Source: a virus. From it: 34,361 nucleotides of DNA. Positions 1 to 34,361 of this stretch are shown piece after piece (the first letter of the stretch is position 1; each line of letters begins with the position of its first letter). The DNA lies in the IMG/VR virus record IMGVR_UViG_3300043773_000339, positions 1 through 34,361 of that record; one strand, 5' to 3'. Position numbers and translations under genes: made by a program. The notes below the pieces were generated by a model that was not told the origin of the DNA, searched no databases, and was given only the letters and a program-made list of their open reading frames with translations.

Positions 1-755
1 ACATCACGACGGATAACTACTACGCAGACGTCTTCGCGATCCACAAGGACATCGGCGACCAGACCCGCGCCAATGCGGATGCCCCGATCAACGTGGACCG
101 TGAGGCTGCGGAGTTCGTTACCCACCGGCTCCTGACCCGTCGCGAGATCCAGTTCGTGACCGACTTCATGACGACTGGCAAGTGGTCAAAGGACATCACC
201 GGTGTCGCTGCTTCTGCCACCACGAACCAGACCATCCAGTGGAGTGACTACACCAACTCCGACCCGATTGAGGACATTGAGGCTGGCAAGGCTTCGATCC
301 TCAGCACGACGGGCCTGGAGGCCAACACTCTCGTCCTCGGATACGACGTCTTCCGTCGCCTGAAGAACCACCCGGATCTCGTGGACCGCATCAAGTACAC
401 GAGTTCGCAGACGATCACGGAGGACATGCTTGCTCGCATGTTCGACATCGAGCGCGTGCTGGTGTCGAAGTCCGTGAAGGCCACGAACGCGGAGGGCGCG
501 ACTGGCGCCTATTCGTTCACCACGGGCAAGACGGCGCTCCTCGCGCACGTTGCCCCGAATCCCGGCATCCTGACCCCGTCTGCTGGCTACACGTTCTCGT
601 GGACCGGCGTCTCGCAGGGTCTCGGCCTGACGATCGGTACGTCCTCGTTCCGCCTTGAGTCGCTTCGCGCGACCCGCGTGGAGGCTGAGTTGGCGTTCGA
701 CAACAAGGTCGTCGCGTCGGATCTCGGCTACTTCTGGAACACCATCGTCGCCTGA
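1..755 (+). CDS. Major capsid protein, C-terminal part (5' end outside window)
   Basis: The frame is open from base 3 without a start codon, so the gene begins before the window; an internal Met at 93 is not the true start. The 250 visible residues include a segment of the type DVFRRLKNHPDLVDRIKY near the middle and end in a short hydrophobic tail (YFWNTIVA). Both are typical of phage major capsid proteins of the gpE/HK97-like group that build the icosahedral shell. A terminator-like hairpin follows, then the neck genes, which is the usual order. The N-terminal part is not visible, so the exact capsid family is inferred from the C-terminal half and the context. Confidence 0.8.
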   Translation, partial: ITTDNYYADVFAIHKDIGDQTRANADAPINVDREAAEFVTHRLLTRREIQFVTDFMTTGKWSKDITGVAASATTNQTIQWSDYTNSDPIEDIEAGKASILSTTGLEANTLVLGYDVFRRLKNHPDLVDRIKYTSSQTITEDMLARMFDIERVLVSKSVKATNAEGATGAYSFTTGKTALLAHVAPNPGILTPSAGYTFSWTGVSQGLGLTIGTSSFRLESLRATRVEAELAFDNKVVASDLGYFWNTIVA

Positions 756-786
756 TCCGGCATACTGACAACTGAATAGCGCGGAG

Positions 787-818
787 CGGGGTCACTCACA
801 GGTTGGGTGGCCCCGTTT
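787..818 (+). terminator. Rho-independent terminator after the capsid gene
   Basis: A 9-bp stem (787-795 CGGGGTCAC with 807-815 GTGGCCCCG, one G-U pair) encloses an 11-nt loop and is followed by TTT. It sits 32 bases after the capsid stop and before the connector gene's ribosome-binding site. It could partly terminate transcripts so that capsid protein is made in excess. The T-tract is short, so leakiness is likely. Confidence 0.6.
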
Positions 819-868
819 CGGCGCATTAGGCGGGATCGCGATTACACTAGGGAACGGGAGGTTGCCTC

Positions 869-1282
869 ATGACTTGGAGTTATTCCGGTAACCCTGGCGC
901 ATCTGACTTGGATCACATCAGGTTTCTGATCCAGGACACGGACACGACAGAGCAACTGTTCAGCAACGAGGAACTGACATTCCTGTTCAACCAGTACGGG
1001 GATGCCTACTCCGCTGCGATCGCTGCGGTGACGACGCTGATCGCTAAGGGTTCGCGTGTGGCGGAGGAGTCGAAGACGGTCGGTGACCTGTCCCTGTCCG
1101 TGAAGTCCGGCGCTCTTGTTTCGCAATGGGAAGCGCTACTGAAGTACCTGAAGGCAGAGCGCTTCCGTTACGCTCCTGCTGCCCCTGTCATCAACCTGAA
1201 CGCTATGGTGCCAACTGTCGAACGGGTCGAGGAGGACGAATCCACAGACTTCGTAGTCGGGCAGATGGATAACCGGACATGA
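869..1282 (+). CDS. Head-tail connector (adaptor) protein
   Basis: This 137-residue protein has the pattern of phage head-tail adaptor proteins, which bind under the portal. The N-terminal part (residues 15-45, DHIRFLIQDTDTTEQLFSNE) matches the region common in actinophage connectors, followed by an alanine-rich helix and a segment of the type VGDLSLSVKS. The start is supported by a GGGAGG ribosome-binding site about 7 bases upstream. It overlaps the next gene by ATGA. Function is assigned from sequence pattern and position directly after the capsid gene. Confidence 0.65.
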   Translation: MTWSYSGNPGASDLDHIRFLIQDTDTTEQLFSNEELTFLFNQYGDAYSAAIAAVTTLIAKGSRVAEESKTVGDLSLSVKSGALVSQWEALLKYLKAERFRYAPAAPVINLNAMVPTVERVEEDESTDFVVGQMDNRT

Positions 1283-1626
1283 GTATCGAACGGAACTTCC
1301 GCGAACTGTTCTCGCAGACTGTCACTCTGTTTCCACCGACATCTTCTTCCTCTATCGACAAATACGGGAAGCGGTCTTTCAGCGCTTCAGCGTCGGTGTC
1401 AGCCTGCGCCCATTACGTCAGCGAGACTGTGCTTCGGCGCACGGCAGATGGGCGAGAGGTCATTGAAGACGGAAGATTCTATCTGTACGGGATCTTTCCG
1501 GTAACGACAGACTACAAGTTGCGACTTGATGATGGGGCCGAGCCAATCATCGTCGCTGTAGATACGCCATACGATCAGAACGGTGCACACCATACGGTCG
1601 TTCATGTGGGAGGGAAACTCCAATGA
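1279..1626 (+). CDS. Probable head closure / head-tail joining protein
   Basis: This 115-residue protein is mostly beta-strand in character, with a C-terminal part (residues 80-112) containing DDGAEPIIVAVDTPYDQNG. Its size and place between the adaptor and the HK97 gp10-like protein fit the head-closure (stopper) role in the neck. It starts at an ATGA overlap with the adaptor and ends at an ATGA overlap with the next gene, so the neck genes are translationally coupled. No single diagnostic motif is visible; the call rests mainly on gene order. Confidence 0.5.
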   Translation: MSIERNFRELFSQTVTLFPPTSSSSIDKYGKRSFSASASVSACAHYVSETVLRRTADGREVIEDGRFYLYGIFPVTTDYKLRLDDGAEPIIVAVDTPYDQNGAHHTVVHVGGKLQ

Positions 1627-2039
1627 AGGATGGCATCGAACTCAAAGGCATGAAGAAACTGATCGAAGTCACCGAGCGTGTCGATGGCGGCGAGCAGATT
1701 CTGGCGCAGGCAATGTATGCCGAGGCGACGACTATCTTGAACGAGTCGAAGAAGATCGTGCCTGTCGCGACGGGCAATCTTCGCGCTTCGGGCAGGGTCG
1801 AGCGTCCCGTTACAGGAAAGGGTCGGGCGTCTGTCGAGATCACCTACGGCGGTGCCGCAGCACCCTACGCTCTCATCGTCCATGAGGTTCCCCCGAACAC
1901 GGGTGGCCGCTGGGGGACTGGCCTGACGCACGCCGCAGGCAAGTCCTACAAGTATCTGGAGATGCCGGTGATGGCGCACAAGGACAAGTTCGTTGATGGT
2001 GTGCGTGGGCGCGTCAACGAGATGCTAGAGGGTTCATAA
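1623..2039 (+). CDS. HK97 gp10-like neck / tail completion protein
   Basis: The 138-residue protein has the hallmarks of the HK97 gp10 family: a helical N-terminal half, then KIVPVATGNLRASGRV (about residues 44-60), and a C-terminal YALIVHEV with a following Gly-rich stretch before the last helix. Members join the connector to the tail or complete the tail end. ATGA and TAATG overlaps on both sides place it inside the neck operon. The family call is fairly secure; the exact role in this phage is inferred. Confidence 0.7.
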   Translation: MKDGIELKGMKKLIEVTERVDGGEQILAQAMYAEATTILNESKKIVPVATGNLRASGRVERPVTGKGRASVEITYGGAAAPYALIVHEVPPNTGGRWGTGLTHAAGKSYKYLEMPVMAHKDKFVDGVRGRVNEMLEGS

Positions 2040-2431
2040 TGCTGGAAGCGTTAGCGGATAAGTTGCAGTCTGCCAGTATCGCTACTGCCGGAGTCAACCT
2101 CTACATCGGTTTGATGCCGAGTTCTCCTGATGTGTGTGTCGCTCTTTATGAGTACGCGGGGGAGCCGCCTCTGGAAGTTCTGCGCGATAACGCCGCGACG
2201 CTGGAGCGACCGAGCGTTCAGGTAATGGTGCGCGCTGGGCGTAATGACTATCCGACTGCTCGCAACCTCATCAAGAATGTTCGTGACAGTCTCACCGGCA
2301 TCACGGATGAGACTATTTCGGGCGTACGGTTTCTACGTGTGAATCAGAACTCAGCGATCAACTCTGTCGGCACGGACGAGAACGACAGGCCCATCTTCAC
2401 GTTATCTCTTCTGACGGTTGTGGAGCGTTGA
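2039..2431 (+). CDS. Tail terminator / minor capsid protein
   Basis: This 130-residue protein begins with a helix (LEALADKLQSA), then a strand-rich body containing PDVCVALYEYAGEPP and VQVMVRAGRNDYPTAR. That is the pattern of the phage minor capsid/tail terminator family which caps the tail tube at the neck. It starts at a TAATG overlap and ends with TGATG into the next small gene. It is the last recognisable neck gene; the tail genes expected next are instead about 23 kb further on, beyond an inverted block. Confidence 0.65.
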   Translation: MLEALADKLQSASIATAGVNLYIGLMPSSPDVCVALYEYAGEPPLEVLRDNAATLERPSVQVMVRAGRNDYPTARNLIKNVRDSLTGITDETISGVRFLRVNQNSAINSVGTDENDRPIFTLSLLTVVER

Positions 2432-2568
2432 TGGACCCGTATGGTCGCGGCGCTGTTACGATTGAGCGTCCGAGGTGCTGGAGGTGCAACAAGTTACTCG
2501 CTGAACAGGTGACTGCCCCGTGGCGGATCACATGCCCCCGCTGCAAGGCGGCGAACCAGCAGGAGTGA
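2431..2568 (+). CDS. Com-like zinc-finger protein (45 aa)
   Basis: The 45-residue product carries RCWRCNKLLAEQ, then ITCPRCKAANQ: a four-cysteine zinc knuckle with the spacing and surrounding residues of phage Mu Com (RC-x2-C-NKLL ... RCPRCK). Com in Mu is an RNA-binding activator of translation of the DNA-modification gene mom. Here no mom-like gene follows; the next gene, two bases on, is a metallophosphoesterase. The start overlaps the previous stop (TGATG). The family match is convincing from the motif; the target is unknown. Confidence 0.7.
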   Translation: MDPYGRGAVTIERPRCWRCNKLLAEQVTAPWRITCPRCKAANQQE

Positions 2569-2569
2569 A

Positions 2570-3736
2570 ATGAGCCTAAAGGACGAGTTCACGAAACAGA
2601 TCCAGGCGGCAGAAGAACTAACAGCAAGGAAGCGCAAGTGGATACCGGGTGTCGAGTGGCTCGGCTCCGAGGGGACCGTCACTACTGACGCTGTTCAAGG
2701 GGACCCCGAATGGGAGCATATTCTTCGGGCTTGGGACCTTGACCCTAACGAATTTCAGATCGTCGAACCGGTCTTGTTTAACTCGTGGGGCGGAGACGAC
2801 GGGCTGACGAATCGGCAGTTCAAGGCAAAGGTGATTCGCCGCGTTCATTCATTTGTGGATATTGAACCGCTGATAGCAGAGGCTATGCGGCACAAGCCCA
2901 AGCGGAAGAACTACGAAGGCAGCGGAACGCTGAACGCTGTCCTCGCAGACTGGCAGATCGGCAAGGCTGACGGAGACGGGCTAGAGGGTACGATCCGCCG
3001 CGTCATCGACTGCCGTGACGCTCTCATTCATCGGGTGAAGGAACTGCGGAAGATAGGGCGCTCTGTCGCGCATCTGAACGTTCTCTGGACCGGCGACAGC
3101 ATCGAAGGCTGCTTCGGACATTACGCGTCGCAGACTTTCTCGGTAGAACTTAATCGCAGAGATCAGGTGAAGGTAACTCGTCGCCTGCTGACGGATACGT
3201 TGCAGGCCTGGGCACCGCACTTCGAGACGATCACGGTCGCCGCCGTCGGAGGCAACCACGGAGAGCATCGTAACGGTAGCGGGAAGATGTTCACCGGAAT
3301 TGACGACAATGATGATCTGGCGATTGTCGAACAGGTGTCCGAGATCCTTGCCGCAAATGAAGCCGCATACGGGCACATCCGTTTCGTTATCGCGCGGGAT
3401 TCGGTCACTTGTACTATCCCATCAGCAGGATGGATATTAGGCATCACGCACGGTCATGTGTCCCGCAACGGTGCGACTGCCGAGGGCAAGTTGCGTTCGT
3501 GGTGGGAGAAGCAGGCTGCGGGTAAGCAGCCGATCGGTGACGCAGACATCCTGGTATCTGGGCACTATCACCACTTCCGTGTCGCTGACTGGGGAGGGTG
3601 CCTCTGGATGCAGTCTCCTGCGCTAGATGGGGGAAGTGACTGGTGGCGGACGTATGCCGGTGAAGTGTCAGAACCGGGTATGCTCACTTTCGTTACGACC
3701 GAGGAGCAGAGGGTCGGCGACATAGCCATACTGTGA
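2570..3736 (+). CDS. Calcineurin-like metallophosphoesterase / SbcD-like exonuclease
   Basis: The 388-residue protein has the metal-binding motifs of the calcineurin-like phosphoesterase fold: LADWQIGK (about 125-132, a D-x-Q variant of D-x-H), WTGDSIEG (173-180), GGNHGEH (227-233), ITHGH (about 290) and SGHYHHF (about 330). Such proteins cleave phosphodiester bonds using two metal ions, and phage members are often compared with the SbcD/Mre11 exonucleases. About 110 N-terminal residues precede the domain and look like an added helical region. It follows the Com-like gene immediately. DNA repair or DNA processing is a reasonable guess, but the substrate cannot be read from sequence. Confidence 0.75.
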   Translation: MSLKDEFTKQIQAAEELTARKRKWIPGVEWLGSEGTVTTDAVQGDPEWEHILRAWDLDPNEFQIVEPVLFNSWGGDDGLTNRQFKAKVIRRVHSFVDIEPLIAEAMRHKPKRKNYEGSGTLNAVLADWQIGKADGDGLEGTIRRVIDCRDALIHRVKELRKIGRSVAHLNVLWTGDSIEGCFGHYASQTFSVELNRRDQVKVTRRLLTDTLQAWAPHFETITVAAVGGNHGEHRNGSGKMFTGIDDNDDLAIVEQVSEILAANEAAYGHIRFVIARDSVTCTIPSAGWILGITHGHVSRNGATAEGKLRSWWEKQAAGKQPIGDADILVSGHYHHFRVADWGGCLWMQSPALDGGSDWWRTYAGEVSEPGMLTFVTTEEQRVGDIAIL

Positions 3737-3743
3737 GGGGCTC

Positions 3744-4019
3744 ATGGACATCGTTGAGGAACGCGCGAAGAGTTACGGGGATCCGGCTGAAAACATCACG
3801 CGCATCGCGGCTCTCTGGTCTGCGTATCTCGGTGTCGAGATCTATGCTCATGATGTCTCTTGGATGATGGTGATGTTGAAGGCGAGTCGATCTAAGAACG
3901 ACCCTGGCAATCTGGACAACTATGAGGACGGGCACGGTTACGTCGAGATCGCTGAACGGCTACGCTTCACGGAGAAGTTACGGATGATCGCCCATCGCAG
4001 GAAGGACACGCTGCTGTGA
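3744..4019 (+). CDS. DUF6378-type phage protein
   Basis: The 91-residue protein contains RAKSYGDPAENITRIAALW and later WMMVMLKASRSKNDPGNLDN. This is the signature of a small family widespread in actinophages and other phages (DUF6378) with no established function. A GAGGGG ribosome-binding site lies 4-9 bases before the start. Its stop overlaps the GTG of the next tiny gene. The conserved D, H and K positions suggest a small helical, possibly nucleotide-related domain, but no activity is known. Confidence 0.7.
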   Translation: MDIVEERAKSYGDPAENITRIAALWSAYLGVEIYAHDVSWMMVMLKASRSKNDPGNLDNYEDGHGYVEIAERLRFTEKLRMIAHRRKDTLL

Positions 4020-4165
4020 TCTGCCCATCGTGCAAACTAGGGGGAGAACTGAACCGAGAGGGCAACCCGGATACAGCGGCGAAGTACCACCGCAAATGTC
4101 AATGGCCTAATGGCGGGTGCTTCTGCCAGCACGCGGTAGGCGATAACGGATATGTCCGATCTTAG
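4016..4165 (+). CDS. Small cysteine-rich zinc-ribbon protein (49 aa)
   Basis: Starts at GTG overlapping the previous stop (GTGA). The product has CPSC near the N-terminus, then YHRKC and GGCFCQHAVG, a Cys/His arrangement expected to bind zinc. Similar short proteins with a CPSC...C.CQH pattern recur in actinophages, often near structural genes. It overlaps the glycosyltransferase start by 14 bases. Function unknown. Confidence 0.65.
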   Translation: MICPSCKLGGELNREGNPDTAAKYHRKCQWPNGGCFCQHAVGDNGYVRS

Positions 4166-5207
4166 TATCGCGTTCATCAGCGGTGACTGGAATAATCAGG
4201 TCGATCCGCCAGAGCCGAACGGATGCGCTTACTACCGTCAGGTGTTGCCTTGCCAACTGATGCAGGAGCAGGGCTACGACACGCTAGTTGGGCAGCCGCG
4301 ACCGCACGACACTATGGGTATCGGCTTAGCGAAAGATGACGGTGCGCTATTCGGCTTCGACATAAACATCTTCAAACTAATGATGCACGCTTCTGTCCCT
4401 CAACTGTTTCACGCGATGCAGTCCGAGGGGCAGATTGTCGCTATCGACATCGACGACTTCCACTTCGATCTGCACGCTGAGAACATCGCGCACTCCGCGA
4501 CGAATCCGCACACCAACCCCACGAATAACCGCATGTGGTACGAGGTTGGTATACGTCAGGCAGATTTCATCACCGTATCTACTGCTTTCCTCGCAGACTT
4601 CTACGGGCGACGCTGCCGCGATGTGCGCCTAGTGCGTAATGCGGTAGAGACTGACCGCTTTACACCTGTCGAGCAGCCGGAGACGCCGACGTTTGGATGG
4701 CTTGGCGGGACACTATGGCGGTCTGGCGACATCGAACTTCTGCGCGACTGGCTGCCAGGATTCGTGAAGCAGCACAACGTCCCTGTTTCTCATTCTGGGC
4801 ACATCCCCGGCGACCCCCGGCATTTCGCCGTGCGCGCAGGACTGAAGCGCGTCGAGACCACCCCTATGCGAACGATCAGTAACGTTCCGAAGATGATGAC
4901 TTTTAACGTCGGGCTGGTCCCGCTCGCCCGTAACGGATTCAATGAGGCGAAGAGTTACTTGAAGGGCTTGGAGTATGCGGCGGCTGGGATCCCGTTCATC
5001 GCCACCCCGACAGAGGAATACAGGCTCTTAGAAGCCGCAGGAGTTGGCAGGCTGGCCTCTTCCCCTGACGAGTGGATTGACCACGCTACGGCGCTCCTAG
5101 ACCCGTCTACGCGCATCGCAGAGGCCGAGCGCAACCGCGCCATCGTGAGGCAGAGGTTTGACATCTCAGGGATGGGGGAGGAATGGGCTACCGCGATTAC
5201 TTCTTAA
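4152..5207 (+). CDS. Glycosyltransferase, GT-B fold (group 1-like)
   Basis: The 351-residue protein shows the two-domain layout of group 1 glycosyltransferases. The C-terminal Rossmann half starts about residue 178 (TFGWLGGTLWRSGD) and carries the donor-binding segment NEAKSYLKGLEYAAAGIPF (about 265-283) followed by IATPTEEYRLL. Such enzymes move a sugar from a nucleotide sugar to an acceptor. The next gene looks like a methyltransferase and an RmlB-like dehydratase lies nearby, so glycan decoration of virions or of a modified base are both possible. The start overlaps the zinc-ribbon gene and has only a weak ribosome-binding site. Confidence 0.75.
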   Translation: MSDLSIAFISGDWNNQVDPPEPNGCAYYRQVLPCQLMQEQGYDTLVGQPRPHDTMGIGLAKDDGALFGFDINIFKLMMHASVPQLFHAMQSEGQIVAIDIDDFHFDLHAENIAHSATNPHTNPTNNRMWYEVGIRQADFITVSTAFLADFYGRRCRDVRLVRNAVETDRFTPVEQPETPTFGWLGGTLWRSGDIELLRDWLPGFVKQHNVPVSHSGHIPGDPRHFAVRAGLKRVETTPMRTISNVPKMMTFNVGLVPLARNGFNEAKSYLKGLEYAAAGIPFIATPTEEYRLLEAAGVGRLASSPDEWIDHATALLDPSTRIAEAERNRAIVRQRFDISGMGEEWATAITS

Positions 5208-5788
5208 ACCACGCAGGCTGCATTGCGGTGCAGAGTGAAGCGACGATACATGCACTAGAACGCAGTATCCCGCTGCGACCACTCGCGATGCTGCTCATCG
5301 GTGTCGGAAACGGCGGAACAGTCGAGATCTGGCGCGACACACTTCCCGAAGGATCAAGCGTTACCGCGATTGACGAGAATCCTGCTGCTGCTGAGATCCC
5401 AAACCTTGACGTTATCTTGTGTGATATGCGAGACCGTATCGCCATGAGACAAACCCTCAAAGGCCAATGGTTCGATGTCATCATCGACACGACGGGAACC
5501 ATGCAGCCCTACGCTTGGCCGTTCCTGAAGGCAGGCGGAGTTCTCATTTACGAAAGTTACATTCCTGAAATGATAATGATGCTTGTGCAGGATCTCGCCT
5601 CTGGTGGTGACTCTTGGATTCCCGGAGAAGAGATCATGCGAATCGACACCTATCAATCTTGTGCCGTTATTGAAAAGCGTAACCCTCGCGTCGTCCCATA
5701 TCTGAACGTACTGACAGGTAACTTTGCTGAAGTCAAACCCGAATCGGAGTTCATCGCGGCTGGCTTCAAGCGAGTCATTTCCGCGTAA
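5183..5788 (+). CDS. SAM-dependent methyltransferase-like protein
   Basis: The 201-residue protein follows the class I methyltransferase pattern: a glycine-rich loop after a strand (LLIGVGNGGT, about 38-47), an acidic end of the second strand (SVTAIDENP), a third strand with acidic residues (LDVILCDMRD), and FDVIIDTTGTM where motif IV would lie. It overlaps the glycosyltransferase by 25 bases, so the two are probably made together and may act on the same sugar or surface structure. No DNA-methyltransferase catalytic motif (PPY or PC) is visible, which argues against DNA as substrate. Confidence 0.6.
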   Translation: MGYRDYFLNHAGCIAVQSEATIHALERSIPLRPLAMLLIGVGNGGTVEIWRDTLPEGSSVTAIDENPAAAEIPNLDVILCDMRDRIAMRQTLKGQWFDVIIDTTGTMQPYAWPFLKAGGVLIYESYIPEMIMMLVQDLASGGDSWIPGEEIMRIDTYQSCAVIEKRNPRVVPYLNVLTGNFAEVKPESEFIAAGFKRVISA

Positions 5789-5797
5789 ACTAGATTC

Positions 5798-6337
5798 GTG
5801 GCAAACTACTGGCGGAAGCGCACATATCAACAGGCGGCGACTGAGCCTGATGGCCTAGCCAGGCGTGGACTCGTCTACCTGATGAGTCAGTTTTTCACGG
5901 TCGGTGCTGGTGCTTCTGTCTACTTTGCGATTGACACTAACGACGCTGAAGTCGAGTTTCAGTTCTATGACATCGCTAGTGACCAGGGGGAGATCCAAGC
6001 GACACTACTTGAGGCTCCCGCTACGGTGACACAGTACAACTACATCACCCCCAGGAACCTTAATAGGAAGTTCCCCGACACCGCTGCGGCATCATTGTCC
6101 GCTGCAAGCGCGGTCACAGGAGGAACACCTATCGCTTCCGAACTGGTCGGTAACACCGCTAAGGCTGGCGGAGATATCACGCAACAGAAGATCCACACCC
6201 TGCGCGACGATACGGTTTATGTTATGCGGTTCGTGAACGTGTCAAACCAGTCTTCCACGGTTCATATGAACCTGGGATGGTCTGAGAATGATCCGCAGCA
6301 TTACCGACTCATTGAACCCGTAGACCCCGCCTCGTAG
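5798..6337 (+). CDS. Probable virion protein, unknown function
   Basis: The 179-residue protein starts at GTG and is rich in Ala, Ser and Thr with alternating beta-strand segments (GASVYFAIDTNDAEVEF, YVMRFVNVSNQSSTVHM). The composition resembles phage surface or fibre-associated proteins. No family motif was recognised. It is the last plus-strand gene before the inverted block; its stop is only two bases from the stop of the convergent RmlB-like gene and no terminator hairpin is seen between them. Confidence 0.5.
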   Translation: MANYWRKRTYQQAATEPDGLARRGLVYLMSQFFTVGAGASVYFAIDTNDAEVEFQFYDIASDQGEIQATLLEAPATVTQYNYITPRNLNRKFPDTAAASLSAASAVTGGTPIASELVGNTAKAGGDITQQKIHTLRDDTVYVMRFVNVSNQSSTVHMNLGWSENDPQHYRLIEPVDPAS

Positions 6338-6339
6338 CG

Positions 6340-7365
6340 TTACAGTTTCAGCCACTCGGGTCGGGCCAATGTCCACTTGATCGTTCTCTCCAAAGACTCT
6401 TCCAGCGACAGAGGCGCGGACCATCCGGCGTCAGCGATCTTCGAACCATCCAACGCGTAGCGCAGATCGTGCCCAGGGCGAGAAGAGTGGAAGTCCAGCA
6501 ATTCGTAGCGCAGAGGCTTGCCGACATAGGAAGCAATCAACTCAGCCATCTGAAGGTTATTCATCTCCCGCTCCCCGACGACATGCCACTTCGCCGGAAC
6601 ATCTGACTCCCCATAGCGTGGAGTGTTCTGCTGGATAGCGAACAGCAAAGCATCGGCCTGGTTCCTCGCATGTAGGTAGAAGCGCGAACCGATCTCTCCG
6701 CTCGGCGAAGCGTGGATCGACATAACCTCGCCGGACAACACTCGCTTGATAGTCATAGGCACAAACTTCTCGGTGTCCTGCATCTCACCAATAATGTTCA
6801 TAGTGTTAGTGATGACCAGGGGAATGTCGTAGGTACGCCAGTAGGAGAACGCAACAGACTCCTGCGCCGCCTTACTAGCCGAGTAAGGGTTAGAAGGGAA
6901 ATATTGATCCGCCCATTCCCGATGCGCGTGACCCGCAGGAGCAGGCCCATACACCTCATCTGTAGACACATGCAGGAACTTCTCCACCGGATAGTCCCGC
7001 GCATAATCCAGCATGTTCGTAATCAGCGCCACGTTATTCCGAATGAACGGTCCAGGCTCCGTGATAGACCTATCAACGTGCGACTCAGATGCCACATTCA
7101 GGAGATAGTCAATAGGGCCGATCTCCGAAGCAAGGACAGGGGACACAGGAGCAGTCAAGTCGTGAGTAATAACACGCGTCCGCGTGTAGGAGTCATCCAC
7201 GCCACCCGCCGCCAGCCGAATACGGTCCGTCAGCCCACGGTGGCGGAAACTCACGAGGCAGACTACCTCGTAGTCTGTCGTGGTGAGAAGGTGTCGCAGG
7301 ACATGGGAGCCCACGAAGCCACTTGCTCCGGTGAGGAGTACGCGCTTGCTCATTGTCAGATCCAT
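6340..7365 (-). CDS. dTDP-glucose 4,6-dehydratase-like (RmlB) / NAD-sugar epimerase
   Basis: This 341-residue short-chain dehydrogenase has the NAD-binding loop LLTGASGFVGSH (about 9-20), the STDEVYG segment containing the Thr-Asp-Glu triad typical of dTDP-glucose 4,6-dehydratases, and the catalytic YSASK (Tyr-x3-Lys). C-terminal residues GHDLRYALDGSKI also fit the sugar-nucleotide dehydratase/epimerase family. It would supply 4-keto-6-deoxy sugar nucleotides or a related sugar. It overlaps the large terminase end by 10 bases if the first Met is used; a second Met at 7353 gives a 2-base gap and is equally possible. Confidence 0.75.
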   Translation of the reverse strand: MDLTMSKRVLLTGASGFVGSHVLRHLLTTTDYEVVCLVSFRHRGLTDRIRLAAGGVDDSYTRTRVITHDLTAPVSPVLASEIGPIDYLLNVASESHVDRSITEPGPFIRNNVALITNMLDYARDYPVEKFLHVSTDEVYGPAPAGHAHREWADQYFPSNPYSASKAAQESVAFSYWRTYDIPLVITNTMNIIGEMQDTEKFVPMTIKRVLSGEVMSIHASPSGEIGSRFYLHARNQADALLFAIQQNTPRYGESDVPAKWHVVGEREMNNLQMAELIASYVGKPLRYELLDFHSSRPGHDLRYALDGSKIADAGWSAPLSLEESLERTIKWTLARPEWLKL

Positions 7366-8915
7366 CCACTCGTCTGAGTAATGCTCAGCGGAGGCGCGAG
7401 CATTGGCTGCTTAGTAGGCGGTTCGAATAACGCCAACAGTATCGCTTCAGCACGGTCGGGACTGCTAACGCCACGCCGCTTCATATCGGCTTTCGCTTCG
7501 ATCTGTATGCGACCGCTGCTGTTTGATCGGTATGTGGGTGCCGTGAGTTGGGCAATCTCTTTCTTTCCGACCGCGAGGGAGAGTTCCTGCTTGCCCTCCT
7601 CGTCTGGCTGTAGGAGGGTCCGCATGTTCCACCACATTTCGGCACGCTGATTGGCGAACTTGTTATTGTCGTACGCGCGTTCGGCTACGTTCACGGCAAC
7701 GATGTCAGCGTTATGGCGTGACTCTTTCCCCCACTCTGAGAGGAGTCCGGCGACTCCCCAGCCGACGCCGATGCTGTCGATCTTGACCCGCACTCTTTCC
7801 TGTATGCCGTGAAGCGCGTGGTATTCCTGCGCCTTGTGGATCTCGCTTAGTACGAGGCCAGCGACGGTGACCGCGTTATCGTTATGGCTGGATGTGTGTG
7901 TGATGTAGGCGCACATGCCGTCTGCGCGACCGATCACGAACTCGTCGCCACCGTCTGCCGCGACGTCGACCCCGATACGGACTCGCCCGATCTCATTCAC
8001 TTCCGGCACGACGGCTGTTTCTAGCCAGTCAATCGGAAGCGTTACGTTGGTGGTGGTGCGTGGGAAGCGTGCGTGGACGCGTGCCTGAACGAACGGGGAT
8101 TCCGCGCCGAACTCACGAATGACGTCGCTAACCCAGGCTTCATCGACAAGGTTCTTCGCCCATGGCCCGATTGCCTCTCCGGTGAAGTTCGGGGTCGAAT
8201 AGGCGTCGATAGGGATGACGTTGTAGAGGTCGCTGTTGCAGGCTCGCTCGAACCACGATCCGACGTTATCTGTCGGAGGGTTACCGAGCAGTAGCAAGCG
8301 TGTGTGCCCACCAGTCATAAGTGCCTCTAATGCGTTACCGATGATCGGGCTGATGCCTCCCGCCTCATCCACCACGATCAAGAGGTTGTCTGAGTGAATA
8401 CCCTGTACCGCTGTCTCGTTATGGTCTGCGGGGGAGAAGCCGTCTGCAACAACGATGTCGTTGATCTTCCACTCTGTTGTTAGTACCTCGCCGGGAAGAT
8501 TGTGGGCTGTGTGAAGCCTGCGGATGTGGGGCCAGAGGATTCCCCGCACTTGGCGGAACGTGGTCGCTGTCGTCACGACACGGACCTTCTCGGCTGGGTG
8601 TACGGCGCACCACCAGGCGATAGCGCGTGCGGCGATGTGCGACTTGCCGGGAGCGTGGCAGGCAGGGACGGCTGTGCGCTTGTTATCGCGCACGGAGTTC
8701 AGGATCTCTACCTGTTTACTCCATACGCCTTCGCCGAGGCCATCGGTGACAAACGCAACAGGATCATTACGGTAGCGTGCCCATTTCGGGTCTACCCCTT
8801 CACGCAGTTCGTTCACTAACGCGAGCAGTCCCGCTTCGGACATACGTTCGAGCGCGGCTACCCGCTTCTCCGTTGGCGCGTCACGGAGGATCTGCTCAGG
8901 AGTCATCCTCGTCAT
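7356..8915 (-). CDS. Terminase large subunit
   Basis: The 519-residue protein carries the packaging ATPase: a Walker A variant PACHAPGKSH (about 84-93) that lacks the usual first glycine, the ATTF segment (about 117-120), and Walker B LLIVVDEAGG (178-187). The nuclease half shows the acidic sites IGVDVAADGGDE, VKIDSIGVGWG and SSPDRAEAILLAL. It cuts concatemeric DNA and drives packaging at the portal. It overlaps the small subunit gene by 20 bases. It is on the minus strand, opposite to the capsid and tail genes, at the downstream end of the early block. Confidence 0.9.
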   Translation of the reverse strand: MTRMTPEQILRDAPTEKRVAALERMSEAGLLALVNELREGVDPKWARYRNDPVAFVTDGLGEGVWSKQVEILNSVRDNKRTAVPACHAPGKSHIAARAIAWWCAVHPAEKVRVVTTATTFRQVRGILWPHIRRLHTAHNLPGEVLTTEWKINDIVVADGFSPADHNETAVQGIHSDNLLIVVDEAGGISPIIGNALEALMTGGHTRLLLLGNPPTDNVGSWFERACNSDLYNVIPIDAYSTPNFTGEAIGPWAKNLVDEAWVSDVIREFGAESPFVQARVHARFPRTTTNVTLPIDWLETAVVPEVNEIGRVRIGVDVAADGGDEFVIGRADGMCAYITHTSSHNDNAVTVAGLVLSEIHKAQEYHALHGIQERVRVKIDSIGVGWGVAGLLSEWGKESRHNADIVAVNVAERAYDNNKFANQRAEMWWNMRTLLQPDEEGKQELSLAVGKKEIAQLTAPTYRSNSSGRIQIEAKADMKRRGVSSPDRAEAILLALFEPPTKQPMLAPPLSITQTSGWI

Positions 8916-9369
8916 CCGTGTCGTTGAATCCGAGCAGGCTGCTGATCTCTTCGATCAGTTCGTCTCGCGTTACCTCGACTTGGATCGGTCCTCTGTCTGG
9001 ACCGGACAGTTCTGTGCGGATCTGCCTGCCGAAGTGCTGCGGCGCGGTCCTTTCAAGGAACCATCCTGCGGCCTGCCAGTTCGTTTGTGCCGCCTGCTGG
9101 ATGATGCCAACGTTACGGACGATCGCCGCCGCCCGAGCGGTATCGACATCTTCGCTGAACCGTGCGTAACGCTCCTCGTTGTCGTCTAGTTCCTCACCGG
9201 CGTCGCGCCTCTCCCGTGCGGCGTCACCCTTCTTCAGCCAGTTGTAGAGCGTGGCCCGTGAGATTCCCGCATAGGTAGCAGCATGTTCGACGTAGTTTCC
9301 GAGACGCAGCGCACCGATGATGCGCTCGTGCGTGTCGTCCGTGAGCAGAAGCGCAGTTCGCTTCGGCAT
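8896..9369 (-). CDS. Terminase small subunit
   Basis: The 157-residue protein has an N-terminal helix-turn-helix (about 25-47, with ATYAGISRATLYNWLKKG) followed by a helical middle and an acidic C-terminal tail (FNDTDDEDDS). This is the layout of small terminase subunits, which bind the packaging site and pass DNA to the large subunit. Position just upstream of, and overlapping with, the large subunit gene supports the call. The ATG has a strong AAGGAG ribosome-binding site 5 bases upstream. Confidence 0.85.
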   Translation of the reverse strand: MPKRTALLLTDDTHERIIGALRLGNYVEHAATYAGISRATLYNWLKKGDAARERRDAGEELDDNEERYARFSEDVDTARAAAIVRNVGIIQQAAQTNWQAAGWFLERTAPQHFGRQIRTELSGPDRGPIQVEVTRDELIEEISSLLGFNDTDDEDDS

Positions 9370-9414
9370 AACTCTCCTTCGTGAATGATGTTTAGGTGAG
9401 CATAACGCGGATCT

Positions 9415-9642
9415 TTAGAGATCGCCGCGTGCCACGCTAATCACATAAGTCGCCGAGAGCCACCTGTCGGGTCGCTCTTTCTGACCGTCTTCGTAGGTGA
9501 GCCAGTCGGTTCGGACGTAACGTGACTCGTCGCGCATCGCCATATCGTGCACAGCGTTAGCCGCGTCTTCCCGTCCCTTCCGGTACCCGTCTATTGCACC
9601 GCGTTGGTATGCCTCATCTACGAGGTCGTTGATCTCTGTCAT
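9415..9642 (-). CDS. Hypothetical protein (75 aa)
   Basis: Starts at an ATG in an ATGA overlap with the preceding gene and has a GAGAGGGAG ribosome-binding site; a longer in-frame ATG at 9675 lies inside the upstream gene and is less likely. The product has a helical N-terminus (DLVDEAYQRGAIDGYRKGR) and a C-terminal part rich in Trp, Tyr and Asp. No family recognised. It is the gene before the small terminase in the minus-strand run. Confidence 0.6.
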   Translation of the reverse strand: MTEINDLVDEAYQRGAIDGYRKGREDAANAVHDMAMRDESRYVRTDWLTYEDGQKERPDRWLSATYVISVARGDL

Positions 9643-9818
9643 GGTCTCCCTCTCGCCATGAAGTCTTTCAAGCATGTGCGGTTGCAGAAGTCCATGATCT
9701 CCCCTGCCCCGGTCATGATCCTCATGCTGCGTTCTGTGTCTGTTACGGGGTTGCGGCAGTTAGGGGCGTCGCACGTTAGCGAGGCCTCTTGCCTTGCCAC
9801 TTCACAATGATTCCCCAT
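9639..9818 (-). CDS. Small zinc-binding protein (about 59 aa)
   Basis: The product contains CDAPNCRNPV and, 20 residues later, DFCNRTCLKDFMA: two CxnC pairs separated as in small MYM/TRASH-type treble-clef zinc fingers. The start is uncertain. ATG 9818 lacks a clear ribosome-binding site, and GTG 9800 has GGGGA upstream and would shorten the protein by six residues. It overlaps the upstream gene and is coupled to the downstream gene by ATGA. Confidence 0.55.
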   Translation of the reverse strand: MGNHCEVARQEASLTCDAPNCRNPVTDTERSMRIMTGAGEIMDFCNRTCLKDFMARGRP

Positions 9819-10000
9819 AGGTAATCCGCAATCTCGTGGGAACCAACTCGTTCCGTTACAGGAGAGTGTATGGCGTATTGCGTTAGTTCCGCTAGTAACT
9901 CGTCGTAGGTTTCCTTCCGGCTCGCCGCGTATGCGCACATCCGGACGATGTCGTACTGCGACGGGTTACCGCTAGCGGATGCACTTGAAGGGGAAGGCAT
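9776..10000 (-). CDS. Hypothetical protein (about 74 aa)
   Basis: The conserved-looking part is helical (YDIVRMCAYAASRKETYDE, then YAIHSPVTERVGSHEIADYL). The chosen ATG overlaps the end of the lysozyme-like gene by 29 bases but has no good ribosome-binding site. ATG 9940 is an alternative start giving 54 residues. No family recognised. It may act with the neighbouring lysis-like gene, but only position suggests this. Confidence 0.45.
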   Translation of the reverse strand: MPSPSSASASGNPSQYDIVRMCAYAASRKETYDELLAELTQYAIHSPVTERVGSHEIADYLWGIIVKWQGKRPR

Positions 10001-10457
10001 TGTAATAACGGATGTATGGGTTCCAGATCCAGTTCTGGTGCTGCCAGGAAGACCACGATCCATAATGCGAAGTATCCAGTCCACGACCATCACTCGTCAG
10101 CCCCCAAGGACGCCAGTAGGTTCCCTTATTGCTCATGTATTTGTAGACGATCTGTGACTGGCGGTATGGGTTGAGCATCGCAGCCCGTGACCACCACCTG
10201 TTACCCGAGTGCGCTGACGTCTGGATCTGCCAAATACCTAACGCTCCGCTGTACCACGGGCTGCTTTCGGAAAGGTTCTGGCCCTTGCTCTCGCGCATGA
10301 CGATGCCGTAGGCGACCCGCAGATTGTTTCCCGTGAAACCAGCCTTCTGCAATACCTTCACGGTGCGGCAATCACCGGCCTGGGCCGCTGGTGCAAGAAC
10401 GAACCAGCCGAACATGAAGCCAACTATTAGGGTCAGGATAAATATGCTGCGTTTCAC
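9972..10457 (-). CDS. Secreted lysozyme / lytic transglycosylase-like protein
   Basis: The gene starts at a GTG that shares its G with the TAG of the preceding glycosyltransferase and has a strong AGAGGAG site. The 161-residue protein opens with KR and a hydrophobic stretch (SIFILTLIVGFMFGWFVLA) ending in AQA, a good signal peptide. The rest contains VAYGIVMRESKG (catalytic Glu candidate) and SGALGIWQIQTSAH, as in transglycosylase SLT/lysozyme folds that cut peptidoglycan. An endolysin exported by the host Sec system, or a host-like exported wall enzyme, both fit. Longer in-frame forms would read through the upstream gene and are rejected. Confidence 0.7.
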   Translation of the reverse strand: MKRSIFILTLIVGFMFGWFVLAPAAQAGDCRTVKVLQKAGFTGNNLRVAYGIVMRESKGQNLSESSPWYSGALGIWQIQTSAHSGNRWWSRAAMLNPYRQSQIVYKYMSNKGTYWRPWGLTSDGRGLDTSHYGSWSSWQHQNWIWNPYIRYYNAFPFKCIR

Positions 10458-11266
10458 TAGGTACTCCTCTTGGGTCGTCTGTGGCGGAGCGTAATGTGCG
10501 ATCCCTCGGGCCATCCTTTCTTGCTCTTGTAGGCGATGAACTCTGGATATGTCTCGACTAGGTACTTGGCTTCCTGGATCTTGCGCGGCATACGCTCTTC
10601 TTTTGTGCCGCAACCTCCCGGCGTGTAACGTTTGCAGTCGGGGAGGATCCATTGGTTCACGACGACGACGCCGAACTCGCGCAGATTGAGCGCGCACCAG
10701 CAGTAGTCGTCCATAGTCTGGACGTTAGTGTCGAAGCGTAGGTGGGACTTGCGTAGCGCCCATGCCCTGCCGTCAGCGAGGATGTTCATGCCCCACTTGT
10801 TACGGCGGTATGGTGCGTTATCGACTCCAGCGAAACCGAGCAGATGCGAGCCGATGCGTGAGCAGTATCGGGCACCTTGTTCGCAGCGCAGGAGAAACTG
10901 CTTCATGCTGATCGGGTTCTTGAACCGCTTGGCGTACTCGTTCTGATTGGCGAGTGTGATGTCGAGGACTTCCTCGTAGGTCTCGTCGTATCCTGCTAGT
11001 TCCGATACTGACTTCAGATCGTCTACCAGGAAGACTGCCCATTCACCGTCTTCCATCAGGTCGAGTGCAGCGTTACGGTTGTATGCGAGTCCAGCAGGCT
11101 GATTTGTTACGACGAGGCGGTCCTCCCGTACTGTGCCGCCTTTGATGTGCCCTTCTCGCTGCTCTTCGGTATGCACCAGCACCGTATGGTCGATGCCCTC
11201 TGTTTCTAGCATCAGGCTTGTCGTCATACTGTCGTAACGGTTCGAGGCGAATACAAAGACCTTCAC
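10457..11266 (-). CDS. TET-associated-type glycosyltransferase (GT-A fold)
   Basis: The 269-residue protein looks like a GT-A glycosyltransferase: an N-terminal Rossmann start (KVFVFASNRYDS), GLAYNRNAALDL (59-70), an acidic metal/donor motif FLVDDLK (79-85), and MDDYCWCALN near residue 195. It is coupled by GTGA to a TET/JBP-type dioxygenase. That pairing is the known signature of phage glycosyltransferases that add sugar to 5-hydroxymethylcytosine in DNA. DNA as the acceptor is inferred from the neighbour, because GT-A sequence alone does not give the acceptor. The following gene overlaps by one base. Confidence 0.7.
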   Translation of the reverse strand: MKVFVFASNRYDSMTTSLMLETEGIDHTVLVHTEEQREGHIKGGTVREDRLVVTNQPAGLAYNRNAALDLMEDGEWAVFLVDDLKSVSELAGYDETYEEVLDITLANQNEYAKRFKNPISMKQFLLRCEQGARYCSRIGSHLLGFAGVDNAPYRRNKWGMNILADGRAWALRKSHLRFDTNVQTMDDYCWCALNLREFGVVVVNQWILPDCKRYTPGGCGTKEERMPRKIQEAKYLVETYPEFIAYKSKKGWPEGSHITLRHRRPKRST

Positions 11267-12138
11267 TTTGCCTTCACTTTCCTACCGGGGATGAAGTCGC
11301 TCTCACCGCGAATAGCGGAGGCGATTCCTTCTTCGCGCTCGGTGCGCTTCTCCTGGCCTCTCGCGGTTTCCATCGCGTAGGTGAAGCAGTCTTTCATGCC
11401 GCGAAGCGCATAGTAGACGACGCTGTAACGGTAGCCGTCTCGCTTGGTCTGCGTCATCGGCGTAACGCCGTGAACCAGGCCGTGCCCGTAGAAGTAGAGC
11501 GAGTAACCGTCGCGAGCGGAGCATACGATGTCGTACTCGGGGATATGGAGATATCCGCCAGTAACGCTGCGGCGCACGACTGGCATCGCGGACCATGTAT
11601 CAAAGTTGAAGCCGTCGCGATGGTATGGCAGCGTGCTTGTCTTGTTGATAACGCCGCTAGTCCAGAGCGCTCCTTCTGCCATGCGCCAGTCGTCAGCGAC
11701 CTCTTGGATTACGCGGGAGTCCCGTTCATGGATCTCTGGGAACACCTCCCGCATTTGATCTGCCAGCGTGTAGGCCATATTCACGATGACCGCGTGCGCT
11801 TCGGGATCTTCCTGCGACAGAGTCGTGGGTCGGCAAGACTCTCGTGACACCATCGGCTTGCGAGGAGACATACCGAATACGCGGGAAACGTTGATGACAC
11901 CCTTCACTCCGCGCAGAGTGTGACCGTATTTGATGCGAAGGACGGCACGCCGAAGTTCAGCCACCTTCGCCCTGGGCAGCGGAAGGTACGCGAAGAGCGG
12001 TTCCCCCGTATCGGCGTCTCGAACGACGCACGCTTCCGTTACATTGGCTTCGATATCGGGGACCATTTCGCCGACGTACTTATCCGCGTCCTCTTTCGAC
12101 ATGACGCGCCGCATCGTCAGGTTTCTGTAATCTCCCAA
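11263..12138 (-). CDS. TET/JBP-family 2-oxoglutarate/Fe(II) dioxygenase
   Basis: The 291-residue protein has the jelly-roll dioxygenase motifs in order: LPYHRDGFNFD (170-180, giving H173 and D175), GYLHIPEYDI, GHGLVHGVTP (H223), and YRYSVVYYAL with R237 for 2-oxoglutarate. The spacing and the YHRDGFN form are those of phage TET/JBP enzymes that oxidise 5-methylcytosine (or thymine in JBP). It overlaps the end of the ParB-like gene and is coupled to a glycosyltransferase. The start is uncertain: TTG 12138 has GGAGG 7 bases upstream, ATG 12114 lies two bases after the ParB-like stop, and all motifs are retained either way. Confidence 0.8.
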   Translation of the reverse strand: MGDYRNLTMRRVMSKEDADKYVGEMVPDIEANVTEACVVRDADTGEPLFAYLPLPRAKVAELRRAVLRIKYGHTLRGVKGVINVSRVFGMSPRKPMVSRESCRPTTLSQEDPEAHAVIVNMAYTLADQMREVFPEIHERDSRVIQEVADDWRMAEGALWTSGVINKTSTLPYHRDGFNFDTWSAMPVVRRSVTGGYLHIPEYDIVCSARDGYSLYFYGHGLVHGVTPMTQTKRDGYRYSVVYYALRGMKDCFTYAMETARGQEKRTEREEGIASAIRGESDFIPGRKVKAK

Positions 12139-12773
12139 CTCGGGGCCTCCTCGTTCGTGTACTGCTCAATAAGATAGACGATCGCCTGACTGTTGCTCTC
12201 GAAGTCTCGTTCGATACGCAGTTTGCCGAGGCGCTCGGATACCCAAACGAACAGGTGACTCGGGTAGGCGACGACCAGTTGCCGCGTCGCTCTGTCAGCG
12301 TAACGCTCCAAGAGATCGCTGTACGTCGGCTTCAGATCAACGTTAGTCGGGTGTGTTATCTCCGGTTCAGTCTCCTCTAGGAGCGCACGAAGATCGTCGA
12401 TCTCGTCATCTACGAAGCCTGATGCTTCGACCAGGCTTGGCTCTGACAGTTCAGCGAGAATGTCGAGCAGCGCTTGCTCATCCCACTCAGCCAGGTCGCT
12501 CGTCCGGTTATCCGCGACGGAGTATGCGGCGATTTGATCCGGTGTCCAGTTATCCGGTACGCGAGTGATTTCAATGTCGGTCCAGCCGAGCGCGGTCGCC
12601 GCTTGTAGCGTTCCGTTACCGGCGATCACCGTATCCTGCCAGACGACGAGGGGCTTTCGCTGCCCGAACTCAGTCAGAGACTTCTGGATTGTTTCGATGT
12701 TGCGCTTGTTGTGCTGGCGTGCGTTAGCCGGATCGGGCTTCAGGGTGTCAATCTTGATCTTCTCGATCTTCAC
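12117..12773 (-). CDS. ParB/Srx-like domain protein
   Basis: The 218-residue protein begins with the ParB N-terminal domain: KIDTLKPDPANARQH (7-21), then FGQRKPLVVW and VIAGNGTLQAATALGW (about 51-66, replacing the GHRR/GNHR form). The remaining 130 residues are helical and acidic and carry no methyltransferase motif, unlike common phage ParB-methyltransferase fusions. It starts at GTG in a GTGA overlap with the helix-turn-helix gene and overlaps the dioxygenase. ParB-like proteins often accompany DNA-modification genes; a role in guiding the modification is a guess. Confidence 0.7.
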   Translation of the reverse strand: MKIEKIKIDTLKPDPANARQHNKRNIETIQKSLTEFGQRKPLVVWQDTVIAGNGTLQAATALGWTDIEITRVPDNWTPDQIAAYSVADNRTSDLAEWDEQALLDILAELSEPSLVEASGFVDDEIDDLRALLEETEPEITHPTNVDLKPTYSDLLERYADRATRQLVVAYPSHLFVWVSERLGKLRIERDFESNSQAIVYLIEQYTNEEAPSWEITET

Positions 12774-13030
12774 GGCTGTCCCTTCCGAGAGGCGGCGAGA
12801 GCCTCAACATCGGAGCGCCGGAAGATTGTCCTGCGTCCGGCCTTGCCGACAGGAGTAAGTTGCTTCTTGTGGACGATTTGGCGGAGATTGTTCGGCGTCA
12901 CGCCAAGCATCCCCGCAGCAAGGAGACTATCTACCGTATCGCTGACAACGATGGTCGGCGGCGCTGGCGGCTCGGGGAAACTACTCGCCCCAACAGTCAC
13001 GAAAGCGTTAGTCGGAAACTCATTCATCAC
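12770..13030 (-). CDS. Small helix-turn-helix (excisionase/MerR-like) protein
   Basis: The 86-residue protein has a proline-rich N-terminal third and then AAGMLGVTPNNLRQIVHKKQ and GRRTIFRRSDVEALAA, the winged-helix pattern of MerR/excisionase-type DNA-binding domains. GTG 13030 overlaps the SSB stop and is preceded by AAGGAG at 7 bases; ATG 13027 is an alternative. It lies between SSB and the ParB-like gene, so it could be a local regulator. No integrase is present to support an excisionase role. Confidence 0.6.
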   Translation of the reverse strand: MMNEFPTNAFVTVGASSFPEPPAPPTIVVSDTVDSLLAAGMLGVTPNNLRQIVHKKQLTPVGKAGRRTIFRRSDVEALAASRKGQP

Positions 13031-13407
13031 CAGGGATCTCCTTGGTCGTCGTTCTGCTTGTTGTTAGTTGGCTTGTCCAGCGGCTTCGGGATGACACCGA
13101 TCGCCTCTGCTGTCACTTCGGGGATCGAACGCTTCACACCGTCTTTCTCGAACGATGTCATTTCCAGAGTGCCTCCGACGATCACTCGCATGTCTGCGCG
13201 TATGTGTTCGGCTGCTGCCTCGGCTGCCTGACGCCAGAGCGCGACGCGGTACCACGACGGCTCACCCTTTCCCCACTCGCCGTTCTTCTTCTTCCGTGGC
13301 GTGACCTTCACCGTGAGGTTACATACGGCATCTCCGTTGGGCATGATCCGCACCTCGGGGTCTTTCTGAACGTATCCCACGAACCAAAGTGTTGCTTCAC
13401 CAGCCAT
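13027..13407 (-). CDS. ssb: Single-stranded DNA-binding protein
   Basis: The 126-residue protein has an OB-fold of the SSB family: LWFVGYVQKDPEVRIMPNGD (7-26), LTVKVTPRKK, SWYRVALWRQAAE, and RVIVGGTLE. It ends in a charged tail (NNKQNDDQGDPW) like the acidic tip of bacterial SSBs, with Trp instead of the usual Phe. It protects single-stranded DNA in replication and recombination, in line with nearby resolvase, annealing and initiator genes. The ATG has GAGG 9 bases upstream and overlaps the HNH gene end. Confidence 0.85.
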   Translation of the reverse strand: MAGEATLWFVGYVQKDPEVRIMPNGDAVCNLTVKVTPRKKKNGEWGKGEPSWYRVALWRQAAEAAAEHIRADMRVIVGGTLEMTSFEKDGVKRSIPEVTAEAIGVIPKPLDKPTNNKQNDDQGDPW

Positions 13408-13744
13408 TATTATTTTCCTCTACTATCTGGTAATCGCCGTCGTTTGTGAGTAGCGCCCGACTGCCGTTAGGTAGCGTGACGGGTATCTCGGCGGGATCGT
13501 CCCAGGAATGAACGAGCCAGCCGTTCTCGTAACTGTCACGAGGGTTCTGATGTACGGAGCCGGGAGCGATGTTGTGGCAGGGTGAACATAACGCGATGAG
13601 GTTAGTGAGTTCGTCTTTGCCTCCGTGTTTACGCAGTTTCCTGTGATGCACGGCGACAGGATCTCTTAACGGTTTGCCGCATTTCACGCAGTGGCGGTCG
13701 CGTGTGAATACCGCACCCCTCAGTACCGGATCCATTACCGTCAC
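13397..13744 (-). CDS. HNH endonuclease
   Basis: The 115-residue protein has a compact HNH domain in its N-terminal half: FTRDRHCVKCGKPL, then VAVHHRKLRKHGGKD (His-His metal/catalytic pair), LTNLIALCSPCHN. Two CxxC pairs would hold a structural zinc. The C-terminal half (IPVTLPNGSRALLTNDGDY) looks like a separate small beta domain. GTG 13744 overlaps the stop of a tiny upstream gene (GTGA); ATG 13735 is an alternative with AGGGG further upstream. It could be a homing-type enzyme, a nicking enzyme or a packaging helper; the terminases are not adjacent. Confidence 0.75.
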   Translation of the reverse strand: MTVMDPVLRGAVFTRDRHCVKCGKPLRDPVAVHHRKLRKHGGKDELTNLIALCSPCHNIAPGSVHQNPRDSYENGWLVHSWDDPAEIPVTLPNGSRALLTNDGDYQIVEENNNGW

Positions 13745-13821
13745 TTACCCCTATCAAGGAGCCAGAAGAGAGGCACGAACAAGAGCCTGTCAACTAGGAC
13801 GATCAAACATTCCCTCATCAC
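13741..13821 (-). CDS. Tiny membrane peptide (25-26 aa)
   Basis: An open frame from GTG 13821 (or ATG 13818) ends in a GTGA overlap with the HNH gene and has an AGAGGG site 5 bases (or 8) upstream. The product is a single hydrophobic helix (ECLIVLVDRLLFVPLFWLL) with charged ends. The good ribosome-binding site and coupling favour a real gene; its length leaves room for doubt. It is preceded by a duplicated stretch that matches the end of the RusA-like gene. Confidence 0.5.
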   Translation of the reverse strand: MMRECLIVLVDRLLFVPLFWLLDRGK

Positions 13822-13823
13822 GG

Positions 13824-13859
13824 TTTCCCTCTATCACGAACACCGCTCCCGGTGCCCCA
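13824..13859 (-). repeat. Copy 1 of a short direct repeat (RusA 3'-end remnant)
   Basis: This 36-base stretch matches 14196-14233, including 18 identical bases (ACCGCTCCCGGTGCCCCA on the plus strand). In the minus-strand frame it still spells APGAVFVIEG, exactly as in the RusA-like protein, but here it is cut off by an in-frame TAG just upstream. It also contains a small hairpin (CACCG/CGGTG) ahead of a ribosome-binding site. Confidence 0.6.
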
Positions 13860-13862
13860 GCG

Positions 13863-14189
13863 TTACGATACTAGGTCGTCCTGCCAATGCGTTACGGTCT
13901 GCGGTCGCATGAGCCCGTACTGAACATGGAACAGGCGGTCGTGTATCGCCTTCTGTGTGCGTCCGTATTTCCGCGCGAGGCCGAGCATCGTCATACCGCC
14001 CTCGAAGTCGGCGACGACGCTACGCTTCTCTTCCGCGCTCCACGGGCGACCCGCTTTCATCGCGTCTTGTCGCCGCTTCTTCTTCTTAGCAGGCTTCTTC
14101 TGCGGCGTCTTGCCGTTAGCGTTCTCGCGAATGAAGTCCTGGTACGTCGCCCAGGCTTGTAAGAACTCCTTGAATGTCGGCTGCTGCAT
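13863..14189 (-). CDS. Helix-turn-helix protein, possible regulator
   Basis: The 108-residue protein has a basic lysine-rich linker (about 28-45) and then GRPWSAEEKRSVVADFEGG and LARKYGRTQKAIHDRL, a homeodomain/SANT-like or sigma-like helix-turn-helix expected to bind DNA. Its start lies inside the 3' part of the RusA-like gene, an out-of-frame overlap of 74 bases, with an AAGGGGAAAGG ribosome-binding site. It may regulate part of this region; no operator was identified. Confidence 0.6.
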   Translation of the reverse strand: MQQPTFKEFLQAWATYQDFIRENANGKTPQKKPAKKKKRRQDAMKAGRPWSAEEKRSVVADFEGGMTMLGLARKYGRTQKAIHDRLFHVQYGLMRPQTVTHWQDDLVS

Positions 14190-14571
14190 CTTGCCTTTCC
14201 CCTTCTATGACGAATACCGCTCCCGGTGCCCCATACACTTTCCTCGCCGTTAGCGTGACCACCTGTGCGTCGTCAGCAAACGCCGCGCCAGTCAAACCAT
14301 CTAACGCTGCTCGCGCTAGTTTGTCTACGTCCGGCCTAACGTGCGGCAAGGCTCGCGGCGCACTACGCGGCGACAGGAGCCTGAACGTCACATCGACCGT
14401 AACTGGTCCCTCTAACGGTTCCATAATGGCACGGCACGCTTCGTTGATAGCGTTACGCCACGCCGTTAGTTCCTTCGATTTTTGATGCACGATGCGACCG
14501 CGAAAGACGCTCATACTGCCTTGCGTGATCGGGGTGCCAGCGAGCGAGAAACTGTAACTCGCCGCAGCCAT
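14116..14571 (-). CDS. RusA-like Holliday-junction resolvase
   Basis: The 151-residue protein carries the RusA signature RPDVDKLARAALDGLTG (79-95) and FADDAQVV (98-105). The aspartates D81, D83 and D100/D101 and K84 correspond to catalytic residues of RusA. These dimeric enzymes cut four-way junctions formed in recombination or replication. The C-terminal 27 residues after VIEG extend over the start of the next gene and look like an added tail; a second copy of the preceding stretch exists at 13824-13859. The ATG has only a weak ribosome-binding site. Confidence 0.8.
   Translation of the reverse strand: MAAASYSFSLAGTPITQGSMSVFRGRIVHQKSKELTAWRNAINEACRAIMEPLEGPVTVDVTFRLLSPRSAPRALPHVRPDVDKLARAALDGLTGAAFADDAQVVTLTARKVYGAPGAVFVIEGERQDAAADIQGVLTSLGDVPGLHSRER
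14196..14233 (-). repeat. Copy 2 of the short direct repeat (within RusA-like gene)
   Basis: Coding for APGAVFVIEG near the end of the RusA-like protein and ending at the ribosome-binding site of the helix-turn-helix gene. It matches 13824-13859 with a few substitutions at codon third positions and a two-base insertion. See the partner copy. Confidence 0.6.
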
Positions 14572-14585
14572 TCTCTAATGTTACG

Positions 14586-14684
14586 TTATCCTGCGCGGCG
14601 TATCAAGATGCTGCATGTAACGCAACTGCGTGTGTGATGCACCCAGCCACCGCATCCTGGGCACCGGGAGACAGGGCTACTCAT
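14586..14684 (-). CDS. Tiny zinc-ribbon protein (32 aa)
   Basis: This frame starts at an ATG inside the last codons of the preceding gene (8-base overlap) and fills the gap before the RusA-like gene. The product contains CPGCGGWVHHTRSCVTC, two CxxC pairs of a minimal zinc ribbon. Four ordered cysteines in so short a frame are unlikely by chance. The ribosome-binding site is weak, so coupled translation would be needed. Confidence 0.5.
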   Translation of the reverse strand: MSSPVSRCPGCGGWVHHTRSCVTCSILIRRAG

Positions 14685-15150
14685 CGTGGCTCAAATGCCG
14701 ATGCCGGATGACGCTGAAGTCGCTGTCGGTTCTGCCACCGGGTGGCCCGACCTTAGCGAGAACATGCGCGAGACTGCTGCGACAAACAGGGCAGGGACTC
14801 GTCTCATATTCGCTATCGAACCAGCCCTTGAAGCAAGGCTCGGTGTGCGTGCACAGGCATCCCGTCCTGCCGCAATGCCGCTCCGGTGCGTGCTGCTCCT
14901 GAGCGATGCGCGCTTCCGCCGCTATGCGCCTCGCCTGCTTCCACGCATTTACGAGGACGGCTGGCGTCATCATCGCATCGACCAGGCTGTAATGCTTCTT
15001 GATCTGGTCCTTTGCGAACTGCACCGTCATGCCCGGTGCGCCCTGCTCCAAGACTTCCTGCCACGCGTACACCTTCGCCTCGTTCGGGGAGTGCCTGCCG
15101 TCTAGTTCGTTCGCGTAGATCAGCAGCCCCAGGATCTCATCGTCCTTCAT
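14677..15150 (-). CDS. Putative replication accessory protein with zinc finger
   Basis: The 157-residue protein (ATG 15150, ATGA overlap; TTG 15156 also possible) has a helical N-terminal two thirds with ELDGRHSPNEAKVYAWQEVL and MTPAVLVNAWKQARRIAAEA, resembling the helical domain of phage helicase-loader/G39P-type proteins. The C-terminal part has HCGRTGCLCTH, PCFKG and CPVC, a probable zinc site. It follows the replication initiator in the same run, which supports a role in loading the replication machinery. This role is inferred; the family match is weak. Confidence 0.5.
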   Translation of the reverse strand: MKDDEILGLLIYANELDGRHSPNEAKVYAWQEVLEQGAPGMTVQFAKDQIKKHYSLVDAMMTPAVLVNAWKQARRIAAEARIAQEQHAPERHCGRTGCLCTHTEPCFKGWFDSEYETSPCPVCRSSLAHVLAKVGPPGGRTDSDFSVIRHRHLSHDE

Positions 15151-15299
15151 GGCCAATCACATCCTTCCCCCACCGCGCACAAGCGGAAGTCCTGATACTG
15201 CCTTGTCTCACAAATGAACTGATCTTCTCCGCAGCACTCCGCGATGATCTTTTCGCAGGAGTCTCCGCAGATACATTCCTGAAATCTTATCTGCGTCAT
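15147..15299 (-). CDS. Small cysteine-rich protein (50 aa)
   Basis: Starts at an ATGA overlap with the initiator gene and ends at an ATGA overlap with the next gene; a GAAAAGGGG site lies upstream inside the initiator gene. The product has eight cysteines in 50 residues (ECICGDSCEKIIAECC among them), suggesting metal binding. The longer in-frame version would run deep into the initiator gene and is rejected. Function unknown. Confidence 0.6.
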   Translation of the reverse strand: MTQIRFQECICGDSCEKIIAECCGEDQFICETRQYQDFRLCAVGEGCDWP

Positions 15300-16129
15300 G
15301 ATTGAATACCCCTTTTCGTTTGTTGGATTCTTGCGTGTATGTCGGCGTACTGGTCCATCCTCCGCTGGCCCCCGACCTTCTGCTGGGAACGTGCTGGCAG
15401 CGGGTCGTCCTCCCATCTTCCCTGTCTCAGCCAAGTCGTCGGATGCGCCGTGAACTGATCTTCCCTGTTCGGATCTGCGGCGTAACGTTTGGCGGCTGCC
15501 AGGATGACTTCTGGGTCGGCCTGCTGGATGGCTTGCTGGTAGGCGTCCCGAGCCGCCTTCTTGCCTACCCTTCGAGGGTAGGCCTGCCAGAACGCTTCGA
15601 AGGAGGCTCCCTGAAGCAATCTGAGCGCCTTTCCAGCCTCGGGGTTAGCCCCGTTAGGGGTCACCCCTGCTGGGGCTTCTGCTTGCTTCCCTTCGGGCAG
15701 AGCGATCACGAGGTCTAGATCTTGATCTTGGGTTTGTGATCTTAGGTGGGTCTGAGTTAGTGCATCGGTTTTGATGCAAGCCTGGATCATTTCCGACCCT
15801 AGCCCTTGGCTCAATTTGATCCTAGGGTGCCAATGAACGCGATACAAGGATGTCAGCCAACGATCATCAGGACCGCGACGCTGACTCACCGTGATCGCCC
15901 CTGCCGATATGAGTTGTTTCCTGGCGCGGTCCAGAGTTGGAACCCCGACACCAAGCAGACTTGCAAGTTTCTGCCGCGACGGGAAGCAGTCCCCCTTCGC
16001 GTCTGCGTATTTCCGCAGAAGCAGATACAGGCGGACCGCTAACGCACTCAGATCTGGACTCAGCAGAATCCAGTGCGGAACCATCTCGAATGGTCCCCGT
16101 TCCACTTCGACTGTGCTATCGTCGTTCAC
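15296..16129 (-). CDS. Phage replication initiator-like protein (winged helix)
   Basis: The 277-residue protein has an N-terminal winged helix (about 25-85, with FPSRQKLASLLGVGVPTLDR and a basic wing) and a C-terminal segment FEAFWQAYPRRVGKKAARDA ... FTAHPTTWLRQGRWEDDP. This combination is typical of phage replication initiator or DnaT/DnaD-like proteins. It probably binds the phage origin and recruits the helicase, with the next-but-one gene as a candidate loader. GTG start with AAAGGG 7 bases upstream, just after a strong intergenic hairpin. Confidence 0.7.
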   Translation of the reverse strand: MNDDSTVEVERGPFEMVPHWILLSPDLSALAVRLYLLLRKYADAKGDCFPSRQKLASLLGVGVPTLDRARKQLISAGAITVSQRRGPDDRWLTSLYRVHWHPRIKLSQGLGSEMIQACIKTDALTQTHLRSQTQDQDLDLVIALPEGKQAEAPAGVTPNGANPEAGKALRLLQGASFEAFWQAYPRRVGKKAARDAYQQAIQQADPEVILAAAKRYAADPNREDQFTAHPTTWLRQGRWEDDPLPARSQQKVGGQRRMDQYADIHARIQQTKRGIQS

Positions 16130-16147
16130 GCGAATACCCTTTCGTTA

Positions 16148-16189
16148 GAGTGAGCCACCCGGTATCCCCCCGAGCCGGGTGGCTCACTC
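16148..16189 (-). other. Perfect 15-bp intergenic hairpin
   Basis: Arms 16148-16162 and 16175-16189 pair perfectly over 15 bp around a 12-base loop with a run of G in the RNA. The upstream gene's TGA lies inside the first RNA arm. No T-tract follows and the next ribosome-binding site is close, so it is not an ordinary terminator. It may protect RNA ends or weaken readthrough. It occupies almost the whole gap between two genes. Confidence 0.7.
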
Positions 16190-16639
16190 GTTTGTTGCGA
16201 GCCATGCGCGACCCTCGTTGGTGATGCGTAGGACGCGCTGGAATCTACCGGATGATCCGCGCCGAGTGATCTCGTTGCCGTTTACTATCGCTACTTCGAT
16301 CAACCCTGAGTTGAGCAGATCGCTGACGCGCTTGCTCGCTGCCCAAGGATCAACCTCGGCAGCGGTAGCGGCTTCTTCCGCCGTCGCGTTCTTGTGCCCG
16401 AATGCAGTCAGCAGAACGCGCAGCATCGACTCCCGGCTAAGGCTGCGCGCGGCAGCCTTGCTTGTCGCCGGATCGCTACCCCGCGCTAGTGCCTTGGGCT
16501 TCGGTGCCTTATCGGTGAGCCATCCGCGCTCGCGGTCAAGTTCACACACCTGACAGGCATCTCCGCCGCAGGCATGTGGCCGCGTATCGACGCTCGAAGT
16601 TATGCTGTCGAACAGGCCGGTCATCCTGCGCTCGGACAT
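16184..16639 (-). CDS. Winged-helix DNA-binding protein
   Basis: The 151-residue protein has a CxxC pair near residue 29 (CGGDACQVC), a linker, and a C-terminal winged helix (about 70-150) with MLRVLLTAFGHKNATAEEAA, AASKRVSDLLNSGLIEV and a basic wing RRGSSGRFQRVLRIT. This resembles MarR/ArsR-like regulators of phages. ATG 16639 has GGAG 7 bases upstream; ATG 16624 gives an ATGA overlap with the preceding gene and is also possible. Likely a regulator or a host-takeover factor; no target visible. Confidence 0.55.
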   Translation of the reverse strand: MSERRMTGLFDSITSSVDTRPHACGGDACQVCELDRERGWLTDKAPKPKALARGSDPATSKAAARSLSRESMLRVLLTAFGHKNATAEEAATAAEVDPWAASKRVSDLLNSGLIEVAIVNGNEITRRGSSGRFQRVLRITNEGRAWLATNE

Positions 16640-17271
16640 CCCACATCTCCCGTCGCGTCGTAGTATTGGCAGTAGTCTCGGCAGAATCGCTTCGGCATCT
16701 CAGGCTCCGGGATGACATCGAGATTGTTCTCGATCTGCGCCAGCCACAGGAGACCCTTAACCGCCATATCTATGTCGTATGGCTCGCTGTGGATCTTGAT
16801 GTCGAGTTCGTTCCCGTCGCGGGGAAGCCCGACGAGAGTGACCGTATCGACGCGCCGACCCGTGTTCTCCAGCAGATACCCGTAGATCTGCACCTGAGTG
16901 CGCTGCTGCGATGAAGGAAACGCCGACGCCTTCTTCTTCGTGATCGTCTTCCAGTCAACAACCTCGAACTCCTGAGTGTCGTAGCAGTCAACGTGACCGC
17001 GCATACCGTCGTACTCAACCTCCACTTCCAGTAGGTAGCGCGGATTGAAAGGATCATCCTTCCGCTTCATGTTCTTTTCGATAGCGGAATGGATCGCGGT
17101 CCCCATCCAAGCCGCCATGCCAAGCGTGTCCTCGTTCGTTGGCTGAGAGCCAAGGAGACGATGCCAGACACGACGCCGACACCCGCCTACCTCGCTCGGG
17201 CCTACCGCCTTCTGCAGCGATCTCTTGCTTCCCTTGTCGTTAACGAGCGACATCACGAACTCTTTATCCAT
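16621..17271 (-). CDS. Cas4/RecB-like PD-(D/E)XK exonuclease with Fe-S cysteines
   Basis: The 216-residue protein shows the RecB/Cas4 nuclease pattern: GGCRRRVWHRLLG (Cys31), MGTAIHSAIEKN (His), GHVDCYD (Asp) and FEVVDWKTIT (D-x-K), followed by QVQIYGYLL. Three C-terminal cysteines (RFCRDYCQYY and VGC) complete a probable four-Cys iron-sulfur cluster with Cys31. Such enzymes resect DNA ends; paired with the Rad52-like protein two genes upstream they would form a recombination system. ATG with GGAAGGG upstream. Confidence 0.75.
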   Translation of the reverse strand: MDKEFVMSLVNDKGSKRSLQKAVGPSEVGGCRRRVWHRLLGSQPTNEDTLGMAAWMGTAIHSAIEKNMKRKDDPFNPRYLLEVEVEYDGMRGHVDCYDTQEFEVVDWKTITKKKASAFPSSQQRTQVQIYGYLLENTGRRVDTVTLVGLPRDGNELDIKIHSEPYDIDMAVKGLLWLAQIENNLDVIPEPEMPKRFCRDYCQYYDATGDVGCPSAG

Positions 17272-17292
17272 GACATACCCTTCCGCTAGTTG

Positions 17293-17370
17293 TTATTTGT
17301 CATGTGTGTAGCCGAGCCAGTAGCCGATGGCTAGCGCGAATAACGTGACTACGACGTCGGCGATACCCAT
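17293..17370 (-). CDS. Tiny membrane peptide (25 aa)
   Basis: The frame lies in the gap between two genes and starts two bases after the preceding stop. It encodes one hydrophobic helix (VVVTLFALAIGYWLGY) with a short charged C-terminus. The ribosome-binding site is weak, so re-initiation is likely. It has the same size and design as the peptide at 13741-13821. Function unknown. Confidence 0.5.
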   Translation of the reverse strand: MGIADVVVTLFALAIGYWLGYTHDK

Positions 17371-17372
17371 GC

Positions 17373-17741
17373 TCAGGCCATTTCCATCGCGGCGCGTACG
17401 GCAGTACCAACGCTACGAGCGATGTCGATCTGCACCTTGATCCGGTTTACGTTAGCGCGAGCAACCTTCACGAGCGCGTCAGCCTTGCAGAAAGCAACGT
17501 ACTCCAACTCACATAAGATCAAAGCCTCGTCTTCGATCTCCTGCACCGTCATCTTTCTGCCAGATTCGTTAGATCGGGCGCGAACGGAGAAGCGAGTCTT
17601 GGCTACTTCCAAATCCCAGTCCGGTTTCGCTTTCCCGTAATCGTTCTCTGCTGTTTCGAGTTGCTTATGCGCCTCATCTAGTTCCCTACTGAGAGAGATG
17701 AGTTTGCTTTCAACGTCAGCAGGCGTCACTAACTTGTTCAT
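17373..17741 (-). CDS. Coiled-coil hypothetical protein (122 aa)
   Basis: The protein is mostly helical with heptad-like patterns (SKLISLSRELDEAHKQLETA at 12-31 and ALVKVARANVNRIKVQIDIA near the end). Similar proteins sit near recombination genes in actinophages, without known function. ATGA overlap with the preceding gene and a GGAGGG ribosome-binding site. It lies between a DNA-glycosylase-like gene and the Cas4-like nuclease, so an accessory role in DNA repair is possible but unproven. Confidence 0.65.
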   Translation of the reverse strand: MNKLVTPADVESKLISLSRELDEAHKQLETAENDYGKAKPDWDLEVAKTRFSVRARSNESGRKMTVQEIEDEALILCELEYVAFCKADALVKVARANVNRIKVQIDIARSVGTAVRAAMEMA

Positions 17742-18172
17742 GCCGATACCCTCCTAGGCCAGTAGTACGGAAGATCGTCGGGCACATCGGGCCAGATAGG
17801 TCCGTAGTGTTCCGGCATCTTGCGGATGAGGTTGCTGCGGTGGCTGCGGATTAGATCGTGCGCGGACTTACCCAGCAGCCAGTCGGGGACCGCCGCAGCC
17901 GTATCTGGTTTTTGCAGATTGAACTGCATGAGTAGCGTGTCCTTGTATCCGCGTGAACGCCACTCGCGGCAGACGGCGATACCGTACAGAACAAGTGACT
18001 CTTCGTATCCTGCCCACATCTTCACGGCGGGATGATTCCGCCAACCATCGGTAATCCCGACGAGCGTGCGGTAGATCTGCCACGCTTCGACCCGCTGCTT
18101 CCCGAGACGCTGCCGGTCTAGTGCAAACGCAGACATCACATAGTCTGCGCCGTACGGTAGGAATGTTTGCAT
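17738..18172 (-). CDS. Pyrimidine-dimer DNA glycosylase-like protein
   Basis: The 144-residue protein begins MQTFLPYGADYVMSAFALD, followed by RQRLGKQRVEAWQIYRTLVG and GWRNHPAVKMWAGYEESL. This is the pattern of the family that includes T4-type pyrimidine dimer glycosylases and bacterial relatives annotated as such. T4 endonuclease V removes UV dimers; relatives like this one are less well characterised. Start ATG with AGAGGG 7 bases upstream. Its place in the recombination/repair cluster fits a repair role. Confidence 0.7.
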   Translation of the reverse strand: MQTFLPYGADYVMSAFALDRQRLGKQRVEAWQIYRTLVGITDGWRNHPAVKMWAGYEESLVLYGIAVCREWRSRGYKDTLLMQFNLQKPDTAAAVPDWLLGKSAHDLIRSHRSNLIRKMPEHYGPIWPDVPDDLPYYWPRRVSA

Positions 18173-18192
18173 AGCGATACCCTCTTTTCCGG

Positions 18193-18903
18193 TTAGTCGG
18201 CGATGCCGTCGATGATTTCGAGCCGGTCAAGGATGATTTGCCGCAGAGTCGCCCCGGCATCCCCACTTGATACGGGATCGTCGATACAACCCGCATCAGT
18301 AGCGGTGTCCCAAATGGCTTTCAACTCCTCGCGGTCCAGAGAGACAGAGGCAACCTCTACCCATGGGGCCAGGATCGCCTGCCTAGCCGTGTCCGTCTTC
18401 GCCCTGACTGGCTCCGCAACGTCTTCCCAGTCCACCGGAGGGACGAGCGTAGCCTTCACGACGTCGTTCCGGTTCCCGTTGTCGTACAGAGACAGGCCGA
18501 ACTGCGTGCCTAGGTTGATCGCGGCACGCTTCAGAGCATCAGACTCGGCGGTCTTGACCGCCATATCGTGGGCCTCTCCCCGTTGCGGCAGAGTAGCCGA
18601 CCCGACTGCGGCCTCGGTGTAGGTAGTGTCGCCAAGGAAGTCCCCCTGCGCGTCGATACGCAGCCGCATGATGACCTTGTATCCGACGTTCCATCGACCC
18701 TTCTCGTCCTTGTCTTCGAACATCAGGTCCGCAGAAAGGACATCGGCTGACCATCCCCCGAATCCGAAGATACGGATGAGATGAGCCTTTACATCCCACG
18801 CCTCCAAGTAGGAGAGGCTGATGCCTGACTGGTTGCGTTGTGCGATGCGAGATGCGTTGAGTGGCTTCAGCAGTTGCGCGTACTGCTCTGTCGTAAGTTT
18901 CAT
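18193..18903 (-). CDS. Rad52-like single-strand annealing protein
   Basis: The 236-residue protein has FGFGGWSADV, GDTTYTEAAVGSATLPQRG, and HDMAVKTAESDALKRAAINL followed by GTQFGLSLYDNG. This is the conserved core of Rad52/Redbeta-type annealing proteins of actinophages. It pairs complementary single strands during phage recombination and repair. The acidic C-terminal half after residue 160 is variable. ATG start with GAGGGG upstream. SSB, a Cas4/RecB-like nuclease and RusA are all in the same run, making a complete annealing-based recombination set. Confidence 0.8.
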   Translation of the reverse strand: MKLTTEQYAQLLKPLNASRIAQRNQSGISLSYLEAWDVKAHLIRIFGFGGWSADVLSADLMFEDKDEKGRWNVGYKVIMRLRIDAQGDFLGDTTYTEAAVGSATLPQRGEAHDMAVKTAESDALKRAAINLGTQFGLSLYDNGNRNDVVKATLVPPVDWEDVAEPVRAKTDTARQAILAPWVEVASVSLDREELKAIWDTATDAGCIDDPVSSGDAGATLRQIILDRLEIIDGIAD

Positions 18904-18920
18904 TTCCCCTCATTCCCTAG

Positions 18921-19190
18921 TTAGTGCCAGCCGAAGATACGGTCAAGCACCTTGTTCATGGCTTCGTATGTGTCATCATCCGGTTCATCGACCCCGAGAT
19001 CGGAGAGTTCGAACGCGCTGAGTCCGTGATGACGGAGGTGATCTGCTGCGCGAGACTTAATTGCTCGCACTCCGATGGACTGCCACGCCGTTCCCGCCTG
19101 CAGGCACTCAATGATCGCTGCCTGCGTATGTGCGCTCTGCGGGTCTAGCATGAACGTGATTGTCACTTGCCGTTCGTTACGCCGCGCCAT
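18921..19190 (-). CDS. Hypothetical protein (89 aa)
   Basis: Starts four bases after the preceding stop with GAAGGG upstream; the longer in-frame version overlaps another gene and is rejected. The N-terminus is basic (MARRNERQVTITFML), and the C-terminus acidic (GVDEPDDDTYEAMN). A middle helix (AHTQAAIIECLQAG) is visible. No family recognised. It lies just upstream of the Rad52-like gene. Confidence 0.55.
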   Translation of the reverse strand: MARRNERQVTITFMLDPQSAHTQAAIIECLQAGTAWQSIGVRAIKSRAADHLRHHGLSAFELSDLGVDEPDDDTYEAMNKVLDRIFGWH

Positions 19191-19194
19191 GACA

Positions 19195-19386
19195 TCACCC
19201 TTCCTTCGTTCGGTGACCGGCAAGCGGTCGCCATGCGTTGAGTGTGCTGAACTTCCAGACAGGCGTGCGGCCCACCTGGATATCGGGCGGAGGCATCTGG
19301 CCTCGCGCCTTGTATGAAGTGATCGTCTTCTCCGTGATCCCATAGGCACGGGCGATATCACTAATCGTGAAGAACTCCTCGCTCAC
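19195..19386 (-). CDS. Small MerR/AlpA-like helix-turn-helix protein
   Basis: The 63-residue protein reads FFTISDIARAYGITEKTITS then RTPVWKFSTLNAW, the minimal winged helix of AlpA/excisionase-type proteins. GTG start in a GTGA overlap with AAGGAG 5 bases upstream. It would bind DNA and could regulate the recombination genes that follow. No integrase is found to suggest excision. Confidence 0.65.
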   Translation of the reverse strand: MSEEFFTISDIARAYGITEKTITSYKARGQMPPPDIQVGRTPVWKFSTLNAWRPLAGHRTKEG

Positions 19387-19838
19387 AGTCTCTCCTTATG
19401 CGCGTGCTTGCAGTTCTGGATGAAGTTGACTACCTCATCCGGGGTCTGGGCCAGGATCTCGTCAAGCATCACCGGCTCTGGCGGCTCGTTTCGCTCACGC
19501 GATCCCGGCTTAGTGCGCCAATGCGAAGCGACGTAACCCTCTCCTAGCCGAGCGACCTCACACCACTCATCGCTGCCGGGGAGGAGAAGTTCAAGGCTGC
19601 ACACAACGCGCTTGCCCGATCCCTCCTCTGTTGCCCAGCCCCAGTTCATGCCTTCGTCGTTCAGGCTCTTGGTGACTGGTGCGTAGAATCGCCACGCGGC
19701 GGCAGCGAGATCGCGTTCTACTGCATCGTAACGATCAGGCCACCAGCAGGACGGGCAGATGCAGTCATCGCTGCAACGATCTGACTCGTGGCAGGATACG
19801 CAGTCGAGCCCTAGGTCTAGCGTCAGGTTCATTCCCAT
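19383..19838 (-). CDS. Cysteine-rich hypothetical protein (151 aa)
   Basis: Starts at an ATG overlapping the preceding stop (TGATG). The N-terminal region contains CVSCHESDRCSDDCICPSCW (13-32), a dense Cys cluster likely to bind one or two zinc ions. The remainder is a mixed domain (VTKSLNDEGMNWGWATEEGS, VMLDEILAQTPDEVVNFI). No family recognised. It is translationally coupled on both sides. Confidence 0.55.
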   Translation of the reverse strand: MGMNLTLDLGLDCVSCHESDRCSDDCICPSCWWPDRYDAVERDLAAAAWRFYAPVTKSLNDEGMNWGWATEEGSGKRVVCSLELLLPGSDEWCEVARLGEGYVASHWRTKPGSRERNEPPEPVMLDEILAQTPDEVVNFIQNCKHAHKERL

Positions 19839-20182
19839 CAGAAAACCTCCTCTTGTTCCATCGCTGACTCGCAGAGATTGCAGCCGAACCACCAGCGCGG
19901 GTACGTCACGAGATCCTGCCGCGACATATCGCACCAGCGGCACATCCCAAACTCATCGAACACCGGGGATGCGGAATCGCTCTTGATGTATTCCAGGGCC
20001 GCGCTGAGCGACGGCTCAGTACGAAGCGGCGAGTAATACAACGTCCCGTACTTATGGACGCGGATACTGAACAGCGGAACGTCGGCATCCCCTGGCTGAA
20101 GCCACGGGCTGCGCTCTATGTAAACCGTGTAACGCTGGTCGCTGCACTCCCAGCGGTCCTCGCTCACTCGTCGTAGTTCCAT
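19838..20182 (-). CDS. Hypothetical protein with C-terminal zinc ribbon (114 aa)
   Basis: ATG with AGAAGGG upstream as part of a leader shared by several genes here. The N-terminal half is beta-rich (RWECSDQRYTVYIERSPW) and the C-terminal third has CRWC and GCNLC, a two-CxxC zinc site. No family recognised. The gene follows the structured gap at 20210-20277. Confidence 0.55.
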   Translation of the reverse strand: MELRRVSEDRWECSDQRYTVYIERSPWLQPGDADVPLFSIRVHKYGTLYYSPLRTEPSLSAALEYIKSDSASPVFDEFGMCRWCDMSRQDLVTYPRWWFGCNLCESAMEQEEVF

Positions 20183-20209
20183 GCGAATACCCTTCTCTCG
20201 TAGGCTAAC

Positions 20210-20277
20210 GATCGCTAGCCAAGGCGAGGCAGGAGGGAAAGGGAAGGAACCCTCCTGCCTCACGTTGGTGAGCGATC
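20210..20277 (-). other. Structured intergenic RNA with nested stems
   Basis: An outer 7-bp stem (20210-20216 with 20271-20277) encloses a perfect 12-bp stem (20226-20237 with 20250-20261, GAGGCAGGAGGG on the plus strand). The outer arm begins inside the TGA of the DUF932 gene, as with the hammerhead elements upstream. No hammerhead core is present and no T-tract follows, so neither a hammerhead nor a standard terminator. Alternative hairpins (CTCAC/GTGAG, GGCTA/TAGCC) are also possible. Confidence 0.6.
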
Positions 20278-21274
20278 AGGCAGACAGCAGCGCGTACGCC
20301 TTCTGCTTGATCGGTTCGACAGCACCCAGGAAGACACGCTCGGCGCGCGCAACATCGGCGTCACGCTTGCCTGCCTTCACGGGCTTCACCCAGTCAGCCC
20401 ACTCCGTGATCGCGTTGAACGCTGCCCAGCGGGTACCGGCGACGTTCTGCTGGGTCGGGGCGAGCCAAAGACCGGCAACTTGCTCGCGAGTCTCCTCAAC
20501 GCGCATCATCTGAAGGCTGCTCATGTCCTTCTGCATCGGGAACAAAGCCTCTGTGAACGTGTCGAACTCGCGGCGAGACATCTCACTAGCAACGAGTTCA
20601 TTGACAGCGGCCTGGAAAGCGTCGGCGTAATCCACAACGAGGCCCATCGCCTCGCGTGCCTGCTGAATCTTGCCGCGAATGTTGGCGGTGTGCTTCATAG
20701 ACCACTTGCTGACCGCGCTTTGAAGCCCGAACTGGACCGTGTTGGCGCAGACGGGACGCACCGCAGTAACGAAAGCGGTGAAAGCCTTGCTCCCGTCGTG
20801 GCTAGTGGAGCAGACAAGGTACAGATCAACGGTGTCCTGGCCTCCGGCGATGCTGATGTGCTGCGGCATCTTCATCGAAACGAACACCTGAGTCCCGCCA
20901 CGCAAAGATCCGGCTGTCTCAAAGACCGCACCGGACTCATCGACCAGGTTGTTAAGGAAGTCGAACGCCTCCTTGTTCTGGATGACCGTGTACTGCTTGC
21001 CAACGACGCCGAGACCCTGCACTCCCAACTTCGGGTGGTCGCGGTAAGTCATGTAGCGGTCGGGTGCGCTGACAATCACGACACCGTTGTCGGTTAGAAC
21101 CGGGGTCTGGACCGGATCGTCGGACTTGATGACGTCCCAATCCAACTGCGCGAGCCGCAGAGCATCCTCTACGTTCTGCGCGCCATCGGTGATTGTGCCC
21201 AACTGGTGCCAAGGAACCTCGCGGTTGGAGAAGAACGCGGCACTACCGTCTTCGAATGTCTCTACTGCGTGCAT
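20276..21274 (-). CDS. DUF932 phage/plasmid protein
   Basis: The 332-residue protein contains REVPWHQLGT (about 19-28), GVVGKQYTVIQNKEAFDFLN, and VCANTVQFGLQ, the signature of the DUF932 family found in phages and plasmids. Members have been linked to replication or recombination but have no settled function. Its mRNA leader contains hammerhead copy A and the AAGGGTATTCC ribosome-binding leader; a different RNA structure follows its stop. It is the largest protein of the upstream part of the minus-strand block. Confidence 0.8.
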   Translation of the reverse strand: MHAVETFEDGSAAFFSNREVPWHQLGTITDGAQNVEDALRLAQLDWDVIKSDDPVQTPVLTDNGVVIVSAPDRYMTYRDHPKLGVQGLGVVGKQYTVIQNKEAFDFLNNLVDESGAVFETAGSLRGGTQVFVSMKMPQHISIAGGQDTVDLYLVCSTSHDGSKAFTAFVTAVRPVCANTVQFGLQSAVSKWSMKHTANIRGKIQQAREAMGLVVDYADAFQAAVNELVASEMSRREFDTFTEALFPMQKDMSSLQMMRVEETREQVAGLWLAPTQQNVAGTRWAAFNAITEWADWVKPVKAGKRDADVARAERVFLGAVEPIKQKAYALLSA

Positions 21275-21296
21275 TGGAATACCCTTCCGGTTAGGT

Positions 21297-21352
21297 CTGA
21301 CGATCTCGTCAGCGGCACTATTCAGTACCGGACCCCTCTCGGGGTTTCGATC
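21297..21352 (-). ncRNA. Type II hammerhead ribozyme, copy A
   Basis: RNA order: stem II GATC, core GAAA, stem III CCCC-GAGA-GGGG, then UC with predicted cleavage between 21331 and 21330. Stem I follows as CGGTAC/GTGCCG, then core CTGACGA and the second strand of stem II GATC. This copy has a 4-bp stem II and only a weak pseudoknot (TGA with TCA). It begins three bases after the upstream stop and ends before the DUF932 ribosome-binding site. All invariant hammerhead core bases are present. Confidence 0.88.
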
Positions 21353-21355
21353 TAG

Positions 21356-21622
21356 TCAGTTGAAGACGTAGACAGTCCCGTCGCCGTAGTCGTCATCGTC
21401 ATCTTCGGGATCGCTGATCGCGAACTCGCCGTGGTAGTGACTCCACTTAACGGGCATCAACTCCACGTTGTCGGGGATGAAGCGGTAGGCGATACGAGTG
21501 CCCCAATGGTCTGCGCTCGCTGCGCTGAACATGATCTGCTTGTCTGGGTCCAGCGCTTGTAGTTGCTCAATCAACTCACCTACCGTGAGCGACTTGCCCT
21601 TGATCTCTGTAACTGTTGCCAT
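21356..21622 (-). CDS. Acidic hypothetical protein (88 aa)
   Basis: The start ATG overlaps the preceding stop (TAATG) and has a strong GAAGGAGG site 8 bases upstream; an earlier in-frame start at 21646 would lie inside the preceding tiny gene. The N-terminal part has SLTVGELIEQLQALDPDKQI, a pattern seen in many small phage proteins, and the C-terminus holds a run of aspartates. Function unknown. Its stop is followed at once by hammerhead copy A. Confidence 0.65.
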   Translation of the reverse strand: MATVTEIKGKSLTVGELIEQLQALDPDKQIMFSAASADHWGTRIAYRFIPDNVELMPVKWSHYHGEFAISDPEDDDDDYGDGTVYVFN

Positions 21623-21726
21623 TACTGCATACCTCCTTCGATCCATCCGGCGACACCCATCAGGGCGATGAGTGCCAGGGTTGCGAGTGTGGCGAGAACG
21701 ATCTCGCCGCGCGCCGTGAGTTTCAT
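21622..21726 (-). CDS. Small membrane protein (34 aa)
   Basis: Starts in an ATGA overlap and ends in a TAATG overlap, so it is coupled to both neighbours. The product has a basic N-terminus (MKLTARGE) and one membrane helix (IVLATLATLALIALMGVAGW) ending in a short tail. The tight coupling supports a real gene. Could be a small inner-membrane factor; too short to call a holin. Confidence 0.6.
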   Translation of the reverse strand: MKLTARGEIVLATLATLALIALMGVAGWIEGGMQ

Positions 21727-21938
21727 GCGATTACCTCCACCTTTAGGACGCTGTCGCGGTACGAGGTACTGATTTCACGGTGATGGATACGCGCCGAGTA
21801 GTAAAACCGACCGCGCACTAGGCGTGCCGTATCGGTATCCGTGATCTCCCATGACGCCGTAGTGCCATCCTGGCTGCACACGACGCTATCTATTTGCGCG
21901 TTAGTGACTGGCAGTCTGTCGCACTTGCACTTATTCAC
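21723..21938 (-). CDS. Hypothetical protein (71 aa)
   Basis: GTG start in a GTGA overlap with GGGGGAGG upstream; an earlier ATG at 21980 lies inside the preceding gene and is rejected. The product has an N-terminal CKC and a beta-rich body (TASWEITDTDTARLVRGRFY). No family recognised. Coupled by ATGA to the small membrane protein. Confidence 0.55.
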   Translation of the reverse strand: MNKCKCDRLPVTNAQIDSVVCSQDGTTASWEITDTDTARLVRGRFYYSARIHHREISTSYRDSVLKVEVIA

Positions 21939-22147
21939 TTTGCCTCCCCCTCGTTCGGAGTGATCGGTGCGCCGAGCCATTCCTCTACTGCCTTGATGTG
22001 GAACAACTCGGGCGCGTTACTCATCTGCTTTACTTCGATCGGCTGAAGCGGATCCCAACCGATTGCTTCCATCTCGTTCAGCATGTTCCTGAGCGAGAAG
22101 ATCGTCGGGCGACAAAGGATGTAACCCGTCTGCAATCCTTCAACCAT
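21935..22147 (-). CDS. Hypothetical protein (70 aa)
   Basis: ATG with GAAGGGGAAG upstream, the leader left after predicted cleavage of hammerhead copy B. The product is a small mixed protein (ILCRPTIFSLRNMLNEMEAI, WDPLQPIEVKQM). No family recognised. First gene of a coupled set of four (this gene and the next three down to 21356) that ends at copy A. Confidence 0.6.
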   Translation of the reverse strand: MVEGLQTGYILCRPTIFSLRNMLNEMEAIGWDPLQPIEVKQMSNAPELFHIKAVEEWLGAPITPNEGEAK

Positions 22148-22163
22148 GCGCTTCCCCTTCTGT

Positions 22164-22225
22164 TAGCCTGTCTCATCAGGCACAGGCGGCTATCCCTGTG
22201 CGACCCCGCGAACGGGGTTTCGACT
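22164..22225 (-). ncRNA. Type II hammerhead ribozyme, copy B
   Basis: Stem II GTC/GAC, core GAAA, stem III CCCCG-TTCG-CGGGG with a UUCG tetraloop, then UC with predicted cleavage between 22202 and 22201. Stem I is GCACAGG/CCTGTGC (7 bp), the second core is CTGATGA, and the pseudoknot is TAGCC in loop I with GGCTA after stem II. The G of the upstream UAG stop is the first base of stem II. The element fills the gap before the gene at 21935-22147. Confidence 0.92.
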
Positions 22226-22511
22226 AGAACGGCGGAGTGAGCGACTGCTCCTTGGCAGACTCCCATCCGGCGTCCCAACCCTTCGACCAACCGCGATCGA
22301 ACTCAGCAAACTCGGCGTCCCAGATGAGTTCGCGGATCTTCTGGACGTCATCCTTGCTAACGCCCAATTCGCGGAAGTAGTGGATGAGCGCGTGGTACAT
22401 GACGCGGCTCTCGTTCGAGGCACCCTGCGTCGGGTACTGCTCGACGAACCGCCAGGCACCAGCGATAGCCATGTCGATCGTCTCGGGTAGTGGCGTGCGT
22501 GTTTCTGTCAT
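22224..22511 (-). CDS. Hypothetical protein (95 aa)
   Basis: ATG with AAAGGGAAG upstream. The product is helical (MAIAGAWRFVEQYPTQG, YHALIHYFRELGVSKDDVQK) with a Trp/Gly-rich C-terminus. No family recognised. Flanked on both sides by hammerhead elements, so it would be released as a single-gene RNA if both cleave. Confidence 0.6.
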   Translation of the reverse strand: MTETRTPLPETIDMAIAGAWRFVEQYPTQGASNESRVMYHALIHYFRELGVSKDDVQKIRELIWDAEFAEFDRGWSKGWDAGWESAKEQSLTPPF

Positions 22512-22527
22512 TGGCTTCCCTTTCGTC

Positions 22528-22587
22528 TCGCCTGTCTCTTCAGCGCCAGGAGGCGAACCCTGACGGACCCCTCACGGGGTTTCGACT
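22528..22587 (-). ncRNA. Type II hammerhead ribozyme, copy C
   Basis: Stem II GTC/GAC, core GAAA, stem III CCCC-GTGA-GGGG (GNRA loop), UC with predicted cleavage between 22566 and 22565. Stem I is CGTCAGG/CCTGGCG (7 bp with one G-U), core CTGAAGA, pseudoknot TCGCCT with AGGCGA. The stop UAG of the upstream gene overlaps stem II. It ends nine bases before the AAAGGGAAG site... of the downstream gene region. Confidence 0.92.
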
Positions 22588-22888
22588 AATCGCGCGTCGC
22601 GTAGATACGGATGACGCGGCGCTCGCCGTACTCGTTCTCGGTGCCGTACTCGTAGGACCAGATCTCCGTGTCTCCGTGGTGGTCGATCTCGACTGCCTCG
22701 GGGTTAGTAGCGAGTGCCTTCAGTACCTTGTTGAGCCGGATCTTGACGGTGCGGTCGCTCTTAGGCGTGTAATGATTGACGTCGGCGTGCTCTGGCGCGG
22801 CGTAGGTGCCGCCACAGCCGCAGGCGCACCCGGTCTTACCGCAGTACGTCTTCTCGATGTTCTTGAATGAGATACCGATGGTGGTCAT
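22586..22888 (-). CDS. Hypothetical protein with N-terminal Cys/Gly cluster (100 aa)
   Basis: ATG with AAAGGGAAG upstream. Residues 16-27 read CGKTGCACGCGG, a compact CxnCxCxC cluster likely to bind metal. The C-terminal part is beta-rich (DTEIWSYEYGTENEYGERRV). No family recognised. A separate gene at 22964 also has many cysteines. Flanked by hammerhead copies C and D. Confidence 0.6.
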   Translation of the reverse strand: MTTIGISFKNIEKTYCGKTGCACGCGGTYAAPEHADVNHYTPKSDRTVKIRLNKVLKALATNPEAVEIDHHGDTEIWSYEYGTENEYGERRVIRIYATRD

Positions 22889-22906
22889 TGTGCTTCCCTT
22901 TCGTCA

Positions 22907-22965
22907 CACCTGTCTCGTCAGCACGGGTCGGTGAGTTCCCGTGGACCCCTCTCGGGGTTTCGACT
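22907..22965 (-). ncRNA. Type II hammerhead ribozyme, copy D
   Basis: Stem II GTC/GAC, core GAAA, stem III CCCC-GAGA-GGGG, UC with predicted cleavage between 22944 and 22943. Stem I is CACGGG/CCCGTG, core CTGACGA, pseudoknot CACC with GGTG. The upstream UAG stop shares its G with stem II. It fills the gap before the gene at 22586-22888. Confidence 0.92.
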
Positions 22966-23167
22966 ATTCGGCACCGCACTCACAGCCGCGCTTGTTGCAG
23001 CGGTTGGGCGCGGCCTGCCGGAAGACCCGCTCGCCGCAGAGTGAGCAGCAAGTCATCGCGGCGATGCAGGACTTCTGTTCAGTCGGGCAAGTGATGACCC
23101 GCACCCATGCCCCGTACTCGTTGCGGTACTCAAAGTCCAGCGTATGAAGGCTTGTCGCGGTCATCAT
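22964..23167 (-). CDS. Cysteine-rich hypothetical protein (67 aa)
   Basis: ATG overlaps the preceding stop (ATGA). Seven cysteines lie in the C-terminal 40 residues, including CCSLCGERVF and RCNKRGCECG, consistent with a zinc-binding fold. The N-terminal part (HTLDFEYRNEYGAWVRVITC) resembles the start of the neighbouring 81-residue protein (YRYEFSRDSGEMLVIRI), hinting at related strands. Function unknown. Confidence 0.6.
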   Translation of the reverse strand: MMTATSLHTLDFEYRNEYGAWVRVITCPTEQKSCIAAMTCCSLCGERVFRQAAPNRCNKRGCECGAE

Positions 23168-23409
23168 GCCGTCACCGCCTGGTTCGTCTCGGGACAGATC
23201 AGAGCCGCATATCCCTTCGCTGCGCGCAGCGTTGAGAACGGCTGCCCCAGGGACTGCTCTCGCCAGTAGCCGCGACCGTCGCGGTACTGCGAAACGAGTG
23301 CGTAGCGGGGGCGATCCCAGAGATGGTCAATGCGAATGACGAGCATCTCGCCGCTGTCGCGGGAGAACTCGTAGCGGTACTCGAAGCCGTTCTTAACCCA
23401 CTTGTCCAT
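23164..23409 (-). CDS. Hypothetical protein (81 aa)
   Basis: ATG with AAAGGGAAG upstream; the long in-frame extension would run through hammerhead copy E and an overlapping gene, and is rejected. The product is beta-rich with aromatic residues (YRYEFSRDSGEMLVIRIDHL, YRDGRGYWREQSLGQPFSTL). No family recognised. Coupled to the cysteine-rich gene that follows. Confidence 0.6.
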   Translation of the reverse strand: MDKWVKNGFEYRYEFSRDSGEMLVIRIDHLWDRPRYALVSQYRDGRGYWREQSLGQPFSTLRAAKGYAALICPETNQAVTA

Positions 23410-23428
23410 CGTTCTTCCCTTTCGTTGT

Positions 23429-23490
23429 TCGCCTGTCTCGTCAGGTGCGGTAGGCGATTCCCGCACGACCGCCTCTCGGCGGTTTCGACT
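23429..23490 (-). ncRNA. Type II hammerhead ribozyme, copy E
   Basis: Stem II GTC/GAC, core GAAA, stem III CCGCC-GAGA-GGCGG, UC with predicted cleavage between 23467 and 23466. Stem I is GTGCGG/CCGCAC, core CTGACGA, pseudoknot TCGCCT with AGGCGA. Stem III differs from copies A-D by compensating changes. The upstream UAG stop overlaps stem II. Confidence 0.93.
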
Positions 23491-23737
23491 AACGCTTGAT
23501 CGTGGAGGTCTTACCATCGGGCCACTCCACCAGGAGCGGACGCTCCGCATAAAGTGAGCGCACCAGCGTGAGCGTTTCGGCCTTGCTGCTGTACCCACCA
23601 GGGGTTGCGGCAGCGATACGACCATCAGGCATCGTGACCAAACGCTCGGGAAGGTTGTAGTACCAGCGGACCCCGCGCTGCTCGGAGTAGCCTCCGAGCG
23701 AGCGGATGCCTGCACGCGTAACCTTGATTGTTGTCAT
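23489..23737 (-). CDS. Hypothetical protein (82 aa)
   Basis: ATG with AAAGGGAAG upstream. The product has MTTIKVTRAGIRSLGGY at the start and YYNLPERLVTMPDGRIAA in the middle, a small mixed alpha-beta pattern. No family recognised. Flanked by hammerhead copies E and F, so it is another potential single-gene RNA unit. Confidence 0.6.
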   Translation of the reverse strand: MTTIKVTRAGIRSLGGYSEQRGVRWYYNLPERLVTMPDGRIAAATPGGYSSKAETLTLVRSLYAERPLLVEWPDGKTSTIKR

Positions 23738-23756
23738 TGTTCTTCCCTTTCGTCAT

Positions 23757-23818
23757 TGACCTGTCTCATCAGGCGCAGTAGGTCAGTTCTGCGCGACCGC
23801 CTCTCGGCGGTTTCGACT
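23757..23818 (-). ncRNA. Type II hammerhead ribozyme, copy F
   Basis: Stem II GTC/GAC, core GAAA, stem III CCGCC-GAGA-GGCGG, UC with predicted cleavage between 23795 and 23794. Stem I is GCGCAG/CTGCGC, core CTGATGA, pseudoknot TGACCT with AGGTCA (compensating change relative to copies C and E). The UAA stop of the upstream gene directly abuts stem II. Confidence 0.93.
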
Positions 23819-24078
23819 TACTCCCAGGTGGCGCTCTCGGTGATCCTTCCGTCAGACATCCCGAAGGAGTTCTGAAGACCGATGCGGATCGCGTGGAACT
23901 TCTCGCCGTCAGCCTTCGAGAAGTCGTTACGGCGCTCGGTACGGAACTCCATCTGAATCTCGTCACCCTTATCGGCGATCGCCGAAGCAAGGTCACGGAT
24001 CAGGCAGGCAGCCTCCGACTTGCTCATCGTGAACCAGCAGACGTTACGGTCATTCATCGGCGTGTGCGTCGTGGTCAT
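23818..24078 (-). CDS. Hypothetical protein (86 aa)
   Basis: ATG 15 bases after an AAAGGGAAGG stretch that directly follows hammerhead copy G. The product has a helical middle (MSKSEAACLIRDLASAIADK) and a beta-rich second half (EIQMEFRTERRNDFSKADGE). No family recognised. Flanked by copies F and G. Confidence 0.6.
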   Translation of the reverse strand: MTTTHTPMNDRNVCWFTMSKSEAACLIRDLASAIADKGDEIQMEFRTERRNDFSKADGEKFHAIRIGLQNSFGMSDGRITESATWE

Positions 24079-24094
24079 TGTGTTTCCTTCCCTT

Positions 24095-24153
24095 TCGCCT
24101 GTCTCATCAGCACCGGGGGGCGAGTTCCGGTGGACCCCTCACGGGGTTTCGAC
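24095..24153 (-). ncRNA. Type II hammerhead ribozyme, copy G
   Basis: Stem II GTC/GAC, core GAAA, stem III CCCC-GTGA-GGGG, UC with predicted cleavage between 24133 and 24132. Stem I is CACCGG/CCGGTG, core CTGATGA, pseudoknot TCGCC with GGCGA. It starts five bases after the upstream stop. The pseudoknot strand directly abuts the AAGGGAAGG ribosome-binding site, so pseudoknot formation and ribosome binding may compete. Confidence 0.92.
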
Positions 24154-24158
24154 GGGTG

Positions 24159-24524
24159 CTACCAGCCGTACTTGCGCTTGATGTTTCCGACCGTTGCCTC
24201 TCGGTCAAGGAACGGACGCTGCGACGCTTCGAGGCACTTGCCGTACCACTCAGCGGCAGTAGCGAGGTGCCTTGCGGCGTCGTAGGCAGACATCTGCGAG
24301 TAACGACTCTCGGGGTCTTCCAGGCCTTCGCGCATCTTGCGCGCATAGGCGAGGTAGCCCTTGGTCATCTCTCGGCGACTCGCTTGGACGAGCCGATCCA
24401 TCTCGTCGTCGTGAATAACGCTCGAAACCTTCAGGCTCCGCTCGTAGTAGTCAACGACCTGGAAGATGATCAGCGCAACGTCGTCAATACGAATAACGCC
24501 GAGGTCAATAACCTTGGTCTGCAT
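24159..24524 (-). CDS. Hypothetical protein (121 aa)
   Basis: ATG with AAAGGGAAG upstream. The product is largely helical (VALIIFQVVDYYERSLKVSS, YDAARHLATAAEWYGKCLEA) with many charged residues. No family recognised. It is the first clearly supported gene of the minus-strand block, lying between hammerhead copies H and G. Confidence 0.65.
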   Translation of the reverse strand: MQTKVIDLGVIRIDDVALIIFQVVDYYERSLKVSSVIHDDEMDRLVQASRREMTKGYLAYARKMREGLEDPESRYSQMSAYDAARHLATAAEWYGKCLEASQRPFLDREATVGNIKRKYGW

Positions 24525-24540
24525 TGGCTTCCCTTTCGTT

Positions 24541-24613
24541 TCGCGTGTCTCTTCAGCGTTAGGACGCGACCCCTAACGGACCCTCCTACCAGTAACGGCA
24601 GGAGGGTTTCGAC
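24541..24613 (-). ncRNA. Type II hammerhead ribozyme, copy H (extended stem III)
   Basis: Stem II GTC/GAC, core GAAA, a longer stem III CCCTCCT/AGGAGGG with a 12-base apical part, UC with predicted cleavage between 24579 and 24578. Stem I is CGTTAGG/CCTAACG, core CTGAAGA, pseudoknot TCGCGT with ACGCGA. It is the first copy on the transcript. The sequence upstream is a doubtful short gene, so this copy may sit in the 5' leader and trim the 5' end. Confidence 0.92.
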
Positions 24614-24638
24614 TGGGAAGTCAACTGAACGCTCGGGG

Positions 24639-24845
24639 TTACTTCCGGCTCGTCTGTCCTCGCGTCGCCCCTGCCGCTCGCTCTAGCGTTTGCACGGTGA
24701 TCGCATCGCAACGATGGGGGTGGCGAAGAAGGTCCCTTCCGGTTCTCCCTCTGCACGGATCGGGCTGGTTCACTAGGCGGTTCCGGTCGCGACGCGCGAT
24801 CACTTGTCTCGGTGATCTTGCGGTTAGTGGCTCTTCTACGCTCAC
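24639..24845 (-). CDS. Doubtful small ORF (68 aa)
   Basis: A GTG-started frame with an ordinary-looking composition (RSPRQVIARRDRNRLVNQPD, CDAITVQTLERAAG). It lacks a ribosome-binding site and ends 26 bases before hammerhead copy H, unlike the other genes. An overlapping frame from ATG 24849 ends inside copy H and is Arg/Pro/Ser-rich, and a plus-strand frame (24697-24954) also exists. Any of these, or none, may be real. Confidence 0.25.
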   Translation of the reverse strand: MSVEEPLTARSPRQVIARRDRNRLVNQPDPCRGRTGRDLLRHPHRCDAITVQTLERAAGATRGQTSRK

Positions 24846-24849
24846 CCAT

Positions 24850-25173
24850 TCGCCGGAGGCGGTGCCCCGATCCGCTCTTCAGTTATGCCCCTATCTTACC
24901 GTGTCAGACGGTAGATGGTGGTATTTCCCGAAAAGTTGTTTGAGGGCAATTTGAGCCCCCATCCCTGTCCCCTACCCCGGTGTCCCCTTAAGGGGGGATA
25001 ACCCCTCAGATTGCTTCTGAGGGCCTTCCAGCCTGACCGAGGCCGGGAGCCTGACCGGGAGGCTCTGGCGCGTGTAGAATGGTCCCAGCAACGTGTCCAC
25101 CCGTGACCCCGCTTCCGCCGTGGCTCATGTGGCCCCAGGGATGCCGGGGTTGCCGCGCGTCCATGGGAGCGGA
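24850..25173. promoter_or_regulatory. Divergent intergenic region between early and tail gene blocks
   Basis: About 320 bases separate the minus-strand block from the tail operon, so promoters for both are expected here. Visible pieces are a palindrome CCCCTTAAGGGG, a CCTCAGA/TCTGAGG hairpin near 25005-25023, and two GCCTGACCG repeats at 25030-25056. A TAAGAT box reads leftward at 24893-24898, but no convincing -35 is seen. No gene was recognised. An origin cannot be excluded but is not shown. Confidence 0.4.
25051..25080 (+). promoter_or_regulatory. Candidate promoter of the tail operon
   Basis: CTGACC (25051-25056) and TAGAAT (25075-25080) form a sigma70-like pair with an 18-base spacer; the -10 box matches five of six consensus bases and the -35 four of six. 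It lies about 90 bases before the first tail-operon start. A stem GAGCC/GGCTC overlaps the -35 side. Confidence 0.4.
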
Positions 25174-25386
25174 ATGGCGACCTATCGGGTCCTCGTAGGA
25201 ATCGACTACGCAGGCAATCGTGCCGAACCGGGCACCGTCGTCAGCGACCTACCCGCCAGTAGCGTTACTTGGCTCCTCGCGCAGAACATCATCGAAGCCG
25301 CAGATAACGCTTCAGACGACAAGCCTGTAACACCAAAGACTACTGCTGCGCGTGAGCCTAAGTCTCCCAGCAAGGGAGGCGAATGA
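25174..25386 (+). CDS. Small phage protein of the neck/tail junction (70 aa)
   Basis: The ATG has GGGAG about 6 bases upstream; a GTG at 25093 would add 27 residues without support. The product reads TYRVLVGIDYAGNRAEPGTV then LPASSVTWLLAQNIIE, followed by a Lys/Pro/Ser-rich tail. This pattern is common in small actinophage proteins encoded near head or tail genes, of unknown role. It overlaps the next gene by ATGA. Confidence 0.6.
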   Translation: MATYRVLVGIDYAGNRAEPGTVVSDLPASSVTWLLAQNIIEAADNASDDKPVTPKTTAAREPKSPSKGGE

Positions 25387-26105
25387 TGCCCACATTTCGT
25401 CACGGTAAGCGCACCGTCGTTCTGCTGAACGGGACCGATATGTCTCCGTTCTTGAACGAGGCTACGCAGACCCAGGAGATCGAAACTGCGGAGACCACTA
25501 CCTTCGCAGATTCGGACAAGACGTACATCACCGGCCTCGGCGACGGGACGATCTCCACGAGCGGACTATTCGACGGAACCGCTAACGCTTCTAACGATGT
25601 CCTCAGCGGCGCTATCGGGCAGGAAGATAACACCTTCACGGTGCTGCCCGAAGGCGCTACCGCAGGCGCGAGAAGCATCATCGCTAACGGCCAGTTGACC
25701 TCCTACGAGGTGTCCTCTCCGGTGGGTGATGTTGTCGCTATCTCAGCAGAAGTTCAGGCCGATGGAGGACTGTTCTCCGGTCGCGCTCTGAACGCTCTCA
25801 CCAACACGGGAACGTCGGCATCGCTGACCGGCATTAACGACGGCTCATCGACCAGCGGTGGGGGCCTCTTTAACCTTCACGTTACGGAGAACACGCGCGA
25901 CGGCGCGGCTACCGTCAAGGTCCAGCACTCAGCAGATAACGCAACCTGGGTGGACCTCGTCACATTCTCTTCCGTCAGCGCCAGCAGCACGGCGGGAGAG
26001 AGCATCACCAGCACGGGCACGGTGAATCAGTATCTCCGTGCAGCACACACCCTCGCCGGATCGTCCGGCTCCATCACCTATCACGTTTCGGCAGCAAGGA
26101 GATAA
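25383..26105 (+). CDS. Major tail protein, long form with extra C-terminal domain
   Basis: The first 125 residues match the following gene closely: QEIETAETTTFADSDKTYIT and TSYEVSSPVGDVVAIS are shared almost word for word. This is the tail-tube protein fold. After residue 130 comes an added beta-sandwich domain (KVQHSADNATWVDLVTFSSV, QYLRAAHTLAGSSG) of the type found as a surface decoration on some actinophage tail tubes. ATG 25383 overlaps the previous stop; ATG 25386 is a second option. It may be a variant tube subunit or a tube decoration. Confidence 0.75.
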   Translation: MMPTFRHGKRTVVLLNGTDMSPFLNEATQTQEIETAETTTFADSDKTYITGLGDGTISTSGLFDGTANASNDVLSGAIGQEDNTFTVLPEGATAGARSIIANGQLTSYEVSSPVGDVVAISAEVQADGGLFSGRALNALTNTGTSASLTGINDGSSTSGGGLFNLHVTENTRDGAATVKVQHSADNATWVDLVTFSSVSASSTAGESITSTGTVNQYLRAAHTLAGSSGSITYHVSAARR

Positions 26106-26107
26106 CT

Positions 26108-26536
26108 GTGCCTACCTTCAAGCATGGCAAGAACGCCCAGTTCCGCCTGGATGGAACCGCTGGTTCCCTGGTGAACATCAGCGACACCCTCAATGAGATC
26201 AGTATGCCCCGCGAGATTGAGACTGCGGAGACGACTGCTTTCGGTCAGAACGACAAGACCTACATCACGGGCCTCGGCGACGCCACCATTTCCCTCTCGG
26301 GAATGTTCGACGCGACCGTCGACACGCTGATTGCAGGCGATATCGCGAACCTGAAGTCGGGTTCGGTGTCGAGCCTTTCGTTCGAGTACGGTCCCTCTGG
26401 CTCCGCATCGGCCCAGCCGAAGTTCACGGGCGAGGCTCTCATCACTTCCTACGAGGTTTCCTCACCGGTCGGCGATGTCGTCACCTATTCGCTCGAACTT
26501 CAGGTCACAGGCAGCGTTACCGGCACCACGTTCTGA
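26108..26536 (+). CDS. Major tail protein, short form
   Basis: This 142-residue paralogue starts at GTG two bases after the preceding stop. It carries REIETAETTAFGQNDKTYIT, LGDATISLSGMFDATVD and TSYEVSSPVGDVVTYSLELQ, shared with the longer neighbour but lacking the extra domain. Tail-tube proteins polymerise around the tape measure; the chaperone and tape measure genes follow. Which paralogue forms the tube cannot be read from sequence; the short form is the simpler candidate. Confidence 0.75.
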   Translation: MPTFKHGKNAQFRLDGTAGSLVNISDTLNEISMPREIETAETTAFGQNDKTYITGLGDATISLSGMFDATVDTLIAGDIANLKSGSVSSLSFEYGPSGSASAQPKFTGEALITSYEVSSPVGDVVTYSLELQVTGSVTGTTF

Positions 26537-26593
26537 CGCACGGTTCAGTAACTTTCCACGTTCCCGTGTGGACCAACCAAAGGAGTAACGGTA

Positions 26594-26983
26594 ATGGCTA
26601 GTTTGCGTGACAAGATTTTCGCCGCTGAGGACATCCCGACCGAGGTTGTGGGTATTCCTGAGTGGGGAGTCGATGTTCTCGTTCGTGGCATGAGCGCAGG
26701 CGACCGCATCACGCTGATGCAGAACGCTTTCGACCAGAACACGCAGCAAGTGAACATGAGCATCGTCTATCCGGACGTTGTCGTGTCGTGCACCTTCGAC
26801 CCGGAGAGCAACGAGCCGGTGTTCACGACCGCAGACAAGGACGCGATCCTGGCAAAGTCCAGCGCAGCAGTCGAGAGGCTGGCTAACGTCGGGCTTCGCC
26901 TGTCCGGTATCGGCAAGGATGAGCAGGACGCGGCGGGAAAAGATTCCTCCAAGTCCCAGAAAGACGATTCATCTTCGAAATAG
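26594..26983 (+). CDS. Tail assembly chaperone, short form (G-type)
   Basis: The 129-residue protein lies between the tail-tube and tape measure genes, where lambda G-type chaperones are always found. It has WGVDVLVRGMSAGDRITLMQ and ends in a Lys/Ser/Asp-rich tail (KDEQDAAGKDSSKSQKDDSS). These proteins coat the tape measure before tube assembly. ATG with AAGGAG 9 bases upstream. A slippery heptamer near its end yields a longer form in the -1 frame. Confidence 0.75.
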   Translation: MASLRDKIFAAEDIPTEVVGIPEWGVDVLVRGMSAGDRITLMQNAFDQNTQQVNMSIVYPDVVVSCTFDPESNEPVFTTADKDAILAKSSAAVERLANVGLRLSGIGKDEQDAAGKDSSKSQKDDSSSK

Positions 26984-27129
26984 CGCAACGGTTGGGGAGG
27001 ACGGTGGATGAACTCCTACTTGGAGGCCCAGGCCACCGTCCTCTCACTTCCGCAGAACTAACGGAGTGGATCGCGCTAGAGCATTTGCGGGTCTGGGAGC
27101 AGGAACAGGCCTCGAAGAAGAAGAGGTGA
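26594..27129 (+). CDS. Tail assembly chaperone, frameshifted long form (G-T type)
   Basis: Reading to 26941 and then shifting back one base at GGGAAAA gives a 178-residue fusion. The -1 frame adds 62 residues: RFIFEIAQRLGRTVDELLLG, then LTSAELTEWIALEHLRVWEQ and a Lys-rich end, stopping at 27127-27129 just before the tape measure gene. This T-type domain (ela.rLG.tv.ell ... sE..eW.a) is standard in tail chaperone fusions. The conserved sense of the shifted frame confirms the shift. Confidence 0.85.
26935..26941 (+). other. Programmed -1 ribosomal frameshift site GGGAAAA
   Basis: The heptamer fits X XXY YYZ in the chaperone frame (G GGA AAA, codons GGA AAA). Slipping by -1 joins the G- and T-type parts. 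It lies 14 codons before the end of the short form. Confidence 0.85.
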
Positions 27130-27133
27130 ACTC

Positions 27134-30100
27134 ATGGCGGTAGCAACAGAGGTTGTCGCCCGGTTCACAGCCGACATCAGCGATGTCCAGTCGAAGATGT
27201 CGATGGCGCGTGGCGCTTTCGCGACCGTAGGCGAAGCGGCATCGTTCTCCAGCAAGCGTATTGCCGAGGTCGGCAACGCTATGGCCGATGTCGGCAAGAA
27301 GATGACGGTCGGCATCACCCTCCCCCTGGGTGGTGTAGCGGCTGCCGCAAGTACCGCAGCGATCTCGTTCGAAGCCAGCATGAACAAGATCATCGGCCTG
27401 GTCGGTATCGCGTCTGATGAGGTCGCCCGAATGGGCACCGAAGTCACCGGTATGGCTGGTCAGATCGGCAAGTCACCTGACGAACTCGCTGCTGGCTTGT
27501 TCGTTGTGACCTCCGCAGGCCTGCGCGGGTCTGACGCGATGGCGACACTCGCTAACTCCGCTAAGGCTGGTGCCGCTGGCCTCGGCGAAACGAACGATAT
27601 CGCTCGCGCTGTCGCTGGCGCGCTCTCCGCTTACGGCACAGAAGTCCTGAGCGCATCTGAAGCAACAGACGCTATCGTCGCTACGGCTCGCGCCGGTAAC
27701 TTCGAAACGAGTCAATTCGCTGCTGCGATCGGGCGCGTGCTGCCGTTCGCGAAGCAGGCCGGGGCATCCTTCCAGGAAATGGGTGGCGCGGTAGCGCTCC
27801 TGACGCGCGTAAACGGTGACGCCGCACAATCAGTCACGCAGATCCAGGCATTGTTCCGCGCTTTCGTCGTCCCAACCGAGGAAGCGAAGACCGCACTTGA
27901 TGAAGTAGGCATGAGTGCGGAGGATCTACGCGATTCGATTGCCGCTAAGGGGCTACCCGCTACGCTGCAAATGCTGGATAAGGCGCTCGGCGGCAACCGG
28001 GAGCAGTTGGGTAGGCTGCTGGGATCGTCGGAAGCGGCATCTGCGGCGTTCCAAATCCTTGATTCGGACGCTGCCACGATCGAAGCGACCTTCGGCGGGG
28101 TGCGCGCGAGCGCTGGCATGACCGCTGAAGCCTTCAATGCCGTCGCGCAGACGACTCAGTTCCAAATGAATCAGGCGATGGCCCAGTTGAAGGCCACCCT
28201 CATCGACCTTGGGAACCAGTTCCTACCGATTATCAAGACTGTCGTTGACTTCATGCAGGCGAATCTGAAGGCGTTCAGTTCCCTACCGGGTCCGATCAAG
28301 ACTGTCATCACGGCATTCGCTGGGATTCTCGCCGTCGTCGGCCCATTGCTGTTCATTGTGGGTAAGTTGATCGTCGTCTTCTCCGGTCTTCTGTCAATTA
28401 TGCTGAAGATGCGCGCTGTCGGGGCGCTACGGCTGGCGTTCGCTCAGTTGCGCGGCGAGATGGCCGCTACGCGAGCCAGTCTGAAGCAGACACAGTCCTC
28501 TATCGGGATGATAGCGACAGCAGCAAATACGGCTAAGGTGACGGTTGTCGCTTCCTTTAAGGCGATTGGCGTTGCCGCGAAGGGTCTGCTCGCAAGTCTC
28601 GGGCCGATCGGTCTCGCGATGATCGCTGTCGGTGCGGCTTTCGAGATCTTCGTCGGGAAGGCGGCAGGCACCGAGCATCATCTGGCTAATCTTCGTGACG
28701 AGATTGACCTGACGACGGGGAAGATGAGCGAAGCGGCAAAGATCTTTATCGCTTCAGAACTCCGGCACAACATCAGCCAAGAGGATTTGGCGATGCTGGA
28801 TAACTATGGCATCTCAATCTCTGGCTTCATCGCCGCGCTGGAGCAAGGTGGACCCGCTCTGGATGCCTACCGCGAGAAGATCACGGCGATGCAGGAGGCA
28901 CAGAAGGCGACAGGTGGGTTCGTTGTTGATGGCTTCCTGAACGTCGGGACCGTAAACTCGATCAATACGATCGTCGAGAATCTTGACGGGATGATCGACC
29001 AGTACGGTAATGCGAAGTTGGCTGCGGCGGACCTCGCAGCGGCACAGGTTGATGGCGCTGTCGCCGCTGCCGACGCGCAACGCGGACTTATGGCTACGCA
29101 TCGCGCAGCCGCGCAGGAGAAGCGCGCCGCAGACAAGAGCATGACGGACTCGCAGAAGGCTCTTGATGCCGCTCTGAACGCTGGCGTGGAGGCGGTCGAG
29201 GGCTTGCAGAAGGCTTTCGAGAAGATGAACGAGGTTATTTCCCAGGAAGCCTCGCGCGATTCCGCAATCCAGAGCATCAAGGATCTCAATGCGACGCTGG
29301 AAGAGAACGGCAACGCGCTAAAGGGAACCTCCGACGCCGCTATGTCTAACCGTTCCGCGATCCGGGATGCGGCACAAGGCTGGATTGACTACGCCGCCGC
29401 AGCGAAAGACCCGGAGGAAGCGCAGAAGCGACTCGCCAAGGGGCAGGATGAGATTCGGGCAGCGCTGAAGAAGCAGGGTATCAAGCCTGAGCAGTCCGAT
29501 ATCTTCAAGGTGTTCAAGAAACAGCAGGCGGAATCGAAGAAGACGGTCGACGAGTTCGCGGCTCAGCGCGCGACTGCCGAGAAGTATGGCAACGAAGTCG
29601 GCATGAACTTCATCGACGGCATACTCGCGGAGTTGCAGCGACGCAAGGATGAAGTTGCCGCTGCTGCCGCTGCCGTGACTTCCCAACTCACTACTGGCGG
29701 TAACGCGGGTATTGACGCGACCTCCCCATCACGCGACGCGATGAAGGTTGCAGGCAACTTCGTAGACGGCCTGATCGTTGGGCTGCGCGCCAGGGCTGGG
29801 CAGGCGTCGAAGGCTGCTAGCGAGGTGGCGCGAGAGTTAATGAAGGCCTTCATGCAGGACTTTATTCCCCGCGATATGGGTGCCGCTGAATCTGCTATCG
29901 CTAACGCGATCGAGGGCGCTCTGGAGAAACTACGCTACGCGCGAATGAATCTGAAGGACGCGAACCGTTCCGTCAAGGATGCCGAGCGGGAACTGAACCG
30001 TCTGCGCAAGGATGAGGACGCGACCGCTAAGGCCATCGCTAGGGCCGAGAAGGAACTCGCTAAGGCGCGCGAGGAGGCGGCAAAGGCTGCCAAGGATGTG

Positions 30101-31606
30101 AAGATCGCGGAATGGGTCAAGAGCAACGAAAAGGCTCTGAACGCTTTGCAGAAGATCGGCAAGCAGTACGACTACATCGTGGGCCGCATGGAGGGAGTGG
30201 AATCCGCGTTCGCCTCCATCACAAGCCTACTCGCTACCCCTCTAGGAACCGCGTCTGATCTTTCGCAAATGTTCCAGTTCGGGACCGACCCGCGCACGTT
30301 GGCCCGTAACTACATGGGGCTAGCGGATACGATCCGCGAAGCGTATGCGGTGATGACTGATCCGGCGATTGTCGGTGAGGGGGCTGCTCGTCGGAATACG
30401 GCAGCGATGAACGCGACTCTCTCGCAGTTGGAATCTTACGTCACTCAGATCATCGCCCTGGAAAGCGAGTATGCGGCGAACGCCGAGCAGATGCGGGTGA
30501 ATGAGCAGAAGTACCGCGTCGATGAAGAGAAGTTGAGGGAGTCGCTTAGCGGTTCTGTCCGGGCTTACGAGGATGCGACCAGGGAACTAGAGCGCATCGT
30601 CAATGAGCGGGACGGCTTCATCGACAAGATCAACAGCGGATTCCGCTCGTTTGTGAACAACCTGTCAGGACTCACGCAGGATTCCGTATCGGTCGTGACC
30701 GAGGAAGTCCGCGAACTGGGCAACGGTGTCCGCACGATCGTCCGGTCCACACGCCAGGAAATGCAGTCCGGTGCTGGCGCTATCGCCGCAACTCTGCGTA
30801 GCCGACTGGATGAGGTCAAGGCGTTCTCTAGCAACATCCAGTCTTTGATGAGGCGTGGCCTCGACCCGACGCTTATCCGTGACTTTATCGAAGCAGGAGT
30901 GTCGGGCGCAGGCGAAGCGGTCGCGGCTCTCGCATCCGCCACGGATGATGAACTACGCGGCATCAACGACACGCAGGCAGAACTACTGAAGTACGCGAAT
31001 GAGTTCGCCGGTGGTGTCAGCGGCGCGTACTACTCTTCTGCGATCTCTGCGCAGGAAGCGATCGTCCGCGACACGAAGGCCGCTGTCACGGCAGCGCAGA
31101 AGGACTTGGATGACGCTAAGGAGGCCTATGATGCTGAGCGCGTTCGCCTGGAAGGGGAGCAGACCCGCATCGAAACCGACATCAACACGCTTGTAACGCA
31201 GATAGAGTCGCTTATCACGGGCATGATGACCACTCTCGTCCCGGCTACTGAGGCGGCAGCGCAGAAGAGTCTTGACGCGATGATCGCGCAGTTCAAGAAA
31301 GACTTCCCGAAGGTCAGCGCAGAACTGAACCGCTTGATGGATGCTCTCGCTACAAGTATGGAGCGAACCGTAAAGATCGTTATTGAGCCTGTCCGTGCGG
31401 GTGCGACGACGCGCGCAGGAATCACTAGCGTCACAGATGTTCCCGCGACTGTGACCACAGGCGGTGTGCCTGCTCCTGCCGCGAACGTGACCTATCAGAT
31501 CACGGTGAATACGGGTGTCGGTGATCCGCGCGAGATCGGTCGCGTCGCGGTCGAAGCGATCAAGGCCTATGAGCGTTCTAACGGTCGCGTGTTTGCGAGC
31601 GCCTAA
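27134..31606 (+). CDS. Tail tape measure protein
   Basis: The 1490-residue protein is the longest gene and sets tail length. At the family's rough 0.15 nm per residue this predicts a tail near 220 nm. The N-terminal 340 residues have the TP901-type core (FEASMNKIIGLVGIASDEVA, AGLFVVTSAGLRGSDAMATL). Hydrophobic segments at about 385-425 (FAGILAVVGPLLFIVGKLIV) and 484-506 (LASLGPIGLAMIAVGAAFEI) may enter the host membrane at DNA injection. Long coiled coils follow, for example near 935-990 and 1310-1350. ATG with AAGAGG upstream; it ends in TAATG with the next gene. Confidence 0.92.
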   Translation: MAVATEVVARFTADISDVQSKMSMARGAFATVGEAASFSSKRIAEVGNAMADVGKKMTVGITLPLGGVAAAASTAAISFEASMNKIIGLVGIASDEVARMGTEVTGMAGQIGKSPDELAAGLFVVTSAGLRGSDAMATLANSAKAGAAGLGETNDIARAVAGALSAYGTEVLSASEATDAIVATARAGNFETSQFAAAIGRVLPFAKQAGASFQEMGGAVALLTRVNGDAAQSVTQIQALFRAFVVPTEEAKTALDEVGMSAEDLRDSIAAKGLPATLQMLDKALGGNREQLGRLLGSSEAASAAFQILDSDAATIEATFGGVRASAGMTAEAFNAVAQTTQFQMNQAMAQLKATLIDLGNQFLPIIKTVVDFMQANLKAFSSLPGPIKTVITAFAGILAVVGPLLFIVGKLIVVFSGLLSIMLKMRAVGALRLAFAQLRGEMAATRASLKQTQSSIGMIATAANTAKVTVVASFKAIGVAAKGLLASLGPIGLAMIAVGAAFEIFVGKAAGTEHHLANLRDEIDLTTGKMSEAAKIFIASELRHNISQEDLAMLDNYGISISGFIAALEQGGPALDAYREKITAMQEAQKATGGFVVDGFLNVGTVNSINTIVENLDGMIDQYGNAKLAAADLAAAQVDGAVAAADAQRGLMATHRAAAQEKRAADKSMTDSQKALDAALNAGVEAVEGLQKAFEKMNEVISQEASRDSAIQSIKDLNATLEENGNALKGTSDAAMSNRSAIRDAAQGWIDYAAAAKDPEEAQKRLAKGQDEIRAALKKQGIKPEQSDIFKVFKKQQAESKKTVDEFAAQRATAEKYGNEVGMNFIDGILAELQRRKDEVAAAAAAVTSQLTTGGNAGIDATSPSRDAMKVAGNFVDGLIVGLRARAGQASKAASEVARELMKAFMQDFIPRDMGAAESAIANAIEGALEKLRYARMNLKDANRSVKDAERELNRLRKDEDATAKAIARAEKELAKAREEAAKAAKDVKIAEWVKSNEKALNALQKIGKQYDYIVGRMEGVESAFASITSLLATPLGTASDLSQMFQFGTDPRTLARNYMGLADTIREAYAVMTDPAIVGEGAARRNTAAMNATLSQLESYVTQIIALESEYAANAEQMRVNEQKYRVDEEKLRESLSGSVRAYEDATRELERIVNERDGFIDKINSGFRSFVNNLSGLTQDSVSVVTEEVRELGNGVRTIVRSTRQEMQSGAGAIAATLRSRLDEVKAFSSNIQSLMRRGLDPTLIRDFIEAGVSGAGEAVAALASATDDELRGINDTQAELLKYANEFAGGVSGAYYSSAISAQEAIVRDTKAAVTAAQKDLDDAKEAYDAERVRLEGEQTRIETDINTLVTQIESLITGMMTTLVPATEAAAQKSLDAMIAQFKKDFPKVSAELNRLMDALATSMERTVKIVIEPVRAGATTRAGITSVTDVPATVTTGGVPAPAANVTYQITVNTGVGDPREIGRVAVEAIKAYERSNGRVFASA

Positions 31607-32904
31607 TGGCATTGACTGTCCGTATCGGTTTCGATCTCTCCGCTATCGGAGACCCGACCTTGTTTACGTTGGATGATCCTGTGCAGGGGGAGTTAGATTC
31701 CGTGTATGTGCTTGGCGGGACGCTATTCCAAGACGTAACGCAATATGTTCGCTCTGTCAGCGTTCGTCGAGGAAGGTCGCGCAGGCTAGATAAGTTCCAG
31801 ACCGGGACCGCGACTATCGCGCTTGATAACACGGGTCGAGTGTTTGACCCAGAATATGCGGGATCACCATATGTGGGTCAGATTCAGCCGCGTCGCCCGA
31901 TCCAAGTAACGGACGGAGTTAATTTTCTGTTCGTTGGCTTGATTGAGGATTGGAACCTCGACTACTCGCTGAACCGGGACAGTATCGCGACAGCGTTGTG
32001 CGTCGATGGTTTCACGCTCCTAGCATCTTCTGAACTCGCTGGGTTCACAGCCTCCGCGACGCTACCCGGTGCCCGTATCTCCGAGGTGCTGGATCGCCCC
32101 GAAGTATCTTGGCCTGCTGGCTCACGCAATATCGCAACAGGTTCACAGCAGTTGCAACTAGATACTGTCGATGAAGGCACCGGGGTCTTGAACTATCTGC
32201 AGATCGTAGAGGAGACGGACGCTGGCGCCCTATTCGTAGCGTCTGACGGGGTACTCACCTTCAACAGCAGCAACACACCATCGGGTGCATACACGGGATT
32301 CGTGTTCACTAACGGTAACGAGGGTGTGGATACGCCGTATGACAGCCTCACGGTCGGGTATGACTCCATCACCACGGCCTATGCGTTTGACGCTATCCCC
32401 GGAACCTACATTCCATTCAACGATATCGGCGTCGAATATGGGACGGAGACGCTGCACAACCGCGTGGTGGTGGGTCGAGAGAACAGCGTGACGACCGCCA
32501 CGGCTGACGATACGGTGAGTCAGGCGGCGTTCGGTGTTTCTACCTTGTCACGGACGGGTCTTCTGTTTGCTGCGGACGATCAGTTGGCTCCAATGGCGGA
32601 ATACCTAGTGAACCGTTACGGGACGCCGCAAGTTCGTATTCGCAGCGTCGGAGTGGATGTGGGTAACAGCCCGAACAAGACTGGGCTGCTTGGACTGGAC
32701 TTCGGGGATGTGGTCCGCGTCAGGTTCACGCCGAACGGTATCGGTGCCCCTATCGACCAGTACCTAACGATTGAGGGTATCTCACACGAGGTATCCCCAT
32801 CACGGCATCAAATGACATTCCAGTTCGAGCGGATCACCTACTTCCCATTCGAACTGGATTCGACCGACTACGGTATTCTGAACACGAACGTTCTGGGATT
32901 GTGA
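31606..32904 (+). CDS. Minor tail protein (distal-tail-like)
   Basis: The 432-residue beta-rich protein follows the tape measure with a TAATG overlap. It has FQDVTQYVRSVSVRRGRSRR, GTATIALDNTGRVFDPEYAG and PRRPIQVTDGVNFLFVGLIE, the pattern of actinophage minor tail proteins at the distal tail or baseplate, where LYSKDRK-type bases place the receptor-binding parts. The C-terminal half ends with ISHEVSPSRHQMTFQFERIT. The exact baseplate role is inferred from position. Confidence 0.75.
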   Translation: MALTVRIGFDLSAIGDPTLFTLDDPVQGELDSVYVLGGTLFQDVTQYVRSVSVRRGRSRRLDKFQTGTATIALDNTGRVFDPEYAGSPYVGQIQPRRPIQVTDGVNFLFVGLIEDWNLDYSLNRDSIATALCVDGFTLLASSELAGFTASATLPGARISEVLDRPEVSWPAGSRNIATGSQQLQLDTVDEGTGVLNYLQIVEETDAGALFVASDGVLTFNSSNTPSGAYTGFVFTNGNEGVDTPYDSLTVGYDSITTAYAFDAIPGTYIPFNDIGVEYGTETLHNRVVVGRENSVTTATADDTVSQAAFGVSTLSRTGLLFAADDQLAPMAEYLVNRYGTPQVRIRSVGVDVGNSPNKTGLLGLDFGDVVRVRFTPNGIGAPIDQYLTIEGISHEVSPSRHQMTFQFERITYFPFELDSTDYGILNTNVLGL

Positions 32905-32910
32905 GGACTC

Positions 32911-33438
32911 ATGGCTGGCGCGGGTAGAAAGACGTTTGTCGCGGGTGACGTACTCACCGCGTCCGACGTTAACTCGTATCTGATGGATCAGGCGGTTATG
33001 AGGTTCTCCTCTTCCGCGACTCGCGCTACTGCCCTGCCTTCCCCGTCCGAGGGCATGATGAGTTACTTGGATTCCACTAACGCGGTCGAGGTTTATACCG
33101 GGGCATCGTGGACGAGCGTTGCCGGGACTGGAGTCCCGTACGCGATGTCAGCAACGAGCGCTTCACTAGGGGGACTGAACCAGGCTCCAAGCGACTCGAT
33201 CAGTAGCGCCGGAACGATTAACTGGCCCGTGGGAAGATTCAGTGTTAAGCCGATCGTGGTTGTCACTAACGAGGATGTGAGCGTGGCGGGGTCATACAAG
33301 ATCATCTACACGCCAGGAAGTATTACGGCATCCACGGCAACGATCTACTACGCGAACGCAAACAGTTCGGCTAGCGTGACGGCGCTACGTTACAACGTTG
33401 TTGCTGTTCAGATGACTTCCGGGAGTGCGGCAGGATGA
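32911..33438 (+). CDS. Minor tail / fibre-type protein (175 aa)
   Basis: The N-terminal part (KTFVAGDVLTASDVNSYLMD, then QAVMRFSSSATRATALPSPS and EGMMSYLDSTNAVEVYTGAS) is a well-known actinophage minor tail module. The C-terminal part is Ser/Thr/Ala-rich and beta-stranded (TIYYANANSSASVTALRYNV). It likely attaches at the tail tip and may bind the host surface. ATG with GAGGA upstream; its stop overlaps the next gene (ATGA). Confidence 0.7.
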   Translation: MAGAGRKTFVAGDVLTASDVNSYLMDQAVMRFSSSATRATALPSPSEGMMSYLDSTNAVEVYTGASWTSVAGTGVPYAMSATSASLGGLNQAPSDSISSAGTINWPVGRFSVKPIVVVTNEDVSVAGSYKIIYTPGSITASTATIYYANANSSASVTALRYNVVAVQMTSGSAAG

Positions 33439-33596
33439 GTGCCCCATACATTAGCCATACCTCATGCTGCGACCTAGAAGGGTGCGTTAACTTCGGGATC
33501 GTGTTCGATGTCTGGAGCGCACCAGATGGGACCTACGCCGCGTTCTGTGGCGCCTGCGACCGCGACATCACACACACTTGCGTCCCGAAGGAGTAG
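33435..33596 (+). CDS. Small cysteine-rich protein (53 aa)
   Basis: ATGA overlap with the preceding gene. The product holds SCCDLEGCVNF and later FCGACDRDITHTC, a Cys/His pattern suited to zinc binding. It sits among tail genes, an unusual place for such a protein. Function unknown. Confidence 0.6.
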   Translation: MSAPYISHTSCCDLEGCVNFGIVFDVWSAPDGTYAAFCGACDRDITHTCVPKE

Positions 33597-33599
33597 ACC

Positions 33600-34361
33600 G
33601 TGGCAGGCACAAGCAACTACCCCGGTGCGCTAGACAACTTCGCGGAGGCATCCCCGACAAACCTGGGCGATGAGGACAGCACAGGGCGTACCCATAGTGA
33701 GCGTCACGACGACCTAGAAGCCGCTATGGAGGCGGTGCAGGAGGAACTAGGTACTGATCCTTCTGGCGCGTCAGCGTCCACGGTAGCGGCACGATTCACC
33801 GCTCTCGATTCCACGGTTGCTGGCAGGGTCGCCGCGTCTGTTGTGACGACGGCTGGCGATCTGATCGTTGGCACAGGATCCGCAAGCGTTACGCGACTGG
33901 GCACAGGCACGGAAGGCTACGTCCTAACCTCCTCTTCCGCAGGGGCGCAGGGGCTTATCTGGGCAGAGGCGTCAGGTGGCGCGACTGTGGAGATGTCCGC
34001 GACTGAACCAGTCAGCCCCGATAACGGAACGTTGTGGGTGGACACGGATTCTGACGTTCCGACGTTCACGGCGAGCGCGTATGTTCTTAATGCCCTAGTT
34101 GACGCCAAGGGCGACCTCGTCACCGCGACCGCTGACAACACCCCTGCGCGTCTCGCGGTCGGCTCCAACGGGCAGGTACTCGTCGCGGCCTCTGGCGAGT
34201 CCACGGGCCTGATCTGGCAGGGTCCTGCCGAAGTCATCGGGATCGCGGTCTCCGACGAGGAAACCGCCCTGACCACGGGCACGGCTAAGGTCACGTTCCG
34301 GATGCCGTTCGCGATGACGCTGACGGCGGTACGGGCGTCCCTGACTACGGCCTCGACCTCG
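33600..34361 (+). CDS. Tail fibre / receptor-binding protein, 5' part (3' end outside window)
   Basis: Starts at GTG and is open to the window end (254 codons). The N-terminus reads YPGALDNFAEASPTNLGDED and RTHSERHDDLEAAMEAVQEE, a frequent attachment module. It is followed by two fibre repeats of the type AGDLIVGTGSASVTRLGTGT...LIWA and KGDLVTATADNTPARLAVGS...LIWQ. The last visible segment (MPFAMTLTAVRASLTTAST) resembles the start of a receptor-binding head domain. Likely determines host binding. Confidence 0.8.
   Translation, partial: MAGTSNYPGALDNFAEASPTNLGDEDSTGRTHSERHDDLEAAMEAVQEELGTDPSGASASTVAARFTALDSTVAGRVAASVVTTAGDLIVGTGSASVTRLGTGTEGYVLTSSSAGAQGLIWAEASGGATVEMSATEPVSPDNGTLWVDTDSDVPTFTASAYVLNALVDAKGDLVTATADNTPARLAVGSNGQVLVAASGESTGLIWQGPAEVIGIAVSDEETALTTGTAKVTFRMPFAMTLTAVRASLTTASTS

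What the first reader, a model, noticed from the sequence alone, without database searches (positions are those of the whole stretch)
21297..24613. Array of eight type II hammerhead ribozymes between early phage genes
Eight elements of 56-73 nt (21297, 22164, 22528, 22907, 23429, 23757, 24095, 24541; minus strand) each contain, in order, stem II, GAAA, a stem III hairpin, U-C, a stem I hairpin, CUGANGA and the closing stem II strand. These are the invariant hammerhead bases, including the G-C pair next to CUGANGA/GAAA and the A-U pair before the cleaved C. Stem II is the open stem, hence type II. Hammerheads are known from bacteria and phages, but I know of no phage operon in which every intergenic gap holds one. 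Likely outcome: the polycistronic RNA cuts itself into short units. The upstream piece would end in the stem III hairpin with a 2',3'-cyclic phosphate, and the downstream piece would start with the stem I hairpin and a 5'-OH.
Basis: partly seen in the sequence, partly recalled or inferred. Interest (0 to 1): 0.96.

Follow-up and report, generated by a model that had tools for sequence, protein, structure and literature searches.

The report
Phage operon cut by eight ribozymes
A phage of soil actinobacteria appears to carry eight RNA segments, each starting at or beside the stop codon of the gene before it, that should make its long messenger RNA cut itself into nearly single-gene pieces; such ribozyme clusters were known in phages, but this is an unusually complete set and gives a testable idea of what they are for.

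Summary
A structure search of both strands finds exactly these eight elements, all on the minus strand, and none in 40 shuffles. Rfam's type II hammerhead model detects seven (four above its curated cut-off). The eighth (21302-21352) belongs to a second class with a longer stem II. Stems I and III and the loop I/3'-tail pseudoknot vary in sequence but stay paired, and no decayed copy was found. Three close relatives each carry eight elements. Within 24.6-21.3 kb every non-overlapping gene junction has a ribozyme (7/7) and every overlapping junction has none (0/4); later gaps of the operon have none. The kind is known: clustered hammerheads flanking single phage genes, with processing proposed and cleavage shown for other loci, were reported in 2011, and their role is still called open. 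New here: the upstream stop codon abuts or overlaps the ribozyme (also in 101 of 126 other viral elements, against 4% at random positions). In relatives each ribozyme stays with the gene in front of it, while its downstream neighbour changes. Cultured Streptomyces phages carry unannotated arrays of 4-7. Best reading: a 3'-end-forming self-cleavage element for each gene, punctuating an early operon. Cleavage itself was not tested.

The parts
24547..24613 (-). E1, type II hammerhead between the conserved leader and gene 1; cut predicted after C24579
   Evidence: RF02276 42.9 bits; structural scan; same position in L009, L010, L012
24159..24524 (-). gene 1 (121 aa, unknown)
   Evidence: ORF list; no PHROG or Pfam match
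24101..24153 (-). E2, type II hammerhead; cut predicted after C24133
   Evidence: RF02276 36.0 bits, below cut-off 37; kept in L012
23818..24078 (-). gene 2 (86 aa, unknown; followed by E3 in all four genomes)
23763..23817 (-). E3, type II hammerhead; stop codon TAA abuts stem II; cut after C23795
   Evidence: RF02276 36.1 bits; L009, L010, L012
23489..23737 (-). gene 3 (82 aa, unknown)
23435..23489 (-). E4, type II hammerhead; last base of stop TAG is first base of stem II; cut after C23467
   Evidence: RF02276 39.1 bits; L009, L010
22964..23409 (-). genes 4 and 5 (23409-23164 and 23167-22964), 4-nt overlap, no ribozyme between
22912..22964 (-). E5, type II hammerhead overlapping stop TAG; cut after C22944
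   Evidence: RF02276 28.9 bits, E 0.05; L009, L010, L012
22586..22888 (-). gene 6 (100 aa, cysteine-rich N terminus, unknown; followed by E6 in all four genomes)
22534..22586 (-). E6, type II hammerhead overlapping stop TAG; cut after C22566
   Evidence: RF02276 39.8 bits
22224..22511 (-). gene 7 (95 aa, unknown)
22170..22224 (-). E7, type II hammerhead overlapping stop TAG; cut after C22202
   Evidence: RF02276 49.3 bits
21356..22147 (-). genes 8-11 (22147-21935, about 21937-21723, 21726-21622, 21622-21356), all overlapping, no ribozyme between
   Evidence: sequence and ORF list
21297..21359 (-). E8, type II hammerhead of the extended-stem-II class (core 21302-21352); gene 11's stop TGA lies inside the outer stem II strand; cut after C21331
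   Evidence: structural scan; no RF02276 hit; conserved in L009-L013
20276..21274 (-). gene 12, DUF932 protein (PF06067, phrog_1221)

Best explanation
The eight elements are self-cleaving type II hammerhead ribozymes that punctuate the first part of a phage early operon. As the RNA is made, each cuts itself in cis a few tens of nucleotides after the stop codon of the gene in front of it. The piece upstream then ends in the stem III hairpin with a 2',3'-cyclic phosphate. The piece downstream begins directly with the stem I hairpin and a 5'-OH, held by a pseudoknot next to the ribosome-binding site. The operon becomes a leader RNA, five single-gene mRNAs, one two-gene mRNA (genes 4-5), one four-gene mRNA (genes 8-11), and the DUF932 gene with what follows. 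I think the selected job is to form the 3' end of each gene, which insulates and probably protects each message; end protection is inferred from general RNA-decay knowledge. SHOWN: sequence, structure, covariation, conservation, position at the stop codon, linkage to the upstream gene. INFERRED: cleavage, end chemistry, effect on stability or translation.
For: Rfam hits for 7 of 8; exactly eight in the window, none in shuffles. Stem I pairs stay standard in 38/38 distinct family elements, with up to six pair types per position. Loop I/tail pseudoknots fit their own partner (mean 4.80 bp) better than swapped partners (3.22; 0 of 2000 permutations reach it), and the same holds for 277 elements of other viruses. 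No decayed cores in the family under a two-mismatch search. Same-order arrays in L009, L010 and L012. Ribozymes at 7/7 non-overlapping and 0/4 overlapping junctions. The stop codon of an upstream ORF lies within -8..+3 nt of stem II in 101/126 viral elements, against 3.8% of random same-strand positions. The ribozyme stays with the gene before it: gene 2-E3, gene 5-E5, gene 6-E6, gene 7-E7, gene 11-E8 in 4/4 genomes and one further pair in 3/3, while the ribozyme in front of a given gene changes; three slot differences each involve a gene plus the ribozyme after it. Clustered hammerheads from other prophages cleave in vitro and, for one locus, in E. coli (PMC3088659).
Against: No cleavage data for this phage. 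Minimum-free-energy folds of the isolated elements form stems I and III but usually not the 3-bp stem II, so activity must rely on the pseudoknot. One gene family (gene 4) is not kept with its ribozyme. The linkage rests on four related genomes. Several other gaps in the same operon do without ribozymes.
Confidence: 0.72

Rival explanations
1. The elements are selected mainly as 5' leaders of the gene behind them: cleavage gives each mRNA a 5'-OH, base-paired 5' end and a pseudoknot beside the ribosome site that tunes translation or decay. The 3' end upstream is a by-product.
For: Stem I and its pseudoknot, the most elaborate part, stay with the downstream RNA, and the pseudoknot strand abuts the GAAAGGGAAG ribosome site. 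The published HF1/HF2 element sits 13 nt before a start codon and the transcript 5' end maps there (PMC3088659).
Against: In relatives the downstream gene changes while the ribozyme stays with the upstream gene; distance to the start codon varies far more than distance to the stop codon.
Confidence: 0.15
2. Self-cleavage is incidental or near-neutral; the repeats persist because they serve as short homologies at which gene cassettes recombine, like boundary sequences in mosaic phages.
For: Gene content between fixed ribozymes differs between relatives; flanks share a near-identical ACGAAAGGGAAG block.
Against: Recombination needs identical DNA, yet stems and pseudoknots diverge in sequence while pairing is kept and cores are perfect.
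Confidence: 0.08
3. The cut pieces are circularised: the 5' half left by one ribozyme and the 3' half left by the next rebuild a hammerhead that ligates, giving circular mRNAs.
For: In the window the open stem II of neighbours is compatible at 3 bp for six of seven pieces; ends of this chemistry suit RtcB-type ligation in principle.
Against: In other arrays stem II is kept within each element but broken between neighbours (L144, L131, L383, L384, L046). No RtcB or RNA ligase in the held records. Perreault et al. looked for circular or spliced products and found none.
Confidence: 0.04
4. Structured intergenic hairpins acting as terminators or RNase III sites that happen to match the hammerhead consensus.
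For: Two GC-rich hairpins per junction; a long RNase III-like hairpin occupies the next junction.
Against: No terminator-like site found in the region; the unpaired core bases are perfectly kept and pseudoknots covary.
Confidence: 0.01

Closest known systems
Clustered hammerhead ribozymes in prophages (Perreault et al. 2011, PMC3088659)
   Same: Several hammerheads flanking single genes or short gene blocks on the coding strand; [quoted passage not shown] three clusters cleaved in vitro and one in E. coli.
   Different: Here eight elements fill every non-overlapping junction of a 3.3-kb stretch, with stop codon and ribozyme joined; the paper's text does not mention stop codons or gene-ribozyme linkage. 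The largest cluster in its Figure 3 could not be read here.
Rfam RF02276 Hammerhead_II
   Same: Core, three stems, open stem II and pseudoknot; 7 of 8 detected.
   Different: Short 3-bp stem II in seven; E8 and the Streptomyces phage elements (4-bp or longer stem II) give no hit over the cut-off.
Theta ribozymes of gut phages (HDV-like, PMC10879173)
   Same: Self-cleaving RNAs used by phages to shape RNA 3' ends, there next to tRNAs.
   Different: Different ribozyme fold; tRNA maturation rather than mRNA junctions (abstract).
T7 early operon cut by host RNase III (own knowledge)
   Same: Early polycistronic phage RNA divided at gene junctions into stable mRNAs.
   Different: There a host protein cuts hairpins; here the RNA is predicted to cut itself.

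Membership tests
Type II hammerhead ribozyme (RF02276) | Invariant core GAAA, U-A pair and H before the cut, CUGANGA | tested here: met
   All 8; the variable seventh core position takes all four bases across the family; no near-miss copies with complete stems when two core mismatches are allowed
Type II hammerhead ribozyme (RF02276) | Stems I and III closed, stem II open | tested here: met
   Stem pairing with covariation, 38 distinct elements
Type II hammerhead ribozyme (RF02276) | Loop I to 3' tail pseudoknot (majority of type II) | tested here: met
   Seven of 8; own versus swapped test. Not met by E8, which has an extended stem II instead
Type II hammerhead ribozyme (RF02276) | Score above curated cut-off | tested here: inconclusive
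   4 over 37 bits, 3 at 28.9-36.1 bits, E8 none
Type II hammerhead ribozyme (RF02276) | Self-cleavage at the predicted site | not testable with these tools
   Needs in vitro transcription
Clustered phage hammerheads (Perreault 2011) | Several co-oriented hammerheads flanking single genes in a phage | tested here: met
Clustered phage hammerheads (Perreault 2011) | Processing of the polycistronic RNA | not testable with these tools
   Needs RNA from infected cells
Intrinsic terminators | GC-rich hairpin followed by a U run | tested here: not met
   0 sites found in 20000-25600
Retrozyme-like circular RNAs | Matching flanking ribozymes that allow circularisation, with ligation | tested here: not met
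   Neighbour stem II pairing broken in several arrays; no RtcB or RNA ligase in held records

The most novel reading that the evidence does not exclude
Phages use an inherited unit 'ribosome site - gene - stop codon - hammerhead' as an exchangeable cassette: the ribozyme is the 3'-end-forming element of the gene it is joined to, so any gene inserted in the operon brings its own self-cleaving terminus and is expressed as an insulated mRNA. A terminating ribosome, sitting on the stop codon and covering GAAA and the 5' strand of stem III, would further couple cleavage to translation.
Probability: 0.35. Interest if true: 0.82.

Novelty: new member of a known kind. Interest (0 to 1): 0.62.

Why it matters
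The role of prokaryotic hammerheads, and why they cluster in phages, is described in reviews as an open question (PMC6155905; PMC10085705). This locus and its relatives give a specific, testable answer: 3'-end formation of the gene in front. The same kind of array lies unannotated in cultured Streptomyces phages, so 5'-OH and cyclic-phosphate mapping could be done in the laboratory now. If right, it is an RNA-only counterpart of RNase III processing of the T7 early operon, and a ready design for insulating genes in operons.

Tried and rejected
Terminators: none found. Circular mRNA: neighbour stem II pairing test and ligase searches did not support it. Named actinophages with a DUF932 homologue (Blett, Sonali) have no hammerhead in the regions read; Mycobacterium phage Catdawg, related to another array contig (L163), has none in the region read. 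BLAST of a single element against phages gave only chance hits. DNA searches with the L055 and L081 arrays found no named relative. Core invariance among scanner hits alone would be circular, so a mismatch-tolerant, structure-led scan was run. The leader upstream of E1 was examined as a structured RNA, but its sequences are too alike to judge covariation. A uniform-placement test of stop-codon proximity was not significant on means because of outlier ORF choices.
Full report
WHAT IS THERE. The window is a 34.4-kb virus record. Its minus strand carries an early operon of small unknown genes, then a DUF932 gene (20276-21274; PF06067, phrog_1221), a recombinase-like protein (18193-18903) and an exonuclease (16621-17271). 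Nearest named DNA relatives of the DUF932 gene are Microbacterium, Gordonia and Arthrobacter phages, so an actinobacterial host is likely (inference).

THE EIGHT ELEMENTS. Rfam detects seven as type II hammerheads, four above the gathering score. A scan that asks only for the core letters and three stems finds exactly eight, all on the coding strand, and none in 40 dinucleotide shuffles of the whole window. Seven have a 3-bp stem II and a pseudoknot between loop I and the tail just before the ribosome site. The eighth has a long, bulged stem II (CTGAC-TA-GATC / GATC-GTCAG) and a TGAATA loop I; similar TGRAYG loops occur in the Streptomyces phage arrays below.

EVIDENCE THAT THEY ARE KEPT AS RIBOZYMES. 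Across 38 distinct family elements (window plus L009-L013), six stem I positions are always paired, with up to six pair types each; stem III pairs likewise apart from one cell. Pseudoknot strands match their own partner far better than swapped partners in this family (4.80 against 3.22 bp, 0/2000) and in 277 elements of other viruses (3.95 against 2.70, 0/500). Because the scanner requires the core, I ran a structure-led scan allowing two core mismatches: no degenerate copy appeared in the family.

WHERE THEY SIT. With hand-checked genes, the stretch from gene 1 to gene 12 has eleven junctions: seven non-overlapping, all with a ribozyme, and four overlapping, none with one; E1 separates the conserved leader from gene 1. 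Four of the seven junction elements share the last base of a TAG stop codon with stem II, one abuts a TAA, one follows TAG by 5 nt, and E8 contains its TGA in the outer stem II. Farther down the operon gaps have no hammerhead; the first is filled by a long hairpin.

GENERAL POSITION RULE. In viral contigs found by a pattern that does not mention stop codons (GTCGAAAC...GTC...CTGANGAGAC), an ORF of at least 50 codons ends within -8 to +3 nt of stem II in 101 of 126 elements, against 238 of 6300 random same-strand positions. With another ORF rule it was 83 of 121. Compact genomes may explain part of this.

LINKAGE TO THE UPSTREAM GENE. L009, L010 and L012 carry the ribozymes in one fixed order (E1, E2, E3, E4, E5, X, E6, E7, E8, with some missing). 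The gene just before a ribozyme is constant (gene 2-E3, gene 5-E5, gene 6-E6, gene 7-E7 and gene 11-E8 in 4/4; another pair with X in 3/3), while the ribozyme before a given gene varies (E1 or E2 before gene 2; E3 or E4 before the E5 block; X or E5 before gene 6). Where a slot is absent (E2 in L009 and L010, E4 in L012, X in the window) the gene and the ribozyme after it are absent together. Gene 4 is the exception. Gain and loss were not polarised. This is why I favour a 3'-end role over a 5'-leader role.

OTHER ARRAYS. Long arrays also occur in unrelated contigs (L055 eight, L081 seven, L144 and L163 six). Cultured Streptomyces phages carry unannotated arrays: ShakeNBake 7, PHTowN 7, phiRKBJ001 5, Gibson 5, Rooney 5, Dryad 5, Wentworth 4, Yara 4; none scored above Rfam's cut-off in the three searched. 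In arrays with mixed stem II sequences each element pairs within itself but not with its neighbour (L144, L131, L383, L384, L046), which supports cutting in cis and speaks against circularisation as the selected function.

MECHANISM. Shown: sequence, structure, conservation, position, linkage. Inferred from hammerhead chemistry: cuts after the listed C residues, a 2',3'-cyclic phosphate upstream and a 5'-OH downstream. Inferred from general RNA decay knowledge: a hairpin with a blocked 3' end and a paired 5'-OH end should resist exonucleases and 5'-sensing endonucleases.

WHAT IS KNOWN. Perreault et al. 2011 (PMC3088659) found multiple hammerheads flanking single genes in prophages, proposed processing into single-gene mRNAs, and showed cleavage for three clusters in vitro and one in E. 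coli. Reviews still call the role an open question (PMC6155905), and ribozymes are known to be enriched near other ribozymes for unknown reasons (PMC10085705). The locus is therefore a new, unusually complete member of a known kind. The stop-codon joint and the linkage to the upstream gene are, as far as the held literature shows, additions.

Noticed in passing
window 20276-20211, minus strand: The junction after the DUF932 gene has no hammerhead but a conserved hairpin of about 25 bp with small internal loops; its outer stem differs but stays paired in L011 and L013. It looks like an RNase III-type site.
   Followed up: partly
window about 24900-24615, minus strand: A conserved leader of about 285 nt lies upstream of E1, with a palindrome TACCGT-CTGAC-ACGGTA and a -10-like TAAGAT at its start; L010 lacks an internal stem-loop. 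It may be a noncoding RNA released by E1.
   Followed up: partly
L384:14313-14369 and the same place in L385, L391, L392, L393, L395: Six cultured Streptomyces phages share an otherwise complete hammerhead with CCGANGA instead of CUGANGA (the U4C change, described as slower but biologically sufficient in a viroid, PMC3088659).
   Followed up: no
L055, L081, L144, L163, L046, L131 and others: Arrays of 4-8 type II hammerheads occur in many unrelated viral contigs, often with the upstream stop codon at stem II.
   Followed up: partly
L356 (Lokiarchaeota MAG), L266 (Bathymodiolus symbiont), L304, L372, L375: Bacterial and archaeal genome contigs with four co-oriented hammerheads each, probably proviruses.
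   Followed up: no
window 11263-12138, minus strand: A queuine tRNA-ribosyltransferase-like gene (phrog_6059), possibly for deazaguanine base modification of DNA or tRNA.
   Followed up: no
L383-L395 (Streptomyces phages): Aminoglycosides, made by Streptomyces, bind the hammerhead ribozyme (cited in PMC9239200); whether they affect these phages through their ribozymes is an untested idea.
   Followed up: no
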